Source of the DNA: Deltaproteobacteria bacterium | Lineage (GTDB): Bacteria > Myxococcota_A > UBA9042 > PHBI01 | Reading direction: 5' to 3' | DNA length: 56,650 nt | Assembly (NCBI GenBank): GCA_016792665.1 | Contig: JAEUKJ010000237.1 | Location: 1-56,650 of the forward strand | Part shown: positions 1 to 56,650 of the stretch, piece after piece | Position numbering within the stretch: position 1 is the first letter of the stretch | How the letters are laid out: each line of letters opens with the position of its first letter | Notes under the pieces: model-generated | The model's input: the letters and a program-made list of their open reading frames with translations, nothing else | The model's database searches: none | What the model was told of the DNA's origin: nothing | Program-made: the position numbers and the translations under genes

Positions 1-99
1 GGTCCGCCCCAGATGGGCGCAGCTCAGGTGCTGGGTCCGCCCCAGATGGGCGCAGCTCAGGTGCGGGGTCCGCCCCAGATGGGCGCAGCTCAGGTGCTG
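1..99. repeat. 33-bp tandem repeat, three copies, runs off left edge
   Basis: Three head-to-tail 33-bp units occupy 1-33, 34-66 and 67-99. The middle unit differs by a base or so. The period is a multiple of three and the array is in frame inside the minus-strand HTH gene, adding 11-residue steps. The true copy number is unknown because the array is cut by the window edge. Confidence 0.9.
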
Positions 100-385
100 G
101 GTCCGAGGTGGACCGAGGGGCTGCGATGGCGTGGACGCCGCCGCTCGCGACGGCGTCGGCGAGCGAGCTCTCGGTGGAGCCCGGGGTGGAGGCGCCGAAG
201 GTCTCGAAGAACTCGGGCGCGGGGGTCAGGTCGCGGGCGGTGGCCCACTCGAGGACCTCGGCGCGGTGAAAGCGGTGGTCGCCTTCGACCTCGTGGGTGG
301 GCAGGTGGTCCTCGGCGATCCATCGGTAGACGGTGCGCTCGGAGACCTCGAAGAGGCGGGCTAGCTCGGGGATACCGAGGCGCAT
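1..385 (-). CDS. Partial HTH (excisionase/MerR-like) protein with 11-residue repeats
   Basis: The gene starts with ATG at 385 and stays open through the left edge, so 128 residues are visible and the C-terminus is missing. Residues 1-53 look like an excisionase/MerR-type helix-turn-helix (LARLFEVSERTVYRWI, then HRFHRAEVLEWA). A linker follows, with ADAVASGGVHAIAA, after which three copies of an 11-residue unit (APELRPSGADP) run to the edge, encoded by a perfect or near-perfect 33-bp tandem repeat. The HTH plus the ADAV-type start of a second domain recalls regulators that fuse an HTH to a PTS EIIA-like domain, but that domain is not in the window; this is inference. GAGG lies just upstream of the ATG. 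The gene sits 44 bp downstream of the protease gene and is probably co-transcribed with it. Confidence 0.7.
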   Translation of the reverse strand, partial: MRLGIPELARLFEVSERTVYRWIAEDHLPTHEVEGDHRFHRAEVLEWATARDLTPAPEFFETFGASTPGSTESSLADAVASGGVHAIAAPRSTSDPAPELRPSGADPAPELRPSGADPAPELRPSGAD

Positions 386-429
386 GGGGACCTCGCGGGG
401 CTCGCACGCAGCCTGGCTGTTGGCGCGTG

Positions 430-2046
430 CTACCTCGGCAGCGTGCGCGCGTCGGGGCGCTGGCGCAAGCGGGCGCGACGACCCCAGACCCAGCCGAGGA
501 CGAGGAGGGCCCCCGAGCCAGGGCCACCGCCCGTGCATCCGCCGTCGACCGCGTGCGGGGCGGGCTCGACGACCTCGGGCGCGGGCTCGACGACGTCGGG
601 CGCGGGCTCGACGACCTCGGGTGCGGGCTCGACAGACTCGGGCCCGGGCTCGACGACCTCGGGGTCATCCGGGCCTCGGCAGCTGAGGCGTTCAGCCGCG
701 CATGTGCTGGCGAGGCAGGCGTCGAGTGCAGGGCCGGGGGCCTCGTTCGCGCAGCGTGCGACCATGCAGTCGCGAAGCGGCGCGTGGGCGGCGCGGCCTG
801 CCTTGCTGCCCGAGACCACGCAACGACCGATGCAGTACCAGGTCGAGCAGGCCGCGATACACGTGTCGATCTCGGCGCACTCCGCCTCGCCGTACGCGGC
901 GTCGGGGAGCGCACTGCACGCTTCGAGCAGGTCGCCGCAGTACTCGGCCGTGCAGGCGAGGAGGCTCGGGTCGTCGTAGCAGGTGTTGCGCGCCGCGCAC
1001 TGTGTGAGGCGCGCGGCGACGTCGTACGCGTCCGGCGTGAGGGAGCGGAAGCAGTGGTTCGGGTCGTCCCATTGACCCGGGGCGACGAAGAAGCAGTTGA
1101 AGCCCTGCTCACAGCCGCGCTTGCACGCGGTCTCGTCGCAGCTGCCGTCGGGGCGGCAGGCGGCATCGCACGAGCAGGTCGGCACCGCGCGGCAGTCGAC
1201 GCTCGTGCCGTTCATGGTGGCATCGATCCAGCCGCGCATGCGATCGATGCGCAGGCCGATAGACCCCGTGCGGCACGGGTCGCAGGCGGTGCCCGGCGCG
1301 CAGTTCCCGAGCGTCACGTTGATGCCGGCCACGGTGAGTCCGCCCTCGGCCGCGACCAGCACGGGCCCACCGCTGTCGCCAAAGCACGAGCCCTGGTCTT
1401 CGAAGCGGACGGTCAGGCTGTCCGCGTCGACCTCGGCGATCACATCGTGAGCGGTCCGCTTCTGGCCGCTGCCGCTCTGGCTCAGACCCTCGATCGCGCC
1501 GAAGCCGACGAGCGTCGCGTCGACCCCGAGCAGGGTCTCGACGTCGCCGTCGAAGAGCGGGACCGGGGTCACGTCGGTCAGTGGCGCGGCGAGCCGCACG
1601 AGCGCGATGTCGCGCGGAAGCTCGCCGACGAAGCCCCGGTGCACGACGATGCGATCGACCGTGAGCAGGCGGCCCGCGGCCGGGAGGCTGCCCGCGGCGC
1701 GCGCGTCGGTGCCGACCACGAAGCTCACCCAGGTCGGGTCGGAGGCCGCCTGGTAGAAGCAGTGGGCGGCGCTCAGGATCCAGCGCGGCGCGATGAGGGT
1801 GCCGGTGCAGAACGGATAGAAGTAGCGGCCCGCGTTCGTGTAGACGAGGGCGCCGACGGCGTCCTGCCCGGGCTCGGAGACGCCGCCGACGATGGGGGCG
1901 CTGACCTGGGACAGAGCCTCCCGCGCGGCCCCGGCGGGCTCCGGGCCATCCTCTTCGCGAGACGGGTTGGGCCCGACGCGGGGCGCCTCGCCGCAACCGA
2001 CGAGGCACGACACGAACACGAACAGCAGGGTCATCGAGCGAGGCAT
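430..2046 (-). CDS. Trypsin-fold serine protease, lipoprotein with MYXO-CTERM-like tail
   Basis: 538 residues. The N-terminus is a lipoprotein signal (LVGC, Cys18). The mature protease start resembles IVGG at 52-55. The S1 catalytic triad is visible: His95 in SAAHC, Asp146 in RDIALV and Ser225 in GDSGGP. The residue six before Ser225 (trypsin position 189) is Gly rather than Asp, so trypsin specificity is not expected. A Cys-rich stretch follows the catalytic domain, then a Pro/Glu repeat (EVVEPAP units, about 465-500). The tail, from Cys504, has a hydrophobic helix and GRRAR, resembling the MYXO-CTERM sorting signal. Start chosen because it gives a compact lipoprotein signal; a second ATG lies four codons in. 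It is divergent from the STAND regulator across about 138 bp. Likely envelope-attached or surface-released. Confidence 0.9.
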   Translation of the reverse strand: MPRSMTLLFVFVSCLVGCGEAPRVGPNPSREEDGPEPAGAAREALSQVSAPIVGGVSEPGQDAVGALVYTNAGRYFYPFCTGTLIAPRWILSAAHCFYQAASDPTWVSFVVGTDARAAGSLPAAGRLLTVDRIVVHRGFVGELPRDIALVRLAAPLTDVTPVPLFDGDVETLLGVDATLVGFGAIEGLSQSGSGQKRTAHDVIAEVDADSLTVRFEDQGSCFGDSGGPVLVAAEGGLTVAGINVTLGNCAPGTACDPCRTGSIGLRIDRMRGWIDATMNGTSVDCRAVPTCSCDAACRPDGSCDETACKRGCEQGFNCFFVAPGQWDDPNHCFRSLTPDAYDVAARLTQCAARNTCYDDPSLLACTAEYCGDLLEACSALPDAAYGEAECAEIDTCIAACSTWYCIGRCVVSGSKAGRAAHAPLRDCMVARCANEAPGPALDACLASTCAAERLSCRGPDDPEVVEPGPESVEPAPEVVEPAPDVVEPAPEVVEPAPHAVDGGCTGGGPGSGALLVLGWVWGRRARLRQRPDARTLPR

Positions 2047-2184
2047 GGGCGCTCCGGGGTGGGGGCCGAACCTACCCAAGCCGCGCCGCACCCTGCGCAT
2101 ATCCCGCCTTATCGCGGGTTCCGGGCATGTGCCCGGAGCCGCGCGCGGTTGACTGCCCTGGGCGTCGACGCCATCCTCCGCGGG

Positions 2185-4983
2185 ATGTCGCATCCTCTCG
2201 ACGCTCCAGGTCGGCATGAGCTCGACTGGGCGCTGGCCGCGCTCGAGCGCGGCGCGAGGGCGATAGCGCTCGTCGGCATGGCGGGCGCCGGCAAGACGTG
2301 GCTCCTCGATGCGATCCAGGCGCGACTCACGCGGCCGAGCCAGCGCGTCGACGCCGGGCAGCTCGACGCGGCCGAGCCCGGGGGCGTCGTGTTCTGCGAT
2401 GCGCCCGCGGCCGACAGTGTGCTGCGGCTCCTCGAGCGCTTGGGACCCGAAGGGCAGCTCGTCTTCACGGCGCGGCGTCGGCCGAGCGGTGCGGCCCTGG
2501 ATGGGATCTGCGAGCTCGTCGAGGTCACCCCACTTGCGTTCTCCACCGGTCCGCGAGGCGGCGAGGGTGGCCCGGCCAGCGACGTCCGCGCGCCCGCGTC
2601 CCGCCACGACGATCCCGCAGCGCGCCTCCTCGGAGAGCTCATCCTGCGTCGGAGCCCGCGCCTCCTGCCCACGGGCCTCGACGCCGTGAGCCTCGAGATC
2701 TGGGGCCATCTCAGCACCATCGCGACCGCGGTCGATGGCCTCCCCGGGGCCTTGGTGCTCGCCGCCGAGGGGGCCCGCCTGATGGGCCTCGCGACCCTCG
2801 CGCAGCGCGTCCGCACCGAGCCCGAGCTCCTCTTCGGGCCGCTACTCATTGCGCTCGGCGCCGAGCTCGATGCGCTCTCCAGCCCGGTGCGGACCGCGCT
2901 CGAGCGGCTCGCCGTGTGCGCGAGTGGGGTGCGCGTCGCGACCGCCGAGGCCCTCGTCGTCGACCTCGCAGCGGGCGCCTCGTCTCGCTTCGGTGGTGCG
3001 CTCGGGCTCCTGGCCGAGCTCCGCGACTGGCACCTCCTCGTGCAGCGCGACGATCGGCTCGTCGTGCCGCGGCTCGTCCGCGTGGCCCTCGCGGCTCGCA
3101 CCGAGCCCCCGCGCCGCGACGTCGCGCTGCGCCTGGCCGCGCTCGCCGAGCAGACGACCCAGCGCGCCATGCGCGAGGGGCGCTCCGAGCCACTGGCCTG
3201 GATCGGGGCCGAGCGCGACGACCTCCTCCACGCGCTCGACTGCCTGGGCGACGCGCCGGCGGCCTGGCCGCTGCTGGACGCGCTGCTCCTCGAGCACTGG
3301 CGCGGCACGGCGCCATCGGTCCGCGCCCACATGACCGCCCTCCTGGACGGCCTCGACCGCCTCCTCGACACGCTCCCTGCCGAGCCTTCCGTCCCGCTGT
3401 CGCCTGCGGTCCTGTCCGCGCTCTTCCAGGCCTCGCGCAACACGTTCGGCCTCCGCGACGGCCCGCGCCTGGCTCGGGTCGCGGCGGCCCTCGAGCGCCT
3501 CGCCTCGGACAGCTTTGCGGCGGCGTGGGCGAAGGCGGCGCGGGCCATCGTCGCGAGCGAGCCCGAGCAGCGCGACCTGGTCCTCGCGACGATCGCGCAT
3601 GCCGACCGTGCGCGCGATCCGCTGGCCCTCGGCCTGGCCCACCTCCTCGCCTCGGGCGCCTTCGCGACGATCGAGCCCGACCTGGCGCGCCACCACGCCG
3701 AGGCCGCCCGCGACCGCTTCGAGGCCCTCGGCTACGACTGGGGCCACGCGACGGCGCTTGCCAACCTCGGCTACTTCGCCCTCTTCCGGGGCGACCTCGA
3801 CGCGGCCCGCCAGCACGCGCGCGACGCCATCGCCGTGGCCGAGCGGAGCGGCGACCGGAAGAGCCTCGCGACGTCGCTCGGGAACCTCGGCCTGCTCGAG
3901 CTCGACCAGGGCAACCTCGTCGTGGCGCGCGACCTCCTCGTCCGCTCCCACGACCTTCACGTCGCGATGGGGCGCATCGACTTCATGGTGGCCTGCTGGA
4001 ACGGGCTCGCGCGGGTCGCCGTCGAGGCGGTCGGGCCGGTGCTCTCACCGTCGGCGGCGCGCGAGGTCGACCGGGCCCAGCGCGCCCTGGGCGAGCTCGA
4101 GTCGCGCCTCGGTGAGCCCGACCGCCGCCGCCAGCAGCTCGAGAGCGCGCTCGTCCGGGCCGAGATGGCGCTCCTCTCGTCCGACCCCGAGACCGCGACG
4201 CAGGTCATCGACGCGGCACTGGCCCAGCCCGAGCTTGCCGAGCTCCCGGGCGAAGCCCTCGTCCTCCACGCGCGCCGTGCCTTGCTCGCCCCCGAGACCG
4301 CCGCGCCCCATCGCGCCGCGGTCGCCGCGCTCGCGTCCTCGACGACGGACGCCGCCCGTCGCGCCGCCGCTCTCGCCTACGCTGCCGTCTGGTGCCCCGA
4401 AGCGTCGTGGCCAGAGCGCGCCGCCGAGCTGGGCCGCCTTCTGCGCGTGCGGCTTGCCGGGACACCGCCACTCGGCCTCCAGCCCGCCTGGAACAACAGC
4501 GCGCTGGTGCGGGCGGCGCTCCGCACGAGCTGGCGCCTCCTCCCCGAGTCGCGCCGTCAAGACGTCGAGGCGGAAGCGCGCGACCCCGAGCACGTCCACC
4601 TCGTTGCCGCGCCCTCGACCGGCCGCTTCCGGATGCCGCGCCAGGCGATGAGCGACGTCAGCCGCCGCCCCCTGCTGGTCCACCTCCTGGGTCTCCTCGT
4701 CGCCGCGGCCCTGCGCGAGGAGCTGCTCGACGAGGCGACGCTGGGCCTCGCCCTCTGGCCAGGCGAGCGGATGCGCGACGACGCGCGCGCCAACCGCATC
4801 CAGAACGCGGTCTCGCTGTTGCGCAAGGCCGGCCTGAAGGACCACCTCGAGCGCGTCGGCGATCGCTACCGCATCGACCCGCACCTGCCAATCATCGTCG
4901 TGACCGGCGCGCGCGAGGCCCTCGATGTCCTCGATGCCCGCCCTGTCGCGCCTACTTCAGCGTCGGCCGAGGACCGAGGGTGA
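2185..4983 (+). CDS. STAND-type ATPase regulator with TPRs and C-terminal winged helix
   Basis: 932 residues. A P-loop is near the N-terminus (GMAGAGKT, 31-38), followed by an NB-ARC/LuxR-MalT-like nucleotide-binding region rich in Leu and Arg. TPR-like helices lie about 515-600 (for example ALANLGYFALFRGDLDAARQ). Residues about 820-900 resemble a winged helix of the OmpR/SARP kind (ALWPGERMRDDARANRIQ, then VGDRYRID). Such proteins are ligand- or partner-gated ATPases that act in transcription; here the DNA-binding domain is C-terminal rather than N-terminal. The ATG gives a start just before the P-loop module. The 3' end overlaps the convergent exported-protein gene by 32 bp. The divergent neighbour is the secreted protease, a plausible but unproven target. 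Confidence 0.75.
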   Translation: MSHPLDAPGRHELDWALAALERGARAIALVGMAGAGKTWLLDAIQARLTRPSQRVDAGQLDAAEPGGVVFCDAPAADSVLRLLERLGPEGQLVFTARRRPSGAALDGICELVEVTPLAFSTGPRGGEGGPASDVRAPASRHDDPAARLLGELILRRSPRLLPTGLDAVSLEIWGHLSTIATAVDGLPGALVLAAEGARLMGLATLAQRVRTEPELLFGPLLIALGAELDALSSPVRTALERLAVCASGVRVATAEALVVDLAAGASSRFGGALGLLAELRDWHLLVQRDDRLVVPRLVRVALAARTEPPRRDVALRLAALAEQTTQRAMREGRSEPLAWIGAERDDLLHALDCLGDAPAAWPLLDALLLEHWRGTAPSVRAHMTALLDGLDRLLDTLPAEPSVPLSPAVLSALFQASRNTFGLRDGPRLARVAAALERLASDSFAAAWAKAARAIVASEPEQRDLVLATIAHADRARDPLALGLAHLLASGAFATIEPDLARHHAEAARDRFEALGYDWGHATALANLGYFALFRGDLDAARQHARDAIAVAERSGDRKSLATSLGNLGLLELDQGNLVVARDLLVRSHDLHVAMGRIDFMVACWNGLARVAVEAVGPVLSPSAAREVDRAQRALGELESRLGEPDRRRQQLESALVRAEMALLSSDPETATQVIDAALAQPELAELPGEALVLHARRALLAPETAAPHRAAVAALASSTTDAARRAAALAYAAVWCPEASWPERAAELGRLLRVRLAGTPPLGLQPAWNNSALVRAALRTSWRLLPESRRQDVEAEARDPEHVHLVAAPSTGRFRMPRQAMSDVSRRPLLVHLLGLLVAAALREELLDEATLGLALWPGERMRDDARANRIQNAVSLLRKAGLKDHLERVGDRYRIDPHLPIIVVTGAREALDVLDARPVAPTSASAEDRG

Positions 4984-5491
4984 GGACCACGCCGCGCCCC
5001 GAGTAGAGCCGGATCTCGAAGGTCCTGCCATCGGGCCGCGCGGTGAACCACGGCGGCTCGGCGGAGAGCCACTGCGTATGCGAGATCGAGCGCGGGAGCT
5101 TGTCGCGCTCGACCCTGGTCATGAAGTCCGCGAACCCCCAGCTCGCGAGCTGCTTGCCGGCCGCGTCGAAGACCTGGATCTTGCCGGTGTCGCCGTGATC
5201 GCTGCCGCCGTCGATGACCGCGAAGGCGTCGTGGCTCTTGCCGAGGACCAGGTTCAGGTGGCCGTGGTCCTTGTAGATGGCGAGGCCTGCCAGCGCCCGC
5301 CACGGGCCGATCTCGCCGGGCTTCGGGATGGTGCGCACCTCCCAGCCAGCCTTGCCGAGCTGGAGCTCCGCCCAGGCGTAGTCGCCGGCGGGCTTGGTGG
5401 TCGTGATCGAGAAGCCGGGGCAGTCGTCAGCGTGGGCGGGCGTGTAGACGGCCAGGGACAGGGACAGGGCGATGAGGGTGCGCGCGAGCAT
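4952..5491 (-). CDS. Small exported protein of unknown function
   Basis: 179 residues with a clear Sec signal peptide (hydrophobic core in the first 20 residues, cleavage near AHA-DD). The mature part has a beta-rich pattern with repeated Gly and aromatic residues, and one Cys after cleavage. I do not recognise the family. It resembles small periplasmic proteins of FG-GAP or beta-propeller-fragment type only loosely. The gene converges on the STAND regulator with a 32-bp overlap of 3' ends and has its own long upstream region (5492-5817). No ribosome-binding site is obvious in front of the ATG. Confidence 0.7.
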   Translation of the reverse strand: MLARTLIALSLSLAVYTPAHADDCPGFSITTTKPAGDYAWAELQLGKAGWEVRTIPKPGEIGPWRALAGLAIYKDHGHLNLVLGKSHDAFAVIDGGSDHGDTGKIQVFDAAGKQLASWGFADFMTRVERDKLPRSISHTQWLSAEPPWFTARPDGRTFEIRLYSGRGVVLTLGPRPTLK

Positions 5492-5817
5492 CGGCGCGGG
5501 TACGCGCGGGGCGGCGTTTGGGTTTGAACGCGTCCGCGACCGACGCGCAGGGCTCGCTCATGGGCCGCGGCGCGCGGCTCGCATCGGCTTCCTTTTACAC
5601 GGACGGGATCGGGCCTTATCTTGGCGCGCGTGCGCGGCCCGGCCGCTGTGCGCATGAGCAGCCGGCCGCCGAGCGTCGGTCAGCAGGAGACGGCAGGTCG
5701 CCAGCATGAGGCCCGCGGCTTAGCGGGCTGGAGCGGGCGAACGATACGACGGACGTCCGACGGGCGTCTCGCAAGTGTGGTGGGCGTTCGCCCGTGGGAC
5801 GTCAGGAGAAGGACCTC
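5492..5817. other. Divergent intergenic region without a recognisable gene
   Basis: This 326-bp stretch separates the start codons of the small exported protein (minus) and the TolC-like gene (plus), so it should hold both promoters. No convincing coding sequence, tRNA or paired repeat was found. A short G+C-rich dyad (cccgcggcttagcgggc) lies near 5712-5728. The Shine-Dalgarno sequence of the TolC-like gene is at its right end (5804-5813). Confidence 0.5.
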
Positions 5818-7290
5818 GTGGGCGATGCTTCGATGGGTGATCGGGCGATGAGTGGGAAGGCCGTGCGACGTGGGGGCGCTGCCCTGCACGTGGTGGCCGC
5901 CGTGGCCTTTTGGGGCGTGACGTTCGGTGGCTCGGCCTTCGCGGCGCCCGAGCCCTGGACGTGGGATCGCTACCTGGAGGCGGTCGAGAACGGCCACCCC
6001 CTGATGGACGCGGCGCGTGCCGGGCTGGACCAGCTCCAGGCGAAGCTCGACCAGGCCGAGTGGGCGATCTTCCCGAGCTTCAAGCTCGAGGCCGCGGCGA
6101 CCATCACCCCCAAGGTGACCGGCAACGCGCTGGAGTCGCATTCCGATTGGGGGACGGTCGGCTTCTTCGGCAAGGCCGTGCTCGAGATGGTCCAGCCGCT
6201 CTGGACCTTCGGCAAGATCGGCAGCCTCAAACGCGCCGCCAATGCAGGCATCGACGTCGGCAAGGCGGCCGTCGAGGTCGCGCGCTGGGAGCTGCGCGTG
6301 CGCGCGTCCGAGGCGTGGATGGGGCGCCTCCTCTCGCGCGAGCTCGACGCGATCCTGGCCGACGGCAAGGTGTGGATCGACAAGGCCGAGAAGCGCATGG
6401 ACCGCCTCAAGGCGGCCGACAGCGACGAGTACGACCAGATGGAGCACCTGCGCCTCAAGACGCGCGCCGCCGAGTTCTACCAGCTCCAGGCCGACAACCT
6501 GCTCCTCCAGATGCAGGCGCGCGAGGGGCTGCGTCTCCTGCTGCGCCGCCCTGCCGGCGAGGAGGTCGCCCTCGCGGACACGACCCTCACGCCCTACGAG
6601 TTCGAGGTCCAGAGCGCCGACGACTACGTCGCCATCATGCGCCAGAACGACCCCGGCGTGCGGCTCGCCCGCGAGAACGCCCGCGCCCAGCACGCGCTCG
6701 CCGACGCCAAGGCGGCCGAGGCGTGGCCCGACATCGTCTTCGTCGGGCAGGTCAACTTCAGCGAGGGGACGCAGATCGAGAACCAGGGCTCCTACTTCGC
6801 CAACGACCCCTACCACGACCACTCGGTGGGCGGCGTGCTGGGCCTGCGCTGGAAGCTCGACGTCCCCCAGCGCATCTTCCAGACCGACGAGGCGCGCGCC
6901 CGCGCAGCCCGCGCCGACGCCGAGGCCGACGTCCAGGCGGACCTGCAGGAGTTCAAGGTCCGCCAGCTCGCCCAGGAGCTCGCCAACAAGCGCGAGCTCA
7001 TCCGCATCTTCGCCGAGTCGCAGAAGGCCGCCCAGGGCTGGCTCACCGCCACCTGGGACACCTACGACGCGGGCTTTGGCAGCTTCCGCGACGTGATGGA
7101 CGCCCTGGTCCAGTTCTACCAGAAGAAGTTCAGCTACTTGCGCATGGTCTTCGAGCACAACACGACGACGTGGAAGTTGTCGCAGGCGATCGGCAGCGAC
7201 ATCCGCGCGCTGCGCAAGGTACCTCCGCCTGCGGCGCCGCCGAAGCAGTCCGAGGCGCCGCCGCCGCCGCCCGCGACGCCTCCCCGTTGA
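5818..7290 (+). CDS. TolC-family outer-membrane efflux protein
   Basis: 490 residues from a GTG start chosen because AGGAGAAGGA (5804-5813) sits at proper spacing; in-frame alternatives are GTG 5794, ATG 5833 and ATG 5848. A signal peptide follows (KAVRRGG, hydrophobic core, AFAA). The body has the long coiled-coil helices typical of TolC: HPLMDAARAGLDQLQAKLDQAEWAIFPS-type segments, and a second structural repeat around residues 270-420 with AQHALADAKAAEAWPDI. The C-terminus is Pro/Ala-rich. Expected to form a trimeric outer-membrane channel. An MlaC-type gene follows after 93 bp on the same strand, suggesting a role in envelope lipid or small-molecule traffic; no inner-membrane pump gene is adjacent. 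Confidence 0.88.
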   Translation: MGDASMGDRAMSGKAVRRGGAALHVVAAVAFWGVTFGGSAFAAPEPWTWDRYLEAVENGHPLMDAARAGLDQLQAKLDQAEWAIFPSFKLEAAATITPKVTGNALESHSDWGTVGFFGKAVLEMVQPLWTFGKIGSLKRAANAGIDVGKAAVEVARWELRVRASEAWMGRLLSRELDAILADGKVWIDKAEKRMDRLKAADSDEYDQMEHLRLKTRAAEFYQLQADNLLLQMQAREGLRLLLRRPAGEEVALADTTLTPYEFEVQSADDYVAIMRQNDPGVRLARENARAQHALADAKAAEAWPDIVFVGQVNFSEGTQIENQGSYFANDPYHDHSVGGVLGLRWKLDVPQRIFQTDEARARAARADAEADVQADLQEFKVRQLAQELANKRELIRIFAESQKAAQGWLTATWDTYDAGFGSFRDVMDALVQFYQKKFSYLRMVFEHNTTTWKLSQAIGSDIRALRKVPPPAAPPKQSEAPPPPPATPPR

Positions 7291-7383
7291 AACCCGGTTG
7301 AATGCCCATTCAGCGGCACCGTCCGTGCCGCTCGGCTCGCCCCCGAAACGACATCTGCCGTGGGGCATGAGGAGTTCAGAGCA

Positions 7384-8013
7384 ATGAAAGCGATGACCGC
7401 AGTGGCCTTTCGGCTGATGAGCGTCTTGGGTCTGGTCGGAGTGATGGCCGCGGCGACGCCGGCCCTGGCCGGAGAGGCGACCCCGAAGGACCGGGTCGAG
7501 TCCATCTACGGGCACGTCAAGAAGGCCGCCGCGACGGCGACCACCCAGGAAGAGCTGACCACCGCCGTGACCGCCGAGTTCGACGGCTTCATCGACTACG
7601 AGGCCTTCTCGGCGCGCACCCTGAAGGTCACCTGGGGCACGCTGAACGCGACCCAGAAGGCGACCTTCATCGACCGCTTCAAGCGGCTCGTCATCCGCAC
7701 CTACGCCAAGAAGTTCCAGCCCAAGACCGAGTTCGCCGTCGAGTACCGCGGCGAGCCCGCCTTCACCAACGACGCCAAGACCGACGCCACCGTGAAGACC
7801 ACGGTGCGCGGCAAGAAGATCGCGGCCGACGTCGACTACCTCGTCAGCCTGGCCGAGATCGCCGGGAAGAAGGCCTGGCGCGCCCACGACATCATCGTGG
7901 ACGAGGTCTCGATGGCGCTCAACTGGCGCCAGCAATTCGAGAAGATCATCGCGAAGGAGGGCTTCGACTCCCTCATCGCCAAGATCAACAAGAAGATCGA
8001 GAAGTCCGAGTAG
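7384..8013 (+). CDS. mlaC: MlaC/Ttg2D-family phospholipid-binding periplasmic protein
   Basis: 209 residues. The start is fixed by GAGGAG at 7369-7374, nine bases before the ATG. A signal peptide ends near ALA-GE. The mature protein shows MlaC family features: FDYEAFSARTL-like segment, Leu/Gln/Phe spacing before RFKRLVIRTYAKKF, VDYLVSL, then the Trp-Asp-Ile-Val block (AWRAHDIIVDEVS) and NWRQQFEKII near the end. In the Mla pathway this protein carries phospholipid between the inner-membrane MlaFEDB transporter and the outer membrane. No mlaFEDB genes are here; its partner in this locus is a TolC-like protein. Codon use is like the neighbours. Confidence 0.88.
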   Translation: MKAMTAVAFRLMSVLGLVGVMAAATPALAGEATPKDRVESIYGHVKKAAATATTQEELTTAVTAEFDGFIDYEAFSARTLKVTWGTLNATQKATFIDRFKRLVIRTYAKKFQPKTEFAVEYRGEPAFTNDAKTDATVKTTVRGKKIAADVDYLVSLAEIAGKKAWRAHDIIVDEVSMALNWRQQFEKIIAKEGFDSLIAKINKKIEKSE

Positions 8014-8019
8014 CTCTGC

Positions 8020-8046
8020 GCGACCTCGCCGGGCGGCGCGGGTCGC
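8020..8046 (+). terminator. GC hairpin after mlaC, possible terminator
   Basis: An imperfect hairpin just after the mlaC stop: gcgacc pairs with ggtcgc, with an inner cgcc/ggcg stem. There is no T-tract, so it may only attenuate transcription into the Hsp70-like gene 66 bp downstream. Confidence 0.3.
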
Positions 8047-8079
8047 CGATCGCCCCGACTCGGTGTAAGAGCGTCGACC

Positions 8080-9795
8080 ATGGCTAGCACCTGGGCCCTC
8101 GACCTCGGCACCACCAACAGCGGAATCGCCACCTGGGACGCGGCGGCGCGGCGCCCGCGCTTCCTCGAGCTCCACGCGGTCTGCAGGAAGCCCGGCGACG
8201 GCACGACCGACGTCGGCGCCGAGGACCACCTCGAAGCCCCGCGCCTCGTGCCCTCCGCCGTGCACGTCGTCGAGGCCACCGGCTTCTGGGGCAAGCTCGC
8301 CACCTGGGGCCCGTTCAAGACGCGCCTCTGGGGCCAGCACGCCGTCATCGGGCGCCCCGCCCTCGAGTTGAACCGCGGCAGCCCGCGCCCCGAGTTCGTC
8401 TCGAGCTTCAAGGCCGCGCTCATGCGCTCGCCGTTGAAGACCCTGGCGCGCCGCGGCAACGACGTCATCACCGCGCGCGAGGCCGGGCGTCTCTTCCTGC
8501 GCGAGCTCATGCGCGAGGCCAAGCTCCAGACCGGCGAGCGCATCGAGGACCTCGTCGTCACGACCCCGGTCGACGCCTACGAGACCTTCCGCGCCGAGAT
8601 CGTCGCCATCGCGAAGGACCTCGGCATCGACCGCCTGCGCTTCATCGACGAGCCGGTCGCGGCGGCCCTGGGCTACGGCGTCGGCATCGGCGCCAAGAAA
8701 ACCGTGCTGGTCGTCGACATCGGCGGCGGCACCGCTCACGCCGCCGTCATCGAGCTCTCACACCAGGGCGTGCAACAGGGCCAGAGCCGCGTCCTCGCCA
8801 AGACCGGCCGCCAGCTCGGCGGCAACCTCGTCGACCGCTGGCTCGCCGAGGAGGCCTGCGACCGCCTCGGCTTTCCGCTGCGCGACCGCGAGCGCAGCGA
8901 GGAGTCCCGCTTCTGGTGGCTCATGCTCCTCGAGGAGGCGCGGCGCGTGAAAGAGAGCGTCTTCTTCAACGAGAAGGACGCCTTCTACCTGACGCCGCCC
9001 GAAGACATGCGCGCCTTCGAGGCCCGCGTGCGCGGCGACGCCACGCTGGTCGAGCTCACGCGCGAGGACGTCCGCGACCTGCTGGTCCGCCGCAACTGGT
9101 ACCGCGACGTCGACCAGATGATCGACGAGGTCGTCGCGGGCGCCGCCAATGCGGGTTCCACGGTCATCGACGAGGTCTTGATGGTCGGCGGGTCGACGCT
9201 CCTGCCCGACGTCTATGGCCGCATGGAACGCCGCTTCGGCCGCGACCGCGTGCGCGCCTGGCAGCCCTTCGAGGCCATCGCCTACGGGGCCGCCGCGTTC
9301 GCCGCCGGCGCCCTCACGCAGAGCGACCTCATCGTGCACGACTACGCCTTCGTCACGCATGACGCGAAGACCAACGAGCCGCGCCACACGCTCATCGTGC
9401 CGCGCGGCACCCGCGCTCCGACCGCGACCGACCTCTGGAAGCGCCAGCTCGTCCCGACCTGCGCCCTGGGCGAGCCCGAGCGCCTCTTCAAGCTGGTCAT
9501 CGCCGAGATCGGCCAGGCCGAGCCCGACGAGCGCCGCTTCGCCTGGGACGAGGGTGGGGCGCTGCGCAAGGTCGGCGGTCAGGGCGGCGCTTCCGAGACC
9601 GAGGTCGTCGTGCCGTTGAACGCCGACAACCCGACGCTGGGCGAGCTCGACCCGCCGCATGAGCCCGGCGACAAGCGGCCCCGCCTGGAGATCGCCTTCG
9701 GCGTCAACGCCGACCGCTGGCTCATCGCGACCGTCCGCGACCTGAAGACCGGCAAGCAGCTCATGAACGAGAAGCCGGTCGTCCGCCTCCTCTGA
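8080..9795 (+). CDS. Hsp70/DnaK-like ATPase
   Basis: 571 residues. The actin-fold nucleotide-binding domain has all the expected motifs: phosphate 1 (DLGTTNSGIA, near residue 8), connect 1 (FIDEPVAAALGYG), phosphate 2 (VVDIGGGTAHA) and the adenosine motif (MVGGSTLLPDV). The remainder (about 160-170 residues) is shorter than a DnaK substrate-binding domain plus lid, so this is a divergent Hsp70-like protein and not the housekeeping DnaK. A dnaJ gene is in the same window but 5.7 kb away on the other strand. The gene is followed by a bidirectional terminator shared with rplC. Confidence 0.85.
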   Translation: MASTWALDLGTTNSGIATWDAAARRPRFLELHAVCRKPGDGTTDVGAEDHLEAPRLVPSAVHVVEATGFWGKLATWGPFKTRLWGQHAVIGRPALELNRGSPRPEFVSSFKAALMRSPLKTLARRGNDVITAREAGRLFLRELMREAKLQTGERIEDLVVTTPVDAYETFRAEIVAIAKDLGIDRLRFIDEPVAAALGYGVGIGAKKTVLVVDIGGGTAHAAVIELSHQGVQQGQSRVLAKTGRQLGGNLVDRWLAEEACDRLGFPLRDRERSEESRFWWLMLLEEARRVKESVFFNEKDAFYLTPPEDMRAFEARVRGDATLVELTREDVRDLLVRRNWYRDVDQMIDEVVAGAANAGSTVIDEVLMVGGSTLLPDVYGRMERRFGRDRVRAWQPFEAIAYGAAAFAAGALTQSDLIVHDYAFVTHDAKTNEPRHTLIVPRGTRAPTATDLWKRQLVPTCALGEPERLFKLVIAEIGQAEPDERRFAWDEGGALRKVGGQGGASETEVVVPLNADNPTLGELDPPHEPGDKRPRLEIAFGVNADRWLIATVRDLKTGKQLMNEKPVVRLL

Positions 9796-9841
9796 CGGCT
9801 CGCCTCGGCAGCCCACCGCGCTCTCGGCCCCAGAAACACGA

Positions 9842-9865
9842 AAGCCCCGACCTGAGTCGGGGCTT
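9842..9865. terminator. Bidirectional terminator between Hsp70-like gene and rplC
   Basis: A perfect 10-bp stem (aagccccgac / gtcggggctt) around the loop ctga lies between two convergent genes. The ends of the stem are A/T-rich, so it can act as a terminator from either side, though the T-tracts are short. Confidence 0.75.
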
Positions 9866-9924
9866 CGAATCCGCGGCCTGGCTTCACCAGGCTTGTGCGG
9901 ACTGCACTCGCACGCGGCGAGTCG

Positions 9925-10608
9925 TTACTTCTTCTTGGCGGCCGAGGGCTGCACGGTCTTCCGCGGCGCCTTGGGCTTGGTCTCGAAGATGCGCAGGATG
10001 CCGTTGACGCCACCGGGGACGGCGCCCTTGATGAGGATCAGGTTCTGGTCGGCGTAGACGCCGACGATCTTCAGGTTCCGCACGGTGACGTTCTCGTCGC
10101 CCATGTGGCCGGCCATGCGCTTGTTCTTGAAGACGCGGCCCGGGTAGGTGCCGGCGCCGATGGCGCCACCGTGACGCTCGTACTCGTGCGTACCGTGGCT
10201 CGACTCCTTGGCGCCCTTGAACTTGTGGCGCTTCATGACGCCCGCGAAGCCCTTGCCCTTGGAGACGCCCTTGACGTTGACGAGCGCGCCTTCGACGAAG
10301 ACCGAACCGTCGATGGTGTCGCCGGTCTTGAAGGCCGCGATCTCCTTGTCGGTCAGGCGGAACTCGATGATCGTCTTCTGCGGCGCGATCTTGGCCGACT
10401 TGAAGACGCCCAGCTCGGGCTGGGTCAGGTTCTTGCCGCTCGACTCGCCGGTCGCGAGCTTGACGGCGTTGTAGCCGTCCTTGCCGTTGGCGTTCTTGAC
10501 CTGCAGCACATGGTTCGGGGCCACTTCGACCACCGTCACGGGGATGAGATTGCCTTCCTGGTCGAAGAGCTGGGTCATCCCGAGCTTCTTGCCGATCACA
10601 CCACGCAT
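9925..10608 (-). CDS. rplC: 50S ribosomal protein L3
   Basis: 227 residues, slightly longer than a typical L3 of about 210. The N-terminus (IGKKLGMTQLFD) and the conserved central loop (GFAGVMKRHKF, SHGTHEYERHGGAIG, PGRVFKNKRMAGHMG) are diagnostic for L3, which nucleates 23S rRNA folding and reaches toward the peptidyl-transferase centre. AAGGAAA precedes the ATG. The C-terminal extension is Lys/Pro-rich. The gene is monocistronic: terminators lie on both sides and none of the usual S10-operon partners (rpsJ, rplD, rplW, rplB) is adjacent, which is unusual for this gene. Confidence 0.96.
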   Translation of the reverse strand: MRGVIGKKLGMTQLFDQEGNLIPVTVVEVAPNHVLQVKNANGKDGYNAVKLATGESSGKNLTQPELGVFKSAKIAPQKTIIEFRLTDKEIAAFKTGDTIDGSVFVEGALVNVKGVSKGKGFAGVMKRHKFKGAKESSHGTHEYERHGGAIGAGTYPGRVFKNKRMAGHMGDENVTVRNLKIVGVYADQNLILIKGAVPGGVNGILRIFETKPKAPRKTVQPSAAKKK

Positions 10609-10825
10609 CGTCTTTTCCTTGGCCAGGGCTCACGACCCGCAGGTCGGCGGAGCCACATTGTCTTCGCTGGGCAGCCGGGCCACGCCGGGCTTCTTGCGAA
10701 TCGTCCGCGTCACCCCACCTCGGGGCCGCGCGCGGAGGCGGGACCCTAGGACAGCCGTCCAAGTCCTGTCAACGATCAACCGAGGGCGGCCTGGCCCCGC
10801 GCCTCGTCCACACCACAAAAGAAAA

Positions 10826-10848
10826 AGGCCGCTGGCGTCCAGCGGCCT
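10826..10848 (-). terminator. Intrinsic terminator of the GYF/AgmX-type gene
   Basis: On the minus strand a 10-bp G+C stem (aggccgctgg / ccagcggcct, 3-nt loop) is followed directly by TTTTTCTTTT. It lies 25 bp past the stop of the 10873-12621 gene and separates it from rplC. Confidence 0.85.
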
Positions 10849-10872
10849 CGTTCGGCGCTTGAAGCGCCTCGA

Positions 10873-12621
10873 CTAGAGCAGCTTGACGGGCAGGTTCACC
10901 TGCATCGTCGCCTCTTTGAACTTGCCGAAGGTGGTCCCCTGGATGACGCCCACCACGCAGCGCTGCACGTCCGAGGACGTCCCGCCGCCATCGGTCACCC
11001 GCGCGGACTGCACCACGCCGGACGACGAAATGACGAACTGCGTCTGCACCGTCACCGACCCGGTCGCGTTGGTGATCATGCCGCCGCAGCGGTCGAACTT
11101 GCCGCGGATCGCCGCGCGCACGGCGGCTGCCGACAGCTTGTCGGGCAGCGACGTGTCCGCCGTCTCGTCCTTCTTGTCGTCCTTCTTGTCGGCGCCGTTG
11201 AGCTTGCTGAGGAGGTCATTGACCTTGGCCGCGCCATCCCCGTTCGGCTTGGTGGGGGGCGACTCCACCTTGGCCTCGACCTTGGCTTCGGCCTTCAGCT
11301 TGTCGGCCTCGGCCTTGGCCTTGTCGGCTTCGGCCTTGGCCTTCTCGGCCTTCAGCTTGTCGGCCTCGGCCTTGGCCTTCTCCGCCTCGGTCTTGGGCTT
11401 CTCGACCTTTTCGACCTTCTCGACCTTGGCCTCGACCGGGTTGCCAGCCGGCTCGGTCTTGCCCGCATCGGGCGCTGCCGCGATCGCGTCCGCCTCGGGC
11501 GGCTTCGCCCCGGCGTCCGCCTCGATCTTCGGCTCGACCTTGGCCTCTTCGATCTTCGGCTCGACCTTCGCCACCGGCTCGGTCTTGGCCGGCTCGGTCT
11601 TGGCGGGCTCGACCTTCGCCACCGGCTCGGTCTTGGCGGGCTCCGTCGTGGCCTGCGCCACCGTCTCCGGCCCCGGCTTGTCCTTGTTGTTGGTCAGGAT
11701 GAAGACCAGGATGCCGCCGCCGATCACCAGCAGCGCCGCCGCGGCCAGGATCCACGGCCCGTTGCCGCGCCGCCGCTCGACGATCGGGATCGTCATCGGC
11801 GCGACGTTCGGCCGCCCGCCGATCGGAATGACCAGGTTCGGCGCGGAGGCCCCGAACGGGTCATCGCCCGCCCGCTTGTCGACCGTCGCGATCGCCTTGA
11901 TGTCGATGAGGCCCGACGAGTCGGTGACGAACTGCTCGCTGCCCGAGCGCTTGCCGCCGCCCCCGCCTTCCTCGCGCCCGAGCTCGTCCAGGCTGAACAG
12001 CACCGACGACTGGCGCCGCGAGTGCACGCCCGCGATCTGCTCTTCCTCGGCCGTCGGGCCGCCCGACCCGAAGATGTCCTCGCCCAGGGCATCGTCCTTG
12101 CTGCCGAAGATGTCGGCGCCCGCCACCGCGGCCGCGCCGCTGGTCGAGCTCGCCACGTCGGAGAACAGGCCCGAGTCCTTCTTCGCCGGCTCGGCCTTCG
12201 CCTCGACCTTCGCGGCCGGCTTGGCTGCCGCGAGCTCGACGCGCGGTCCAGCGATCGCCGCTGCCTGCGCCATCGAGATCGACTCGACGATCGTGTCGCC
12301 CGAGAGCTCTTCGCCGTCGTCGAGCTGGCTGTGCACGGCCCTGAGATCCGCCGACGAGGTGAACGCGGTGTCTTCCTCGACGAAGTCCTCCGGTCCGCTA
12401 TCGCCGCCCAGCCCGGCGACCAGCGACTTCAGCGCCGCCGCATCCCCGAGGTGCACCCAGTTGTCCATGCCGGGCTGCCACACGTAGGTCTCGGCGCTGA
12501 TCTCGCCAGACGCCAGCAGCTTCGCAATGGTCGTCCGCGGCACCGGGCCCTTGCGCTCGCTTCCGACCGCGTAGTGCCAGAGGTCGTTTCCGCCCACGGC
12601 GTCTGCTCGTTGTGCTGTCAT
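10873..12621 (-). CDS. GYF-domain membrane protein with AgmX/PglI-type C-terminal domain
   Basis: 582 residues. Residues about 13-65 form a GYF_2-like domain (WHYAVGSERKGPV, then YVWQPGMDNW). A disordered Ala/Glu region leads to one transmembrane helix near 287-308 (after RRRGNGPW). A long Lys/Ala/Glu/Pro-rich periplasmic rod follows, with repeated KAEADKLKAE and EPAKTEP units (about 315-480). The last 85 residues (FDRCGGMI, then VQTQFVISSSGVV, CVVGVIQGTTF) match the TonB-like AgmX/PglI C-terminal domain common in myxobacteria, where AgmX belongs to gliding-motility complexes. Topology suggests a cytoplasmic GYF adaptor spanning to the periplasm. A GGAG precedes the ATG. A role in motility or secretion is inferred only from the domain. 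Confidence 0.82.
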   Translation of the reverse strand: MTAQRADAVGGNDLWHYAVGSERKGPVPRTTIAKLLASGEISAETYVWQPGMDNWVHLGDAAALKSLVAGLGGDSGPEDFVEEDTAFTSSADLRAVHSQLDDGEELSGDTIVESISMAQAAAIAGPRVELAAAKPAAKVEAKAEPAKKDSGLFSDVASSTSGAAAVAGADIFGSKDDALGEDIFGSGGPTAEEEQIAGVHSRRQSSVLFSLDELGREEGGGGGKRSGSEQFVTDSSGLIDIKAIATVDKRAGDDPFGASAPNLVIPIGGRPNVAPMTIPIVERRRGNGPWILAAAALLVIGGGILVFILTNNKDKPGPETVAQATTEPAKTEPVAKVEPAKTEPAKTEPVAKVEPKIEEAKVEPKIEADAGAKPPEADAIAAAPDAGKTEPAGNPVEAKVEKVEKVEKPKTEAEKAKAEADKLKAEKAKAEADKAKAEADKLKAEAKVEAKVESPPTKPNGDGAAKVNDLLSKLNGADKKDDKKDETADTSLPDKLSAAAVRAAIRGKFDRCGGMITNATGSVTVQTQFVISSSGVVQSARVTDGGGTSSDVQRCVVGVIQGTTFGKFKEATMQVNLPVKLL

Positions 12622-12836
12622 CCATCGCTCCGTCGTCAGGAAAAGAGTCGCGTCCCCCAGGCGGGCAGTCTAGCCGCATCTACGGCCGCCGACTATATTG
12701 GATCTGAAACCGAAGCAACAGCACCCGAGGCGCGATCCCGACCGTCCCGACCCCACCTCGACCTGCTGCGACGCCCTTTCGATCGCGTCTGGGCCGCCTC
12801 CGGCAATGTATCCGGCCTCGCCCGGCGATGCCCGGC

Positions 12837-14198
12837 TCAGCGTCCCTGGGCTCTCACGCGGTGCCGCAACGCCGCCCGCTGCATCGGATCCAGGTCGCCG
12901 ACCGCCGTCAGTTGCACCCGCTTGCGATCGAAGTGCGCCCGTGCTGCCACCGCGATCGCCTCGGGCGTCACGGCGCTCGCGCGACGCCAGCGCTCCGCCA
13001 GAGAGCCAATCCCCGGCTGCAGGGCGCGCAGCCCCTGCCAGTAGCTGGTCTGGGACACCGAGTCGCGCAGCACCGCGGCCTCGAGCTCCATCCGGGCCTT
13101 CATGCGCCGGACCTCTTCGTCGGGCGGCGGCGTCCCCTGCAGCTCGCCCAGGACCTCCAGGAGCGCGTCGACGGCGGCCACCGCCTGCCCGTGCCGCGTC
13201 TGGGTCGCGATCGTGAAGATCGATACGCCTTCGTACACCTCGAGATCCGCGCCCGCGTAGTAGGCCAGCCCGAGCTGGTCGACCAGCCGATGCCGGAGGC
13301 GCGAGCAGATCCCGTCGTCGAGCACGCGCTGCGAGAGCTGGAGCGCCGGCCAGTCCTCGTGGGCCTCGACCGGCACCACCCAAGTGAGGTGCAGATCGCA
13401 CTGCGTGCCGGTGTTCTGCGTGAACTCGAAGGCGGGCAGGTCCGCGCGCGAGGTCGCCGCCCGAGGCGTCTTGAGCTCGCCGGTCGGCAGCGCGCCGAAG
13501 CTCTCGAGCGCGGCTTCCATGACCGCCTCGACCGTCACCGGGCCGGCCACCGACAGGACCATGTTCGCGGCGACGTAGTGCTCGCCATGCCAACGACGGC
13601 AGTCCGCGTCGTCGAAGCGCTTGATGCTGGCCAGCGTCCCGCCGACCTTCAAGCCCATCGAGCTGCCCGGAAAGAAGCGCATCTTCGAGAGGTTGTCCGG
13701 GTCGATGTCACGCCCGCGCGCGTCGATCTCGTCCTGGAGTTCCTCGGTGATGATGCGCTGCTCGACGTCCACGCCGGCGAACAGCGGCTTGCCGATCATC
13801 GCACCCATGAGGCCCAGCAGCTCTGGCAGCCGCTCGGGCAGGCACACCGCGTCGAAGGTCGTGAAGTCCGGCATCGTCGCCGCATCCAGCGCGCTGCCCA
13901 CCGATTCGATCGCGGCGTTGAGCTGATAGGTATCCGGGTAGGCCTCGCACCCTCGGAAGAGCACGTGCTCGACCAGATGGGACAGCCCGTTGGTGGCGAC
14001 CTCCTCGTAGCGCGAGCCGACGCGCACGAAGAGCGTTGCCGAGGCCAGGCCCAGGTGCGGCAAGGGCGTCGTCGCGACGCGCAGCCCGTTGGGCAGGGTC
14101 CTGACGACCGCCTCGGGCTCGTCGGCGGCGCTGCGACTCGGGCGTCGAGCCTCGCTCGTGGTCATGACCGCCTTCGCGCCCTGGGGTTCCACCGTCAT
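12837..14198 (-). CDS. M16-family zinc metallopeptidase
   Basis: 453 residues. The inverted zinc motif HxxEH is at 74-78 (HLVEH), with the third ligand expected at Glu153 (ITEEL). The C-terminal half is the second, inactive M16 subdomain with the R/Y substrate pocket region (RLRHRLVDQLGLAYY). The length fits a one-unit subfamily B peptidase, like the mitochondrial processing peptidase beta subunit. There is no signal peptide, so it probably works in the cytoplasm. Its ATG overlaps the stop of the upstream Ser/Thr kinase gene (ATGA), indicating coupled translation. A second ATG lies 11 codons inside. The substrate is unknown. Confidence 0.92.
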   Translation of the reverse strand: MTVEPQGAKAVMTTSEARRPSRSAADEPEAVVRTLPNGLRVATTPLPHLGLASATLFVRVGSRYEEVATNGLSHLVEHVLFRGCEAYPDTYQLNAAIESVGSALDAATMPDFTTFDAVCLPERLPELLGLMGAMIGKPLFAGVDVEQRIITEELQDEIDARGRDIDPDNLSKMRFFPGSSMGLKVGGTLASIKRFDDADCRRWHGEHYVAANMVLSVAGPVTVEAVMEAALESFGALPTGELKTPRAATSRADLPAFEFTQNTGTQCDLHLTWVVPVEAHEDWPALQLSQRVLDDGICSRLRHRLVDQLGLAYYAGADLEVYEGVSIFTIATQTRHGQAVAAVDALLEVLGELQGTPPPDEEVRRMKARMELEAAVLRDSVSQTSYWQGLRALQPGIGSLAERWRRASAVTPEAIAVAARAHFDRKRVQLTAVGDLDPMQRAALRHRVRAQGR

Positions 14199-15394
14199 GA
14201 TCGCCCACCTTTGGTCTCGTCCGTGTCCGCCTCGGCCGCGACGCTCACCTTCGGCGGCAGCCGCTCGCGCAGGCGCGCGACATACTCTGCGAGGTCGCTC
14301 GTGTCGGGGACGATCGTGATGTCGCTCGGGCTCCGCCGCAGGAGCTGCGCGTCCTCGCCGAGCTCGACCGCACGGAGCGCCTCGCGATAATCGTCCAGCG
14401 TCAGGTCGTCGTCGCGCGTGTGCGCTTCCCCGAAGAGGCGCGCGTAATGGTCCGCGACGACCGTCATGGCGAGCGCGATCCCCGGGTTCGCCTCCTGGCG
14501 ATCCCACGCCTCGGGCATCCGCCGCTCGAGCTCGGCCTCGAGCCCGCGCGCCACCAGCCCGCAACGCTCCGGCCGCGCGGACGGGGCGCGTGCCAGGCAC
14601 TGCAGGATCCAGCGCGACAGCCCCTCGGGCAGGTCGTCGCGCTTGGTCGCGGGCGACTCGACCTGGGCGGCCTCGACCTTCTCCAGCGTCTCGAGGACTG
14701 AGTCTCCTTTGAAGAGGCGCGCGCCGCACGCCAACTCCCAGAGGATGACGCCCAGCGAGAAGAGGTCGCTGCGCCCGTCGAGGGCCTTACGCCGCACCTG
14801 CTCGGGGCTCATGTAGGCGTGCTTGCCCTTGACCACGCCGGTCCGCGTCTGCCCCTCGCGGCCCGCGAACTTCGCGATGCCGAAGTCGATGAGCTTCACC
14901 TCGCCGCTGGCGCTGAGCATCAGGTTCTGCGGCGATACGTCGCGATGCACACACGCGAGCGGCCGCCCATCGACCACCACGTGGTGCGCGTAGTCGAGGG
15001 CGTGGGCCGCCTGGATGCCGATGGCCAGGACGAGCTCGGGTGAGGCCAGTTCGCCGCGCACCTCGAGCACGTGCTGGAGCTCCTGCAGGTCGGCACCGTA
15101 GACGTATTCCATCGCGAGGTAGTGGCAGCGGCCGTGCCCGACCGACACCTCGCCGAGCTCGTAGACGCGCGCGATGAGCGGGTGGTCGAGCAGCGCCACG
15201 AGCTTCGACTCGCTGACGAAGCTCTGCACCAGATCGGGGTCTTCCTCGGCGTGCGGCAAGAGCCGCTTCACCGCGACGACCTTCTCGAAGCCCGCCGGGC
15301 CAAAGGCCTTCGCCTTGAAGATCTCGGCCGTGCCGCCCACCGAGACCCGGCGCAGCAGCAGGTAGCGACCGAAGTTGGGAGCCGGCGCGTCCAT
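14195..15394 (-). CDS. Soluble Ser/Thr protein kinase (PknB/Hanks type)
   Basis: 399 residues from ATG 15394; an in-frame GTG lies one codon upstream. Kinase motifs in order: Gly-rich loop (VSVGGTAEIF), Lys43 in VAVKRL, catalytic Asp152 in HRDVSPQN, DFG at 170-172 and activation-segment SPEQ. No transmembrane segment or sensor domain follows; the last 110 residues are a charged tail containing SPSDITIVPDTSD. Cytoplasmic kinases of this kind are numerous in myxobacteria. It overlaps the M16 peptidase start by four bases, and dnaJ lies 127 bp upstream in the same direction, so the three may be a stress or protein-quality operon. Confidence 0.93.
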   Translation of the reverse strand: MDAPAPNFGRYLLLRRVSVGGTAEIFKAKAFGPAGFEKVVAVKRLLPHAEEDPDLVQSFVSESKLVALLDHPLIARVYELGEVSVGHGRCHYLAMEYVYGADLQELQHVLEVRGELASPELVLAIGIQAAHALDYAHHVVVDGRPLACVHRDVSPQNLMLSASGEVKLIDFGIAKFAGREGQTRTGVVKGKHAYMSPEQVRRKALDGRSDLFSLGVILWELACGARLFKGDSVLETLEKVEAAQVESPATKRDDLPEGLSRWILQCLARAPSARPERCGLVARGLEAELERRMPEAWDRQEANPGIALAMTVVADHYARLFGEAHTRDDDLTLDDYREALRAVELGEDAQLLRRSPSDITIVPDTSDLAEYVARLRERLPPKVSVAAEADTDETKGGRS

Positions 15395-15521
15395 CACGAC
15401 CCGAACGATCGTAGCCGAGTCCGCGGCTTGCAGCGAGCCGTCCTCCTGCTCGGCCCGGCCCGGCCCTTTGCGCGGGCGCCGCCCGTCCGCGCGGCACCGC
15501 CAGACCGTGTGCGACTTGTGG

Positions 15522-16577
15522 TCAGAGACCCGCCGCGCGCAGCTTCTGCATGAGCTCGTTCTGCTCGCGCGTGAGCTCGGTCGGAACCGTGACGTTGAGC
15601 GTCACGAACTGGTCGCCCTGACCGTGCCCATCGAGGCGCGGGATGCCGCGGTTGCGCAGCCTCAACACCGTCCCATGCTGCGTGCCCGGCGGGACGTGCA
15701 CCGCCTCTTCGCCGTGCAGGGTCGGCACGACGAGCTCGTCCCCGAGGGTCGCCTGCGTGAACGACAGGTCGCGCTGGAGGTGCACGTGCGACCCGTCGCG
15801 CTTGAAGAACGCGTGCGGCTCGACCTGTACCAGGACGTGCAGATCGCCACGGATCCCGCCCGGTCCACCGGTCTCGCCCTCGCTCGGCACGCGCATGCGC
15901 ATGCCGTCGTCGATGCCCGGCGGGATCTTCAGGGACAGCGTCCGCTGCACCCGCTTGACGCCCTGGCCGGAGCAGTCGCCGCACTTGTCCTTGACCGTCT
16001 CGCCGGCGCCTTGGCAGACCGGGCAGGTCGTCTGGACCATGAAGAAGCCCTGCTGCCGGGCGATGCGCCCCTGTCCGCCGCAGGTCTTGCACTTGTGCGG
16101 CTTGGTGCCGGGCTTGGCGCCATTGCCCTTGCAGGTCTCGCAGACGTCGTGGCGTTCGTACGTGACGTCGCACTTCTTGCCGCGCACCGCCTCTTCGAAG
16201 GTGATGCGCACGCCGACCTGCAGGTCCGAGCCGCGCCCGCGCCCCGAGCGTCCGCCGCCACCGCGCTGGCCGAAGAGATCGCCAAGGATGTCGCCGAAGT
16301 GGCTGAAGATGTCCTCGAACGAGCCGCCCTGGAAGCCCGGCGCCCCGCCGCCTTCGAAGGCCGCGTGGCCGAAGCGATCGTACTGGGCCCGCTTCTCTTC
16401 GTCCGAGAGGACGCTGTAGGCCTCGTTGAGCTCTTTGAAACGCTCTTCGGCCTCGGGATTATTGGGGTTCTTGTCGGGGTGGAACTTCATCGCGAGCTTG
16501 CGGAACGCGTTCTTCAACGCGCCTGCGTCCGCGTCGCGGCTCACCCCGAGGACCTCGTAGTAGTCAGCTTTGGCCAT
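15522..16577 (-). CDS. dnaJ: DnaJ (Hsp40) co-chaperone
   Basis: 351 residues. The J domain has HPD at 33-35 (KFHPDKN), followed by a Gly/Phe-rich linker with FEDIFSHFGDIL. Four zinc-binding repeats are intact: CETCKGNG, CKTCGGQG, CPVCQGAG and CGDCSGQG, so this is a type I DnaJ. The C-terminal beta domains (GDLHVLVQVEPH and the GIPRLDGHGQGDQ region) bind clients. It stimulates the ATPase of an Hsp70. The ATG was chosen because the J domain begins there. No grpE or full-length dnaK is adjacent; the gene is divergent from the Cys-repeat lipoprotein across 134 bp. Confidence 0.95.
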   Translation of the reverse strand: MAKADYYEVLGVSRDADAGALKNAFRKLAMKFHPDKNPNNPEAEERFKELNEAYSVLSDEEKRAQYDRFGHAAFEGGGAPGFQGGSFEDIFSHFGDILGDLFGQRGGGGRSGRGRGSDLQVGVRITFEEAVRGKKCDVTYERHDVCETCKGNGAKPGTKPHKCKTCGGQGRIARQQGFFMVQTTCPVCQGAGETVKDKCGDCSGQGVKRVQRTLSLKIPPGIDDGMRMRVPSEGETGGPGGIRGDLHVLVQVEPHAFFKRDGSHVHLQRDLSFTQATLGDELVVPTLHGEEAVHVPPGTQHGTVLRLRNRGIPRLDGHGQGDQFVTLNVTVPTELTREQNELMQKLRAAGL

Positions 16578-16711
16578 AGTTTTAGCGGCGCGGACCATAG
16601 CGACATCGGACGCACAATCAAGAGGAAACAGCGCCGACCGGTCCGCCGCGGCGATCCCGCGCGAACTCAGCGGAGTTGAGCGCGACCGCATCCGTGGCAT
16701 AGGATGCCGCC

Positions 16712-18607
16712 GTGCCGCGCCCGCCCATCGTCCTCTTTCCCCTGCTCGCTGCCTCGATCGCGCTCACGCTCGGCGCAGGCTGTGGCAGCGAGCTCGGCGG
16801 TCGCGACACGGCGCAGCACGACGACGCGGACCTGGTCATTCCCCCGGACGCCGATGTCGAGCCCGACCTCGGGCCCGACACCCCGGACCCCGACGTCGCC
16901 GAGGTGGCCGACGTGTTGGACGTCGCGGACCTCGCGGACCTCGCCGACGGCGACGCGACCGAGGACGCGGACCTGTCCTCCGACGATGGCGACGTCCCGA
17001 TGGACGACGTCGACCCCGACGCGGCCCCCCTCGACCCGTGCGTCGCGCTGGCGGATGACGCGCCCTGCGACGACCACAACGCCTGCACGCTGGGCGACCG
17101 CTGTTCCGGTGGGCGCTGCCTCCCGACCGAGGCCCTGCGCTGCGAGGACGGCAACGTCTGCACCGATGACACGTGCGACCCGGCGAGTGGCTGCGCCTTC
17201 CGCTCGAACCTCGCGAGCTGTGACGACGGCGACCCCTGCACCACCGCCGACCGATGCGCCGCGGGGATCTGCCGCCCCGGCGGCGCGACCTGTGACGACC
17301 GGAACCCCTGCACGCGCGACCTGTGCGGCGCCGGCGGGGCCTGCCAGAACCTCCCCGACGACACGCTCCCTTGCGAGGACGGCAGCGCTTGCACAGCGGG
17401 CGACTTCTGCGCCGGCGGTGTGTGTCTCGGCGGGCTCGTCGACGGGTGCGGGCAGGGGGATGCCTGTGCCTCGGTCGGATGCGCGGCCGACGGGCTGACC
17501 TGCAAGGTCGTCCTCCTGGACGGCATGGGCTGCGACGATGGCAACGCCTGCACCAGTGGCGACCGTTGCTCGGGCGGGCTGTGTCGCTCGGGTGGGGCGC
17601 TGCGCTGCCCGTGGGACAGCGAGTGCGCGGCCTATCACTGCGACACGACCGTCGGCTGCATCCTCGATACGAGCTACCCCTCGGGCAAGGTGTGCAGCGA
17701 CGACGATGTCTGCACCACCGGCGAGACCTGCGACGGCCAGGGCGGGTGCATCCCGGCCGAGCCCGCGGCGTGCGACGACGACAACCCGTGCACCTCGGAC
17801 TCGTGCGATGGGATCTGGGGCTGCCAGCACCTCTGGACGGCGGGCGACTGCGACGACGACAACGTCTGCACGACCGACGACGCGTGTGTGTCGGGGCAGT
17901 GCCGCGGCGCCGACCTGGACTGCGACGATCAGAACGCGTGCACCGCCGACAGCTGTGACCCGCGACTCGGCTGCCAGCACACGCCGATCGGCTGCGACGA
18001 CGGCAACCCCTGCACGGCCGACGCGTGCATCGCCGGGCTCGGCTGCCGCCACGTCCCCGACGACCTCGCGGCCTGCTCGGACGGGCTCGCCTGCACCCTC
18101 GGCGACCGCTGCACCGGCGGGGTCTGCGTCGGAGCGTCGACCTGCGGCGACGGCGACCCGTGCACGATCGATCGCTGCGACGCGGAGGAGGGCTGCTCGA
18201 ACCTGGCGCTCAGCCCGTGCCCGGTCGGCGCTCTGGCGGTGAGCGCGATCGGCGCGAGCGTGGCCGGGTCTCCGGTCGGACCGGGGGTCGGTCAGTGGAT
18301 CGCAATTCGTAACGATGGCACGCATGCCTTCGATCTCGATGGCTATTTCATCCGGTCCGAGGCGTGCGATTGCCTCGCTCCGATCGACGAATCAGTCATC
18401 GTACAACCGGGCGGACTCGTGTATGGACTGCGCGCGTCGAGCCCGCCCCCGGCGGTCATCGCCCCGGGCGGACCGGCGAGTGCAGGGGCCTTCGACTTCG
18501 AGTTCGGAGTCGCGGGTGACGGCTTCCGCATCGAGCCAGCGGGCGACCGCGTCGAGCTCATCGGGCCGGGCGGCGAGGTGGTCTCTGGGTTCGCCTTCGA
18601 ACCGTAG
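16712..18607 (+). CDS. Secreted Cys-rich repeat protein with lamin-tail-like C-terminal domain
   Basis: 631 residues from GTG (AGGA at 16701-16704). The signal peptide ends near Cys24 (LGAGC), possibly a lipoprotein signal although the -3 residue is Gly. An Asp-rich low-complexity linker covers about 33-108. From about 110 to 505 the protein is a run of Cys repeats built on CDDGNPCT-x-DxCD-x-GC, similar to repeats found in slime-mould and myxobacterial surface proteins; many disulfides are expected. Residues about 508-631 look like a lamin-tail-domain fold (WIAIRNDG, FDLDGYFIRS, VELIGPGGEVV). Likely a surface or matrix adhesin. Function not known. Confidence 0.8.
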   Translation: MPRPPIVLFPLLAASIALTLGAGCGSELGGRDTAQHDDADLVIPPDADVEPDLGPDTPDPDVAEVADVLDVADLADLADGDATEDADLSSDDGDVPMDDVDPDAAPLDPCVALADDAPCDDHNACTLGDRCSGGRCLPTEALRCEDGNVCTDDTCDPASGCAFRSNLASCDDGDPCTTADRCAAGICRPGGATCDDRNPCTRDLCGAGGACQNLPDDTLPCEDGSACTAGDFCAGGVCLGGLVDGCGQGDACASVGCAADGLTCKVVLLDGMGCDDGNACTSGDRCSGGLCRSGGALRCPWDSECAAYHCDTTVGCILDTSYPSGKVCSDDDVCTTGETCDGQGGCIPAEPAACDDDNPCTSDSCDGIWGCQHLWTAGDCDDDNVCTTDDACVSGQCRGADLDCDDQNACTADSCDPRLGCQHTPIGCDDGNPCTADACIAGLGCRHVPDDLAACSDGLACTLGDRCTGGVCVGASTCGDGDPCTIDRCDAEEGCSNLALSPCPVGALAVSAIGASVAGSPVGPGVGQWIAIRNDGTHAFDLDGYFIRSEACDCLAPIDESVIVQPGGLVYGLRASSPPPAVIAPGGPASAGAFDFEFGVAGDGFRIEPAGDRVELIGPGGEVVSGFAFEP

Positions 18608-18635
18608 CGGGCCCCCTGACAAGAGAGGAGGGGCG

Positions 18636-19841
18636 ATGAGCGAGGCATGGCGGAAGAACGGAACCTGTGGGGCGTGCTCGTTCTTGCAGAGCGACTTCGG
18701 CCAGCCGCCGAACGTCTACGGGCACTGCAAGATGTACCCTCGCAACGGCTCGCGCACCTCGAATGACGCGACCTGCCACGAGTTCAGACCCCTCGAGGGC
18801 TTCGAGGAGAAGGTCGTCCTGAACGTGCGGACGCACGTCCCCGAGGGCGGCCGTCGTGCCGAGCGGCGACCGGTCGAGGTCGACTCCAGCGGCGCGCGCC
18901 GCGGCTCGGTGAGTGACGGCATCATCAAGCGTCGGCGGGACGGCGAAGAGCGCGAGGTCGTGCCCGAGGCGGCGCGCCAGTTCTTCCGCGACGCGCCCGA
19001 TGACGAGGACGAGGACGAGGGCGGCGAGGAGACCGCGGCGCGCCCGAGCTACCCGGCCCCGGCCGCGTCGACGTGGTCCGTCCCGGCTAGCGCGCCGGCC
19101 GCGTCGCAGGCCGAGCTCACCGCGAGCCGCAACGCCGTGGCAGGCGCCCTCGAAGACCCGGGCGGCGGCGTCGATCCGGTCCAGATGGAGGACGCGCTGC
19201 TCGACGTGGTCGAGAGCTTCGGCGCCCTGGCCGACGTCGACATGAGCGCGTTCGGCGGCGGCATGTTGGTCCTGCGTCCCGGCGATTCGTCGCTCAAGCC
19301 GCACGAGATCGAGATCGACACCTTCTTCCACAAGGTCGTCATGATCCGCGATCGACTGCGCGTGCTCGAGCAGAAGATCAACGCCAATGACGCCCTCTCC
19401 GACATGGAGAAGATCGAGCTCGAGGCACCGCTGACCCGCGTCTACACGGCGCTCACGAGCTTCAACACCCTCATGCGCCCGACCTCGCGCGCGTGGCGTC
19501 AGCGCCGGCCGACGCGCCGCCCGCTGGAAGACCTGCTGCGGCGGTGGGCACCGCGCGACGCGACCGAGCTCGGCGCGAAGTGGACGGGGGGCGTGTGCCG
19601 CGTGCAGCCCGCCCCGGGCTCCGACGAGGAGGCCCACGAGGTCGCCATCGACCTCCTCTTCGACCGCGTGTGTCGCCTGAAGCGGCGCTTCCGCGAGCTC
19701 GAGTCGGCCATCAAGAAGCACAAGAAGCTGAGCTCGGACGACCAGAGCACGCTGCTCGACTACCTCGCCAAGTCCTACGGCACGCTAACCACGTTCAATG
19801 TGCTGTTCCGCCATCGCGAAGACTGGTTCAGTTCGAAGTGA
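18636..19841 (+). CDS. Hypothetical protein with N-terminal Cys4 motif
   Basis: 401 residues, with a strong Shine-Dalgarno (gagaggagggg) before the ATG. The first 50 residues hold a Cys4 arrangement, C11-x2-C14-x16-C31-x15-C47, which could bind zinc or an iron-sulfur cluster. An acidic/proline-rich linker (DDEDEDEGGEE, about 125-135) leads to an alpha-helical C-terminal half, which has two similar helical units: one around FHKVVMIRDRLRVLEQKI and one around LFDRVCRLKRRFRELESAI, each followed by a segment ending in TSFNTLMR or TTFNVLFR. This internal duplication is visible by eye. I do not recognise the family. It lies 28 bp after the lipoprotein gene, probably in the same transcript. Confidence 0.75.
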   Translation: MSEAWRKNGTCGACSFLQSDFGQPPNVYGHCKMYPRNGSRTSNDATCHEFRPLEGFEEKVVLNVRTHVPEGGRRAERRPVEVDSSGARRGSVSDGIIKRRRDGEEREVVPEAARQFFRDAPDDEDEDEGGEETAARPSYPAPAASTWSVPASAPAASQAELTASRNAVAGALEDPGGGVDPVQMEDALLDVVESFGALADVDMSAFGGGMLVLRPGDSSLKPHEIEIDTFFHKVVMIRDRLRVLEQKINANDALSDMEKIELEAPLTRVYTALTSFNTLMRPTSRAWRQRRPTRRPLEDLLRRWAPRDATELGAKWTGGVCRVQPAPGSDEEAHEVAIDLLFDRVCRLKRRFRELESAIKKHKKLSSDDQSTLLDYLAKSYGTLTTFNVLFRHREDWFSSK

Positions 19842-20167
19842 CACGCGTCGAGGGGAGCGACGGAGGTCGGACGCCTCCGCCCGCCATTCCACAGGAGACG
19901 CTCCGAGCCCCGCTCGGAGCTCTCCGAGGACGGCGGGCGAGGCGCCGACCCCGGCGCGACCCTGCGAAGGCCACCTCCCAGTCCGTCGTGCAACCCCAAC
20001 AGGAGTCGCTCCGAGCCCCGCTCGGAGCGATCTCCGAAGACGCCACCCGAGTGCCAAACCCAACAGGAGGTGCTTCGAGCAACGCTCGGAGCCCTCCGAG
20101 GACAGCGGGCTGGGGAGGTGCACTACGTCGTTGACCTCGGCGGGTGACGGTGATTCTACTCCGCGCC
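19842..20167. other. Intergenic region upstream of the EF-G gene, filled with hairpin repeats
   Basis: This 326-bp region has no gene. It holds three diverged copies of a 40-42-nt hairpin repeat, described separately, and presumably the promoter and leader of the EF-G gene. The Shine-Dalgarno of the EF-G gene is not obvious. Confidence 0.6.
19891..20103. repeat. Three hairpin repeats (acaggag + gctccgag...ctcggagc)
   Basis: Copies lie at 19891-19930, 19999-20040 and 20062-20103. Each begins acaggag, continues with an 8-bp stem (gctccgag / ctcggagc) around cccc or caac, and ends ctccga-gac. In the third copy one stem base is changed (gcttcgag), but a G-U wobble keeps the pairing. Spacing between copies is unequal (108 and 63 bp), so this is not a simple tandem array. 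They may be leader RNA hairpins or protein-binding sites. Confidence 0.7.
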
Positions 20168-22360
20168 ATGTCCGCACCCCCCAAGAAAAGTGCCATGGGG
20201 CACATCCGCAACATCGGCATCATGGCCCACATCGATGCCGGCAAGACCACCGTCAGCGAGCGCCTCCTCTTCATCAGCGGCAGGCAGCACAAGATCGGCG
20301 AGGTCCATGACGGCGACACGACCATGGATTGGATGGTGCAGGAGCGCGAGCGCGGCATCACCATCACGTCCGCCGTCACGACCTTCAACTGGGATGTGAA
20401 CCCCAAGCCCCCGGTGGGTGACGCCGTCCTGCCCATCAAGGGCGAGATGCACCTCATCGACACCCCGGGCCACGTCGACTTCACCATCGAGGTCTCACGC
20501 TCGCTGCGCGTCCTGGACGGCGCCGTCACGGTCTTCGACGGCGTGCACGGGGTCGAGCCGCAGACCGAGACGGTGTGGCGCCAGGCCGACCGCTACAAGG
20601 TCCCGCGCATCGGGTTCATCAACAAGATGGACCGCATCGGCGCCGACTACTGGCGCAGCCTGAAGTCCATGGAAGAGCGCTTCGGCGAGCACTGTGCCCC
20701 GGCCGCGTTGCCCATCGGCACCGAGAGCAACCACGAGGGTATCGTCGAGCTCGTCGAGCGGCGCGCGTGGACCTGGGGCGACCCCGACGACCCCAACGGC
20801 TACGAGGTCGGCGAGGTCCCGGCCGACATGGTCGACGAGGTCGAAGAGGCCCGCAACATCCTCCTCGAGCGCATCGCCATCGCCGACGACGCCTTCGCGA
20901 TGACCTGGCTCGATACGCCCGACGCCATCACCGTCAACGACATCCACGCGGCCATCCGTCGCGCGGTCATCGCCAACAAGCTCGTCCCGGTGCTGTGCGG
21001 CGCGGCGCTGCGCAACAAGGGCATCCAGCCGCTCTTGAACGCCATCGTCCTGTGGCTGCCGTCGCCCGACGACGTGCCCGAGGTGGACGGCATCAACCCC
21101 ATCACGAAGCAGCCCGAGCATCGCCCCCACGACCCCAAGGGACCGCTCGCCGGCCTCGCCTTCAAGGTCGCGATGATGGGCGACGACGGGCGCCGCCTCG
21201 TCTTCGTGCGCCTCTACTCGGGCACGCTCACGGCCGGTGCCGAGATCTTGAACCCGGGCAAGGGCATCAAGGAAAAGGTCTCGCGCATCTTCATGATGCA
21301 CGCGAACCAGCGCGACCGGAAGGACGCCATCGGCGCCGGCAACATCTTCGGCGTGCTGGGTCTCAAGCACACCAAGACCGGCGACACCATCTGCGACCCC
21401 GCCAAGCCCATCCTGCTCGAGCAGATCGACGCCTACGAGCCGGTCATCTCGCAGTCGATCGAGCCCGAGACCACGCGCGACCGCGACAAGCTCTTGGAGA
21501 CCCTCGGCAAGCTCGCCGACGAGGATCCGACCTTCAAGTGGCGCGAGGACTCGCAGACCGGGCAGACCATCATCTCGGGCATGGGCGAGCTCCACCTGGA
21601 CGTCCTCGCCGACCGCGTGCGCCGCGAGTTCGAGGTGCCCGTCCGCATCGGCAAGCCGCAGGTCGTCTACCGAGAGACCATCACCGCGAGCGGCGTCGAA
21701 GAGGACATCTTCGAGCGCCACGCCGACAACGACTTCCTCTTCGGGCAGGTCGCGGTGCGCGTGAAGCCGCGCGAGCGTGGCGAGGGCAACCTCATCGAGT
21801 GGGACTTCCCGAAAGACGCGCCCAAGGACGCCCCGAAGGAGCCTCCGAAGGAAGCGCTCAGCGCCAAGGAGAAGGCACGCGAGGGCCGCACCGTCGTCGA
21901 CTCGGCCTACCCGTGGTTCACGGAAGACCTCAAGAAGCAGATCCTGCTCGGGCTCGAGAACCAGCTCAACTCGGGCGTCCTCTCGGGCGACCCGATCCAG
22001 GACGTGCTCGTCACCGTCGCGCACGTCGGCTGGCGCGAAGGCATCACCAAGCAGGTCGGCTACACCATCGCGGCCTCCGGCGCCTTGCGAAAGGCCCTCC
22101 AGGCGGCGAAGCCCGCGCGTCTCGCGCCCATCGCCAACGTCGAGGTCTCGACCCCGCCCGAGTACACGGGTGACGTCATCGGCAGCCTCAACCAGCGGCG
22201 CGGTCGCATCGAGAACATGGAGGAGATCTCGCCGCAGGTCTCCCACATCAAGGCCCAGGTCCCCATCGAGCGCATGTTCGGCTACTCGACCGAGCTCCGC
22301 TCCATGTCGCAAGGTCGGGCGTCCTTCCAGATGACCTTCTCTCACTACGACATCGCCTAG
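20168..22360 (+). CDS. fusA: Elongation factor G paralogue (translational GTPase)
   Basis: 730 residues. GTPase motifs: G1 AHIDAGKTT (20-28), G3 DTPGHVDF (about 98-105), G4 NKMDR (about 153). Domains II-V follow in normal order, with the GMGELHLDV box and the C-terminal PIERMFGYSTELRS. It promotes ribosome translocation or, for a paralogue, recycling or a stress role. Domain IV contains an insertion of about 25-30 residues, about 547-575, built of KDAPKDAPKEPPKEA-like repeats and not present in standard EF-G. No rpsL, rpsG or tuf genes are adjacent, so this may be a second EF-G rather than the str-operon copy. The ATG used puts AHIDAGKTT at the usual depth. Confidence 0.93.
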   Translation: MSAPPKKSAMGHIRNIGIMAHIDAGKTTVSERLLFISGRQHKIGEVHDGDTTMDWMVQERERGITITSAVTTFNWDVNPKPPVGDAVLPIKGEMHLIDTPGHVDFTIEVSRSLRVLDGAVTVFDGVHGVEPQTETVWRQADRYKVPRIGFINKMDRIGADYWRSLKSMEERFGEHCAPAALPIGTESNHEGIVELVERRAWTWGDPDDPNGYEVGEVPADMVDEVEEARNILLERIAIADDAFAMTWLDTPDAITVNDIHAAIRRAVIANKLVPVLCGAALRNKGIQPLLNAIVLWLPSPDDVPEVDGINPITKQPEHRPHDPKGPLAGLAFKVAMMGDDGRRLVFVRLYSGTLTAGAEILNPGKGIKEKVSRIFMMHANQRDRKDAIGAGNIFGVLGLKHTKTGDTICDPAKPILLEQIDAYEPVISQSIEPETTRDRDKLLETLGKLADEDPTFKWREDSQTGQTIISGMGELHLDVLADRVRREFEVPVRIGKPQVVYRETITASGVEEDIFERHADNDFLFGQVAVRVKPRERGEGNLIEWDFPKDAPKDAPKEPPKEALSAKEKAREGRTVVDSAYPWFTEDLKKQILLGLENQLNSGVLSGDPIQDVLVTVAHVGWREGITKQVGYTIAASGALRKALQAAKPARLAPIANVEVSTPPEYTGDVIGSLNQRRGRIENMEEISPQVSHIKAQVPIERMFGYSTELRSMSQGRASFQMTFSHYDIA

Positions 22361-22475
22361 GCCGCGCTGAAAAGGGCTCGTCTGCGTCGTCTCTCTCGCT
22401 CCTGCGGCGACCGGTAAGGTCGCCTCGTCGCTCGCTTCGCTCGTTCCTGGCATCCGAACCCTCTCGAGCGCGGCC
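22360..22475. repeat. Palindromic element C, starting at the EF-G stop codon (diverged copy)
   Basis: A 116-bp palindrome. The ends are ggccgcgctgaaaaggg (22360-22376) and ccctctcgagcgcggcc (22459-22475), which pair except for an internal mismatch block. The centre is a 19-nt hairpin (22406-22424, ggcgacc / ggtcgcc). Its first base is the last base of the TAG stop. Layout and short blocks (gctgaaaa, tctgcg-cgtc, tgcggcg, cgcctc, tcct-gcat) match elements A and B. Confidence 0.6.
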
Positions 22476-22507
22476 GGGCACCATGCTTCCGCTCCCACGG
22501 TGATGGC

Positions 22508-24001
22508 GTGCTCTTTCCGACCTGGACGTTCCTGTTCTTTCTCGTCGTGGTGGTCGGCGCGCGCTGGCTGCTCTCACGACGGACCCGCCGGCAGCCTGGC
22601 TCCGCCAGGCCTTGTGCGGGCGGTGATGAGCTCGTCCGGGCGTGGCTCCTCTTCGCGAGCTACGTCTTCTACCTGTCCTGGGGGCCGCTCTACGGGGTCC
22701 TGCTGGCAGGTGTGACGGTCGCGACCTGGGCCGTCGGGCGCCAGGTCGGTGACACGAGCCGCGCCCAACCCATCCGCAAGCGTTGGCTCGTCGCGGGCGT
22801 GGTCGTGAACCTCGGGCTGCTCGCGTTCTTCAAGTACGCGCAGTTCGCGGTCGACCAGGTCCACCTCCTCATCGCCCCGACGGGCGAGCCACCTCCCGCT
22901 CTGGGAATCGTGCTCCCGCTCGGCGTCTCGTTCTTCACCTTCCACGCCGTCAGCTACCTCGTCGACTCGTATCGTGGCGGCGAGGTCGAACGTTCGCTGT
23001 CCACCTTCGCCCTCTACTTCGTCTTCTTCCCGCACCTCATCGCCGGCCCCATCGTGCGCGCGCGCGAGCTCGTCCCGCAGCTGCACGCCCGCCCGCGTTT
23101 CGACCCGGCCCAGTTCGCCGACGGCATCGACCTCATCCTGCGCGGGCTGGTGAAGAAGATGGTCATCGCCGACCGCCTGGCCGAGCACAGCGACAAGGTC
23201 TTCGCCGACCCGCACCTCTACGGCACCGGCACGACCTGGCTCGCGATGCTCTGCTATGCGGGGCAGATCTACGGCGACTTCTCCGGCTATACCGACATCG
23301 CGCGCGGCGCCTCGAAGCTCATGGGCTACGAGATCCCCGAGAACTTCCGCCTGCCCTACCTCGCCGGCAGCATCACCGAGTTCTGGCGTCGCTGGCACAT
23401 GACGCTGTCCCGCTGGCTGCGCGACTACCTCTACATCGCGCTCGGCGGCAACCGCCACGGAGAGGCGCGCCGCAACCTGAACCTCTTCCTCACGATGGGG
23501 CTCGGCGGACTCTGGCACGGGGCCGGCTGGACCTTCGTCCTCTGGGGCGTCTTCCACGGGCTCCTGCTCGTGCTCCACAAGCTCTGGGTCACCGTCACAG
23601 CACCCCTCATGGACCGCGCGCGCACCCCCGCCTCGCGCCCCCTGCGCCAGAACTTTGCGTGGCGAATTTTCGCCACCGTGGCGACTTTTTGCCTCGTGGC
23701 GCTGGGCTGGGTCCTCTTCCGCGCCCCCGACCTCGACACCGCGCTCGTCGTCTACGACCGCCTCCTCCCCGGCGCCAAATCGCTGACCCCCGTCACCGGC
23801 CTGGCCGTCTACTGGGCCGTCCTCCTCGTCCTCCTGGCGAGCCAGCTCATCGGCGCCTGGAAGGACGGCAAGTGGCTCTGGCGCTGGCTCGGCGAGGCCC
23901 CCGAGCGTGCCTGGGTGCGCGGCCTCGTCTGGCTCCTGGCCATCGCGGCCTGCTTCTTCTTCGCCGGCAAGCCCGCCGAGTTCATCTACTTCGCGTTCTA
24001 G
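22508..24001 (+). CDS. MBOAT-family O-acyltransferase (AlgI-like)
   Basis: 497 residues from GTG, polytopic membrane protein with about 10 or more helices. Family signatures: FFKYAQFAV, SFFTFHAVSYLVD, FPHLIAGPIVRA, GDFSGYTDIARG, ITEFWRRWHMTLSRWLRDYL and the catalytic His337 in GLWHGAGWTF. AlgI-type proteins pass acyl groups across the inner membrane to acetylate exported polysaccharide or cell-wall sugars. The next gene, 15 bp downstream, encodes an SGNH-like protein, the usual partner that completes transfer in the periplasm. The glycan acceptor cannot be told from this window; no polysaccharide synthase is nearby. Confidence 0.92.
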   Translation: MLFPTWTFLFFLVVVVGARWLLSRRTRRQPGSARPCAGGDELVRAWLLFASYVFYLSWGPLYGVLLAGVTVATWAVGRQVGDTSRAQPIRKRWLVAGVVVNLGLLAFFKYAQFAVDQVHLLIAPTGEPPPALGIVLPLGVSFFTFHAVSYLVDSYRGGEVERSLSTFALYFVFFPHLIAGPIVRARELVPQLHARPRFDPAQFADGIDLILRGLVKKMVIADRLAEHSDKVFADPHLYGTGTTWLAMLCYAGQIYGDFSGYTDIARGASKLMGYEIPENFRLPYLAGSITEFWRRWHMTLSRWLRDYLYIALGGNRHGEARRNLNLFLTMGLGGLWHGAGWTFVLWGVFHGLLLVLHKLWVTVTAPLMDRARTPASRPLRQNFAWRIFATVATFCLVALGWVLFRAPDLDTALVVYDRLLPGAKSLTPVTGLAVYWAVLLVLLASQLIGAWKDGKWLWRWLGEAPERAWVRGLVWLLAIAACFFFAGKPAEFIYFAF

Positions 24002-24016
24002 CAGGACGTCGCTCCC

Positions 24017-25639
24017 ATGCCTCACGCCCCGACCGATCCGAACCACGCAGCGACCTCCCCGGCACGTCCGGGGCGCGCGCTCGTGACCTCGGTCGCCGTC
24101 GTCGTCGTGGGCCTCGCCATCGCGCTCATCGCCTTCGAGGTGAGCGTCTATCCGACGAAGCTCGTCGCGCAGTCGCGTCACCAGGCCCTTCCCGCGATGT
24201 TGGACCAGCTCGACGCGCCCGCCGAGATCGCCGTCATGGGCGACTCGCGCGTCATCCACGGCGTGCGCCCCTCGGTCATCGCGAACGTGTTCTCCGACCA
24301 TCTCGGCGTCGCGCCGCGCGCCGTGAACCTCGGCCTCCCTGGCGCCCCGCCGGTCGCGATGCTGGGCTTCGCCGAGCACCTCGTCGCCCGGACCCCGCCT
24401 CGCGTGGTCGTGCTGGCGCTGTCGCACTACATGTTCTCGACGGCTCAAGATCCGCAGAACGCGCGTGAGCCCATCCTGGCGCTCTTCCACGCCACCGACC
24501 TGCCCCGCGCCCTCCTGGCTGGGATGCCCTTCGAAGAGGCCAGCGAGGCCTTGGCCGCCGACCTCTTCGCGCCACTCCGCTTCCGCTCGCGCATCCTGTC
24601 GCGCCTCCTCGAAGGCAAGCTCTACACCGACGACGACCCCTTCGCCGTGACGCTGGTCGGACCGCCGACCGAGCCGGGCTGGCTCTACGCGACCCGCGTC
24701 ACCGCCCCCGAGCAGCGCCGCCGGATGAGCCTCCGCGCCGAGGGCACGCGCAAGGTCATGAACCCGGACGAGCCCGACTCGGCCAAGCTCTTCGAGCGAC
24801 AGTTCGGCTACCTCGCGTCGACCATCGCGCTCCTCCAGAGCCACGGGGTCCGCGTCGTCTTGATGGAGAGCCCGACCGCCAGCGGGGTCTGGCCCTACCT
24901 CTCGATGGACGCCAAGAACCTCTATCCCGTCGTCGATCGGCGCATCGCCGACATCGCGCAGCGCTACGCGGTCCCCTGGCTCCATCATCGCCCCGACTTC
25001 GTCGTCCCCGATTCCTACTACACCGACGGCGACCACCTGAGCCCCGACGGTGCGGCCCGCTTCACCGCGCTCTTGACCCACCGGATCCTCATCCCCGCGT
25101 GGCGCGGCGAGCCCATTCCCGCGCCGCTGCCCGACCGCTGGACGCGACCCGCCCCGAGCCCGAACTGCGAGCTCCTCTTCGACTTCGAGGCGACCACCCC
25201 CGAGACCTTCGACACCCCCGGTGCCTGGGAGCTGGACGGCGACGCCTTCGCGACGCTCTCGGTCACCGGTTCTCAAGGGGCCCAGGCCGACATCGTCGGC
25301 GCCGTCGGCTACGGCCTCGTCAACACCGCGACGGCCGAGAGCGGCGACCGCGCGACCGGCTCGGCGACCTCCTCCGAGTTCGTCATCACGGCACCGTCCC
25401 TACACCTGAAGGTCGGCGGTGGTCGCTTCCCGCGTACGGCCGCCGTCGTGCTCGAGGTCGACCGCGAGGACGGCGAGCGCGCTCGCTTCGCCACCGGCGA
25501 GCAGAGCGAGAACCTGCGCGAGGTCGTCTGGGACGTCTCCGAGTTCATCGGTCTACGTGCGCGCCTCCGGATCATCGACAGCGAAGCTTCGGCGTGGGGG
25601 CACCTCGTCGTCGATCAGATCGAAGCCTGTCATCACTGA
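24017..25639 (+). CDS. Membrane-anchored SGNH/DHHW-like protein, partner of the MBOAT
   Basis: 540 residues. One N-terminal helix (about 20-41) anchors the protein with its body in the periplasm. SGNH features: block I MGDSR (Ser77) and block V DGDHLSPDG with Asp337 and His340. These match acetyltransferase or esterase partners of MBOAT proteins (AlgX/AlgJ or PatB-like). After about residue 375 a separate beta-sandwich domain follows (LLFDFEATTPETFDTPG to VDQIEACHH), resembling a carbohydrate-binding jelly roll. AGGACG lies seven bases before the ATG. With the MBOAT gene it forms a two-gene O-acylation operon. The binding domain suggests that it holds the glycan substrate itself. Confidence 0.8.
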   Translation: MPHAPTDPNHAATSPARPGRALVTSVAVVVVGLAIALIAFEVSVYPTKLVAQSRHQALPAMLDQLDAPAEIAVMGDSRVIHGVRPSVIANVFSDHLGVAPRAVNLGLPGAPPVAMLGFAEHLVARTPPRVVVLALSHYMFSTAQDPQNAREPILALFHATDLPRALLAGMPFEEASEALAADLFAPLRFRSRILSRLLEGKLYTDDDPFAVTLVGPPTEPGWLYATRVTAPEQRRRMSLRAEGTRKVMNPDEPDSAKLFERQFGYLASTIALLQSHGVRVVLMESPTASGVWPYLSMDAKNLYPVVDRRIADIAQRYAVPWLHHRPDFVVPDSYYTDGDHLSPDGAARFTALLTHRILIPAWRGEPIPAPLPDRWTRPAPSPNCELLFDFEATTPETFDTPGAWELDGDAFATLSVTGSQGAQADIVGAVGYGLVNTATAESGDRATGSATSSEFVITAPSLHLKVGGGRFPRTAAVVLEVDREDGERARFATGEQSENLREVVWDVSEFIGLRARLRIIDSEASAWGHLVVDQIEACHH

Positions 25640-25676
25640 CCACGCGCGGCTGCGTCTCGCTCGCGCTCGAGTTCGG

Positions 25677-27110
25677 TCACAATCCGAGACGCTTCATGCG
25701 ATCCAGCAGCGTGACCCGCGAGAGGCCGAGTCGGCGCGCGGCCTCGGACTTGTTGCCGTGGGACGCTGCGAGCGCGTCCACGACGAGCCGCCGCTCGAGT
25801 GTCGCGAGCTCGTGACGGAGGTCGAGGGTTGCGTTGGGGCCGATCGTCTCGGCCCGCGGCGAAGGCGCGTGGGCGCCGGGACCTGCGATCGCTTCCTGCT
25901 CTTCCAGTGCGTCGACGTCGATGAGCCCTCCGCTCGAGAGCGCGACCATGCGGCCGATCGCGTTCTCGAGCTCGCGCACATTGCCGGGCCACGCGCGCGC
26001 GGCGAGGCGTGTCGTGAGTGCCTCCGAGAGGCGCACATCGTCGAGCCCGAAGCGCTCCGCGTGGCGTGCCGCGAAGTAGCGCGCGAGGGCAGGGATGTCG
26101 TCACGGCGATCGTCGAGGCGCGGCACCGTGAGCTCGACCACCGCGAGGCGGTAGTAGAGGTCCTCGCGAAAGTGCCCTGCCGCGACCATGGCGCGGAGGT
26201 CCCGGTGCGTCGAGGCGATGACGCGCACATCGACGCGCTCGACCTTGCTCGCGCCGAGCGGCTGGACCTCACCGTCCTGGAGCGCGCGCAGCAACTTCGG
26301 CTGCACGGCCAGCGGCAGCTCGCCGACCTCGTCCAGGACCAGGGTGCCTCCATGGGCGCGCTGGAAGAACCCGGCGCGCGCGTCACGCGCCCCCGTGAAG
26401 GCGCCGCGCGTGTGGCCGAAGAGCTCGGCGTCGGCCAGCTCGGGGCCCAGCGACGCGCAGTTGAAGCGCACGAAGGGGCCCGTCGCCCGCGTGCCGAGGT
26501 TGTGGAGGAGCATCGCCACGAGCTCCTTGCCGGTCCCGGTCTCGCCGCGCACGAGCGTCGTCACGTCGCGGTGCGCGAGTCGCTCGACCTTCGCGAACAG
26601 CGTCCGCATCGCCGGGCTCTCGCCCAACATCGGGCGTCCGCTCGCGCGCTCGGCCGCGGCGCGTCGCGCAGATCGACGCAGCGCCTGCAGCTCGATCGCG
26701 TGCGCGACCGTGGCCACCAGCTCGTCGAGCTCGAAGGGCTTGGCGAGGTAGTCGAACGCCCCGGCCTTCATCGCCTGCACGGCGACGCGCTCGGAGCCGC
26801 GAGCGGTCACCAGCACGACGGGGATCGGCGGCGTCCTGTCCCTGGCCCCGGCCAGCACGCCCAGGCCGTCCACGACCGGCTCCGAAGGGGCGTGGCGAGT
26901 CGCATTCGAATCTAATGCTCCCGGCATCGACAGGTCGGTGACCACCACGTCGGGCTCGTCGTCCAGCGCTCGCAGCGCCTCGGCCCCCGAGGCCACCTCG
27001 ACCACGTGGTGACCCGCGTCGCGCAGCACTTCGGCGATCGCGAAGCGCACCGCCGCCTCGTCATCGCACACCAGGACCGTGGCCTGGTCGTCTCCACCGT
27101 CGCGCCTCAC
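25677..27110 (-). CDS. NtrC-family sigma-54-dependent response regulator
   Basis: 477 residues from GTG, with AGGAGG four bases upstream. Receiver domain: acidic pair Asp16/Asp17, phospho-acceptor Asp59 (VVVTDLSMPG), Lys124 in YLAKPF. It carries an extra segment of about 17 residues (65-81) right after SMPG, where receivers usually continue with DG. AAA+ domain: Walker A GETGTGKE (189-196), sigma-54 contact loop GAFTGA (236-241), arginine-finger region. The C-terminal Fis-type HTH is SEAARRLGLSRVTLLDRM. Its start overlaps the histidine kinase stop, so the two form a coupled operon. It should activate sigma-54 promoters; the regulon is unknown. Confidence 0.95.
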   Translation of the reverse strand: MRRDGGDDQATVLVCDDEAAVRFAIAEVLRDAGHHVVEVASGAEALRALDDEPDVVVTDLSMPGALDSNATRHAPSEPVVDGLGVLAGARDRTPPIPVVLVTARGSERVAVQAMKAGAFDYLAKPFELDELVATVAHAIELQALRRSARRAAAERASGRPMLGESPAMRTLFAKVERLAHRDVTTLVRGETGTGKELVAMLLHNLGTRATGPFVRFNCASLGPELADAELFGHTRGAFTGARDARAGFFQRAHGGTLVLDEVGELPLAVQPKLLRALQDGEVQPLGASKVERVDVRVIASTHRDLRAMVAAGHFREDLYYRLAVVELTVPRLDDRRDDIPALARYFAARHAERFGLDDVRLSEALTTRLAARAWPGNVRELENAIGRMVALSSGGLIDVDALEEQEAIAGPGAHAPSPRAETIGPNATLDLRHELATLERRLVVDALAASHGNKSEAARRLGLSRVTLLDRMKRLGL

Positions 27111-28396
27111 GCGACCTCCTCGGGCAGCTCGATCGTCGCGACCGTACCGCCGCCGTCCCGCGCTCGCAACGCCAGCCTGCCGCCGTGTGCGCGCACGACC
27201 GCGCGCGTGATGGCGAGGCCGAGCCCCGTGCCCTCGGGGCGCGTCGTGAGCCACGCGGTGTCGCCGCTCGCGAAGGCGTCCGCGATGCGCGCATCGAGGC
27301 CGGGGCCGCGGTCCGCGATCGACACGAGGTGCAGGCCACCCTCGCGCGCGTGCGTCACGCTGACGATGCTGCCCACCGGACTCGCCAGGATGGCGTTGTC
27401 GACCAGGTTGAAGACCGCCTCGCGCAGACGCGCACGGTCGACCTCGAGGCGCGTCGCGCGGACCTCGGCCTCGAGCCGCACGCCCCGAGCTTCCGCGCGT
27501 GAGGTGAGGAGAGTCAGGACCTCGGCCACGAGCTCGGCGAGGTCGGTCACCTGCCGCGCGAGGGTCACCTGCGCCCGCGCGAGGGCCAGGTGATCGGTCA
27601 CGAGACCGCTCATGCGATCGATCTCCCCGAGCACCACGCCGAGCCGCTTGGCGCTCCGATCCGAGGCGTCCCGCGCCTCGAGCTGCACCAGGGCCTTCAT
27701 CGCGGCGAGCGGGTTCTTCAGCTCGTGGGCCACCCTCGCGCTGACCTCCTCGGCCTCGCGCACGCGCGTCGTCGCGGCCAGGACCGCCTCGTGTCGCATG
27801 CGCTCCAAGAGTGCGCCGGCCTCGGCATAGGCGTCGGCCAGTCGCCCCACACCCGTCCACGCCAGCGCCAAGGTGCCTGCGAACGCGACGAGCCGCATCC
27901 AGTCGGCCTCTGGCGAGGGCAGGGGGCCCCAGGGGAGGAGCCCTGCCCCGGAGAGCAAGGCCACGAGACCGACCGCGGCGAGGCTGCTCCCGAGGAGCCA
28001 CGCCGTCGCGCGGCGACGACCGAAGGCCGCGAACGCGACCACCAGGGGCGCGAGCGTGAGCACGAGCAGCGGGCTCGCGATCCCCCCTGAGAGCACGAGC
28101 CCCAGGGTGATGAGCAGCGCGGTGGTCGCCAACGAGGCGAGGAGCCAGCGCTCAGTCACGAGCCGCGCACGTACGAGTCGCGCCTCGAGCGCGAACAGCG
28201 CCAGCGTCGTCAGCATCGCGGCGGCGAGGGCGACGCGTTGCGCAGAGGGTATCGCCGCCCCGGCCGAGAGGGCCGCCTGCGCGACGACCACAGGAAGCAC
28301 GATGCGCGGACGCCACGAGAGGAAGGCCGTGCCGACGACCCGCACGCGCAGGGCGCGGATCGCGTCGAGGTGGGCCTGCGTGGGGGCATCGTTCAT
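27107..28396 (-). CDS. Membrane histidine kinase, partner of the NtrC-type regulator
   Basis: 429 residues from ATG 28396; an in-frame ATG at 28411 is possible. Six predicted membrane helices fill residues about 30-185, with no large periplasmic loop, so the input is probably in or near the membrane. Then come a short coiled coil, the H box with His224 (VAHELKNPL), N box (NLVDNAI), G1 (DRGPGLD) and G2 (GTGLGLAI). The arrangement resembles small-input kinases that pair with NtrC-like regulators. The stop codon overlaps the GTG of the regulator gene. It is divergent from a small membrane protein gene that could be a target. Confidence 0.93.
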   Translation of the reverse strand: MNDAPTQAHLDAIRALRVRVVGTAFLSWRPRIVLPVVVAQAALSAGAAIPSAQRVALAAAMLTTLALFALEARLVRARLVTERWLLASLATTALLITLGLVLSGGIASPLLVLTLAPLVVAFAAFGRRRATAWLLGSSLAAVGLVALLSGAGLLPWGPLPSPEADWMRLVAFAGTLALAWTGVGRLADAYAEAGALLERMRHEAVLAATTRVREAEEVSARVAHELKNPLAAMKALVQLEARDASDRSAKRLGVVLGEIDRMSGLVTDHLALARAQVTLARQVTDLAELVAEVLTLLTSRAEARGVRLEAEVRATRLEVDRARLREAVFNLVDNAILASPVGSIVSVTHAREGGLHLVSIADRGPGLDARIADAFASGDTAWLTTRPEGTGLGLAITRAVVRAHGGRLALRARDGGGTVATIELPEEVA

Positions 28397-28623
28397 GGTC
28401 GACGGCCCCATACCAAGAGCCCGCGCCCGTGTCTCGGACGGCGCTCGTCGAAGCGGCGACGCCGCTCGACCGACGCCTGTCGGAAAGTCGACGCCCGCAT
28501 CGCCACGCGGCCACCCGCACCGCTCGAGCTCACAGGCTCGGGGCCACCTCGAGGCGACGGCACGCTTCTTCCAATGCGGCGCGCCGTGGGCACATCGCCC
28601 GCCGATCTCCGAGAAGGCACCGC

Positions 28624-29307
28624 ATGACCTCGATCCCGACGTCGCTCCAGACCGTCCCAACGCCTCGCACCCGCCTCGTCGACGTGCCACGTCCCGCGCT
28701 CGTCGCGCTCCTCGGCTGGGTCGCACTCGCCCTCGCGTCGGCCGCGAGTGGCCTTCTCGACGCCGCGCCGCCACTCATCGGCCTCCTCTTCGCGGTCGCC
28801 GTGGGCGGGACGCTCATCGCGTGGCGACGATCGCCGACGCTGCGCGCCTGGACCCAGGGCCTCGATCTGCGCGTGCCGATCGCCCTCCATGTCGCGCGCT
28901 TCGGCTTCGGCACGATGTTCCTCGTCGAGCTCGCCGCGGGTCACCTGCCCGCGACCTTCGCCGAGCGCGGCGGCTACGGCGACATCCTCGCGGGCGCGCT
29001 GGCGATCCTCGCGATCGTCCTCGTCGGATCCCCGGGCCGTCACGGAAGACAGCCCGCATCAGACCTGGGCCGAGCCGCCGCGTGGACGTTCTCGGTCGTC
29101 GGGCTCGCCGACATCCTGCTGGTCTTCGGGACCGGGCAGTACCTGGTCTTCGTGGCGCACGACCCGCTGGTCGTGGGGGCGATCGGGCGACTGCCCTATG
29201 CGCTGTTGCCGACCCTCGTCGTGCCGCTGGTCGTGCTCACGCACGTCCTCGTCATGCAGCGCCTGCGCGCGGCCCGGCATGGGGCCGCGGCAGGAGCCTT
29301 CACCTGA
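28624..29307 (+). CDS. Small polytopic membrane protein of unknown function
   Basis: 227 residues, with about six hydrophobic segments: near 25-45, 48-65, 85-105, 118-135, 155-175 and 190-210. The N-terminus is cytoplasmic and Thr/Pro-rich. No catalytic motif is recognised. It is divergent from the histidine kinase gene across 227 bp and convergent with the DUF1517 gene (21-bp gap). Position suggests regulation by, or functional linkage to, the two-component system, but nothing in the sequence proves it. Confidence 0.7.
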   Translation: MTSIPTSLQTVPTPRTRLVDVPRPALVALLGWVALALASAASGLLDAAPPLIGLLFAVAVGGTLIAWRRSPTLRAWTQGLDLRVPIALHVARFGFGTMFLVELAAGHLPATFAERGGYGDILAGALAILAIVLVGSPGRHGRQPASDLGRAAAWTFSVVGLADILLVFGTGQYLVFVAHDPLVVGAIGRLPYALLPTLVVPLVVLTHVLVMQRLRAARHGAAAGAFT

Positions 29308-29328
29308 GCTGCCGCCCATCTGGGAGCG

Positions 29329-30237
29329 TCAGCGCAGCTCCATGAGGTCGGGGAAGGTCATCGTGGCCTCGTCGACGGGCAGGATGTCGCTCTCCGAGGC
29401 CGGGGTCCAGACGACCTCGGCCGCGAGCACCATCGGCGAGCCGACCGCGCCGAGCGCCGCGAGCACCGCGTCGAGGTCCTGCGGGCCGCCGATCTTCTCG
29501 GGCAGGGTCGGGCCGCTGTGGTCGATGCCGACGACCAGGGTCACGACGAAGAACTCGTTGATGCCGAAGCTGCCGTCCTCATCGGTGAGGCCGTCGGTCT
29601 TGCCCTCGCGCTTCTGCTCGAGGAGCTTTCGCTGGTTGCCTTCGATGCGCAGCACCTCGCGCTCGAACGAGGCGCGCGCCTCGCTGGTGAGCGCCTGGAA
29701 CTTCTGCTCGGCCTCGCTCGGCCCGAGCTTCGGCACACCGACCATCGAGGCGTGCGTGATCTTGCCGCCCTTTCGTCGGAGGTAGAGCGCGATGTTGCGC
29801 ACGAAGCTCGCAAGGCCGTCGGGCGAGTCGAAGCTCGCGCGGCGCACCATGGCCTCGAGCTCTTCCCACGGACGATCTCCCGGCTGCGTGATGCCGAAGC
29901 GCACGCGATAGACCGCGGCCTTGTCGGCGTTGCGCTTGCCGAGCCACTGGATGAACGAGAAGAACGCGAGCACCGCGAAGATGATGAGGATCGTCGACGG
30001 GCTCATGTAGCCGCAGAACATGATGCCGCCGCCGCCGAAGCCGCCGCCGCCCCCGCCGCCAAAGCCTCCGCCTCCGCGCGAGAAGCCGCCGCCGCCGCCC
30101 GAACCGCCCGATCGCGCCATCGCTTCGTCTGCGAAGACGGCGATCGAGACGATCATGAACAGCGAGAAGAAGATCGTCGCCCATGGCAACTTGGCCATCC
30201 GCGACAGGACTCCAGCGATGGGTTTGGTTGGCTTCAT
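29329..30237 (-). CDS. DUF1517-like membrane protein with Gly-rich segment
   Basis: 302 residues. A first hydrophobic helix (about 17-36) looks like a signal or anchor, followed by a run of Gly, Ser and Phe (GGGGFSRGGGGF type, about 43-72). A second helix (about 80-98) precedes a soluble domain with FGITQPGDRPWEELEAMVRR, FVRNIALYLRRKG and a C-terminal alpha/beta part (FVVTLVVGIDH, DLDAVLAALGA). This layout fits the DUF1517 family, known in cyanobacteria and plants. Function is unknown. The gene follows element A and urocanase on the same strand, with 194 bp between. Confidence 0.75.
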   Translation of the reverse strand: MKPTKPIAGVLSRMAKLPWATIFFSLFMIVSIAVFADEAMARSGGSGGGGGFSRGGGGFGGGGGGGFGGGGIMFCGYMSPSTILIIFAVLAFFSFIQWLGKRNADKAAVYRVRFGITQPGDRPWEELEAMVRRASFDSPDGLASFVRNIALYLRRKGGKITHASMVGVPKLGPSEAEQKFQALTSEARASFEREVLRIEGNQRKLLEQKREGKTDGLTDEDGSFGINEFFVVTLVVGIDHSGPTLPEKIGGPQDLDAVLAALGAVGSPMVLAAEVVWTPASESDILPVDEATMTFPDLMELR

Positions 30238-30309
30238 GACTCGGGGACTATGGTGCGATTCGCATCTCGGGACAAGGACGCGTCGCCGAAGCGACCCTCA
30301 ACCTTTCCC

Positions 30310-30435
30310 GTAGTCTGCTCAAAAATGGCCATCTGCGGCGTCGCTCGGAAAGAGTCGTCGCTGCGGCGTACTGAGAGTACGCCTCACTCCTTGTCTTTCC
30401 GGCTCCTTGCATATGGCCATTTTTGAGCAGACTAC
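30310..30435. repeat. Palindromic element A, starting at the hutU stop codon
   Basis: A 126-bp element bounded by perfect 23-bp inverted repeats (30310-30332 and 30413-30435; core tctgctcaaaaatggccat). Inside are a second pair, cggaaaga / tctttccg, and a central 19-nt hairpin (30365-30383, ggcgtact / agtacgcc). The TAG stop of hutU lies in the outermost bases of the right repeat. The same element, inverted, is at 38712-38839. Confidence 0.9.
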
Positions 30436-32162
30436 ACCCGGGGCGGGAGGTGGGGCACATCGACGCCGCGCTCACGGGCCGCGGCGATCGCCTCGGGGTA
30501 GCCCGCGTCCGCGTGCCGCATGACGCCCAGCGCCGGGTCCGAGTGCAGCACGCGATCGATGCGCTGGGCCGCCGCGTCCGTGCCATCGGCGACGATGACG
30601 ACGCCCGCGTGCTCGGAGTAGCCGATGCCGACCCCGCCGCCGCCGTGCACACTCACCCAGCTCGCCCCGTTCACCGCGTTCGCGAGCGCGTTCAAGATCG
30701 GCCAGTCGGCGATCGCGTCCGACCCATCGCGCATGTCCTCGGTCTCGCGGTTGGGGCTCGCGACCGAGCCCGAGTCGAGGTGGTCACGCCCGATGACGAT
30801 CGGCGCCTTGACCTGGCCGGTGCGCACGAGCTCGTTGAAGAGCAGCCCGGCCTTGTGCCGCTCGCCATAGCCGAGCCAGCAGATGCGGGCCGGCAACCCC
30901 TGGAAGGCGACGCGCTCGCGCGCCAGCGTCAGCCAGCGGCGAAGGTGCGCGTCGTCGGGGAAGAGCTCCAACAAGGCGCGGTCGGTCGTGTAGATGTCCT
31001 CGGGATCGCCCGAGAGCGCGACCCAGCGGAAGGGCCCCTTGCCTTCGCAGAACAGGGGTCGGATGTAGGCCGGCACGAAGCCCGGGAAAGCCCGGTTGAT
31101 GTCGTGATCGCGGTTGGCATCCGCTGCCCCTGTCTGTCCCCGGGCCTTCCGACCCTCGACGGCGCGCGCGCGGATGTTGTTGCCGTAGTCGAAGACCTCG
31201 GCGCCGCGATCGCGGTGGGCGATCATCTGGTCGACGTGGGTCACGACCGTGCGATAGGACGCGGCCAGGTAGTCCTCGGGGTCGGCCGCGCGCATGGCGG
31301 CGGCGGTTGCGAGGTCGATCCCGTCGGGCACGTAGCCGTACAGCATGTCGTGCGCGCTGGTCTGGTCCGTGACGATGTCGACCGCGACGTTGCCGTCCAA
31401 CAAGGCGCGATGCAGCTCGGTCGCATTGCAGCACACGGCGATCGACACGGCCCGCCCATCCGCCTTGGCGGCCACCGCGCGCGCGATGCCGTCGTCGATC
31501 GAGGAGGCCACCTCGTCGAGGTAGCGCGTCTCGAGGCGACGTTGGATGCGCTGCGGGTCGACCTCGGCGATGAGCGCCACGCCGTCGTTCATCGTGACGG
31601 CCAGCGGCTGCGCACCACCCATACCGCCGAGCCCCGCGGTCACCGTGAGCGTCCCGCGCAGGGTCCCACCAAAGCGCTTCTGCGCGATGGCCCCGAAGGT
31701 CTCGAAGGTGCCCTGCAAGATCCCCTGGGTGCCGATGTAGATCCACGAGCCCGCGGTCATCTGACCGTACATCGTCAGGCCCTTCTTCTCGAGGTCCCAG
31801 AAGATGTCCGAGGTCGCCCAGCGCGGCACGAACAGCGAGTTCGCGATGAGCACGCGGGGCGCATCCGGGTGCGACTTGATGACCCCCACGCACTTGCCCG
31901 ACTGGACCAACATCGTCTCGTCGTTGTCCAGTCGGCGCAGCGTCTGGACGATGACCTCCAGGCAGTCGCGGTTGCGCGCGGCCTTGCCGCTGCCGCCGTA
32001 CACGATCAGCTTCTCCGGGTTCTCGGCGACGTCGGGCGCGAGGTTGTTCATCAGCATGCGCAGCGCGGCCTCCTGCACCCAGCCCTTGCAGGAGAGGGTC
32101 GTGCCGGTCGCGGCACCCGTCAGCGCCACGGGGATGCGCGTGCCCTTGGAGTTCGAGGTCAT
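30432..32162 (-). CDS. hutU: Urocanate hydratase (urocanase)
   Basis: 576 residues, close to the usual 555-560. It converts urocanate to 4-imidazolone-5-propionate in histidine breakdown, using tightly bound NAD+ as electrophile. Seen here: [10 protein letters not shown] in the NAD-binding region, [15 protein letters not shown], the active-site Cys428 in [11 protein letters not shown] (equivalent by spacing from the C-terminus to Cys410 of the Pseudomonas enzyme) and [16 protein letters not shown]. No hutH, hutI or hutG is adjacent. The ATG overlaps the stop of the VanZ-like gene. The stop codon lies inside repeat element A. Confidence 0.96.
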
Positions 32163-32587
32163 GGAGGGTTCTCCGCAGGGGGTGGAGTGCGGCGCGCAAG
32201 GCGCGGCTCGAGGAAGAGGCTCGCGAGCGTCGCCCCGACGACGGCGCCGACGAGGTCCGCCAGCGCGTCGAGGAGGTCGGACGAGCGGCTCGGGACGTAC
32301 GACTGGAGCCACTCGGTCGCGAGCCCCCAGAGCCCGAGCCCGGCAACGATGACACCAAATCGTGTCATGATGGGGCGCCTCCAGAGGTGGCGCACGAGCG
32401 GCCAGAGACACACCGCCAGGGTCGCCCACGCGCCCGCGTGGACCAGCTTGTCGAGGTACGCGACGCTCGAACCGAAAGACCTCGGGCCCATCGGCATCAG
32501 CATCAGGATCGCGACGGCGACGAACGCGGCGACCGCCAGGACGATGGCGGCGACGGGCCGAGAGGAAGGTCGAGGAGGCCCGGACAC
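32159..32587 (-). CDS. VanZ-like small membrane protein
   Basis: 142 residues from a GTG one base after the stop of the upstream nuclease-like gene. Four hydrophobic helices; motifs [24 protein letters not shown] and [17 protein letters not shown] match the VanZ/PhoP-like family, small membrane proteins whose member VanZ gives low-level teicoplanin resistance and whose general role is unclear. It is translationally linked on both sides (1-bp gap upstream, 4-bp overlap with hutU), so all three genes are made together. No better start is available because the first helix begins soon after. Confidence 0.8.
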
Positions 32588-32588
32588 G

Positions 32589-33212
32589 TCACATCTTGTA
32601 CTTGCCGAAGTCCGACGGGTCGAGGTCCTCGAGCCGGACCTCCTCGCCGAAGAACGAGCGCGGACCGCTGTCGTCGACCACGGCCTTCGCCTTCGGGTCT
32701 GCGCCCGCGGGCTCGGCGCCGCCGGGCGTGCCGGGGCTGGGCTCGGACTTCGGCGCCGGGTCGCTGGCAGCGACCTCTTCCTCGGGTGCGAGACCGCCGG
32801 CCTCGTCGACGACCGCGCGCGCCACGCCGATGGGCGCGTCGGCCCGCAGCGCCAGCGCGATGGCGTCCGAGGGGCGCGCATCCAGAGAGAGCTCGCCGCC
32901 TTCTTGATCGACGATGCGGATCTCCGCGTAGAACGTGCCGCCTTCCAACCGTGTGATGAACACGCTGGCCACGCGGCACTGCACGGCGTCGAGCATCGAG
33001 ACCATGAGGTCGTGGCTCATCGGGCGCGGCATCTGGACGCCGGCCATGACGGTCGCGATGGCCGTCGCCTCGAGCCCGCCGATGAAGATGGGCACGTAGA
33101 GGCGCGGCTCGGCCAGACCGCGCAGGATGACGACGGGGACCTGGGTGCTCGGGTCGATGACGACCCCACCCACCCTCATCGCGATCATCTCTGCGAGGTC
33201 CGGATTGGACAT
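32589..33212 (-). CDS. Bifunctional-nuclease (BFN/DUF151) family protein
   Basis: 207 residues. Residues about 8-135 form the DUF151/BFN domain: VVILRGLAEPRLYVPIFIGG, EATAIATVMAG, RPMSHDLMVSMLDAV, TFYAEIRIVD, LDARPSDAIALALRADAPI. Members of the family have been reported as nucleases, but most bacterial ones are uncharacterised. The last 70 residues are Pro/Ala/Glu-rich and end FGKYKM. It is the first gene of the operon with the VanZ-like protein and hutU. The ATG fits the family start; no good Shine-Dalgarno is visible. Confidence 0.88.
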   Translation of the reverse strand: MSNPDLAEMIAMRVGGVVIDPSTQVPVVILRGLAEPRLYVPIFIGGLEATAIATVMAGVQMPRPMSHDLMVSMLDAVQCRVASVFITRLEGGTFYAEIRIVDQEGGELSLDARPSDAIALALRADAPIGVARAVVDEAGGLAPEEEVAASDPAPKSEPSPGTPGGAEPAGADPKAKAVVDDSGPRSFFGEEVRLEDLDPSDFGKYKM

Positions 33213-33300
33213 GGATCGGGTGTACCACCGCCTCTGCGGTGCGTCACGCGCGAGCGCGGGAGAGGCCTCGCGCCGCGCCCCGATCCGGTCGTCGTGCACC

Positions 33301-33687
33301 TCAGGCGAGCTTCTCCTGCGCCTTCTTCACGAGGTCGATGACGTCGGGGACCTTCTCCATGATCTTGTCGAAGAAGCCCTTCTTGTCGGCGATGGGCAGG
33401 ACCTCGACGTCGGTCTCGCTGAAGATGGCCACCGCGACCGGGCGCACGCGCGCGCCGATGCCGGCGAGCTGGCCGGCACCCTTGCCGCGCCCGCCCTTGT
33501 GGCGCTTCATCTCGGGCGCGTCGCCCTCGCCCTCGCCGCCACCCCCGCCCAGACCGACGGTGAGGCGCGAGAGGGGCACGAGGGTGACGCCGCCGATGAC
33601 GATGGGCTCGCCGACGACGACATTGCTGTTGGCGGTCTCTTCCAGCTTGCCTGCGACGAGGGCGATGAGGTCGATGATCGATTGCAT
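33301..33687 (-). CDS. GerW/YtfJ-family protein, copy 1
   Basis: 128 residues. The pattern VVVGEPIVIGGVTLVPLSRL, then a Gly/Glu-rich segment (GLGGGGGEGEG), RVRPVAVAIF and a helical tail (FFDKIMEKVPDVIDLVKK) is that of YtfJ/GerW, a protein placed at forespore membranes and needed for germination in Bacillus. Here the organism shows no other endospore genes. It is the last gene of the ECF sigma operon, 55 bp after a shorter paralogue. The Gly-rich block is longer than in Bacillus. Role here unknown. Confidence 0.82.
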   Translation of the reverse strand: MQSIIDLIALVAGKLEETANSNVVVGEPIVIGGVTLVPLSRLTVGLGGGGGEGEGDAPEMKRHKGGRGKGAGQLAGIGARVRPVAVAIFSETDVEVLPIADKKGFFDKIMEKVPDVIDLVKKAQEKLA

Positions 33688-33742
33688 GGTGTGTCCTGAT
33701 TCTGGGGGTTCGGGTTCGTGTTCGGGGCGGGCGATGCGCCCG

Positions 33743-34033
33743 TCAGTTGCCGAGCGACTGGACGCGGGCCTTGCCGTTCTCGATGATGATGACGGCCACC
33801 GGGGTGGCGCGCGCGCCGCCGCCGGCCCCGAGCCCGGTGCCCTTGCCCGAGGCGCCGCCGTGCTCGGTGCCTTCGCCCTCGCCGCCGCCACCGCCCAGGC
33901 CGAGGCGGAGCTCGCAGAGGGTGAGCACGTGGCGATCGCCGACGCTGATGGGGCGCGCGACCGTCGCGTTCTTCTGGACGAGGGCGGTGAGGCGCGTGCT
34001 CACCGACTGGAGGAGGTCTTTCACGTACTTCAT
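33743..34033 (-). CDS. GerW/YtfJ-family protein, copy 2 (short)
   Basis: 96 residues with the same order of blocks as copy 1: N-terminal helix (VKDLLQSVSTRLTALV), TVARPISVGDRHVLTLCEL, the Gly/Glu-rich run (LGLGGGGGEGEG) and ATPVAVIII near the end, but without the C-terminal helix. The two copies most likely arose by duplication and may form hetero-oligomers. The ATG overlaps the stop of the DUF2953 gene (ATGA), so translation is coupled. Confidence 0.8.
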   Translation of the reverse strand: MKYVKDLLQSVSTRLTALVQKNATVARPISVGDRHVLTLCELRLGLGGGGGEGEGTEHGGASGKGTGLGAGGGARATPVAVIIIENGKARVQSLGN

Positions 34034-34749
34034 GGGAGGTCTCCGTGGCTCGAGGATGCCGAGCCGATGCTCTGGGGTTGAGGTCGTGGGTCGGGAGGGG
34101 TGATGCGGCCGCGGAGGGCGCGACCGAGATCCGAGAAGAAGTAGAGGGCGAGGCCGACGACGAGGACGTGCCCCGGGATGAGCCAGCTCGTGAGGCGCCC
34201 TTCGAGGTCGAGGACGGCGTCGGAGTAGTCGACCTCGAGGTCGAGGGTGCCCGGCGGCAGGCGCGCGTCGAGTTGGTTCAAGGCCAGCGCGAGCCACACC
34301 GAGTCATCGGGCTCGGGCATTCCGACGGCACCGGAGACGCGACCGCGGAGGTGCAGCGTCGCGAGCATGCGCAGGGCGAGGCGCCAGAGGTGGTGGCGCT
34401 GTCGGAAGAACCAGACGAGGCCCGGGCCACGGCGCGCATCGGTCTCTTCGGACTTCTCGGACTTCTCGGACTGGGCGGGCTTCTTTTTTTTGCGGCGCGT
34501 GCGGCGCTTGTCCGGGGTGAAGCGCGCGATGGGGATGCCGAAGAGGCGCAGCGTCGGGCGCATACCCGAGGCGAGGTCGAGCCCGAGGATGCCCAGGGCC
34601 CAGCGGACGCGCAGCGCATAGCTCGCGTGCAGGGCCTCGCCGTCGACCTCGCCGCCGGCACGGAGGTGAAGCGGCGCGATGAGCACCAGCACGAGCAGCG
34701 ACCCGAGGGTGACCGAGAGCACGAGCAGGATGTCGACGAGCACGCTCAT
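34030..34749 (-). CDS. DUF2953-like membrane protein (YtfI-like)
   Basis: 239 residues. An N-terminal membrane helix (about 5-25), a beta-rich segment (LRLFGIPIARF), a strongly basic cytoplasmic stretch (RRTRRKKKKPAQSEKSEKSE, about 81-100) and a second hydrophobic segment near 193-212. In Bacillus, ytfI (DUF2953) and ytfJ (GerW) are neighbours; the same pair is adjacent here and overlaps by four bases, which supports both assignments. It starts three bases after the stop of the putative anti-sigma gene. Function unknown; a membrane partner for the GerW-like proteins is likely. Confidence 0.75.
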   Translation of the reverse strand: MSVLVDILLVLSVTLGSLLVLVLIAPLHLRAGGEVDGEALHASYALRVRWALGILGLDLASGMRPTLRLFGIPIARFTPDKRRTRRKKKKPAQSEKSEKSEETDARRGPGLVWFFRQRHHLWRLALRMLATLHLRGRVSGAVGMPEPDDSVWLALALNQLDARLPPGTLDLEVDYSDAVLDLEGRLTSWLIPGHVLVVGLALYFFSDLGRALRGRITPPDPRPQPQSIGSASSSHGDLP

Positions 34750-34752
34750 GGG

Positions 34753-35205
34753 TCAGGCTCCGAGCCGGAGGAGGCGGCGCCAGAGCGGGGGGCGCGGCTC
34801 GTCGCGGGCCATGAGGCGCGTGAACGGCGCGCTCACGAGGCTCGCCGCCCGCATGCTGTCGTCGGCGCCGCTCTGGATCTGCGCCGGTCCCCTGAAGGCC
34901 CACGCGGCCCCGGACAGGGCGGCGCGAAGGCGTGGCAGGCGCGCCCGGGTCGGCCCCGCTTCGGCGACTCCGAGCTCGGCCTCGATGCGCTCGATGAGCC
35001 CGTCGGGCACGTCGCTCGGCGGCAGGTCCTCCAGCAGGCTGCGCAGCGCGACCGCCTCGTGCAGGGCGCGGGCGACCTCGGGCGCGACCAGCGAGGCCTC
35101 GAAGGCACGCACCTCGCGCGGGGTCATGATGCCGTCGAGGTAGTCCTCGACCTGCTCCTCGAGCGAGGGGGGCGACGGGAGCGATCGTGGTGGCGAGGGG
35201 TTCAT
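34753..35205 (-). CDS. Putative anti-sigma factor
   Basis: 150 residues. The N-terminal 60 residues (VEDYLDGIMTPREVRAFEASL, then LHEAVALRSLLEDLP) have the helix pattern of anti-sigma domains that hold ECF sigma factors. The zinc motif HxxxCxxC is absent, so this would be a non-zinc type. No membrane helix is clear, so its signal may come through the membrane-bound DUF2953 protein. The call rests mainly on position: the ATG overlaps the stop of the sigma gene by four bases. It could instead be an unrelated small regulator. Confidence 0.6.
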   Translation of the reverse strand: MNPSPPRSLPSPPSLEEQVEDYLDGIMTPREVRAFEASLVAPEVARALHEAVALRSLLEDLPPSDVPDGLIERIEAELGVAEAGPTRARLPRLRAALSGAAWAFRGPAQIQSGADDSMRAASLVSAPFTRLMARDEPRPPLWRRLLRLGA

Positions 35206-35783
35206 CGTGCGTTCTCCTCGGGGTGGGCACCGAGCACGGGCGAGAGCAGCTTGCGGAGGGCCTGGCGGGCGCGAAAGAGGCGCGTCCGGACCGTGTTCAC
35301 GTTCATGCCGGTGGCCTCGGCGACTTCCACATCGGACTGTCCTTCGCGATAGCGGAGGTCGATGAGGAAGCGGTCTTGCGCGGGCAGTTGGTCGACCGCG
35401 CGCGTCACGAGGTCGCTGGCCTGGCGCACCGCGATGGCGGCCTCGGGGGTCAGGTCGCTCGAGGTCGCGAGGTCGAGCGTGTCGGGTGCGGTGAGGTCGT
35501 TCTTGGCATCGGCGACCTTGCCGAGGCGACGCAGGCAGACGTGGTAGGTCATCTTGCCGAGCCAGGGCGGCAGCGGGCGGGTGGAGTCCCAGGTGTCGAG
35601 GTAGCGACTCATCTTGACGAAGACCTCCTGCGTCGCGTCTTCGGCGTCGGAGGGGTTCCTGAGGGTGCGGAGTGCCAGGCGATGGATCATCGGCGTGTGC
35701 CGCCTGACGAGCTGGCGCCACGCCGCGGGATCGCCGTTGCGCGCGCGACGCACGAGGTCGGCGTCGCTTGGGCTGTCGCTCAT
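35202..35783 (-). CDS. ECF-type RNA polymerase sigma factor
   Basis: 193 residues. Region 2: DAEDATQEVFVKMSRYLDTW, then PPWLGKMTYHVCLRRL (-10 recognition and melting). Region 4: LPAQDRFLIDLRYREG and an HTH in VEVAEATGMNVNTVRTRLFRARQALR (-35 recognition). ECF sigma factors start transcription of small regulons, normally including their own operon. It is the first gene of a five-gene operon: sigma, putative anti-sigma, DUF2953, and two GerW-like proteins. ATG 35783 chosen because the longer in-frame start upstream adds only basic non-conserved sequence. Confidence 0.93.
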   Translation of the reverse strand: MSDSPSDADLVRRARNGDPAAWRQLVRRHTPMIHRLALRTLRNPSDAEDATQEVFVKMSRYLDTWDSTRPLPPWLGKMTYHVCLRRLGKVADAKNDLTAPDTLDLATSSDLTPEAAIAVRQASDLVTRAVDQLPAQDRFLIDLRYREGQSDVEVAEATGMNVNTVRTRLFRARQALRKLLSPVLGAHPEENAR

Positions 35784-35880
35784 CGGGGTGGTCTCGCCGT
35801 GTTCACACCGGTCCCTATCCGCCGTCCGGCGCGACCATTTCACGAAAAGCGCGGGCCGTCGCTCGGCCGCGAAACGACGA

Positions 35881-35925
35881 CGCCCCATGACCGATCCCTC
35901 GAAGCGGGGGACCCATCATGGGGCG
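35881..35925. terminator. Long hairpin between the ECF operon and the next gene
   Basis: A dyad with outer arms cgccccatga (35881-35890) and tcatggggcg (35916-35925), and inner complementarity between ccctc and gggg. It lies after the stop of the 35959-36768 gene when read on the minus strand. No T-tract follows, so the call as a terminator is tentative. Confidence 0.5.
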
Positions 35926-35958
35926 TTGGGGGCATCGACGGCCTGTCGATGTCGCGGC

Positions 35959-36768
35959 TCAGAGCACGGAGGCGGCGAGGTCGGTCATGGTGCCGAAGTG
36001 GGCCGCGTAGAAGCCTGCGTAGTTGCGGAGGGCCTGGAAGTCCATGCCGCCGTGCATCGCCAGGTTCGGGACCATCGCGCCGCCGTCGACGTCCGTCTTT
36101 TCGCCCTTGCGGTTGTCGGTCTTGTTCGCCTTCTCCTGGCTGGTCAAGGTGCGCCCCCCGACGACGCTGTCGAAGGGGGACAAGAGGAAGCTCTCGGGGG
36201 TGAGGTGGTCCCCAGGGCCGGTGTGGCCGAGCACCGCCTTCTGCAGCTCGGTTCCCACCCGGACGTACTCCATCAGAACCTTGTTGAACTTCGTGGAGTC
36301 GCCGTCCTTCATGAACCTCGACGAGGCGGCCTCGAGCTTCGGGTAGAGCGACATCATCTTGTTCGCGTGGCCCAGCGCGACGTTGGCCTTGGCCATGCCG
36401 ACGGCGTTGGACGCCATCAGGTCCGCAGGCAAGGTGGAGTTCAGGATCTTGACGTGGATGGCGATGTTCTCGGCCTGGCCGCGGACCACCAGGGCCTGGT
36501 TCATGAACGCATTGAGCCCCGCTGCGCGACGCTCGTCGAGCGGCCGGTTGAGCGGGTTCGCGCCCCTCAGCGCGTCCGCGATCGCGTGCATCCCGGACTT
36601 CAGCGACGCGCCCTTGCCCTTGCTCTTCTCTTTGTCGGGGGCGCGCGCGCTCTCGCCTTCTGCGAACGACTTGCCCTTGCCAGCCGCGGTCTTCCCGCCC
36701 TTGGCGGGACCTTCGGCGGCGGGCGGGGCCTTGCTCTTGTCTTTACCCTTCAGGAACTCGAACGGCAT
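35959..36768 (-). CDS. Hypothetical protein, Lys-rich N-terminus
   Basis: 269 residues. The first 60 are low-complexity, rich in Lys, Gly, Ala and Glu (DKSKAPPAAEGPAKGGKTAA). The rest is mostly helical (NAFMNQALVVRGQAENIAIH, VGMAKANVALGHANKMMSLY) with a loop containing DHLTPESFLLSPFDSVVGG. No signal peptide or membrane helix. I do not recognise a family. The composition, with a disordered basic lead and a helical body, could be an effector-like or structural protein, but that is speculation. It is 63 bp downstream of the P-domain lipoprotein gene on the same strand, so co-transcription is likely. Confidence 0.65.
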   Translation of the reverse strand: MPFEFLKGKDKSKAPPAAEGPAKGGKTAAGKGKSFAEGESARAPDKEKSKGKGASLKSGMHAIADALRGANPLNRPLDERRAAGLNAFMNQALVVRGQAENIAIHVKILNSTLPADLMASNAVGMAKANVALGHANKMMSLYPKLEAASSRFMKDGDSTKFNKVLMEYVRVGTELQKAVLGHTGPGDHLTPESFLLSPFDSVVGGRTLTSQEKANKTDNRKGEKTDVDGGAMVPNLAMHGGMDFQALRNYAGFYAAHFGTMTDLAASVL

Positions 36769-36831
36769 GAGATACTCCCGTGTCGCCCGCAGCGAGGCGA
36801 GTGTCGTCAGGACCGGTTGCCCTGGGTCCAG

Positions 36832-38550
36832 CTACTTGAGGGTGGCGTTGAGCGTCCAGCTCTTGAGCGTCCCGACATCGTCGGCCGCGGTGTCGACCAC
36901 GACGAGGCTCCACTTGCCCTTCAGGGCCTTGCCCTTGAAGGCCGTGACCGTGAAGGTCTGGTCGAGGCCCGTGCCCGCGACGCCGGCGCCGTCGTAGAGC
37001 TTGGCGCTGACGCCGTCCTTCACGAGGGTCACGACCAGGTCGCCGATCCAGCTATGGTCGATGCTGACCTTCACGGACAGGGTGTCGATGGTGCCGGTGT
37101 CGGTCGCGTCGATGCTCGAGGTGACGCCGGCCGCCTTGTTGTCGGGGATCGTCGCGGCCGTGGTGTTGCTGTAGGTCTTGGCGCCCGGGGTCGGGGTCGG
37201 GGTGGTCGTGCACAGCGAGCCGGTCGGCGAGAAGCAGTTGTCGCGCACGCCGCTCATGCCGAAGGTCGAGTCGCCGACGCGCGTGCGGATGGCGCCGAGG
37301 ATGTCCTTCCACGAGACCTTGTAGCCGTTGTCGAGGGCCAGGAGGAGCTTGGCCAGGAAGGGGCCGGCGAACTCGTTGGCGTTGGCCGAGACCTCGACCA
37401 CGGCCGAGAGCAGGTCGAGCTTGTCCCAGCCGCCCTTGCCGGCGAGGATCGGCGCCACGTAGTACTCGTAGCCGAGGCACCCGCCGTAGAGGAAGACCTG
37501 GTAGAAGTTCGGGTAGGTCGGGCGGTTCCAGAAGTCGCTCGCGCCGAGCATCGAGTGCCCGTCGTAGGTCACGATCTCGTGCTCGCTCAGCGCCTTCTGG
37601 AAGTTGCCGAAGTGGGCGCTGTCAGACAGACCCGAGAAATCATACGGGGAGTACAGGTCGACCTGGACCTCGACGCCCTTGACGGTCTTCGTGTAGCGGA
37701 CGCCGACGGGCGCGGGCTTCACTTCCTTGAAGCCGCCCTGGGCGAGCCACTTGCCCATCTGCAGGAACGCCCGGTAGCCGGTCTCGGTCTTGGACAGCTC
37801 GTCGTCGATGAGGCCGAAGAGGACCACCATGGTGACCTTGCCGTCGGCGACGAGCTTGTCGTACTCGGGGTAGGTGACCTTCGAGGGCAGCATCTTCGAG
37901 ACGGTGACCTTCATGGTCTGGGTCTTGGCCGTGCAGCCCGCCCGCGGGTTCCAGAGGTACCAGTAGTAGGTCTGCGAGAGCTCGATGTGGCCGCCCGCGT
38001 CACCGCAGGTCGTGCCACCGTCGGCGTAGATCGAGAACGGCTTCACCGGCACCGGCGCATCGAACACCGTGCCGACGGTGACGCCGTTCTTGGCCGAGTT
38101 CAGGAGCACCGCGTTGATGCCGCGGATGCGGAAGTGGGTGAGCTTGGACTTCGCGACGCTCGCGATCTCGCGGCCGGACTTCCACGCGCCGTCGATGAGC
38201 CACTCCACGCGGTCGGCGCTGCTGGCCTGCTCCGCCAGCGACTCGATGTAGACCGACTTGTTGTTGCGCAGGTAGGTCATCGCGAACTGGCCGAGGATCG
38301 CGGGGCCGTCGGACTTGCGCGAGTCGGGGGCGTCGAGGTCGGCTTCGATGTCGACCTCGACCTCGATCCCGTCGGGATTGAAGTACTGCGTGTCGGCCTT
38401 GCCCGGGGTCTCGGCCGGCTCGGTGAGCGGGTTCGAGGCGTTCTCGTCGAAGTCCGTCCCACCGGGGGCCGCGCCGTCGTCGCAGCCGAAGGCTCCGGCG
38501 CTGAGCGCCAAGCCGAAGAAGAGGGTCTTGAGCTTCATGCCGTGCCGCAT
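36832..38550 (-). CDS. Lipoprotein with possible caspase-fold peptidase domain and P-domain
   Basis: 572 residues, with AGGAG eight bases before the ATG. A lipoprotein signal (FFGLALSAGAFGC) gives a lipidated N-terminus. The last 110 residues (about 460-572) form a P/Homo B proprotein-convertase domain: TIPDNKAAGV, VSIDHSWIGDLVVTLVKDG, LKGKWSLVVVDTAADDVG. The middle has two blocks like a clan CD cysteine peptidase dyad: hydrophobic strand plus His-Ser (VTYDGHSMLGA, His332) and hydrophobic strand plus Gly-Cys (VFLYGGCLGY, Cys358). The 26-residue spacing is shorter than in gingipain or caspases. The catalytic call is inference; the P-domain and lipobox are clear. Likely on the outer membrane. 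Confidence 0.72.
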   Translation of the reverse strand: MRHGMKLKTLFFGLALSAGAFGCDDGAAPGGTDFDENASNPLTEPAETPGKADTQYFNPDGIEVEVDIEADLDAPDSRKSDGPAILGQFAMTYLRNNKSVYIESLAEQASSADRVEWLIDGAWKSGREIASVAKSKLTHFRIRGINAVLLNSAKNGVTVGTVFDAPVPVKPFSIYADGGTTCGDAGGHIELSQTYYWYLWNPRAGCTAKTQTMKVTVSKMLPSKVTYPEYDKLVADGKVTMVVLFGLIDDELSKTETGYRAFLQMGKWLAQGGFKEVKPAPVGVRYTKTVKGVEVQVDLYSPYDFSGLSDSAHFGNFQKALSEHEIVTYDGHSMLGASDFWNRPTYPNFYQVFLYGGCLGYEYYVAPILAGKGGWDKLDLLSAVVEVSANANEFAGPFLAKLLLALDNGYKVSWKDILGAIRTRVGDSTFGMSGVRDNCFSPTGSLCTTTPTPTPGAKTYSNTTAATIPDNKAAGVTSSIDATDTGTIDTLSVKVSIDHSWIGDLVVTLVKDGVSAKLYDGAGVAGTGLDQTFTVTAFKGKALKGKWSLVVVDTAADDVGTLKSWTLNATLK

Positions 38551-38711
38551 CGTCGAACTCCTTTCGCAGGATCGAAATGGTCTCTCGGGGGTGACTCCCT
38601 GGGATGAGCGCCCCTTAGCAGCCGCGAGACGGCGATGCGAGGGGATTCCGATCGTGCGACCAAGTTAGCACAATCATGACGGTTGTGTCCTGGTCCTGCC
38701 TCGTGAGAGGC

Positions 38712-38839
38712 AGCAGGCTGCTCAAAAATGGCCAGATGCAAGGAGCCGGAAAGAAAAGGAGTGAGGCGGGCTGGTGGCCCGCCGCAACGACGACTCTTTC
38801 CGGGCGACGCCGCAGATGGCCGTTTTTCAGCAGCCTGCT
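38712..38839. repeat. Palindromic element B, starting at a stop codon (inverted copy of A)
   Basis: A 128-bp element with 23-bp inverted ends (38712-38734 and 38817-38839, two mismatches; core ctgctcaaaaatggcc). It carries the cggaaaga / tctttccg pair and a central 19-nt hairpin (38765-38783, ggcgggc / gcccgcc). Its reverse complement aligns with element A along nearly the whole length, the centre being the most different part. The TAG stop of the 38838-39935 gene overlaps its right end. Confidence 0.9.
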
Positions 38840-39935
38840 AGCGCTTCCGGACGGCGACCTGCACGCACGACCCCGCATCCTTCTCGTAGCCGAACTTGAA
38901 GGAGAGCTTGCGGACGTCTTTGCGCTCTTTGTAGGCGGTCGCGAGCTCGCGCTGGACGCCCTCGGTCCAGAGCTTGTGGGCGCGCTCGAAGCGGCCGTAG
39001 AGGGTCACGTCGAAGGCCTTGGACAGATCCTTGTAGTCGAGGCCGGTCTCGTCCTGCACGACGCTCGGCGAGAACTTCAAGAGCGTGTCGCGCATGATCG
39101 AGAAGAACGGCTTCTGCATGAGATGCGAGGCGGCCTTGGTGAAGACCTTGTTGGAGGCGACCTTGGTCAGCCAGGTCTTCGCGTCGGTGTGCTTCTTCAG
39201 GTAGTCGTCCGAGAGGTCGAGCCACAGGTAGTCGACGAGGACCTTGGTGCCGTTCTTGTCGAGCGTGAGGCGCACCGAGTCCCAGGTGGCGACTTCGTCC
39301 TTCGGGCCGGGGTGGACCTCGACGTCCGAGCCGTCGGCCTTGATGCGGATGGGCTCGACCGCGTCGACGCGGTAGCCGAGGGCCGAAGCGAAGGCCATGA
39401 GCACGGGCGTGATGCCTTCGAGGCTCTTGCCCTTGCCGGTGTCCGCCTTGAGATCATCGGTGCGGAAGAAGCCGCGGCGCGCGAAGTCGATCCAGGCGCG
39501 CTTGAAGATGCCGATGTAGCTCTCGAGCTCGGGCTTCTTGAAGTCGGCGAGGTTGGGAACGCGGCCGCCGGTCTGCAGGGCGACGAGGATGTAGTGGCCG
39601 GCGTTGGGGTAGAGCTGGACGGCGGTGGGGAGATCGGGGCCTGCGAACGGGTAGAAGATCGTCTCGCCGGCGGTGTGCGGCAGCTCGACTGCGGCCCACT
39701 TGGCCATCGGGCCGCCGATCTGCTTCCAGTACTTGCCCCACTTCTCCTTGGCGGTCTTGGCGAAGCTGTCGAGCAGCTTCTGCTCGCCGTCCTCGTTGGC
39801 GACGCCGCTGGTGTTGTCGGCCAGGCCGGCCAGCGTCTTGGCCACTGGATCGGGGGACGCGGCGAGCGCGGCGGAGGAGGAGAGGGTCGCGGCGAGCGCG
39901 AGCGCGGAGAGGAGAGAGACGGAGCGAGTCGACAT
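38838..39935 (-). CDS. Conserved exported protein of unknown function
   Basis: 365 residues with a Sec signal peptide (MSTRSVSLLSALALAATLSS, cleavage after ALA). The mature protein has the recurring block ETIFYPFAGPDLPTAVQLYP followed by YILVALQTGG, and later VATWDSVRLTL. I recall similar YPF-GPD proteins in several bacterial phyla, always unnamed. Cys is nearly absent. GAGG lies at a proper distance from this ATG, which is better placed than an ATG 10 codons upstream. The stop codon coincides with the edge of repeat element B. Neighbours give no clear function. Confidence 0.75.
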   Translation of the reverse strand: MSTRSVSLLSALALAATLSSSAALAASPDPVAKTLAGLADNTSGVANEDGEQKLLDSFAKTAKEKWGKYWKQIGGPMAKWAAVELPHTAGETIFYPFAGPDLPTAVQLYPNAGHYILVALQTGGRVPNLADFKKPELESYIGIFKRAWIDFARRGFFRTDDLKADTGKGKSLEGITPVLMAFASALGYRVDAVEPIRIKADGSDVEVHPGPKDEVATWDSVRLTLDKNGTKVLVDYLWLDLSDDYLKKHTDAKTWLTKVASNKVFTKAASHLMQKPFFSIMRDTLLKFSPSVVQDETGLDYKDLSKAFDVTLYGRFERAHKLWTEGVQRELATAYKERKDVRKLSFKFGYEKDAGSCVQVAVRKR

Positions 39936-40093
39936 CGAAGACCTCGGAGGAAGAGCGGACCGCACCCGAACAACAGCGCCAGTCGCTTTCGTCCGCGGAC
40001 CTTAGGCAGAAGTCCCAGCGCCCGCCAGATTTCTTCCGCCCGCGGCGGGCCGAGGGGATTCCGCCGAAGGCTGGCCGAGCCAGGCGGCCCGTG

Positions 40094-41674
40094 TCAGCGG
40101 CGGTAGACGGTGATCGTCTCGAAGGTCTGGACCGCATGCCAACCGGCACGGAGGACGACCTTTGCCTCGGGGCCGTCGGTCGGGAGTGCGGCGTAGTCGA
40201 AGACGGAGGCCGCGAGCAGGCGGCGATTGAAGGGGACCTGCGGGATGGTGCGGCCCATGACGACATAGCCGCCGTTCAAGTGCTGACGATCGTGCAGCAA
40301 GAGGCCGCTGGCGTCGGGCTGGCGGCCGACGAAGTCCTGGGCCGCGAAGATGTCGGCGCGCTCGCGCCACTGGAGGTCGTGGGGTTGTTGGCCGTCGATG
40401 AAGGGGACGTCGGTGGGGGCCGTGCCGAGCGCGTTGGTCGCGAGCAGGCTGAGTCCCAGAACGAGACCCAGGCCTTCGGCGGCGACGCGACCGCTGGCGA
40501 GGTGTGCGGTCTTCGAGCGCACGAGCGTGACCAGGGTGACGAGGCCGACCCCGAGCATGGCCGCGAAGATCGGCCACTGGTTCATGAGGAAGCGTTCCTC
40601 TTTGTGGGGCACGGTCGAGAGCAGGACGAGCGGCAGGGCGGCGGTCAAGAGCAGCAACCAGGTGCGCTTCAGGCCGGCGAGCGCGACCGCGACGATGAGC
40701 GGGGCGAGAGGACCGAGACGCGCCCACACCGCGACGGCGAGGTAGAAGAGGGTCGGGCTCTTGCCGTGGTCGCTCGCGCCGCCCTCGATGTAGTTGTACT
40801 TGATGTGCTCGATGATCGAGTGGAACGGCTTGCCCCACGTGGCCCAGTCGACCACGCCGAGGGCGAGCACCGGGCCGGCGGCCCCGAGCAGGACGCGGCC
40901 CAGCGTCGCGAGCCGCGAGAGGTGCGGGTTGGGGCGGACGAGCATCGCGATGATCGGGACGACCATGAAGAAGCCGGCCGTGAAGCGGAAGACGCCGGTG
41001 AGGCCGAACCAGAAGCCGACCCAGAAGGCGGCGCGTCTGGCAGCCTGAGCGGTCTCGGCGCGCGTCCCCTCGAGCCAGTGGACGAGGCCCCAGGTGAAGC
41101 ACAGGAGGCCGGGGGTGCCCTGCAGCGTGTGCGGCGTCCAGTAGAGCAGCGTCGGCAGGAGCGCCATGAAGAAGGCGATGGCGAGGCCGGTGAGGGTCGC
41201 GCGGTCCAGACCGAAGGGGCCGCCCGAGAGCGTCGGACGGACATCGGGAGGGCCGGCCGCGGCAGGCTGGGTCTTGAAAGAAGACTCAGCCCCGAGGATG
41301 CGCCCGATGCGATAGCCGGCGGGGATGAGGGTGAGCGACCAGAGCGCGTGGTGGAGCACGATGACGCGTTGGGCGTCGAGGCCGCGCAGGCCGAGCCAGG
41401 ACAGGACCTCGAGGAAGCCGCCGTACTCGGCCGGGACCAGCCAGGTGCGAAGGCCGCGACCGAACTCCCACGGTAGCCAGCCGACGCCGGTCTGGAGCCA
41501 GTAGCCCGGCTCGAGCTGCTGGAAGATCTCGTCGGGGTAGTGATAGCCGCCCTGGAGGGCCCACACGACGAGGCGCGCGGCGAGGCCGAGACCCATCCAC
41601 GCGAGGAGCACCCACAGCACGCGACGCGCGAGCGGCGAGGTCATCGGGGGTGCGGAGGAGGGGGCCGCGCTCAT
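40094..41674 (-). CDS. GT22-family mannosyltransferase-like membrane protein (Alg9/PIG-B type)
   Basis: 526 residues, about ten membrane helices. GT-C fold features: acidic pair Asp48-Glu49 in the first outer loop (YHYPDEIFQQLE) and HKEERF at 357-362, the most conserved GT22 motif. Family members use polyprenyl-phosphate sugars to extend lipid-linked or anchor glycans outside the cytoplasm. The C-terminal 120 residues form a soluble periplasmic part. The ATG overlaps the stop of the discoidin-like gene. It is the last gene of a three-gene operon that starts with a polytopic protein carrying a secreted tail, suggesting assembly of an envelope glycan or glycolipid. Confidence 0.9.
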   Translation of the reverse strand: MSAAPSSAPPMTSPLARRVLWVLLAWMGLGLAARLVVWALQGGYHYPDEIFQQLEPGYWLQTGVGWLPWEFGRGLRTWLVPAEYGGFLEVLSWLGLRGLDAQRVIVLHHALWSLTLIPAGYRIGRILGAESSFKTQPAAAGPPDVRPTLSGGPFGLDRATLTGLAIAFFMALLPTLLYWTPHTLQGTPGLLCFTWGLVHWLEGTRAETAQAARRAAFWVGFWFGLTGVFRFTAGFFMVVPIIAMLVRPNPHLSRLATLGRVLLGAAGPVLALGVVDWATWGKPFHSIIEHIKYNYIEGGASDHGKSPTLFYLAVAVWARLGPLAPLIVAVALAGLKRTWLLLLTAALPLVLLSTVPHKEERFLMNQWPIFAAMLGVGLVTLVTLVRSKTAHLASGRVAAEGLGLVLGLSLLATNALGTAPTDVPFIDGQQPHDLQWRERADIFAAQDFVGRQPDASGLLLHDRQHLNGGYVVMGRTIPQVPFNRRLLAASVFDYAALPTDGPEAKVVLRAGWHAVQTFETITVYRR

Positions 41675-42369
41675 GGCTTTGCTCCGCCCGGGGCGAGGTC
41701 CGGTCGGTGGGGGCGACCCAGGGCTTCGAGCTCGTAGAGGCGGACGACGGCGCGCGGCGAGTCCTTGGCGGTCTCGACCGCGAAGTCGATGCGCAGCCCG
41801 GTCACGGCCGCGCACGACAGCGCGTGTCGGGCGACGGGCGCGCGGTTGTCATGGACGGCGAGGCTCGGGCGCGGAGCGTCTCCGGGGCCGAGGCAGGTGA
41901 GGGTGTACTCGCGGATGGTGTACGCGCCGTCTTCGAAGCGGCCGGCGTGCACGAGGCGGACCTCGTCGAGGTCGACCGGCCAGGGCCAGCGCACGATGAG
42001 CCACGGGGCGCGGTCGCTCGGGGCCGAGACCCACTTCATGAGCGGGTCGATGCCCTTGGCGTCGCCGTCTGAGCCGGTCCCCCCAATCCCCCCGATCCCA
42101 TCGACCGCAAAGATCGGATGGTGATTGGCCGGCGAGAGATAGCTCGAGACCTCGAGGCGCGCGCCGAGCTCGTGGCGCGCGAGGTCGGTCACGGTGGAGC
42201 CTTCGGGGACCGCGGTGGCGAAGGCCGGGGTCACCGGGTGTGAGCGGCGCACCACCACGACGATCGCGGCGAGGGTCACGAGCCCGAGCCAGGCCCATGC
42301 GAGGCGCTTGCCCCAGCGCATCGGCCCCGCCGGCAAGACGTCGGAGAGCCGTGCGGGCGCGTCGCTCAT
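41671..42369 (-). CDS. Membrane-anchored protein with discoidin-like (F5/8 type C) domain
   Basis: 232 residues. One N-terminal helix (about 23-40) anchors it. The outer part looks like a galactose-binding jelly roll of the F5/8 type C kind: RAPWLIVRWPWPVDLDEVRL, VHAGRFEDGAYTIREYTLTC and a final VVRLYELEALG. A low-complexity GIGGIGGTGSDGD loop lies in the middle. It sits between the polytopic protein and the GT22 enzyme with four-base overlaps on both sides, so the three products are made in fixed order. It probably binds glycan or positions the transferase substrate; no direct evidence. Confidence 0.72.
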   Translation of the reverse strand: MSDAPARLSDVLPAGPMRWGKRLAWAWLGLVTLAAIVVVVRRSHPVTPAFATAVPEGSTVTDLARHELGARLEVSSYLSPANHHPIFAVDGIGGIGGTGSDGDAKGIDPLMKWVSAPSDRAPWLIVRWPWPVDLDEVRLVHAGRFEDGAYTIREYTLTCLGPGDAPRPSLAVHDNRAPVARHALSCAAVTGLRIDFAVETAKDSPRAVVRLYELEALGRPHRPDLAPGGAKP

Positions 42370-44756
42370 GGCGCGCACCGGGCGCCGATGGCGTCGAGGA
42401 ACCAGCCGGCGCGGATCTTCAGGCTCCGGACCTGTTCGCCACTCGGGCATCCGTGGTCGAAGCGATCGCCGTCGGGGCCGCCGACCACGGGTCGCACCGT
42501 GCGGCCGCCGTTGGCGTCGCGGCAGCGCAGGCCGAGCGCGCGCACCATGCGATCGGCGCGGCCGGTCAAGCCCAGGACGACCTGGCCGGGTCCGCACTCG
42601 AGGCGCTCTTTGATCGACCCGCTCTCGGGACGACCGCGCCACGGTCCCTCGACCAGGCGCGGCAGCTCGGCCGCGGCGAGGCGCGGATCGGGAGCGGGCT
42701 CGGGCGTGGGGGTCGGCACGACGTCGGGAGCGGGCTCGGGCGTGGGGGTCGGCACGGCGTCGGGGGTCGGCACGGCGTCGGGGCTCGGCACGACGTCGGG
42801 AGCGGGCTCGGGCGTGGGGGTCGGCACGGCGTCGGGGGTCGGTACAGGGCTCGGCTCGAGGCCCGGGTCCGGCTTGGGCGGGCTGGGTGCGACCTCCGGG
42901 GCCTCGCTCGGGGGCCGGGTGCAGAGCGTGCGCACCGCGGCGACGGTGGTGCCATCGTGAGAGACCTCGAGGCCGGCCAGGTCCGTCTTGTCGGGGCAGG
43001 CCTCGAAGTACACCGTGCCGCCCATGCCGCCGGACATGTCGACGCCCCAGTCGGCGGGCTTCAACACGGTGAAGAGCCACCACGGCCCCTCGTGCCAGCG
43101 GAGCTCGAGCTTCTTCGAGTTCGTCGCCTGCGAGGGCTCTCCGACTTGATACACCAGGACGAAGTCCCACTCGAAGAGGTTGGGATCGTTCCAGAAGCGT
43201 CCGTCGAGCTGGGACGGCGTCTTGCCGGTCTTGAAGTCGACCGGGTAGTAGGGGCGCATCGCGAAGTTGTCGTCGGTGTAGCCGCCGTTGGCGACCGCGT
43301 TGACGGCCTTGGGGATGTGCCAGTGCGGCCCCATGTAGGTCGTGTCGAGCTCCCAGACGGTGCGCACGTAGGCCAGGCGCGTCTTGTCGGGGAGGTCGGC
43401 GATGGCCTGCGGCAAGGTCCCCACGATGTCGCGATCGAAGGCCTTCGACACCTTGCGGACGGCGATCGGATAGGCGATGCCGACCGTCAACAAGACGCCG
43501 GCAAGGGCCAGGGTGCGCTTGGTCAGCGCCACGCGCGGCCACAGTACGAAGAGGAAGATCGCGACGAACCACGCGCGCTCGGAGATGATCGCCACCTCGC
43601 GCAGGTGGTTGGGCAGGACGAAGTAGCCGACCATGCAGCCGAGCGTCATCAGCTCGAGGGTGTAGCTGCGCAGCGTCGTGCGCCACCCCGAGGCGGGAGG
43701 TCCGGTGATGGGGCCTGGAGCCGCGAGCGCATCGGGCGTGGCCGGTGTGGCTGGCGCGGTGAGGGGGCCCGGCGCGCGGCGGATGGCGATCGCGACAAGG
43801 ATGAGCCACACGAACAGGAGGGCCAGGAGCGCGAGCTCGTCGGCGTTGTTCTTCAGGAAGCGGAGGCCCCACTCGTGGAGGCCGTCGATGCGCTTGTCGA
43901 GGGGGTTGAACACCGAGCCGAGGCCGTCCTGCTTCCCGACGAAGGTGCGCCCGGCCTCGGTCGCCTCGTTCGCGATGATGCGGGAGTAGACCCAATAGAG
44001 GAAGAGCGGGCTCGAGTAGAGGACGGGGCCGAGACGCGTGAGCGGCTTCAAGCGGGCGAGCCACGAGCGCCCCGGCCACGCCCCGAGGCTCGGCAGGTGC
44101 AGGGCCAGCATGGTCGCGACCATCGCCACGCACATCATGTAGCCGATGATGTGTGCGAGGAACGTGGTCGCCATCAGCAGACTCAGCCCGAGGCCGCGCC
44201 ACCACCCGCCCTCTTCGGCGAAGCGGCGGGCCAGGGCCACCGACCAGAAGATCATCGGCATCGCGACCAGGAAGTTGATGAAGCCGATGTTGAAGACGGC
44301 GTTGAAGACCATCGGCGCCGAGAACAGGGCGAGCCACGCGGGGCGGTCGACGGCCTTGGCCAGCGAACGAATCGAGAACGGCAGGGCCACCACGTAGAAC
44401 GCGATGAGGATCTTCGCGATGGCGAAGGCCCCGAGCGTCGACCCGAAGAGCTGGGCCAGGACGAGGCAGAGGCCGTTGGCGGTGAACGGGCTCGTCGTGT
44501 TGTAGACCTCGGGGTAGATCGTGGCCGGGTCGTCGTGCCGCGCCATGATGTCCATGATCTCGATGTGGCCGCCGACGTCCTGCATCGGCAGCCAGCGCAC
44601 CGACAGCACCACCCACAGGTTCATCGCGGCGGCGATGGCGAGGAGCAGGACCGCGTGGTGGGTGCGCACGAAGGTGCCGACACGCCACGCGAGCGACGGG
44701 GTCGAGGGGGCCGCTTCATGCGGGGGTGGGAGCGGCGCGGCGGGCGGGAGGGTCAT
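42366..44756 (-). CDS. Polytopic membrane protein with Pro-rich repeats and Cys-containing lectin-like tail
   Basis: 796 residues. About ten to twelve helices in the first 450 residues with a GT-C-like layout (acidic loop MQDVGGHIEIMDIM after helix 1). A periplasmic segment (LPDKTRLAYVRTVWELD, MGPHWHIPKAVNAV) follows, then Pro/Thr/Glu repeats (PTPEPAPDVV units, about 625-690). The last 90 residues carry Cys-paired blocks (CGPGQVVLGLTGR, ALGLRCRD, FDHGCPSGEQV, WFLDAIGARC), similar in style to jacalin or VMO-I surface domains. First gene of the operon with the discoidin-like protein and GT22 enzyme. Probably a glycosyltransferase of unknown family, inferred from fold and neighbours. Confidence 0.7.
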   Translation of the reverse strand: MTLPPAAPLPPPHEAAPSTPSLAWRVGTFVRTHHAVLLLAIAAAMNLWVVLSVRWLPMQDVGGHIEIMDIMARHDDPATIYPEVYNTTSPFTANGLCLVLAQLFGSTLGAFAIAKILIAFYVVALPFSIRSLAKAVDRPAWLALFSAPMVFNAVFNIGFINFLVAMPMIFWSVALARRFAEEGGWWRGLGLSLLMATTFLAHIIGYMMCVAMVATMLALHLPSLGAWPGRSWLARLKPLTRLGPVLYSSPLFLYWVYSRIIANEATEAGRTFVGKQDGLGSVFNPLDKRIDGLHEWGLRFLKNNADELALLALLFVWLILVAIAIRRAPGPLTAPATPATPDALAAPGPITGPPASGWRTTLRSYTLELMTLGCMVGYFVLPNHLREVAIISERAWFVAIFLFVLWPRVALTKRTLALAGVLLTVGIAYPIAVRKVSKAFDRDIVGTLPQAIADLPDKTRLAYVRTVWELDTTYMGPHWHIPKAVNAVANGGYTDDNFAMRPYYPVDFKTGKTPSQLDGRFWNDPNLFEWDFVLVYQVGEPSQATNSKKLELRWHEGPWWLFTVLKPADWGVDMSGGMGGTVYFEACPDKTDLAGLEVSHDGTTVAAVRTLCTRPPSEAPEVAPSPPKPDPGLEPSPVPTPDAVPTPTPEPAPDVVPSPDAVPTPDAVPTPTPEPAPDVVPTPTPEPAPDPRLAAAELPRLVEGPWRGRPESGSIKERLECGPGQVVLGLTGRADRMVRALGLRCRDANGGRTVRPVVGGPDGDRFDHGCPSGEQVRSLKIRAGWFLDAIGARCAP

Positions 44757-45034
44757 GGGGCGCGGAGAATCCGGGATCGAATGGGTCGCGTCAAGGATGT
44801 CGGATCGCGGCCTCGGGGGCGGCCAAGCGCGGGGCGGGCCGCGCGCTCAGGGCGCGAGACGAAGTTGTGACAACCCCACGTCGGCGAGTATCGGCGCGGG
44901 CGCGCGCGGGTCACGACGCGTCGACGGACGAGAAACGAGCCGACGGCTGCGAAGATCGCCGCGCGGTCGCCGTCGGGGGAGAGCGCCCCGAGCCCGGGGC
45001 CACCCCAACCCGCCAAGCCCCAACGAGGTCCACC

Positions 45035-45448
45035 ATGCGCACGCTCCTCCTCACGCTCGCGAGCCTTCTGACCCTTGCCTCCGGTAGCGCCCTGGCGGCG
45101 CCGCCCTGCCACGACGCGGCGCCGGCGTACGGCGACACGTATCGCTCCGACAAGGTCGACATCTACTGGGGCACCTCGTGGTGGCCGGGCACGATCGTCG
45201 ACCAGCGCGGCGGCAGCTACCTCGTCCACTACGATGGGTGGAGCTCGTCGTGGGATGAGTGGGTCGGCGCCGAGCGCCTCCGCTTCGCGGCCGCCCCGGT
45301 CGTGTATCAGCCGCCCGTCGTGTATCAGCCGCCGGTCGTGTACCAGCGGCCGGTCTATCAGCCGGTGTACCAGCCGGTGCGCTACAAGGTGCCGGTGCGG
45401 CACCAGCGCCCGGTCTCGCCCCCGCGCTACGGCAAGCACTATCGCTGA
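45035..45448 (+). CDS. Exported Tudor-knot/agenet-like protein with YQPPV repeats
   Basis: 137 residues. Sec signal peptide (LLLTLASLLTLASGSALA). Residues about 40-85 match a Tudor-knot or agenet-type SH3-like barrel: VDIYWGTSWWPGTIVDQ, SYLVHYDGWSSSWDEWV. In eukaryotes such domains read histones or nucleic acids; here the protein is exported, so another ligand is expected. The C-terminal 50 residues are Tyr/Gln/Pro/Val repeats (VVYQPPVVYQPPVVYQ) and a basic end. One Cys remains after cleavage. The ATG is placed by the signal peptide; an intrinsic terminator follows. No clear operon partner. Confidence 0.82.
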   Translation: MRTLLLTLASLLTLASGSALAAPPCHDAAPAYGDTYRSDKVDIYWGTSWWPGTIVDQRGGSYLVHYDGWSSSWDEWVGAERLRFAAAPVVYQPPVVYQPPVVYQRPVYQPVYQPVRYKVPVRHQRPVSPPRYGKHYR

Positions 45449-45473
45449 ACCTGCGTCCGTCGCCTTCGCGAAC

Positions 45474-45510
45474 ACGCCCCGTCGCACCTTCGGCGGGGCG
45501 TTTGCGTTTT
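45474..45510 (+). terminator. Intrinsic terminator of the Tudor-knot gene
   Basis: An 8-bp stem (acgccccg / cggggcgt, 12-nt loop) is followed by ttgcgtttt. It lies 26 bp past the stop codon of the plus-strand gene. Confidence 0.75.
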
Positions 45511-45599
45511 GGGGAGGCGCCTCGATGGCGCGCGACCCGTCGCCCGCCGCCGGACACGAGGCCGCGCGGTCGGCGTGAATCTGATCGGACTCGCGAAGC

Positions 45600-45912
45600 G
45601 TTCAGGAACAAGGTTCGGAACGCGATTGGTAAACTGCCAATCGGGTTCCGGAGGGGTCGGACACGCGATTTTGCGGCGGCCAATCGGGTTCCGGAGCGGT
45701 CGGGCACGCGATTTTGCGGCGGCCAATCGGGTTCCGGAGGGGTCGGACACGCGATTTTGCGGTGGCCCATCGGGTTCCGGAGGGGTCGGACACGCGATTT
45801 TGCGGCGGCCAATCGGGTTCCGGAAGGGGGCGGGCGCGCGATTCTACGCCGCTGAATCGGGTTCCGGAGGGGTCGGGCGCGCGTTTCTACGCCGCTGAAT
45901 CGGGTTCCGTAG
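45600..45912. repeat. 43-bp tandem repeat array, about seven units
   Basis: Units beginning aatcgggttccgga start at 45639, 45682, 45725, 45768 (catcggg), 45811, 45855 and 45898, that is a period of 43 bp with one of 44. A degenerate unit precedes the first. The shared core is tcgggttccggaggggtcgg followed by acacgcgattttgcggcgg. The last two units replace the gattttgcggcgg part with gattctacgccgctg. There are no distinct spacers and no cas genes, so it is not CRISPR. Function unknown. Confidence 0.9.
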
Positions 45913-45986
45913 GGGGCCGAGGGGCGTTGGGTCAGCCTGCGTGCGCGTCGAGGTCACGATCGTCTGACGCGGACGGCGCGGCGAGG

Positions 45987-46847
45987 TCAGGGCGTCTCGG
46001 CGAGCCAGCGGGCGAGGCGCGCGTGGGGATGGCCGGTCGCGGCGGCGCTCGCGACGCGGGCGTGGAGGGCGTCGCGCTGGGCCTGGCGGACGACGTCGCG
46101 ACCGCCGACGGCGTGCCAGAGGGCGTCGTACTCGGCGGGGGCGAGGACACGGAGGGCGCCGACGGGCAGCGGGCCCAGCGCGATGGGGCCGACGCGGACG
46201 CGCTCGAGGGCGAGGAGGTCGAAGCCGGCGACGCGCGCCATGTGGCGGACCTGGTGTCGGCGGCCCTCGTCGATGGCGAGCGCGATGAGGCTCACGTGCG
46301 GGCCGCTCTCGATGACGTCGAGGGCGCGGGCGCGTGCCGGGCCGCCGTGCAGCATGACGCCGTCGCGCAGCAGGAGGAGCCGCGGGTCGTCCTCGGCGAC
46401 CGGGCCGACCACCTGGAGGTGGTAGGTCTTGTCGACGTGGTGGTGCGGGCGCAGGAGCATGTAGGCGAGGTCGCCGTCATCGGTCAGGAGGAGGAGGCCC
46501 GAGGTGTCCGCGTCGAGGCGGCCGACCGCGAAGGCGCGGGGGCCGAGGGGCTCGAGCCACGGGGCGAGGGTGGGGTGGCCGAGGGGGTCGTGGGTCGTCG
46601 AGACAACACCGAGCGGCTTGTGGAGGGCCGCGACCAGGGTGCCCGGGGTGGCGGTGACGGGGCGGCCGTCGACCGTGACGAGGTCGTCGGGGAAGACGAG
46701 CGTGCTCGGGTCGGCGGGGTGGGTCGTCGCGCCCTCGGCCTGGATGGCGACGCGGCCTTCGGCGAGGAGCCGGGTGACGTCGGCGCGCGAGGCGCCGATG
46801 GCGTCGCGAAGGAACTTGTCGAGGCGGCAGGGCAGGGGGCGGTCCAC
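45987..46847 (-). CDS. rRNA pseudouridine synthase, RsuA/RluB/E/F family
   Basis: 286 residues from GTG. An N-terminal S4 RNA-binding domain (RLDKFLRDAIGASRADVTRL) is followed by the TruB/RsuA catalytic domain with the active-site Asp in GRLDADTSGLLLLT, and then LHKPLGVVSTTHD and GRRHQVRHMARVAG. These enzymes change specific uridines in 16S or 23S rRNA to pseudouridine; the target base cannot be read from sequence alone. The C-terminal 60 residues (VRQAQRDALHARVASAA) extend beyond the family core. The gene lies 132 bp downstream of the cupin gene on the same strand and ends next to the tandem repeat array. Confidence 0.93.
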   Translation of the reverse strand: MDRPLPCRLDKFLRDAIGASRADVTRLLAEGRVAIQAEGATTHPADPSTLVFPDDLVTVDGRPVTATPGTLVAALHKPLGVVSTTHDPLGHPTLAPWLEPLGPRAFAVGRLDADTSGLLLLTDDGDLAYMLLRPHHHVDKTYHLQVVGPVAEDDPRLLLLRDGVMLHGGPARARALDVIESGPHVSLIALAIDEGRRHQVRHMARVAGFDLLALERVRVGPIALGPLPVGALRVLAPAEYDALWHAVGGRDVVRQAQRDALHARVASAAATGHPHARLARWLAETP

Positions 46848-46979
46848 GCGCGAGCGTTAGCGCTCGAGGGCGCCGCTGTCGACCCCGCCGTCTGGAGGCG
46901 AGGGCGACCGCTGGCGTCGAGGCCCGCCGCGCGAGACCGCGGCCGCATGGCCGAGACCGTCGGTCCGCGCGAGCACCCG

Positions 46980-47453
46980 TCAGTAGCGCGTACCGTCCTT
47001 GTGGGAGAAGACCCCGCGGCCGTCGGGCCCCTTCGCGTAGGCGAGGTCGTCGTCGGGATAGGCGGCCGTATCGTCCGGGTCGCGGTTGCTGATCTCCAGG
47101 TAGCGTGCCGGCTTGTCGCTGCGGTTGACGAGCTGGTGACCGTCACCGCTGCCTGCGGCAAAGCCCGCGCACATGCCGGCCGTGAGGACCTGCTCGCCGC
47201 GGTCGGTGCGCAGGACGACCTCGCCCTCGACGATGAAGACGAGCTCGTCCTCGAGGGTGTGGTGGTGCCGCATGGCCGACTCGCGACCAGGCGGGAGGGT
47301 CGTCAGGTTGACGCCGATCTTCGTGAGGCCCAGCGCGTCGCCGAGCGGGCGCTTCTCGCGCGGGAGGACGCGCGAGCGAAAGGGCTCGGGGTAGCCGGAG
47401 CCGGTGCGGGGGACGACGTCGGCGGGGTCGAGGGCGGGGCGTTCGAGGGTCAT
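46980..47453 (-). CDS. Cupin-domain protein
   Basis: 157 residues, small single-cupin protein. Motif 1 is MRHHHTLEDELVFIVEGEV (metal-binding His cluster and Glu) and motif 2 is GMCAGFAAGSGDGHQLVNRS. Typical members are dioxygenases, isomerases or sugar-binding proteins; similar DELVFIVEGE proteins are often annotated only as cupin. The tail AYPDDDLAYAKGPDGRGVFS is also seen in short cupins of this kind. The ATG overlaps the stop of the GST gene, so it is the third gene of the dienelactone hydrolase operon. Suggests a route for aromatic or xenobiotic breakdown, by association. Confidence 0.9.
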   Translation of the reverse strand: MTLERPALDPADVVPRTGSGYPEPFRSRVLPREKRPLGDALGLTKIGVNLTTLPPGRESAMRHHHTLEDELVFIVEGEVVLRTDRGEQVLTAGMCAGFAAGSGDGHQLVNRSDKPARYLEISNRDPDDTAAYPDDDLAYAKGPDGRGVFSHKDGTRY

Positions 47454-48172
47454 GCGGACTCCAGGGGCGGGTCTCGGCGATAGCGGGTGCGCTCGGCCGA
47501 AGGGCGCTGGGAAAAGACCTCGGCGAAGCGCACGAGCTTAGGGTACGGCGCGAGCGAGGCGGTGCCACGATAACGGATGTGGTCCACGAGGCAGAAGAGC
47601 ATCACCTCGGTGAGGCTCGTCCCCGCGCGCGGGGCGGACGCGACGGCCTCCCGTGCGAGGGCGCAGACGAGCGGGTCGAGGTGGGCCTCGAGCCAGGCGA
47701 GGGTTCCCTCGAAGCCCCGCTGGAGCTTGGCGAGGTAGACCTCGTCGCGCGGGATAGGCGTGGTGTCGCTTTGCGAGAGGGCGCCTGGGTGGCGAGCGGC
47801 GACGACGAGCTGCACCTGGGTGCTCATGCCGTGGGCCACGAGCTCGTGGGCGGTGTGTGCGAGGTCGTCGTGGCGCGCGTCGAGCCAGGTGAGTCTGCTC
47901 GCAGCGTCGGGTCTGGCCAGCGTGGCGAGGCGGCGGGCGATGTTGGCGGCGCCGAAGAGCAGGGTCGACTGCGAGAGGTGGCTCGGCCCCGAGGTGAGCC
48001 TCAGGACTGGGATCTTCAGCGCGGGGTTGCCGGCGAAGAGGGTCGGGTCGCTGCCCAGGAGGTCGAAGACCGGGACCAGGGTGAAGGGCACGTCGAGCTC
48101 GTGCGCGATGAGGGTCGCGACGCGCGTGAAGTGGGAGCTGCTGCGACCGATGATCTCGACCTGGGTGTTCAT
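47450..48172 (-). CDS. Glutathione S-transferase-like protein
   Basis: 240 residues. The N-terminal thioredoxin-like half starts VEIIGRSSSHFTRVATLIAHELDV, with Ser residues where the catalytic Ser/Tyr/Cys usually lie, and LKIPVLRL supplies the cis-Pro. The C-terminal helical half includes RLTWLDARHDDLAH and ALAREAV. It would conjugate or reduce substrates with glutathione or act as an isomerase. Four-base overlaps join it to the dienelactone hydrolase gene before and the cupin gene after. It is more divergent than housekeeping GSTs, so the substrate is uncertain. Confidence 0.85.
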   Translation of the reverse strand: MNTQVEIIGRSSSHFTRVATLIAHELDVPFTLVPVFDLLGSDPTLFAGNPALKIPVLRLTSGPSHLSQSTLLFGAANIARRLATLARPDAASRLTWLDARHDDLAHTAHELVAHGMSTQVQLVVAARHPGALSQSDTTPIPRDEVYLAKLQRGFEGTLAWLEAHLDPLVCALAREAVASAPRAGTSLTEVMLFCLVDHIRYRGTASLAPYPKLVRFAEVFSQRPSAERTRYRRDPPLESA

Positions 48173-49140
48173 GGTGCGCTCGGGGATGGGGCGTGGAGGC
48201 GTTGCGCGAGGAAGGCGAGGATGGCGTCGCGCGCCTCACGCGTGGGTTCGCCATCGCGGTCCACGAGGTGGGCCGTGACGACGCTGTGCGGGCAGCCGAT
48301 GACCTCGGCGAAGAACGGCGGCGGACTCGGGTTGGCCGCCGATGCGGGCACGACGCGACCGTCGAAGCGCGCGCCCAGGGCCTTGGCGTAGGCGGCGAAG
48401 CGCTGGCCCGTGCAGTAGCGGTCGCCTTCCATGCGATAGGCGAGGACGCTGAGGTCGTCGTGCTCGAGGCGCGCGCGGACGCGGGCCAGGTCGCCGGGCG
48501 CGATGTGCAGGGCCGCCGGGTCGCCGAGCGGCAGCGACGGCTGGCAGAGGACCGGGGCCAGCACCGCCGGCTCGAGCATCATGGTCAGTGCGAAGTTGCC
48601 GGTGAAGCACATGCCGACGGCGCCGACCCCGGGGCCACCACACTCGGCGTGCGCGATGCGGGCCAGCGCGCGCAACCAGTGCGTGACCGGGCTCGTGACG
48701 TTCGCGGCCAGCGCCTGGAACTCGGCGCTGATGCACGCGCGCCGCAGCACGCGCAGGCCGGGCTCGGCGTGAGGGTAGGCGCCGTCACGGCCGAACAGCG
48801 ACGGCAGGTAGACGGTGAAGCCCGCGTCGCGGACCCAGCGCGCGAAGCGCAGCACGTCGGGGCTCAAGCCCGGCATCTCGGAGAGGACCACGACCGCGGG
48901 GCCGCGGCCGGCGACGTAGACGACCTTGGTCGTGTCGGGGCTGTTGGTGCCAGTGGCGTCGTCGGGGCTGTTGGTGCCAGTGGCGTCGTCGGGGCTGTTG
49001 GCGTCGTCGGGTCGGGGCGGCGTCGGGATCGCGAGCGGAAAGGTGAGGGTGCGGCGAGCGAAGTCGTCGAGGCGGTCGTCGCGGGGGGCATCGCGGGGGT
49101 CATCGCTGCGGTCGGGGGCATCGGTGGCGCGCTGTGGCAT
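48169..49140 (-). CDS. Dienelactone hydrolase-family alpha/beta hydrolase
   Basis: 323 residues. The alpha/beta core begins near VVYVAGRGPAVVVLSEMPGL. The nucleophile elbow is GAVGMCFTG with Cys178, as in dienelactone hydrolase, and the expected Asp and His lie in the last third (GCPHSVVTAHL). About 70 N-terminal residues are extra and disordered; they include a tandem 9-residue repeat (NSPDDATGT, about 48-68) coded by a 27-bp repeat. The enzyme opens dienelactones or related esters in ring-cleavage pathways. First gene of the operon with GST and cupin, and divergent from the AraC/DJ-1 regulator (90-bp gap). Confidence 0.88.
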   Translation of the reverse strand: MPQRATDAPDRSDDPRDAPRDDRLDDFARRTLTFPLAIPTPPRPDDANSPDDATGTNSPDDATGTNSPDTTKVVYVAGRGPAVVVLSEMPGLSPDVLRFARWVRDAGFTVYLPSLFGRDGAYPHAEPGLRVLRRACISAEFQALAANVTSPVTHWLRALARIAHAECGGPGVGAVGMCFTGNFALTMMLEPAVLAPVLCQPSLPLGDPAALHIAPGDLARVRARLEHDDLSVLAYRMEGDRYCTGQRFAAYAKALGARFDGRVVPASAANPSPPPFFAEVIGCPHSVVTAHLVDRDGEPTREARDAILAFLAQRLHAPSPSAP

Positions 49141-49230
49141 GGGGCCTCGCTGAGAGAGGACGTGACTGTGCACGGGTCGCGAGCTCGGGGCCACTGGCAG
49201 GAAAGACAAGGTTCGGTCTATTCTTGCCAC

Positions 49231-50397
49231 ATGAGCGTCACGCACCTCGTCTTCGATGGCGTCGCGGATGGCCCGCTCGGGGTCGCCCTCGACGTCGTGG
49301 CCACGGCGGCTCGTCTGGTGCGGGCCGGTCTCGTGTCGAGCCCAGTCGGTGCTCGGGCGCTGCGTCAGCGCGTGGTCTCGATCGACGGTGGACCGGTGCG
49401 GACCGGCGCAGGGCGTGTGCTCGCGGTCGATGGTCGGCTGTCGCTGCGCGCGCTCGGGGTCGGTGATGCGCTGGTCATCGCTGGGCTCGGCGCGGCGTCC
49501 GAGGGGCAGGTCGCGACGCTGCTCGGGCGCTCGGACATCACGCGCGGGTGCGAGCTCTTGGGCCGCGTTGCCGAGCGCGGCGTGACGCTCGCGGCGTCGT
49601 GCTCGGCGACCTTCGTCCTCGGGGCGGCCGGCGTCCTCGATGGGCGTCGCGCCACCACCACCGGGTGGCTCGTGTCGGCGTTCGCGTCGCGCTTCCCGCG
49701 CGTTCGGCTCGCGGCGCACGCGATGGTGGTCGAGGACGACGGGGTCTTCACGGCCGGCGCGGCGCTGGCGCACGCCGATCTCATGATGGCCTTGCTCTCT
49801 CGCACCGTGAGCCCGGCGCTCGCCCACCTCGTCGCGCGCTACCTGTTGTTGGACGAGCGCGTGTCCCAAGCGCGCTACATGCTGAGCGCGCACCTCGCGA
49901 GCGCCGACCCGATCGTCGCGCGCCTCGAGGCCTTCGTGCTGGCGAACCTCGATCGGTCGCTCGGGGTCGAGGTGCTCGCGGCCGCCACCGCGACCTCGCC
50001 GCGAACCTTGGCACGCAAGCTCCAGGCGACCCTCGGCACCACGCCCCACGCGTTCGTCCAGCGGCTTCGGGTGGCGCGCGCAGCCGAGCTCCTGGAGACC
50101 TGCGGAGACGGCGTCGAGGCGATCGCTGCGGCCGTCGGCTATGCCGATCCTGCCGCCTTCCGCCGTGCCTTTCGGAAGCTCACCGGCCAGAGCCCGCGTG
50201 CGCTCCGCGCGGCCAGTCGCGAACGCGCGGGTCTCGAACGCACGGATGGCGACGCGATCCCACTCACGGGGACTGGGGCGAGAGGATCGGCGCCGGCGCC
50301 CACTGCGCGCCGAAGCCGTAGTTCGGGCTCCGCCCCGTCGTCCCCCAGCAATAGAGTCGCCCCGCCTTCACACCGCAGGACTGGGTCTGAGCCGTGA
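49231..50397 (+). CDS. AraC-family regulator with DJ-1/PfpI (GATase1-like) sensor domain
   Basis: 388 residues. The N-terminal half is a DJ-1/PfpI-like domain with the conserved Cys124 (AASCSATFVLGAAG) and DGRRATTTGW, as in GlxA/FtrA-type regulators. The C-terminal AraC domain has two HTH motifs (VLAAATATSPRTLARKLQ and IAAAVGYADPAAFRRAF, about 228-325). About 60 residues after that are a low-complexity Arg/Ser/Pro tail that overlaps the 3' end of the convergent RCC1 gene by 134 bp, an unusually long antisense overlap. It faces the hydrolase/GST/cupin operon across 90 bp and very likely controls it. Confidence 0.92.
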   Translation: MSVTHLVFDGVADGPLGVALDVVATAARLVRAGLVSSPVGARALRQRVVSIDGGPVRTGAGRVLAVDGRLSLRALGVGDALVIAGLGAASEGQVATLLGRSDITRGCELLGRVAERGVTLAASCSATFVLGAAGVLDGRRATTTGWLVSAFASRFPRVRLAAHAMVVEDDGVFTAGAALAHADLMMALLSRTVSPALAHLVARYLLLDERVSQARYMLSAHLASADPIVARLEAFVLANLDRSLGVEVLAAATATSPRTLARKLQATLGTTPHAFVQRLRVARAAELLETCGDGVEAIAAAVGYADPAAFRRAFRKLTGQSPRALRAASRERAGLERTDGDAIPLTGTGARGSAPAPTARRSRSSGSAPSSPSNRVAPPSHRRTGSEP

Positions 50398-52996
50398 CCG
50401 CGATGGTCCAGTCGCTGGCTTCGCCGACCCGGGTCTGCGCGAGGCGGTCCGTGTTGCTGCCGTCTCCGACCTTGCCCTGGAAGTTGCTTCCCCAGCAGTA
50501 GAGCGCGCCTTCACGCACCCCGCAGCTCGTCCCGTCCCCGAGGCCGAAGTGGCTCCAGGTGGCCGGAGTGAGCGCGGTCGGAGTCCCGGTCCAGACCGTC
50601 GTGCCGAGCCCGAGCGCCCCGTAGGCGTTGTTGCCCCAGGCGTACACGCCGCCCGCGCGAACGGCCGTGGACGCGTAGACCGTGGCGCTCACGGAGGTCC
50701 AGTCCGCGAGGGCCCCGACCCGCAGCGGGGTCGTGCTGGCGCTGGCGCCTCCCTGGCCGTAGGTGATGTCGCCCCAGCAGTAGAGAGCGCCGCCGCGGAC
50801 GCCGCAGGTGTGCTCGTAGCCGGCGGCGACGGCGACCCAGTCCGAGGCCTGGCCGATTCGGGTCGGGGTGGTGCGCTCCGTCTGTGCGCCCGAGTTGCCG
50901 AGCCCGAGCTGCCCCATGAAGTTCCAGCCCCAGCAGTAGAGCTCTCCCGCCCGCACTCCGCACGTGTGCCACGCGACGGCGACGCTCGTCCAGCCGCTCA
51001 GGTTGCCGACGCGCGTCGGCGTCCAGCGGTCGGTCTTCGTGCCGTCACCCAGGGTGCCAAAAGCGTTGTCCCCCCAGCAGTAGAGCTCGCCGCCGGCGCG
51101 CAGACCGCAGGCCGCGGCTCTGTGGCCAGCGCTGATGAGGGTCCAGTCCGACGTCTGGCCGACGCGCGTGGGCACGGCGCGCGGAGCTTCGTCCCCGACC
51201 CCGAGCGAGCCGTGATAGTTCTCGCCCCAGCAGTAGAGGGCGCCTCCCGCGAGGCCGCACATGAAGTCGCTGCCGCTCGTGAGCTGCGTCCACGAGGTCA
51301 CGTCGGAGGTCAGGTTGGGGGTCGGGTTCCACCCGCTCGACCCGTTGGCGAGCTGACCGAGGTCACTCCTCCCCCAGCACTCGACGCGACCGCCGCGCAA
51401 GCCGCAGCTGCTGGAGCCGTTGGTCGCGACCGCGCTCCAGCCGGTGCCGATCGAGACCGGGCTCTGCCGCGTCGCTGCCGTCCCGTCGCCGACGCAGCCT
51501 TCGACGTTGGCACCCCAACAGAAGGCCTCGCCGTCCTTCACGCCACACACGGCGTACAGGCCCACCGCCACGGAGGTCCAGGTGGTCCCGGCGCCGATCC
51601 GGGTCGGCGTCGCGCGGTTCGTGTCCGTGCCGTCGCCGACCGCGCCCCGCGTGTTGTAGCCCCAGCAGTAGAGGTCTCCGTTGCGAAGGCCGCAGGTCGT
51701 CGCGTTGCCCGCGTCGACCCTCACCCAGTCCGTCGCGTCACCGACCCGGGTCGGCGAGGTGCTCCGCGAGCCGCCGGCGCCGACCGAGCCATAGACGTTG
51801 TCGCCCCAGCACGAGAGGGCGCCCCCTTGGATCCCGCAGGTGTGCCGATCGCCGGCCGTGACCGAGGTCCAGTCCGCGCTGGAGCCGACCTGCGTCGGGC
51901 TCGTCGTGGAGGTCTCGTTGCCAAGGCCGAGCCGCCCTCGATCGTTCAGGCCCCAGCAGTAGAGCTTGCCGTCGCGGATCCCACAGGTGTGCTCGCTCCC
52001 CGCGCTGACACTCGTCCAGCCGCCTCTGCTGACCAGCGTCGGCACGGCGCGATCCGACGTGTCGCCGAGCCCGAGCTGACCATCGCCGTTGTCGCCCCAG
52101 CAGTAGAGGTCGGCGCCGCGAAGGGCGCACACGTGTCGATCCGAGGTGTCGAGGTGATGCCAGTCGGACGCCGTGCCGACCTGAACCGGCACGAGCCGCG
52201 GCGTCGCGTCGGGGCCGAGCCCGAGCGCACTCCAGGTGTTCGACCCCCAACAATAGAGGGTGCCGACCTCACTGACTCCGCAGCCGTGGACGCTGCCCAC
52301 CGCGATCTCGCGGTAGCCGACGCAGGTGGGGCCCGGCGCCGGGACGGTGCCGCCCTCGCACGTGCACGCGTACGTGCCGGGGAGGTTGTCGCAGATACCA
52401 TCGGCCCCGCAGATCCCGGGCGTCATCGTGCACTCGTCGAGGTCGCCGCAGTCTACACCGCCATAGCCGGTGGCACACTCGCAGGTGCGCCCCGCCGCTG
52501 CGTCCGGTGCGGGCGCCGGCAGGTCGCGACAGGTGGCCACGCCCGCGCATGGGAAGTGCAGGCAGGCGTCGATGTCGCTGCAGGTCAGGCCGTCACCCTC
52601 GTAGCCCACGTCGCACGCGCAGGTCCGTCCATCGGGGCCATCGACCGCCGGTGCGGGCAGGTCGCTGCACGTGGCATGAGCTCCGCACGGGGCGCTCACG
52701 CAGGCGTCGATGTCGGGCTGGGTGTCCTCGATCTCGGGCTGGGTGTCCTCGATGTCGGGCTGGGTGTCTTCGGTGTCGGGCTGCGTGTCTTCGGTGTCGG
52801 GCTGGGTGTCTTCGACATCGGGCTGCGTGTCTTCGACATCGGGCTGCGTGTCGTCGACCTCGGGCTGCGTGTCTTCGACCTCGGGCTGCGTGTCTTCGAC
52901 CCGGGTGTCCGTCTCGACACGCGCGTCGTCACCACACGCCGCCAGCACGAGCGCGACGGCGCACCAGCCGCCCCAGTCCAAACGACGAGCCTTCAT
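50264..52996 (-). CDS. RCC1-repeat surface lipoprotein with EGF-like domains
   Basis: 910 residues, AGGAG six bases before ATG. The lipobox is VLAAC (Cys21). A Thr/Asp linker follows with nine copies of a 7-residue unit (EDTQPDV type, about 27-95; coded by a 21-bp repeat, 52712-52900). Then come Cys-rich EGF-like domains (about 97-230). The rest is an RCC1-type propeller: I count fourteen C-W-G blade units (LYCWGDNGDGQLGLG type), the last partial. Fourteen would suit two seven-bladed propellers. Many blades begin with a TCGI/TCGV block, so disulfides between blades are likely. Probably an outer-surface binding protein. The 3' end overlaps the AraC gene antisense. Confidence 0.9.
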   Translation of the reverse strand: MKARRLDWGGWCAVALVLAACGDDARVETDTRVEDTQPEVEDTQPEVDDTQPDVEDTQPDVEDTQPDTEDTQPDTEDTQPDIEDTQPEIEDTQPDIDACVSAPCGAHATCSDLPAPAVDGPDGRTCACDVGYEGDGLTCSDIDACLHFPCAGVATCRDLPAPAPDAAAGRTCECATGYGGVDCGDLDECTMTPGICGADGICDNLPGTYACTCEGGTVPAPGPTCVGYREIAVGSVHGCGVSEVGTLYCWGSNTWSALGLGPDATPRLVPVQVGTASDWHHLDTSDRHVCALRGADLYCWGDNGDGQLGLGDTSDRAVPTLVSRGGWTSVSAGSEHTCGIRDGKLYCWGLNDRGRLGLGNETSTTSPTQVGSSADWTSVTAGDRHTCGIQGGALSCWGDNVYGSVGAGGSRSTSPTRVGDATDWVRVDAGNATTCGLRNGDLYCWGYNTRGAVGDGTDTNRATPTRIGAGTTWTSVAVGLYAVCGVKDGEAFCWGANVEGCVGDGTAATRQSPVSIGTGWSAVATNGSSSCGLRGGRVECWGRSDLGQLANGSSGWNPTPNLTSDVTSWTQLTSGSDFMCGLAGGALYCWGENYHGSLGVGDEAPRAVPTRVGQTSDWTLISAGHRAAACGLRAGGELYCWGDNAFGTLGDGTKTDRWTPTRVGNLSGWTSVAVAWHTCGVRAGELYCWGWNFMGQLGLGNSGAQTERTTPTRIGQASDWVAVAAGYEHTCGVRGGALYCWGDITYGQGGASASTTPLRVGALADWTSVSATVYASTAVRAGGVYAWGNNAYGALGLGTTVWTGTPTALTPATWSHFGLGDGTSCGVREGALYCWGSNFQGKVGDGSNTDRLAQTRVGEASDWTIAVTAQTQSCGVKAGRLYCWGTTGRSPNYGFGAQWAPAPILSPQSP

Positions 52997-53095
52997 GAGA
53001 TCTCCTGCGACGCCTCGCGAGGATCTCATGCACCCCCAGTGGCGCCGCGTTCCTCAGGCCCGAGGCGTGACACTGCCACCGCAGTGGCGCCCGCG

Positions 53096-56000
53096 TCAAC
53101 GCGCTCTCGGTCGCCGCGAGACGACCCACGCGAGCAGTGCGAATGCCCCGAGGGCGCTGCCCGAGCCACCGCCGCAGCCCTCGTCCGGGGCCGACCCTGA
53201 CCCTTCCACCGGCGTGCCCCCGGTCGGGGCGAGCGGGGTCGGGAAGCTCGGGCCGCGGGGCGTCGCGAAGGGGTTGGCGGGGTCGAGCGCGGCACCGGTC
53301 CACGGGTCGACCATGCGCTCCCACGGCACGGCGACCGCGACCATGCCGGGGCCCGCGTCGCCGCCGTTGAAGGTCGCGAGGTTGATGTAGGTCGTCGGGT
53401 CGGACGGCGTGGACGGGTCGACCAGGACCATCGGCTCGGCGCGCTCGGGGCTGGTCTTGTAGACGATGGAAGGCAGGAGTACCGCGCGGCCGTCGGGGCG
53501 CAAGACGACCGACGGGTGGTCCTGACTCGCGAGGTGCTTCAGCGTGAGGGTGCCCCAGGGCGAGGCGAAGGCGCCGCTCTCGAGGTCATAGCTCACGCGC
53601 GCATAGGCGGCCTCGGGGCCGGCGACATACGCGGTGGTGCCAAACGGGATGAGCTCGAGGTCGACGCCGGGGCCCTTCACGAAGGCGCGGCGCGTGGGCG
53701 CGGTCGGGGCGTCAGGGTCGGCGACGAAGGCGGCGAGGTCGTGGGTCGGCGCATCCTGCGGGCGGGTGAGGACCCGGCTCGTGAGGCCGGGGGAGGTGTC
53801 GGGATCGCCTTCTTCGATGAGTATCGAAATAGCACCGTCGGCGCGCCAGCGGCAGTCGCGCAAGCCCGGGACGGTGAGGCGCTCGACCAGGACCTCGGGG
53901 ATGTCGCCGGACTGGGTCGGTCGATAGATGCGCAGGGTGTCGGCGCCGCGGTCGGCCAGGCAGAGGTGGTGACGGGGGTCGAGGTCCATGCCCGAGACGT
54001 CGACGAAGCTGTCGTCGAAGCGGCTCGGGTCGAGCTGGTTCGTGAGCGGGTCGATGGCCCAGGCCGGCACGATGCCGCCGCGTGCGCCGACGCGGAAGAG
54101 CATGCCGACGGGCCCGCGCGTCTCGGCGATGAAGCGGTCGTAGCCGAGGTAGTTGATGGCGCCAATCCAGCGCGACACGAAGATGAGCGTCTCGCCCGGG
54201 TCGAGCTCGGGGTCGAAGGCGACCAGCTCGTGGAGGCCGGCCTGTTGGGGCTGGACGAGGTCCTGGGGGTTGCGGTTCTCGACGAGGATCGTCCCGCCGG
54301 TCGGGATGGGGCGGTGCGCGAAGGAGTCGCCGGTGTCGAGGCGCAGGCCGAGCGGCGCGACGAAGCCGCCGTCGGGGGCGACGAGGGCGGAGGGGGTCCA
54401 GAGGCCGCGGCTCGACTCGCTGCTGACCGGGATGTCGCCGAGGCCGCTGGATCGGGTGCGCAGGAGCTCGCGCGTGCGGCCGTCGGTGGTGAGCGCGAGG
54501 AGGTAGCGGCGCCAATGACCTTGTACGGCGAGGACCAGCTCGGCCGCGTCGCGTGCGGCGCTCGGGCGCGGATCGGGCTGGAAGCCCAGGACCTCGAAGT
54601 GCTCATGGAGGAGGCCCATGGTCTCGACGAAGCCGCCCGCAGGCGTCGTGAAGCCGGCGGCGGTCTCGGCCGCATCGAGATCGAAGAGCATGCGCTGGTC
54701 GCCCTCGTCGACCACCCACACCGCGGGGTTCAGGGACGGCCAGCGCGCGAGGTAGAAGGTATCGCCGTCCAGCGGATAGACGTGCAGGCTCGCGCCGGTG
54801 TCGAGGCTCGGCGCCGAGAAGTCGAACGTGCGGGTCTGGGCCGTCAGGAGATCGAAGCTCGTGATGGTGTCGTCGCGGTCGAGGGTCACGAGGTGGCGGC
54901 CGTCGAAGGCGAGGGCGCGTTCACGGACGGAGGGGTCGACCGGGAAGCGCGCGACGAGGTGGGCGCCGAGGTCCCAGCAGGTGCCGGTCGCGGCGGCCGG
55001 GGCGTCGACGACGCAGAGCGGCCCGTTCGCCGCATGCGAGCGGACGATCGCCGAGGCGTTGCCGGTCGTGCGCCAGGGTGTCGGGACGAGTGGCCCGAGC
55101 CTGCGCTGGATGAGGGCCGAGGTCGTGAGCTGGGTCGCGCCGAACGCATCGCGCGGGACGGGCAGCGAGTCGGGGTCGGCGGGGTCGGCGCCGAGGTCGC
55201 GCTCGGCGCGGTCGCTGGCGAGATCGTCGTCGCTGTTCGGGTCGAGGTCCGAGGTGCCGAGGGTGGCCTCTTCGGGGGCGAGGATGCCGTCGCCGTCGAG
55301 GTCGAAGCGGTCGGGGTGGAACGTGAGGAGGTGCGTGTGGGGCGTCGTGCCCGGGGCGCTGAAGGTCCACGCGAGGTGCGCGCCGAGGACTTCCAAGGCC
55401 GCGTCCTGGTTCAGGGTCTGGGCGCCGCTCGTGTAGGACTGGCTCGCGGCGTAGAACGCATCGGTCGCGGACACGTAGCCGAGGGTCGGCCTCGAGGTGC
55501 CGAGTGCCGCGCGCGGGAGCACGAAGAAGCCGCGGCTCATGGCGCCGAGCGTGCCGCGTGGGACGTCGTCGGCGCAGTCGGTCGGGTCGGCGCAGATCGA
55601 GAAGCGGCGGTTGCCGAACTCCTGGCCGTTGGCGGGGAAGAGGATGAGGTCGTCAGCGCGGTCGTGGAAGGGGCGACCCAGGGTGAGGTCGGGGTCGGCG
55701 CTGTAGAGCCACGGCTTGCGCAGCGGCCACGCGGGGCGGTGCAAGACCGTGAGGTCGCCGGCCTCGTGGGCGTCGGCCTTCACGTGGAAGACCCAGGAGG
55801 TGTTCTGCCAGCGACCGACCTCCTGGCCGTCGCTCGCGACCGAACGACGGATGAACGTGAGGAGGGCCACGCCGTCGGGGAGCTCGAGGTTCCGGTCCGA
55901 GGTCGGGAGCCACTCTTCGTAGGCTTCGAAGACCGCGCCGTTGCTGTCCTTGACCTTGCGGACCTCACCGTCGGCGTTCGGGGCGAGCGGCGGGATGCCG

Positions 56001-56650
56001 AGGGTCGCGTCGAGCTCGGCCAGGCGAAAGACGGTCTCGCCGCGGAAGTCGGGCGCGCCGTTCGACAAGACCGCGTAGTCGGCCACGCTGGCCACGCACG
56101 AGAGCGCGTAGTCCTTCCCGCCACCGCTGAAGAAGTTGCGGTCCCAGATCCCGCAGAGGCGCGTCCCCATGAGCATCGGCGTCATGACGTACGGAGGCAG
56201 CGCGACGGTGTCGGTGTTCGGGAGCTTGATCGGGGCACTCGGGTCGAAGCCGTCGCGCTCGCACGAGAAGATGCGATGCTGCGGGCGGATGGCGCCCGCC
56301 ATCGCGACGAGCCCTTCGGGCCACACGACGCGCGGGTCGAAGCGCGCGCTCTGGAGGCTCACGACATCCGCGCGCAGATAGAGGTAGCGGCGCGTGCCCT
56401 CGGGGTTCGACGGGTGCCAGCAGGCAATGACCTCTTGGCACGAAGCGGCGCCCTCGACGGCGGCGGGGTCGGACGCGGGCACGCAGCGAGCATCCGATGT
56501 GGTGCCCAGGCCCAGACGGAAGTGCCGCGTGTAGACGTAGCCGCCTTCGTCGGCGCCGGGCAGGAGCTCGTCTTGCGGATAGATGGACGCGAGTGCGGCC
56601 GGGTCGGTGGGGAGCGGCGTCAGCGTGACGGCAGGTGGCTCTGCGAAGGG
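53096..56650 (-). CDS. Large secreted MYXO-CTERM protein, partial at right edge
   Basis: Open in frame through the right edge, so the N-terminus is missing; 1184 residues are visible. The frame upstream of an internal GTG at 56482 continues without stop (ending LPGADEGGYVYTRHFRLG), so that codon is not the start. The visible part has beta-propeller-like stretches (repeated DG/Asp-Thr turns, LVTLDRDDTITSFDLLT), a calcium-binding type-3-repeat segment (DLDGDGILAPEEATLG and DLDPNSDDDLASD, about the middle) and Cys pairs. The tail DEGCGGGSGSALGAFALLAW followed by VSRRPRAR is a MYXO-CTERM sorting signal. Likely a surface-anchored, sorted protein. It lies 99 bp upstream of the RCC1 lipoprotein gene. 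Confidence 0.88.
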   Translation of the reverse strand, partial: PFAEPPAVTLTPLPTDPAALASIYPQDELLPGADEGGYVYTRHFRLGLGTTSDARCVPASDPAAVEGAASCQEVIACWHPSNPEGTRRYLYLRADVVSLQSARFDPRVVWPEGLVAMAGAIRPQHRIFSCERDGFDPSAPIKLPNTDTVALPPYVMTPMLMGTRLCGIWDRNFFSGGGKDYALSCVASVADYAVLSNGAPDFRGETVFRLAELDATLGIPPLAPNADGEVRKVKDSNGAVFEAYEEWLPTSDRNLELPDGVALLTFIRRSVASDGQEVGRWQNTSWVFHVKADAHEAGDLTVLHRPAWPLRKPWLYSADPDLTLGRPFHDRADDLILFPANGQEFGNRRFSICADPTDCADDVPRGTLGAMSRGFFVLPRAALGTSRPTLGYVSATDAFYAASQSYTSGAQTLNQDAALEVLGAHLAWTFSAPGTTPHTHLLTFHPDRFDLDGDGILAPEEATLGTSDLDPNSDDDLASDRAERDLGADPADPDSLPVPRDAFGATQLTTSALIQRRLGPLVPTPWRTTGNASAIVRSHAANGPLCVVDAPAAATGTCWDLGAHLVARFPVDPSVRERALAFDGRHLVTLDRDDTITSFDLLTAQTRTFDFSAPSLDTGASLHVYPLDGDTFYLARWPSLNPAVWVVDEGDQRMLFDLDAAETAAGFTTPAGGFVETMGLLHEHFEVLGFQPDPRPSAARDAAELVLAVQGHWRRYLLALTTDGRTRELLRTRSSGLGDIPVSSESSRGLWTPSALVAPDGGFVAPLGLRLDTGDSFAHRPIPTGGTILVENRNPQDLVQPQQAGLHELVAFDPELDPGETLIFVSRWIGAINYLGYDRFIAETRGPVGMLFRVGARGGIVPAWAIDPLTNQLDPSRFDDSFVDVSGMDLDPRHHLCLADRGADTLRIYRPTQSGDIPEVLVERLTVPGLRDCRWRADGAISILIEEGDPDTSPGLTSRVLTRPQDAPTHDLAAFVADPDAPTAPTRRAFVKGPGVDLELIPFGTTAYVAGPEAAYARVSYDLESGAFASPWGTLTLKHLASQDHPSVVLRPDGRAVLLPSIVYKTSPERAEPMVLVDPSTPSDPTTYINLATFNGGDAGPGMVAVAVPWERMVDPWTGAALDPANPFATPRGPSFPTPLAPTGGTPVEGSGSAPDEGCGGGSGSALGAFALLAWVVSRRPRAR

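Follow-up and report, generated by a model that had tools for sequence, protein, structure and literature searches.

A conserved and probably self-regulated ECF sigma factor operon with DUF2953- and GerW-family products in Myxococcota

Here we describe a conserved operon of Myxococcota that is probably regulated by its own ECF sigma factor and has a DUF2953-family membrane protein and two GerW paralogues as its probable output. The window, a stretch of 56,650 bp (contig JAEUKJ010000237.1), carries five tightly coupled genes on the minus strand at positions 33301-35783, in which the sigma factor gene comes first and the gene of the longer GerW paralogue last (Table 1). The sigma and anti-sigma genes overlap by 4 bp, as do the DUF2953 and first GerW genes; the gaps are 3 bp between the anti-sigma and DUF2953 genes and 55 bp between the two GerW genes. 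All five genes of the coupled operon proposed in a preliminary description, made from the sequence of the window alone, are present, and the comparison with other genomes now gives stronger evidence for the operon than that first reading. Genes for a BFN-domain protein (bifunctional nuclease), a VanZ-like protein and a urocanase lie downstream on the same strand (30432-33212); these were dropped as operon members, as no match to them was found beside the operons of relatives.

Table 1. Genes and predicted promoter of the operon in the window
Feature	Position	Strand	Basis
ECF sigma factor, 193 aa, made up of regions 2 and 4	35202-35783	(-)	Pfam regions 2/4; sigma clade
Anti-sigma-like protein, 150 aa	34753-35205	(-)	Weak zf-HC2 match; NCBIfam anti-sigma below cut-off; YLDG
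DUF2953-family protein, one N-terminal TM helix, 239 aa	34030-34749	(-)	PF11167 via homologues
GerW paralogue 1, short form of 96 aa, C-terminal helix absent	33743-34033	(-)	PF09579; alignment
GerW paralogue 2, long form of 128 aa, C-terminal helix present	33301-33687	(-)	PF09579; alignment
Predicted ECF promoter of the operon, GAAAT-N16-GGATA	35816-35841	(-)	Conserved in all eight operons

The same gene order, sigma factor, anti-sigma-like protein, DUF2953, GerW1, GerW2, is kept in eight Myxococcota loci from several lineages, which argues that the arrangement is not due to chance. Of these loci, six come from as many genomes, namely every one of the three in the window's family and three in family f30, and two from contigs of metagenome-assembled genomes (JACRCZ010000010.1 and JAFGHH010000382.1); a profile scan of genome contigs with a third alignment gave three loci. 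The presence of an ECF sigma factor was borne out by Pfam matches to sigma-70 region 2 (E = 9e-13) and region 4 (E = 1.5e-12) in the window protein. With PF04542 and PF08281 above cut-off in a total of 193 aa, it is an ECF sigma factor composed of these two regions only. When compared with the best other ECF sigma factors from related genomes, the eight operon sigma factors form one clade (support 100/97), and in a tree test shuffled labels never equalled their clustering.

Across Myxococcota, PF09579 matched in 21 of 284 genomes. A profile of the protein at the DUF2953 position matched in 20 of these 21 GerW genomes; its sixteen rows all came out of GerW neighbourhoods, from related genomes that are not independent, so matches there arise by construction and the informative part is the near-absence elsewhere, with one marginal match (E = 9e-4) among the 263 other genomes. 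The survey of co-occurrence called for in the preliminary description thus links DUF2953 with GerW in nearly all GerW genomes and places the sigma-bearing form in eight loci. One DUF2953 gene with two GerW paralogues is the usual arrangement. Without a sigma gene, this triad occurs in at least ten Myxococcota genomes, and in families f16, f33 and f18 no sigma gene adjoins DUF2953 and GerW. At loci L041-L047, from several genomes of one family, a DUF2953-like gene lies between two GerW genes, likewise without a sigma gene; the adjoining aminotransferase resembles L-lysine 6-aminotransferase.

A promoter-like element, GAAAY-N16-GGMTA, is present in seven of the eight operons and in degenerate form (GCAAC...GGATA) in the eighth, L032, at 46-70 bases before the sigma start; because the pattern was derived from these eight upstream regions themselves, its presence there is no independent test. 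In the window, GAAAT (-35 type) and GGATA (-10 type) are separated by N16, and the element precedes the start codon of the sigma gene by 58 bases. The closest promoter is, we presume, that of sigma W of Bacillus (TGAAAC / CGTA). Shuffled versions of the individual upstream regions matched the pattern in 0-14 of 5000 cases, the window holds one match against 0.01 expected, and the pattern is absent from fourteen sigma-less DUF2953-GerW loci (L036-L048 and L053). Only three matches are found in the window's own genome (7.25 Mb), whose assembly, in 789 contigs, has a completeness of 86%; the regulon may therefore be larger. One of the two further matches (G000:C649:5562-5587; L079 4063-4088, L064) is a near-copy of the sigma promoter, with about 90% identity over 70 bp (alignment score 103, against at most 35 in 200 shuffles), and a TetR-type gene follows 136 bp downstream. 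The contig ends about 130 bases past this gene, and targets of the TetR protein are therefore out of sight. In genome G176 there are five matches, compared with none for a reversed-pattern control; candidates precede an ABC-exporter operon and a TetR/TolC/HlyD/RND operon (L081 2832-7796, L080 5225-11338). Matches in G211 and G078 were discounted, being at or below the level of this control. The conserved element before the sigma gene makes the proposed control of the operon by its own sigma factor probable, and the sigma factor may recognise the promoter predicted in Table 1. Autoregulation is established for ECF operons (PMC8103513).

The anti-sigma-like proteins of the eight operons are 150-196 aa long, and all carry a YLDG motif. 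Each shows a weak match below cut-off to the same segment of the zf-HC2 profile, reaching position 25-29 of 35 and stopping before the cysteine ligands of the profile. None of the eight proteins contains a cysteine, so the HxxxCxxC zinc ligands are missing, and none has a hydrophobic segment strong enough for a transmembrane helix. The window protein also matched an NCBIfam anti-sigma model (2.6e-5, below cut-off); a PDB sequence search with the anti-sigma profile gave nothing credible. The earlier assignment as a putative anti-sigma protein is supported: given the weak zf-HC2 matches, the gene position and the 4-bp overlap with the sigma gene, the 150-aa protein is likely a soluble anti-sigma without zinc, and it may inhibit the ECF sigma factor. 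This fits the established derivation of soluble anti-sigmas from membrane-bound forms (PMC8103513).

The assignment of the third gene to DUF2953 holds through homologues, whereas a Pfam search of the window protein itself gave no PF11167 match. Two homologues at the same position exceed the PF11167 cut-off of 22 bits (L036, 30.3 bits; L037, 27.1 bits), and those of L031, L034, L039, L040 and L048 match the same part of the protein below it. The window protein is 28-42% identical to the proteins at this position in L031, L033, L034 and L035, and scores 214 bits with the DUF2953-position profile, to whose build it contributed. Every member examined has one strong N-terminal helix (residues 7-25 in the window), and many have an additional, weaker hydrophobic stretch at the C terminus. 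Because a lysine/arginine-rich stretch follows the helix, we read the remainder of the protein as cytoplasmic, which suggests that it could meet GerW there. AlphaFold2, given 4-8 sequences, yielded poor models (pLDDT 61.5 and 53.9). Neither PDB sequence profile searches nor fold searches (nothing under E = 0.4) gave a structural match for DUF2953 or GerW; LolB/LolA/RseB-like fold matches of DUF2953, which came from the poor models with E not under 0.4, were discarded.

Both small proteins pass the cut-off of PF09579 (Spore_YtfJ; 25 bits), the short one with 41 and the long one with 60.7 bits, but score only 24 and 49 bits with the GerW equivalog model TIGR02874 (NCBIfam cut-off 116.3 bits). 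They are therefore members of the family and not GerW equivalogs. The profile assignments on which the preliminary description had staked its reading thus did not fail, GerW being recognised directly and DUF2953 only through homologues. In the alignment, the sequence of paralogue 1 of the sigma-bearing type ends short of the C-terminal helix retained by paralogue 2. The GerW proteins have no signal peptides, and a plasmid search with GerW2 gave no match. Elsewhere, a small protein encoded behind GerW and DUF2953 (L036 2869-3255, minus strand) resembles a GerW without the glycine loop, and a lone GerW (L050 9400-9813, minus strand; genome G019, without a DUF2953-family match) has a C-terminal hydrophobic segment.

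We consider it fairly probable that the operon is an ECF-controlled stress switch that regulates itself, and that it yields a DUF2953-GerW complex, anchored in the membrane, that supports the envelope under stress. The soluble, zinc-less anti-sigma-like protein would hold the sigma factor until a signal frees it; the sigma factor, with RNA polymerase, would then recognise GAAAY-N16-GGMTA and transcribe its own operon and only a few further sites, including the one in front of the TetR gene. DUF2953 would be anchored in the inner membrane through its N-terminal helix, and the two cytoplasmic GerW paralogues would most likely join it there in a membrane-bound complex, as co-occurrence and gene order suggest. 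This topology and a role of the complex in envelope integrity under stress are parts of the proposal that we put forward conditionally. It is highly improbable, and already disfavored, that the sigma/anti-sigma pair merely adjoins the DUF2953-GerW genes without a functional relation: triads without sigma in other families would fit such a coincidence, but the five-gene order in eight loci of several lineages, the gene overlaps, the operon-specific sigma clade and a promoter found only where the sigma factor is present speak against it. DUF2953 and GerW could instead act on the input side, as a sensor: DUF2953 would perceive the state of the envelope and free the sigma factor via GerW. Since all eight anti-sigma-like proteins lack a membrane helix, a membrane signal, if one exists, would have to come through another protein, and the operon encodes no membrane protein other than DUF2953. 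We nevertheless regard this as unlikely because the triad occurs without sigma, and both families match in B. subtilis and Methanosarcina, which indicates that the pair functions in its own right.

More doubtful still is a starvation-triggered module for dormancy or myxospore-like development, to which one could relate the listing of a DUF2953 protein in the membrane proteome of B. cereus spores and vegetative cells (PMC8624511). Expression of Bacillus gerW is confined to the forespore and has been attributed to sigma F, yet later deletions of the gene in B. subtilis and B. megaterium left germination unchanged (PMC4366231), contradicting the link to germination on which the preliminary description drew. 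In control searches, PF09579 and PF11167 both matched in B. subtilis and in the non-sporulating archaeon Methanosarcina. The presence of the DUF2953-GerW pair therefore does not mark endospore formers, and the term sporulation-like does not suit the module. Searches of ten GerW-bearing genomes found neither Spo0A nor SpoVA (B. subtilis control positive), in agreement with the earlier remark that nothing else pointed to endospores, and the restriction of GerW to 21 of 284 genomes argues against a general myxobacterial trait. GerW was recovered in the RNA-binding proteome of sporulating B. subtilis (PMC12456014). A more speculative reading, to which we give well below even odds, is that DUF2953 and GerW form an ancient, spore-independent membrane-bound complex, possibly RNA-binding. 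Endospore formers would have drawn it into the forespore, and in these Myxococcota it would have come under the control of an ECF stress sigma factor dedicated to it and paired with a soluble, zinc-less anti-sigma.

GerW and DUF2953 are conserved families without an assigned function, and the "sporulation protein" label of PF09579 misleads annotation. With its dedicated sigma factor and predicted promoter, the operon offers a switchable handle on DUF2953-GerW function in a host without endospores, so that this pair of spore-protein relatives becomes accessible to study within a stress response, in bacteria without the tested endospore genes (Spo0A and SpoVA).

In conclusion, the parts of the operon belong to known families, and an ECF operon with DUF2953-GerW-GerW as output was not found described in the literature searched. 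The genes ytfI and ytfJ of Bacillus, encoding DUF2953 and GerW, are adjacent, and this pair represents the same two protein families as the Myxococcota operon. By contrast, the Myxococcota operon has two GerW paralogues, one of them without the C-terminal helix, and includes an ECF sigma factor and an anti-sigma, in genomes without the tested endospore genes. With autoregulated ECF/anti-sigma systems it shares a two-domain sigma factor, a co-transcribed anti-sigma candidate and a predicted promoter of its own before the sigma gene. It differs from these in the soluble anti-sigma candidate without zinc ligands, in the GGMTA type of its -10 element and in its co-transcribed output, DUF2953-GerW-GerW.

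Follow-up and report, generated by a model that had tools for sequence, protein, structure and literature searches.

The window, as we call the whole 56,650-nucleotide stretch analysed here, comes from an uncultured bacterium that is a relative of the myxobacteria. Three genes lie on its minus strand in the order A, B, C. Gene A (42366-44756; 796 aa) encodes a protein modelled as a GT-C membrane enzyme (residues ~22-567) with a beta-prism lectin (~569-613 and ~700-796), gene B (41671-42369; 232 aa) a protein with an N-terminal membrane helix (~19-43) and a predicted discoidin/F5-8C-like beta-sandwich (~64-225, in a low-confidence model), and gene C (40094-41674; 526 aa) a protein assigned by sequence to GT22, the Alg9-like mannosyltransferase family. 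An earlier note had described three overlapping genes joined by two ATGA overlaps, and we confirmed this arrangement on the minus strand, with the stop codon of A meeting the start codon of B at 42366-42369 and the stop codon of B meeting the start codon of C at 41671-41674. Both junctions read CCATGAGC, the ATGA being common to each gene pair, an arrangement for the coupled translation of all three. Open reading frame length alone is little proof of a gene at 71% GC, because a spurious frame of 876 aa runs antisense to A. We regard A, B and C as real genes because of the G+C content of gene A by codon position (0.67/0.51/0.94) and because all three proteins have homologues. Between positions 38500 and 45500 we found no sigma-70-type promoter sites and one terminator-like site, versus 1.8 expected, and therefore did not draw the limits of the operon.

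No Pfam or NCBIfam family matched A at E values up to 1, and a PDB sequence search with profile A4 returned chance matches only. The AlphaFold model of A (pLDDT 81.6) shows a GT-C fold joined to a jacalin-related beta-prism lectin domain. The folds nearest to the membrane part in Foldseek and VIA were ALG12, STT3 and AftD; the best Foldseek match was chicken ALG12 (E 4.5e-6), and VIA aligned A with the catalytic chain of yeast OST (8age_A; Z 17.3, 421 aligned, rmsd 4.8), with AftD (Z 16.6) and with Pmt4 (9i5l; Z 16.1, 364 aligned). GT-C-like helices had been proposed for A in the earlier note, which asked for a structure comparison with GT-C enzymes, and the model and its fold matches bear the proposal out. 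The STT3 signature is of the WWDYG type; protein A contains no WWD triplet, and we rejected an STT3 identity for it on this ground. An acidic residue, D60, stands right behind TM1 (helix 22-52) and is kept at 90% or more in a 27-row alignment. GT-C enzymes have an essential acidic motif at this place, in the external loop that follows the first membrane helix (PMC6801728).

In the model, the tail of A forms a three-repeat jacalin-type beta-prism I with a Cys pair in each repeat, and VIA aligned it with WGA16 (3wob; Z 19.4, rmsd 1.7, 131 aligned), HelTuba (Z ~19) and ZG16 (Z 18.8-18.9). The Cys-paired tail predicted from the letters alone thus stands as a lectin-type domain, but the Pro-rich spacer had been put in the wrong place: the Pro/Thr-rich linker (residues ~614-699; 42660-42917, minus strand) lies inside the lectin, between repeat 1 and repeats 2-3, not before it. 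The linker is built on a 36/72-bp tandem repeat (repeats at 42688-42842), and pLDDT is below 50 over residues 620-690. The tail has a GG loop (SGGMGG, residues 575-580) and, at residues 784-788, the sequence GWFLD (codons at 42393-42407, minus strand), an instance of the GxxxD sugar-site motif. GxxxD occurs in all 10 tailed rows of the 27-row A-family alignment A6, and is given as the sugar-site motif of mannose-binding jacalin-related lectins in PMC4059138. Such a tail is absent from 17 of the 27 rows, one of which (L040) is cut by a contig end. PF01419 did not match A, and its values in homologues of A (0.0081 and 0.059) both lay below the cut-off. Judging from the end points of the aligned ranges only, G580, G784 and D788 of A fall opposite Gly35, Gly147 and Asp151 of ZG16p, an observation that we do not count.

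For B, the top Foldseek and VIA rows were nearly all of discoidin/CBM32 type (lowest Foldseek E 1.6e-3; highest Z 8.4 over 124), obtained with a model of low confidence (pLDDT 58.6), and we consider B likely to be a membrane-anchored beta-sandwich of the discoidin type. The earlier label discoidin-like agrees with the fold of this low-confidence model, and its sequence support is weak: PF00754 had no match in B, and its values in two homologues (8.6e-4 and 0.017) were both sub-threshold. A further candidate homologue of B (L030:4320-5324) was rejected at a blastp E value of 0.49, and three weak matches of the B profile (L154-L156) were not counted, being F5/8C-type proteins of another kind, with no GT22- or A-profile matches in the stretches fetched around them.

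The GT22 assignment of C, already made in the earlier note, is upheld by its match to PF03901 (E 6.6e-34; 118.2 bits versus a curated cut-off of 23.8) and by profile A3 of the C family, which among solved structures found ALG12 (9s6t; E 1.3e-12) and ALG9 (9s6s; E 3.2e-9). GT22 is best known from eukaryotes, in human and yeast glycan assembly. Like ALG9, ALG12, PIGB and PIGZ, C lies far above the Pfam cut-off and has the PDE and HKExRF stretches (YPDEIFQ and HKEERF in alignment A3); unlike them, it is bacterial, and its translation is coupled to that of a discoidin-like membrane protein. Characterised GT22 enzymes add sugars to lipid-bound glycans (PMC6801728).

We compared gene neighbourhoods across 28 GT22 loci, the window and 27 others; weak GT22 matches of the class (L037, L042, L043, L047 and L048) were left out of the 27, and among GT22 matches of the phylum outside the class wider stretches were taken only for those of E 4e-21 or stronger. 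Because a number of the contigs are short (among them L031, L035, L044, L045 and L139), neighbour counts are lower bounds. The complete A-B-C trio was present in one of the 28 loci, the window itself. A B-like gene directly precedes the GT22 gene in at least three of the 27 other loci (L128, L133 and L134), with an ATGA overlap in all three, so that the coupled B-C pair occurs at three other loci of the phylum; profile A5, whose only members are B and L039, picked up these loci independently (E 7e-34, 9e-33 and 7e-6, respectively). An A-like gene lies near GT22 in at least five of the 27. The operon conservation on which the earlier note had staked its reading is therefore seen for the pairs B-C and A-C, and the exact three-gene order is found only in this genome.

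That the trio was seen once might mean that A shares no pathway with B and C, being an independent GT-C protein that is by chance co-transcribed with the B-C pair, and the nearest relatives of A, which stand apart from B and C, point the same way. The closest one found (L101, 44% identity) has no lectin tail, and no B or C was seen in the 3.7 kb upstream and 8 kb downstream of it; the next closest group (35-37% identical) has the tail and is surrounded by translation genes, with no GT22 seen nearby. We nevertheless think chance association very improbable, as the stop and start codons are coupled, the B gene of a genome without a GT22 match (G002) is one gene away from an A-family gene, and A-family genes lie near GT22 in at least five other loci against ~0.1 expected within 5 kb. 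This expectation is an estimate from the class average, the A-family profile having 121 matches in total, spread over 46 of the 52 genomes of the class; profiles A6 and A8 include some of the sequences that they found.

A large RND-type protein adjoins GT22 in at least six of the 27 other loci (L032, L033, L034, L129, L140 and L142), and the three tested against Pfam (L034, L129 and L140) are MMPL proteins. Such neighbours would suit the synthesis of an outer-membrane glycolipid, in which C would add sugar to a lipid destined for export and A and B would be accessory. However, none of these six loci has an A- or B-like gene, and inspection of the gene list by eye revealed no RND-type gene beside the trio of the window, which leaves this role for the trio quite unlikely.

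Two loci speak for our preferred reading, given below. At L141 a GT2 enzyme (PF00535, E 2.5e-32) is encoded beside the A-like gene, and its hydrophobic C-terminal layout is that of polyprenyl-phosphate sugar synthases. In the L030 cluster, A-like and GT22 genes stand together with genes for an aminotransferase, for another two GT-C-like proteins and for a pair of proteins that match the lectin tail weakly (E 3.3e-7 and 1.2e-4). This pair is also consistent with protein glycosylation, in which secreted proteins would receive lipid-carried mannose or oligosaccharide by the action of A (or C), in the manner of PMT and STT3, and the lectin and discoidin domains would recognise the glycosylated product. 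The STT3-chain and Pmt4 matches of A agree with such a role, as does the luminal mannose-binding MIR domain of PMT enzymes (PMC7759382). We rate it as unlikely, since the top Foldseek match of A, ALG12, is a lipid-linked-oligosaccharide enzyme, the WWD triplet is missing from A, and the characterised family of C, in the source named above, acts on lipid-bound glycans.

Our preferred reading, which we hold to be somewhat better than an even bet, is that A and C form a periplasm-facing pair of glycosyltransferases acting on lipid-linked sugars and equipped with sugar-binding modules, the product being an envelope glycan or glycolipid. Because GT-C enzymes use lipid-linked donors, we infer that A and C, placed in the inner membrane, have their active sites towards the periplasm and draw sugars from polyprenyl-phosphate. 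C would add a hexose, for which its family makes mannose the likeliest, to a lipid- or glycan-bound acceptor, and one more residue would come from A. As the glycan grows, it may be bound by the lectin tail of A and by the partner protein B, both of which would keep the acceptor close to the active sites and adjust processivity, a predicted role modelled on the MIR domains of yeast PMTs and the CBM of EmbC. Thanks to the long Pro-rich linker, two thirds of the lectin may be able to swing, or the domain may be able to shut around a bound chain. Counting against the preferred reading are the single occurrence of the trio, the nearest relatives of A described above, the 17 A-family rows with no such tail, the low confidence of the B model, and G002, where B is present in a genome that gave no GT22 match. 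In a bolder form, which we offer as speculation and would not expect to hold, bacterial GT22 enzymes have in B a subunit devoted to reading sugars, and A is a lectin-gated mannosyltransferase; together they would be a chain-length-controlled bacterial version of oligomannose assembly in the ER, with closure of the split beta-prism on the product setting the stop of synthesis. The overall interpretation of the earlier note is partly supported only, because the order of the trio is unique here, L101 has neither tail nor B or C in its fetched flanks, and the surface glycan pathway is one that we infer from sequences and models.

AftD is grouped with EmbC as GT-C enzymes with CBMs. Both mycobacterial enzymes resemble A in combining a GT-C membrane enzyme with an extracytoplasmic carbohydrate-binding domain, and AftD matches A in fold; the C-terminal CBM of EmbC (PMC3044687), an analogue of the lectin module, forms a beta-sandwich within the enzyme's own chain, whereas here A carries a beta-prism and the predicted sandwich is encoded apart from it, as B. 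Yeast and fungal PMTs likewise pair a GT-C enzyme with an extracytoplasmic sugar module, MIR, which has mannose sites and influences catalysis (PMC7759382), but MIR is a beta-trefoil, in contrast to the beta-prism at the C-terminus of A, which a Pro-rich linker interrupts, and A has no PMT Pfam match. With jacalin-related lectins (ZG16, HelTuba, banana lectin) the tail of A shares the beta-prism I fold, the GG loop and GxxxD; it differs in being joined to a GT-C enzyme, in its Cys pair per repeat, in its insert of ~85 residues and in lacking a PF01419 match. Our literature search returned no report of a GT-C enzyme with a jacalin-type lectin, and none linking GT22, Glyco transf 22 or PF03901 with myxobacteria. 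If the modules do read the product, the locus would offer a small, testable bacterial system for the use of lectin domains by membrane glycosyltransferases, comparable to PMT and Emb enzymes. In B, GT22 also gains a bacterial partner gene that recurs between loci and could be of use in solving and assaying GT22 enzymes. Members of the A family are widespread in the class, and no Pfam or NCBIfam entry matches the family. A scan of named genomes with C gave no confirmed relative; a second scan, with A7, found eight named Myxococcales loci.

The three genes lie on the minus strand at 42366-44756 (gene A, 796 aa), 41671-42369 (gene B, 232 aa) and 40094-41674 (gene C, 526 aa), and both junctions, A/B and B/C, share the overlap ATGA. 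The window is a complete contig of a 7.25-Mb assembly (789 contigs, 85.6% complete). An 876-aa ORF runs antisense to A, and long ORFs are cheap at 71% GC; codon-position G+C and the presence of homologues show that A, B and C are real genes. Each of the eight named loci that carry a relative of A is labelled Myxococcales bacterium, which makes Myxococcota the probable phylum.

Gene A gave no family match up to E 1 in Pfam or NCBIfam. The top Foldseek match of its AlphaFold model (27 sequences; pLDDT 81.6, pTM 0.75) is chicken ALG12 (E 4.5e-6), followed by OST catalytic subunits and AftA, interspersed with lectins. VIA-align gave Z 17.3 against the OST catalytic chain (421 residues aligned, rmsd 4.8), 16.6 against AftD (399, rmsd 6.2) and 16.1 against Pmt4 (364, rmsd 5.1), all exceeding the value of about 13 below which the tool itself rates matches of helical models as weak. 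With OST and Pmt4 among these matches, protein glycosylation has to be weighed as the role of the genes; we consider it unlikely. Across the 27 aligned family members P57, R138, G158, W255 and P382 are invariant, and D60, H64, H202, D306, R394 and H480 are among the residues kept in at least 90%. D60 comes after the first helix, the position of an acidic motif that is essential in GT-C enzymes (PMC6801728). A profile of the membrane part found 121 matches in 46 of the 52 genomes of the class, a count that includes the seed genomes (A's own and five others of the class).

What the earlier note had described as a Cys-paired tail is, in the model, a three-repeat beta-prism I lectin (repeats at about 569-613, 700-746 and 750-796), with one Cys pair per repeat. 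A Pro-rich linker (about residues 614-699, mostly pLDDT < 50), encoded by a 36/72-bp tandem repeat, is inserted after the first repeat. By VIA-align the tail matches WGA16 (3wob) with Z 19.4 (rmsd 1.7, 131 residues aligned), HelTuba with 19.2 and ZG16 with 18.9. Mannose binding by ZG16p is attributed to a GG loop (Gly35) and a GxxxD stretch (Gly147 to Asp151) (PMC4059138); in A, SGGMGG occupies 575-580 and GWFLD 784-788. Each of the 10 tailed members among the 27, chosen by eye, carries GxxxD in its last repeat, and PF01419 is matched below threshold by two homologues (0.0081 and 0.059). At locus L138 (2454-6688) two tandem A-family genes, both with lectin tails whose last repeats read GMHVD and GQHID, are followed by a convergent GT22 gene.

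Gene C matches Glyco_transf_22 well above the Pfam cut-off (E 6.6e-34), and a profile of nine homologues reached solved ALG12 (9s6t, 1.3e-12) and ALG9 (3.2e-9). In the alignment behind this profile D48 (in the stretch YPDEIFQ) and R361-F362 (in HKEERF) are invariant. GT22 is patchily distributed, being above cut-off in 11 of 52 class genomes and 39 of 377 phylum genomes. Gene B itself has no Pfam match; two homologues match F5_F8_type_C below threshold (8.6e-4 at L128, 0.017 at L039). Its model, built from two sequences, is poor (pLDDT 58.6), but a beta-sandwich and, at residues 19-43, a membrane helix can be made out. With this low-confidence model Foldseek placed a multi-domain GH92 enzyme first, then chitobiase F5/8C, factor VIII C2, neuropilin b1 and CBM32 (best E 1.6e-3). 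The predicted fold is likely of the discoidin type, a grade no higher because the Z of 8.4 over 124 residues of 2kd7 (VIA) barely exceeds the range reached by models without a clear match.

We compared the neighbourhoods of 27 GT22 loci with the window. A B-like gene directly precedes GT22 in three (L128, L133 and L134, which represent two further families of this phylum), each time with an ATGA overlap. An A-like gene is near GT22 in five: convergent at L030 and L138, on the same strand with ATGA at L035, and divergent at L135 and L141. A-like and B-like genes occur together in none of the 27. The B profile matched eight of 377 phylum genomes, five strongly, all five being members of the profile itself. 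GT22 adjoins four of these; the fifth, in genome G002, which has no GT22 match, adjoins an MBOAT gene and is one gene away from an A-family gene. The three weak matches were rejected as B homologues, being other proteins. In one of them (L156:2-6828) the F5/8C match clears the Pfam cut-off, and the gene comes immediately after one for a PMT_2 GT-C protein, so a discoidin beside a GT-C enzyme recurs; the two genes preceding this pair share a four-base overlap.

A's closest relative (L101, 44% identity) has no lectin tail, B or C in the DNA examined there, and the next-closest (35-37%) are tailed and neighbour ribosomal-protein and peptidyl-tRNA-hydrolase-like genes, by eye; therefore A can evidently do without B and C in some settings. 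Possibly the trio arose recently, when a recurrent B-C pair was joined by a commonly associated enzyme, A. Given the overlapping junctions here and the A-like genes near GT22 at other loci, we regard it as very improbable that A, B and C share no pathway.

Our preferred reading, with moderate confidence, is that A and C form a glycosyltransferase pair that would face the periplasm and draw on lipid-linked sugars, while B and the beta-prism of A would be modules binding acceptor or product. The sugar, donor and acceptor of the pair are inferred. Precedents for binding modules with such enzymes are the PMT MIR beta-trefoil, with mannose-binding sites influencing processivity (PMC7759382), and the C-terminal domain of EmbC, a lectin-like CBM that has sites on which activity critically depends (PMC3044687). 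At L030 the A-like and GT22 families are found together with an aminotransferase gene and with genes for PMT_2, YfhO-like and methyltransferase proteins, a content suggesting that the locus serves a surface glycan. Two proteins in the same glycan-type cluster weakly match A's lectin tail (L030:1172-1951, E 3.3e-7; L030:11855-12556, E 1.2e-4). A large RND-type protein adjoins GT22 in six of the 27 loci (L032, L033, L034, L129, L140 and L142), and the three tested by Pfam (L034, L129, L140) are all MMPL; GT22 may make an exported lipid at such loci. For the trio we hold glycolipid export to be quite unlikely.

The enzyme families of the trio are already known. We know of no earlier example of a GT-C enzyme that has a jacalin-type lectin at its end, nor of a discoidin-type partner coupled to GT22, and no work in the literature searched named both jacalin and GT-C.

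Elsewhere in the window, the product of 45035-45448 is small, begins with a signal-like stretch and contains a Tudor-knot/Agenet-like domain. Upstream of the trio, beyond a short gene on the plus strand, lies a 43-bp tandem repeat (45636-45915; 6.5 copies, 90% matching). The protein at 36832-38550 has a signal-like start and ends in a proprotein convertase P-domain, and 9.2 copies of a 21-bp tandem repeat (52707-52899) fall within a predicted ORF whose start is lipoprotein-like. The stretch 22508-25639 encodes an MBOAT acyltransferase and, after it, a protein that weakly resembles SGNH enzymes; in G002 (L039), too, an MBOAT gene separates the homologues of B and A.
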